The notes beneath the pieces are model-generated. The model saw only the letters and a program-made list of their open reading frames with translations. It was not told the origin of the DNA and ran no database searches. From assembly GCA_021161545.1 (NCBI GenBank), contig JAGHAJ010000277.1:1-5732 (forward strand): a stretch of DNA of 5,732 nucleotides, given 5' to 3'. Of this stretch, positions 1 through 5,732 are shown piece by piece. Position 1 is the stretch's first letter; each line of letters opens with the position of its first letter. A program made the translations under genes and the position numbers. Source of the stretch: Synergistota bacterium (GTDB taxonomy: Bacteria; Synergistota; JAGHAJ01).

Positions 1-1018
1 GGGAAACTGCATTCGACACAACCTTCCACACAACCTCCATTACCTTCTGTTCGTCAATACCTTCCTTATTGGCCATCTCTTTAATATCCCTCACAAACTT
101 AAGAGCAACGCTATCGGAGAAATCCTTCAAGACCCTTACACCATTGTGTATCTCAACACTCACACCCTCCCACAGCGATGAGACTGCACCATGCACATAC
201 TCAGAGATTTCTTTCTTGGAAGCATCAGTTATACCATCAAGACTCACTTCTATGCTTCTTACACTGTAATTTCCATACCTATCTGCAACGCCCCTGACCC
301 AATCATCCACAACCTTCCTATAATCCCCCGGAGTTATGCAGAGCTCTTCCTTTAAGTATATACGGGCAACGTCAACCGGTATGTAATCAACCTTCCCATC
401 TTCGAGATCAAACTCTATGATGTAGTGCAGACCATACTCGTCTTTTGCTATGGGCAGAGGAGAACCGGGATAAAACACATTATACTGCTTATCACAGCCC
501 CTTCTATGTATGTGTCCCAGAAAGACAAACGAAGGAGAAAATATCCTTATATCATCTGCCGTCAGTGGAAAGTATGCATTCTCATAGACCCCTCTTGCCC
601 CCTTCACCCAATCCCCGTGAGATACGAGAATCCACATCTTACCGGCAACCTCGCCATGTAGCATCTTTATGCATCCGTATAAACTCCCCCTTTCATCAGA
701 GGGATAGGGAACAAACATAAAGGGAACACCACCCACAACCTTAACTTCAGCTTCATCTATCAAGCAGACATTAGAAGAGCCCACATACTCAGAAGACAAC
801 TTTATATCATGATTCCCTCTGATAACATAGACAGGGACATCAAACCCAGAAAACAGCTCATCCAACAGAGTATGACTCCTGACACCTCTGTCCAGTATGT
901 CACCCGCAACAATCAGAACAGCATTCTCCGCTTCGGCTCTGCGGAGAATCCACTTCGCCACCTCATACCTCTCACCATAACCATCAATATGCCAGTCTGC
1001 TGTTATAACAACCTTCAT
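1..1018 (-). CDS. SbcD/Mre11-type metallophosphoesterase (DNA repair nuclease), 3' end missing
   Basis: Reading the minus strand from ATG at 1018 gives 339 codons with no stop, so the gene runs off the contig. The protein begins MKVVITADWH and carries every calcineurin-like phosphoesterase motif in order: D8-x-H10, G39-D40 (GDILDRG), G68-N-H-D71, S133-H-G-D136 and G168-H-I-H171. These residues bind two metal ions, and H70 is the expected catalytic histidine. The YPGSP motif after the last ligand (183-187) is typical of SbcD/Mre11 nucleases, which process DNA ends and hairpins with the SbcC/Rad50 ATPase. Family members are often about 380-420 residues, so perhaps 40-80 are missing. No SbcC/Rad50 gene is visible; it could lie beyond the left edge. 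The start is preceded by no Shine-Dalgarno sequence but by an extended -10 promoter. The phosphoesterase family is certain; the SbcD/Mre11 subfamily is likely, and another phosphoesterase branch is possible. Confidence 0.88.
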   Translation of the reverse strand, partial: MKVVITADWHIDGYGERYEVAKWILRRAEAENAVLIVAGDILDRGVRSHTLLDELFSGFDVPVYVIRGNHDIKLSSEYVGSSNVCLIDEAEVKVVGGVPFMFVPYPSDERGSLYGCIKMLHGEVAGKMWILVSHGDWVKGARGVYENAYFPLTADDIRIFSPSFVFLGHIHRRGCDKQYNVFYPGSPLPIAKDEYGLHYIIEFDLEDGKVDYIPVDVARIYLKEELCITPGDYRKVVDDWVRGVADRYGNYSVRSIEVSLDGITDASKKEISEYVHGAVSSLWEGVSVEIHNGVRVLKDFSDSVALKFVRDIKEMANKEGIDEQKVMEVVWKVVSNAVS

Positions 1019-1025
1019 CTGTTAA

Positions 1026-1034
1026 ATTATAACA
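1026..1034 (-). promoter_or_regulatory. Extended -10 promoter of the SbcD-like gene
   Basis: On the minus strand this reads TGTTATAAT, a perfect extended -10 element (TGnTATAAT). Only 7 bases separate it from the ATG at 1018, so transcription should begin at or within a base or two of the start codon. The place for a -35 box at 17-bp spacing is TTTTTT (1049-1054), a poor match, which suits an extended -10 promoter. The nearest G-rich stretch (GGGG, about 1035-1038) is too far upstream to be a ribosome binding site and would lie outside the transcript. Confidence 0.6.
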
Positions 1035-1134
1035 CCCCAGAAGCACACAAAAAAGACAGAAAACCCACCCACTACAGCCAAAAAGGGCATTTACTAAGCT
1101 ATCCTCCCGTATAAAGCACAAAACAGCCCCAAAC

Positions 1135-1163
1135 TTGACATAATACCACCAAAGTGATAAAAT
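1135..1163 (+). promoter_or_regulatory. Sigma-70 type promoter of cstA
   Basis: TTGACA (1135-1140), a perfect -35 box, is followed after exactly 17 bp by TAAAAT (1158-1163), one base from the -10 consensus. Transcription would begin near 1170 and leave a leader of about 47 nt before the cstA start. A small inverted repeat, ACCTC-AGA-GAGGT (1166-1178), sits at the expected transcription start. I see no larger leader structure or riboswitch. The promoter also excludes upstream in-frame start codons such as GTG at 1154, which lies inside the spacer. Confidence 0.8.
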
Positions 1164-1201
1164 TCACCTCAGAGAGGTTAAAGGTCAAGATAGAGCAAAA
1201 T

Positions 1202-1209
1202 AAAGGGGG
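1202..1209 (+). promoter_or_regulatory. Ribosome binding site that sets the cstA start
   Basis: AAAGGGGG lies 7 bases before ATG 1217. The in-frame GTG codons at 1211 and 1214 are too close to it, so ATG 1217 is the best start. Confidence 0.7.
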
Positions 1210-1216
1210 TGTGGTA

Positions 1217-2971
1217 ATGACATCTGTTGTCGTTATTATAGGTGCTTTGATCTACATCGTAGCATACTTTACTTACGGTAAGATGTGGGAAAAGAAGGTC
1301 GTAAAGGCAGATCCAAACAGGGTTACACCGGCAAACAGACTGAACGACGGTGTGGACTACTATCCTGCAAAGACAGCGGTGCTTTACGGTCATCACTTTG
1401 CATCGATTGCAGGAGCAGGACCTATACTTGGTCCAGCAATAGCAATGGCCTGGGGATGGCTGCCATCTCTGCTGTGGGTGTGGTTTGGCAACATCTTCAT
1501 AGGGAGTATCCACGACTACATGGCACTGATGGCATCTGTCAGATACGATGGCAAGTCTATTCAGTGGGTTGCCGGTAAGATTATAAGCAAGAGAACCGGT
1601 TATTCATTCGAGCTGTTCATCTACGTTGCACTGCTGCTGGTCATTGCAGCATTTGCAGCAGTTGCAGCTAAGCTCTTCGTGAAGGTGCCAGCTTCTGCCA
1701 CCATATCGATGCTCTTTATACTCGTAGCACTGATTACTGGATTCATGCTCTACAAAACGAAGTTAGGGCTTGTTGGAGGAACCATCGTGGGATTGATACT
1801 GCTTATAGGCGCAATATGGTTCGGCTTCTACCATCCATGGAAGCTACCAAGAAGCACATGGCTTATAATCCTTCTAATTTACATCATCATAGCCTCGTCT
1901 TTACCAGTGTGGGTACTACTGCAACCAAGGGATTACCTGAACGCTTACCTACTGTGGACAGGGTTGATAATGGGTGGTCTTGCAATCATAATCACCCATC
2001 ACGGGTTCAACTGGGCATCTTCAACCATGTTCTCACCAAACATCATAGGGGGACAACCATCTCCATTCTGGCCTACCGTACCACTCATAATTGCATGCGG
2101 TTCCCTATCAGGATTCCATTCCATAGTGGCATCAGGAACATCGTCAAAGCAGCTTGACAAAGAGACCCACGGGCTCATCGTAGGATATGCTGGAATGTTC
2201 ACAGAGGGTTTCCTGTCCACAATAGTCATTGCATCCATTGGCGCATTTGGATTCATGGTGTTAAGCGGAGTTGCAAAGAAGGTTACAGGCCTGCACTTAG
2301 ACCTCACAAAGCTCCAGACAGACCCAATATATCTTGGACACTACTATCTCAAGGCAGCAAGTGCAGTTGGTGGTGCTTTAGGGATGTTTGTTGCAAGCTA
2401 CGGTAAGGCAGTTGGAGCTGGATTGGGCATACCTGCTGCATTCGGTAAGGTATTTGGAGCACTGTGGGTAACAGCGTTCATACTAACGACGCTCGACACA
2501 TCTACGAGGCTTGCAAGGTTCGCATGGGCAGAGATATGGGAACCAATCAAAAAAGGTTCACCCGCCCTATACAAGGCAGTGGCAAACAGATGGGTGGGTT
2601 CAGCGATAGCAGCAATACTTGGAGTTGGACTTGCAGCAAGCGGGAGCTACCTCGTGTTGTGGCCAGCATTCTCAGGCGCAAACCAGATGCTTGCATCCAT
2701 TGCAATGATTACGGCAGCTGTGTGGGTAAGAAATATACTCAAGGCAAAGAAGGCGTACCAGTACGCCATACTCGTGCCGGCATTTTTCCCCTGGATTACA
2801 GTAACAGTAGCGCTGATATGGTATCTAATCGTAGTAGTGCCTGTGCTGAAGTCTGCTATCCAGTATCCGGTTGGTGGATTTACAGTGTTGATGCTCATAC
2901 TCAACTTCCTGCTGATATCTGACTTCACAAAGGCGATGAGGAAGAATCCAGACTTGGAGCCAATAGAATAG
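1217..2971 (+). CDS. cstA: CstA-family peptide/pyruvate transporter
   Basis: A 584-residue, strongly hydrophobic integral membrane protein of the carbon starvation CstA family. Known members (E. coli CstA and BtsT) import peptides and/or pyruvate, with BtsT acting as a proton symporter. Visible family signatures are YGHHFASIAGAGPILGPA (57-74), the following WGWLP and IHDYMAL segment (79-104), GSLSGFHSIVASGTSSKQL (295-313), TTLDTSTRLARF (424-435) and LWPAFSGANQMLA (481-493). Many membrane helices span roughly 2-20, 60-105, 132-205, 213-260, 285-350, 380-425, 460-505 and 515-568. It is about 115-130 residues shorter than the E. coli proteins but similar to the compact versions I know from other bacteria and apparently full length. 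The start at 1217 is supported by the ribosome binding site and by the promoter position; upstream in-frame codons lie within the promoter. It has its own promoter and a hairpin downstream, so it looks monocistronic. No YbdD/YjiX-type small partner and no BtsS/BtsR-like regulator is adjacent. The actual substrate cannot be told from sequence. Confidence 0.95.
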   Translation: MTSVVVIIGALIYIVAYFTYGKMWEKKVVKADPNRVTPANRLNDGVDYYPAKTAVLYGHHFASIAGAGPILGPAIAMAWGWLPSLLWVWFGNIFIGSIHDYMALMASVRYDGKSIQWVAGKIISKRTGYSFELFIYVALLLVIAAFAAVAAKLFVKVPASATISMLFILVALITGFMLYKTKLGLVGGTIVGLILLIGAIWFGFYHPWKLPRSTWLIILLIYIIIASSLPVWVLLQPRDYLNAYLLWTGLIMGGLAIIITHHGFNWASSTMFSPNIIGGQPSPFWPTVPLIIACGSLSGFHSIVASGTSSKQLDKETHGLIVGYAGMFTEGFLSTIVIASIGAFGFMVLSGVAKKVTGLHLDLTKLQTDPIYLGHYYLKAASAVGGALGMFVASYGKAVGAGLGIPAAFGKVFGALWVTAFILTTLDTSTRLARFAWAEIWEPIKKGSPALYKAVANRWVGSAIAAILGVGLAASGSYLVLWPAFSGANQMLASIAMITAAVWVRNILKAKKAYQYAILVPAFFPWITVTVALIWYLIVVVPVLKSAIQYPVGGFTVLMLILNFLLISDFTKAMRKNPDLEPIE

Positions 2972-2999
2972 TTTAAGTGCCTTTAACCTCTTATTGAAG

Positions 3000-3022
3000 C
3001 GGGGGCTCCTAAAGGGCCCCCG
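3000..3022 (+). terminator. GC-rich hairpin after cstA, terminator or attenuator
   Basis: CGGGGGC (3000-3006) pairs perfectly with GCCCCCG (3016-3022). A U-G and a C-G pair extend the stem to 9 bp around a 5-base loop. It begins 28 bases after the cstA stop. The following bases (TAACGATTTCTTGG) contain no run of T, so termination may be partial, or may need a factor. Because no clear promoter is seen before the next gene at 3055, read-through from cstA into the downstream operon is possible. Confidence 0.55.
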
Positions 3023-3054
3023 TAACGATTTCTTGGAGAAAGAAGGTTGTAAAA

Positions 3055-3327
3055 TTGACTAAAGACAAGATACGCGGCTTCTTTAAGAGCATATTCTCAG
3101 GCCTCGAGGAGAGTTCCACTTCCATCATAGAAAAAGACCTGCAGGAAACAGAAAATGTCTTTGCAATAATAACCACAGGTGCATTCATAGGTATTCCTCT
3201 ACCATCAACAGGAATACTGTTAAGGATATTACCATACATGCAAAGGGAGATATTTGTGATGACAAAGAGGAGTAGAGAGATGGATGATGTGTTTGGAGAG
3301 ATAGCAGGGATGTTCGATATAGACTAA
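3055..3327 (+). CDS. Small putative membrane protein, first gene of the ArsA-like operon
   Basis: A 90-residue protein that I cannot assign to a named family. It starts at TTG 3055, with AGAAGG (3041-3046) 8 bases upstream. Residues 1-33 are charged and probably helical (KIRGFFKSIFSGLEE). Residues 34-60 form a hydrophobic segment broken by Gly and Pro: GAFIGIPLPSTG (42-53) followed by LLRILPYM (55-62). Residues 63-80 are rich in Arg, Lys and Glu, and the tail is acidic (DDVFGEIAGMFDID). The segment could be one membrane helix or a re-entrant hairpin. From memory, similar short proteins with a GxPxPxxxxLRLLPY pattern occur in archaea; this is recollection, not a search. The gene ends 12 bases before the ATPase gene, and its TAA overlaps that gene's Shine-Dalgarno sequence (TAAGGAGG), which suggests coupled translation. 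It may be a membrane partner or anchor for the ATPase; that is inference. Confidence 0.75.
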   Translation: MTKDKIRGFFKSIFSGLEESSTSIIEKDLQETENVFAIITTGAFIGIPLPSTGILLRILPYMQREIFVMTKRSREMDDVFGEIAGMFDID

Positions 3328-3332
3328 GGAGG
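3326..3332 (+). promoter_or_regulatory. Strong ribosome binding site of the ArsA-like gene
   Basis: AAGGAGG overlaps the stop codon of the preceding gene and lies 7 bases before ATG 3340. An in-frame TTG at 3334 is only 1 base from it and therefore too close, which fixes the start at 3340. Confidence 0.8.
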
Positions 3333-3339
3333 CTTGCCT

Positions 3340-4302
3340 ATGGATATAATTTTCGTATTGGGAAAGGGTGGTGTGGGTAAAACCACTATATCAGCAGCGA
3401 TAGGTGTGGGTATGGCAAAAGAAGGAAAAACCGTATTTCTGAGCTCACTGGACCCTGCACACAACCTTGGAGATGCGCTCTCCATGGAGCTTTCAAGCAG
3501 GGCTGCAAGTGTGGAAAGAGGGTTAACGGCAACCGAGATAGACACAGAATCCGTGATAAGAGAATATCTTTCAGACATGACGCAAAAACTGAAGACCACT
3601 TACAGATACCTTTCTACCTTAAATCTGGACAGATACTTTGATATTTTGAAACACTCACCCGGCATAGAGGAGTACGCAATATTAGAATCTATACAGAAGA
3701 CCATCAACAACGAGAAGGCCGACATCCTCATCTTTGACACCCCTCCCACGGGTATAACGCAAAAAGTGCTTGCACTACCAAAACTCACACTCATCTGGGT
3801 AGAAAGGCTCATAAAGATGAGGAAGAGCATCTTGAGCAAGAGACAGATGATAAAGAATGTCAGAGGAGAATACTCTGCGGTTGTGGGAGACGAAACCATT
3901 GAGCTACCAACAGAAGAAGACAAAGACGACATAATGACAGAGCTGAAAAAATATGGGAGAGAGCTGCATGAGATAGACAGCATACTCTCATCTCAAAGGG
4001 CGACCGTGTATATAGTGACACTCCCGGAAGAACTCTCGTTGTTTGAGACAGACCGCATACTCAGATTTATGAAGGAGTTCAAAATCCATGTAGGTGGTAT
4101 ATTCCTGAACAAAGTCCTGCACATAGACAACCCTCCAAGAGAGATAGCCGGAAAGCTCAAGGAACAAGAATATGTAATATCGGAGATGAACAAAAGGTTC
4201 ACAGGCATAAAAATAACGGAGATACCGCTCCTCGAAAGCTCACCAAGGGGCACAGATGCCTTGTATCGCCTATACAAGGGACACATAGAGGAAGGGTTGT
4301 GA
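3340..4302 (+). CDS. ArsA/GET3-family ATPase
   Basis: A 320-residue, single-domain P-loop ATPase of the ArsA/GET3 (TRC40) branch of the SIMIBI class. It has the deviant Walker A motif GKGGVGKTT (8-16) with signature lysine K9 and K14, switch I DPAHNLGDA (38-46), switch II FDTPPTG (132-138) leading into ITQKVLALP (139-147), and the PEELSLFETDRI segment (229-240) followed by FLNKV (255-259), which matches the family's ETER and nucleotide-base regions. Residues about 148-215 form the variable, partly hydrophobic and charged helical subdomain. In relatives such dimers deliver tail-anchored membrane proteins (GET3) or drive arsenite export (ArsA). The protein has no cysteine at all, so it lacks the GET3 zinc-binding CxxC and the metalloid-binding cysteines of ArsA. 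No arsB, arsR or arsD gene is nearby, so arsenic resistance is unlikely. It is embedded between two putative membrane proteins and a DUF59-like protein, which points to a role at the membrane or in protein or cluster delivery. Family is certain, substrate unknown. Confidence 0.93.
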   Translation: MDIIFVLGKGGVGKTTISAAIGVGMAKEGKTVFLSSLDPAHNLGDALSMELSSRAASVERGLTATEIDTESVIREYLSDMTQKLKTTYRYLSTLNLDRYFDILKHSPGIEEYAILESIQKTINNEKADILIFDTPPTGITQKVLALPKLTLIWVERLIKMRKSILSKRQMIKNVRGEYSAVVGDETIELPTEEDKDDIMTELKKYGRELHEIDSILSSQRATVYIVTLPEELSLFETDRILRFMKEFKIHVGGIFLNKVLHIDNPPREIAGKLKEQEYVISEMNKRFTGIKITEIPLLESSPRGTDALYRLYKGHIEEGL

Positions 4303-4303
4303 G

Positions 4304-4600
4304 TTGCGATACACGGACAAGGAGGTTTTACAGAGGGTAACGGAGGTCCTCTCAACCATAAAGGAACCAATTACATATATGGACATCGTCTCTGCTGGAA
4401 TGGTCAGGAAGGTAGAGGTAAATCAGCCATATATAAAAATATACCTCAAAAACATATACAGAACAAGCAGGTCTCCAGCGGCGTTTTTGGTGTCTTCACG
4501 CATACTTCAGAGGGTAGCAGAAAAGATAGAAGAGAGGCTCTTTGAAAACAGGCTCACACAGGTTGAAATAATAGATGAAGGGGGAATAAGACTGATATGA
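4304..4600 (+). CDS. DUF59/MIP18-like small protein without cysteine
   Basis: A 98-residue soluble protein starting at TTG 4304, one base after the ATPase stop, with GAGGAAGGG (4288-4296) 7 bases upstream. Its order of elements resembles the DUF59/MIP18 (SufT, Mrp N-terminal) domain: an N-terminal helix EVLQRVTEVLSTI (7-19), a turn with YMDIVSAGMVRKVEV (25-39) comparable to the family's DIVDLGLVYDVEV, a strand YIKIYL (43-48), then SRSPAAFLVSSRILQRVAEKIEERL (55-79) in place of the family's TxPxCPL helix, and a last strand QVEIIDEGG (86-94). The family usually carries a conserved cysteine in iron-sulfur cluster assembly; here that position appears to be alanine and the protein has no cysteine. 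A DUF59 domain is fused or paired with deviant-Walker ATPases in the Mrp/ApbC family, so finding it next to an ArsA-like ATPase is suggestive. The assignment is by eye from motif pattern and should be treated as probable only. Confidence 0.8.
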   Translation: MRYTDKEVLQRVTEVLSTIKEPITYMDIVSAGMVRKVEVNQPYIKIYLKNIYRTSRSPAAFLVSSRILQRVAEKIEERLFENRLTQVEIIDEGGIRLI

Positions 4601-5229
4601 ACAATGTAGTAATGATAATGCTCGTGCTTGGAGCAGTGGTAACACTTCAATTCTTCAAGGGCAGGAAGATAAACCTGATGATAATGGAGCACTATGCAAA
4701 GAAGTTTGAAAAGCTGTTGCGTCCCAAGGACCAGCTTTATACATGGCTGGGTGGATACATAGGGTTCAGAGTAAATTACGAGATAGACTCAGAGACGCTT
4801 GAAAAGATAGAAATGACACTTACCCTTCTACCACGACACAGCGTGTTGTATATGCCTGTTTCTTTAATCACAGCACGGCATGACAAACTCTATGTGGTAT
4901 TCAGACCAAAGAGAAAAGTAAGAACAGACATTCAAATCATAAGGAAGGGTTACTATATATTTAAGCCGAGGATAGAAGAGGAACCCTACTTGCAGAAAGA
5001 GGTTTTAGAAGTAAACGGTAAAAAGTTTACCATCATGTACAGAGAGAGAAAAGAGTTTGACAGGTTCTTCAAGAGGATAAAGGATATTTTCGATATGGCA
5101 AGGGTAATCCACATAGCACTCGTGAGTAGAACGAATGTGCTTTATGTCTTTTTGAGACCATCTGCAGACGACACTCCCAGAGAGATAAGAAAAGCAGCTG
5201 AGAGCATAGAAAAGTTGATACAGGTATAA
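4597..5229 (+). CDS. Membrane-anchored protein of unknown function, last gene of the operon
   Basis: A 210-residue protein whose ATG overlaps the preceding stop (ATGA, 4597-4600), so translation is probably coupled. Residues 4-20 form one hydrophobic helix followed directly by KGRK, which predicts that the remainder is cytoplasmic. No signal-peptidase site is evident. After a basic helix (EHYAKKFEKLLRPKDQ, 31-46) comes the striking YTWLGGYIGFRVNY (48-61), then mixed helix/strand sequence and a basic, charged C-terminal half. Two segments resemble each other: VSLITARHDKLYVVFRPK (88-105) and IALVSRTNVLYVFLRPS (173-189), suggesting a duplicated fold. I do not recognise a named family. I have a vague memory of archaeal membrane proteins with a similar TWxGGYxGF segment, which was not checked. 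Its position suggests that it works at the membrane with the ArsA-like ATPase, perhaps as a docking protein; this is inference. It ends 13 bases before the convergent 5S gene. Confidence 0.85.
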   Translation: MNNVVMIMLVLGAVVTLQFFKGRKINLMIMEHYAKKFEKLLRPKDQLYTWLGGYIGFRVNYEIDSETLEKIEMTLTLLPRHSVLYMPVSLITARHDKLYVVFRPKRKVRTDIQIIRKGYYIFKPRIEEEPYLQKEVLEVNGKKFTIMYRERKEFDRFFKRIKDIFDMARVIHIALVSRTNVLYVFLRPSADDTPREIRKAAESIEKLIQV

Positions 5230-5233
5230 AAAA
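5228..5233 (-). terminator. T6 tract ending the rRNA transcript
   Basis: On the minus strand TTTTTT follows directly after the 3' arm of the helix that encloses 5S rRNA. A helix plus T-run resembles an intrinsic terminator, but the hairpin encloses the whole 5S gene and not a short loop. The run overlaps the stop codon (5227-5229) of the convergent protein gene. Confidence 0.45.
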
Positions 5234-5369
5234 GTGGAAAGCTCTGGCGACGACCTACTCTCCCACTCGGGCTGCCCCGGCAGTACCATCGGCGCTGGAG
5301 GGCTTAACTACTGTGTTCGGAATGGGAACAGGTGTTTCCCCTCCGCAATGGTCACCAAAAGCTTTCCAC
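5234..5369 (-). repeat. Inverted repeat forming the 5S processing stem
   Basis: GTGGAAAGCT (5234-5243) and AGCTTTCCAC (5360-5369) are perfect 10-bp complements on either side of 5S. After a small internal loop they stack on 5S helix I (5245-5251 with 5351-5357), giving an almost continuous helix of about 17 bp. Such precursor stems are substrates for RNase III, RNase E or M5-type maturation in bacteria; which enzyme acts here is unknown. Confidence 0.7.
5243..5358 (-). rRNA. rrf: 5S ribosomal RNA
   Basis: The minus strand gives a complete bacterial 5S rRNA of about 116 nt. The conserved CCATTCCGAACACAG of helix III/loop C, the AAGCCCTCCAGCGCCGATGGTA arm (in two parts, roughly 5286-5308) and the GGGAGAGTAGG of loop E/helix IV are all present. 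The ends pair as helix I (UGGUGAC with GUCGCCA, including one G-U pair). Exact mature ends are estimated from that helix and may be off by 1-3 nt. It is the last gene of an rRNA operon that lies downstream of 23S, separated by a spacer of about 54 nt with no tRNA. Confidence 0.95.
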
Positions 5370-5412
5370 ACTTCTTACAGAACCATGATAGCTAAATAGA
5401 AGGAAGAAAGAT

Positions 5413-5705
<293 letters not shown>

Positions 5706-5732
5706 TTCCGTGGGCGTAGGAAAGTTGAGGAG

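Follow-up and report, generated by a model that had tools for sequence, protein, structure and literature searches.

In the window, that is, the whole 5732-nucleotide stretch of the Synergistota contig analyzed here, the compact gene group around an ArsA/Get3-type ATPase is part of a five-gene operon (1217–5229) with the order CstA–CstX–ATPase–(DUF59)–CstY, which begins one gene before the start assigned to it in the first-pass annotation. The operon is best accounted for by the CstA-family transporter gene, missed in that annotation, and the unit is interpreted, with moderate confidence, as a CstA uptake transporter with a dedicated ATP-driven accessory complex, which would energize or gate uptake. 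The combination of an ArsA homologue with CstA, CstX, and CstY was reported earlier (Castillo & Saier 2010, PMC2963123), and the original suggestion that the system is undescribed had to be abandoned; the DUF59 member, the occurrence of CstY in several bacterial phyla, the cases of loss in which CstY remains with CstA, and the fold of CstY are new.

Composition of the operon

Re-derivation from the sequence confirmed the four packed genes, with all of the previously assigned coordinates and spacings being exact. The features of the operon and its flanks were as follows:

2–1018, minus strand: SbcD-like metallophosphoesterase gene, divergent from CstA
1135–1163, plus strand: candidate promoter upstream of CstA, TTGACA-17-TAAAAT (extended −10), 11/12 consensus matches
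1217–2971, plus strand: CstA-family transporter gene, 584 aa, first gene of the unit (PF02554, 1.1e-129)
2997–3024, plus strand: GC-rich hairpin in the CstA–CstX gap, lacking the T-run typical of intrinsic terminators
3055–3327, plus strand: CstX gene (orf1), TTG start, 90 aa, 12-bp gap to the ATPase gene
3340–4302, plus strand: ATPase gene, ATG start, 320 aa, 1-bp gap to the DUF59-like gene
4304–4600, plus strand: DUF59-like gene, TTG start, 98 aa, 4-bp overlap (ATGA) with orf4
4597–5229, plus strand: CstY gene (orf4), ATG start, 210 aa
5242–5732, minus strand: 5S and partial 23S rRNA genes, just past the operon
5668–5695 and 5705–5732: arms of a perfect inverted repeat at the contig end, within the 23S rRNA gene; the repeat (5668–5732) is probably a fold-back assembly artefact

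The distance from the end of CstA to the start of CstX was 83 bp. The RNA fold of the region including the hairpin (2965–3060) had a value of −32 kcal/mol (z −3.3), and the hairpin was not called as a terminator in terminator prediction. It should be noted that the candidate promoter is a consensus match only, with 8 such sites found in the region versus 7.8 expected. The cysteine count was zero in all four products of the packed genes, namely, CstX, the ATPase, the DUF59-like protein, and CstY.

The ATPase matched ArsA_ATPase (PF02374) with one domain (E-value = 4.6e-58) and GET3_arsA_TRC40 (TIGR00345) with 194 bits at a cut-off of 135, and its P-loop, DPAHN, and DT(P/A)PTG motifs were conserved, in agreement with its first designation as a single-domain, cysteine-free protein of the ArsA/Get3 type. 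The nearest solved relative was archaeal Get3 3zq6 (8.6e-47), and archaeal Get3 stood ahead of ArsA. The archaeal Get3 proteins 3zq6 and 3ug6, its closest solved relatives, are likewise single-domain ATPases; however, the window protein has no cysteine, shares its operon with CstA, and, according to the alignment, has a longer hydrophilic stretch in the helical subdomain, where that of the archaeal proteins is shorter. The region in which Get3/TRC40 has its hydrophobic client groove and TRC40 insert differed in the alignment between the window ATPase and 3zq6 and 3ug6. The CxxC zinc site of the eukaryotic-type Get3/TRC40 dimer is absent from the cysteine-free window ATPase. In PHROGs, the ATPase gave no more than a generic match to ParA, and there was no sign of phage origin.

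The CstX protein contains a single borderline hydrophobic stretch (residues 38–56, KD 1.64) and a GIPxPxT turn, and since the stretch is borderline, the designation of CstX as a membrane protein is less sure. Thus, of the two membrane proteins proposed in the first-pass annotation, orf4 was upheld, its product CstY having a clear N-terminal transmembrane helix (residues 1–23, KD 2.06) followed by a cytosolic domain, and orf1 became less certain. A CstX homologue was located directly upstream of the ATPase gene in nearly all relatives. In a direct scan, all 16 aligned CstX members matched NF041419 ("cory-CC-star", NCBIfam; best E-value 8e-16, E up to 0.1), with the window CstX alone giving only 0.013; a search of six close genomes with NF041419 failed to detect CstX, and comparison of the CstX profile with PDB sequences gave nothing useful. 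In a CstX–ATPase read-through model (stop codon as a residue, first row L067), the pLDDT of the ATPase was mostly >90 and CstX was helical, the model being uninformative on binding. The identification of CstX with Asterix, both being partners of about 100 aa, was rejected, as it had no Pfam support and the predicted helix pattern differed. The two long frames that surround CstX in L100 and L101 proved not to be ATPase fusions. Some Thermococcaceae (L032:3032–3307, L034:4139–4420) carry a second, diverged CstX copy immediately ahead of the usual one, as reported for T. kodakarensis.

The DUF59-like protein matched PF01883 with 24.6 bits, barely above the cut-off of 23.5, and the same family matched 19 of the 20 members of this protein group; no solved relative was found using phmmer. 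The gene is an optional member of the unit, being present within it on the same strand in 18 of the 43 loci described below, as well as in the window. Cysteines are missing from the copies of the window, Thermococcales, and Caldisericota, and with them the conserved reactive cysteine of the DUF59/MIP18 cluster-assembly proteins, while a pair is retained in those of Archaeoglobales. The DUF59 protein is more likely to act as a structural helper than in cluster transfer. In some Archaeoglobus, a DUF59 gene encoding two cysteines is located beside CstY on the opposite strand (L048:6706–6987, L052:6587–6868, L053:6647–6934).

Distribution and shared history of the unit

Scanning of prokaryotic genomes with the CstY alignment yielded 43 loci; no relatives were found in the genome-contig scan with the window ATPase alone. 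The archaeal loci belonged to Thermococcales, Archaeoglobales, Thermoplasmatota, Methanoliparum, Desulfurococcales, and another Thermoproteota, and the bacterial loci to Caldisericota, Chloroflexota, Synergistota, and Halanaerobiales. The order CstX–ATPase–(DUF59)–CstY was kept in nearly all of them and, since it recurs across phyla and in both prokaryotic domains, the arrangement is not a matter of chance. The idea of a conserved system was thus borne out by the same order in Thermococcales, Archaeoglobales, Caldisericota, Chloroflexota, and others, and the confinement of the genes to the lineage of the window, which would have argued against a system, was not observed.

The presence of CstA beside the unit was revealed by clustering of the flanking genes. 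Upstream sequence of 3.5 kb or more was available for 33 CstY loci; among these, CstA adjoined CstY in 32 (31 on the same strand), and CstX together with the ATPase was kept in 30. In 185 Synergistota genomes, CstA was detected in 166 and CstX in 58. It should be noted that CstX–ATPase pairs without adjacent CstA occur in the Synergistota families f4 and f6 (L090–L098), which contradicts the literature, according to which CstX always accompanies CstA.

In the description by Castillo & Saier 2010, the CstA operons contain a single-domain ArsA homologue of ~330 aa and CstX of ~90 aa, with no ars genes, and CstY of ~210 aa is listed only in five archaea; the ArsA homologues were proposed, from the data of those authors, to energize CstA together with CstX and CstY, CstX being the linker (PMC2963123). 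The window fits this system in the sizes of the proteins (90, 320, and 210 aa), their order, the taxa, and the presence of CstA in the operon, and homologues in the same order were found in Thermococcus, a genus of the original description. The differences consist in the occurrence of CstY in several bacterial phyla, the extra DUF59 gene, which is absent from that description (PMC2963123), the fold of CstY, and the CstX–ATPase pairs without adjacent CstA.

The CstA subtypes were indistinguishable by Pfam, and a tree was used instead. In this tree, the CstAs of CstY loci were split from the CstAs without CstY with a support of 100, the latter being represented by only five sequences (few outgroups). 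The CstAs of the window and GBS-1 grouped with Caldisericota, and that of Acetomicrobium with Halanaerobiales, all in a clade that was mostly archaeal, suggesting that the unit has moved between phyla. The tree-distance correlations, which were not corrected for shared ancestry, amounted to 0.92 for CstY–CstA, 0.82 for ATPase–CstY, 0.81 for ATPase–CstA, and 0.62 for CstX–ATPase, those involving CstX being lower (0.5–0.6), at a permuted maximum of about 0.3–0.4. The shared history of CstA and CstY, as well as the gene order, family assignments, catalytic motifs, and absence of cysteine, is read directly from the sequences.

Two loci, in both of which the CstA–CstY stretch was fully sequenced, have lost part of the unit. 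In a Halanaerobiales genome (L063), intact CstA and CstY genes flank a 75-codon remnant of the ATPase gene without the P-loop (L063:5758–5982), and no CstX was found. In L065, a euryarchaeal draft genome, CstX and the ATPase are both gone, with CstA and CstY still side by side. Neither CstX nor an intact ATPase of this clade was found elsewhere in these two genomes, both of which are drafts, so that absence elsewhere is unproven. The same pattern, CstY with CstA after the loss of CstX and the ATPase, was reported for Hyperthermus butylicus (PMC2963123). Since CstY stays with CstA after such losses, it is tied to CstA, and CstX and the ATPase constitute a second, separable pair.

Structural relationships of CstY

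The AlphaFold2 model of CstY had a mean pLDDT of 92.6 and a pTM of 0.87; comparison of the CstY profile with PDB sequences gave nothing useful. In a Foldseek search against all solved structures, the top matches of the model were 7tm3_4 (E-value = 4.2e-07), 9i78_4 (5.4e-06), and 6w6l_7 (1.7e-03), chains from eukaryotic multipass and SND3 translocons, followed by TtfA. The search named entries only, and the identity of the matched chains as CCDC47 was deduced from the contents of the complexes (PMC9630114, PMC12572126) and from a separate Pfam signal. Alignment of CstY with 7tm3_4 using VIA-align gave Z = 17.4 over 207 of 210 residues (rmsd 2.8, identity 8%), the other two translocon chains (9i78 and 6w6l) giving Z of 15.4 and 10.8; TtfA (6t84) reached 11.0, and the next rows did not exceed 8.3.

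The Pfam family CCDC47 (PF07946) matched 10 of 44 CstY sequences (best E-value 1.6e-4), and each of the other matching families was found in one member only. The CstY of L045 scored 19.5 bits, with an order of helix and domain consistent with CCDC47. In 25 genomes, no match was above the curated cut-off of PF07946 (27.7 bits), and for this reason, CstY was not filed as a CCDC47 member. The predicted model and the Pfam signal provide good evidence that CstY and CCDC47 of the PAT complex share a fold and a topology, namely, an N-terminal membrane helix followed by a cytosolic domain, and the evidence for their common descent is suggestive. However, CCDC47 is longer than CstY, the identity is 4–10%, and the Pfam score is under the cut-off. 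No match to Asterix, the partner of CCDC47, was obtained in Pfam scans of the four proteins.

TtfA is a membrane-anchored cofactor of the MmpL3 transporter with an N-terminal membrane helix and a cytoplasmic domain (PMC6593404). This mycobacterial protein has in common with CstY the predicted fold, the layout, and the partnership with a large transporter, which is itself predicted for CstY, whereas its structural score is below that of CCDC47, MmpL3 is unrelated to CstA, and no ArsA/Get3 ATPase has been described in the MmpL3 complex. Since TtfA is a transporter cofactor with the CstY/CCDC47 fold, this fold serves biogenesis as well as transport.

Possible function of the unit

In the proposed mechanism, CstY, anchored by its one helix, would be situated on the cytosolic face of CstA as a constant partner, and CstX would recruit the ATPase, presumably a homodimer by analogy with Get3 and ArsA, to the membrane; the DUF59 protein would be a helper on the ATPase. 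By analogy with ArsA and ArsB, ATP binding and hydrolysis would energize or gate the uptake of pyruvate or small peptides by CstA, these substrates being those known for the CstA family. We infer a physical complex, this substrate range, and the coupling of ATP hydrolysis to transport instead of CstA assembly. The linkage of CstA with CstY, the conservation of CstX and the ATPase beside them in archaea and several bacterial phyla, the split in the CstA tree, the tree-distance correlations, the loss cases, the parallel with TtfA, and the same model proposed by Castillo & Saier argue for an accessory complex of this kind. On the other hand, the best structural match of CstY is a biogenesis factor and not a transporter subunit, CstA is found in far more Synergistota genomes than CstX, and the CstX–ATPase pair stands apart from CstA in several Synergistota families, where it may have another partner. 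Many bacterial CstAs are secondary transporters without such an ATPase, which also counts against energizing.

The main rival reading, more novel than energizing, is that the ATPase, CstX, and CstY act as a chaperone or insertase devoted to CstA, a protein of many helices, in the manner of the GET ATPase and a CCDC47-like partner of the eukaryotic multipass translocon; its probability is considered rather low. The membrane delivery suggested in the first-pass annotation was retained in this form, the CCDC47 fold of CstY speaking for it, and energizing or gating of CstA was preferred. In addition to the structural matches of CstY to three translocon structures (Z of 17.4, 15.4, and 10.8) and the Pfam CCDC47 matches, the assembly reading agrees with archaeal Get3 being closer to the ATPase than ArsA among solved structures and with the hydrophobic segment in CstX; however, the Pfam matches are under the curated cut-off, an Asterix-like partner did not turn up, TtfA has this fold as well, and most CstAs are produced without CstX, ATPase, or CstY genes. 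Its extension, according to which CstY is a true prokaryotic CCDC47 relative and the operon a simple Get3-type ATP-driven chaperone or insertase, a prokaryotic counterpart and perhaps forerunner of the PAT/multipass system, is unlikely. The ATPase could also be a MinD/ParA-like switch, which would sense cell energy or a metabolite and, via CstX and CstY, inhibit CstA or release it, but would not power it. SIMIBI ATPases are often membrane-recruited switches, CstA operates in many genomes that have no such ATPase, and loss of CstX and the ATPase can leave CstA and CstY in place; nevertheless, no sensor domain was found, no positive evidence sets such a switch apart from energizing, and this reading is judged quite improbable.

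Roles in iron–sulfur cluster delivery and arsenite export were set aside because there is no cysteine in the four proteins. Mrp and HCF101 are fusions of a DUF59 domain with a SIMIBI ATPase, and the DUF59 copies in or beside Archaeoglobales operons keep cysteines, as would suit an Mrp/ApbC-like carrier with DUF59 as a partner; however, the ATPase belongs to the ArsA/Get3 family and not to Mrp, and the CxxC cluster site of Mrp/ApbC carriers is absent from the window ATPase. In addition, the DUF59 proteins of the window, Thermococcales, and Caldisericota are cysteine-free, and about half of the loci are without DUF59. Thus, the cluster-carrier function considered in the first-pass annotation is very improbable and was dropped. 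Arsenite export, already regarded there as unlikely, has a practically negligible probability. The ArsA of ArsAB shares with the window protein the ArsA_ATPase domain and the notion that an ATPase docks onto a transporter, but it has two tandem ATPase domains and metalloid cysteines, in place of one domain and none, and serves a different transporter. The neighbor in the window is CstA, with arsB, acr3, and arsR absent within the window, and the absence of ars genes from such operons was also reported earlier (PMC2963123).

Prokaryotes have been stated to lack PAT components (PMC9630114), and the PAT complex to be without obvious bacterial homologues (PMC13261788). The linkage of a protein predicted to have the fold of CCDC47 with a Get3-type ATPase and a multi-helix transporter, seen in archaea and bacteria, would make the origin of the PAT complex testable in cultivable organisms. 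If the ATPase powers or gates CstA, then another kind of transporter, beside ArsB, would be driven by an ArsA/Get3 ATPase, which would bear on nutrient uptake in hyperthermophiles (Thermococcus, Archaeoglobus) and in Synergistota.
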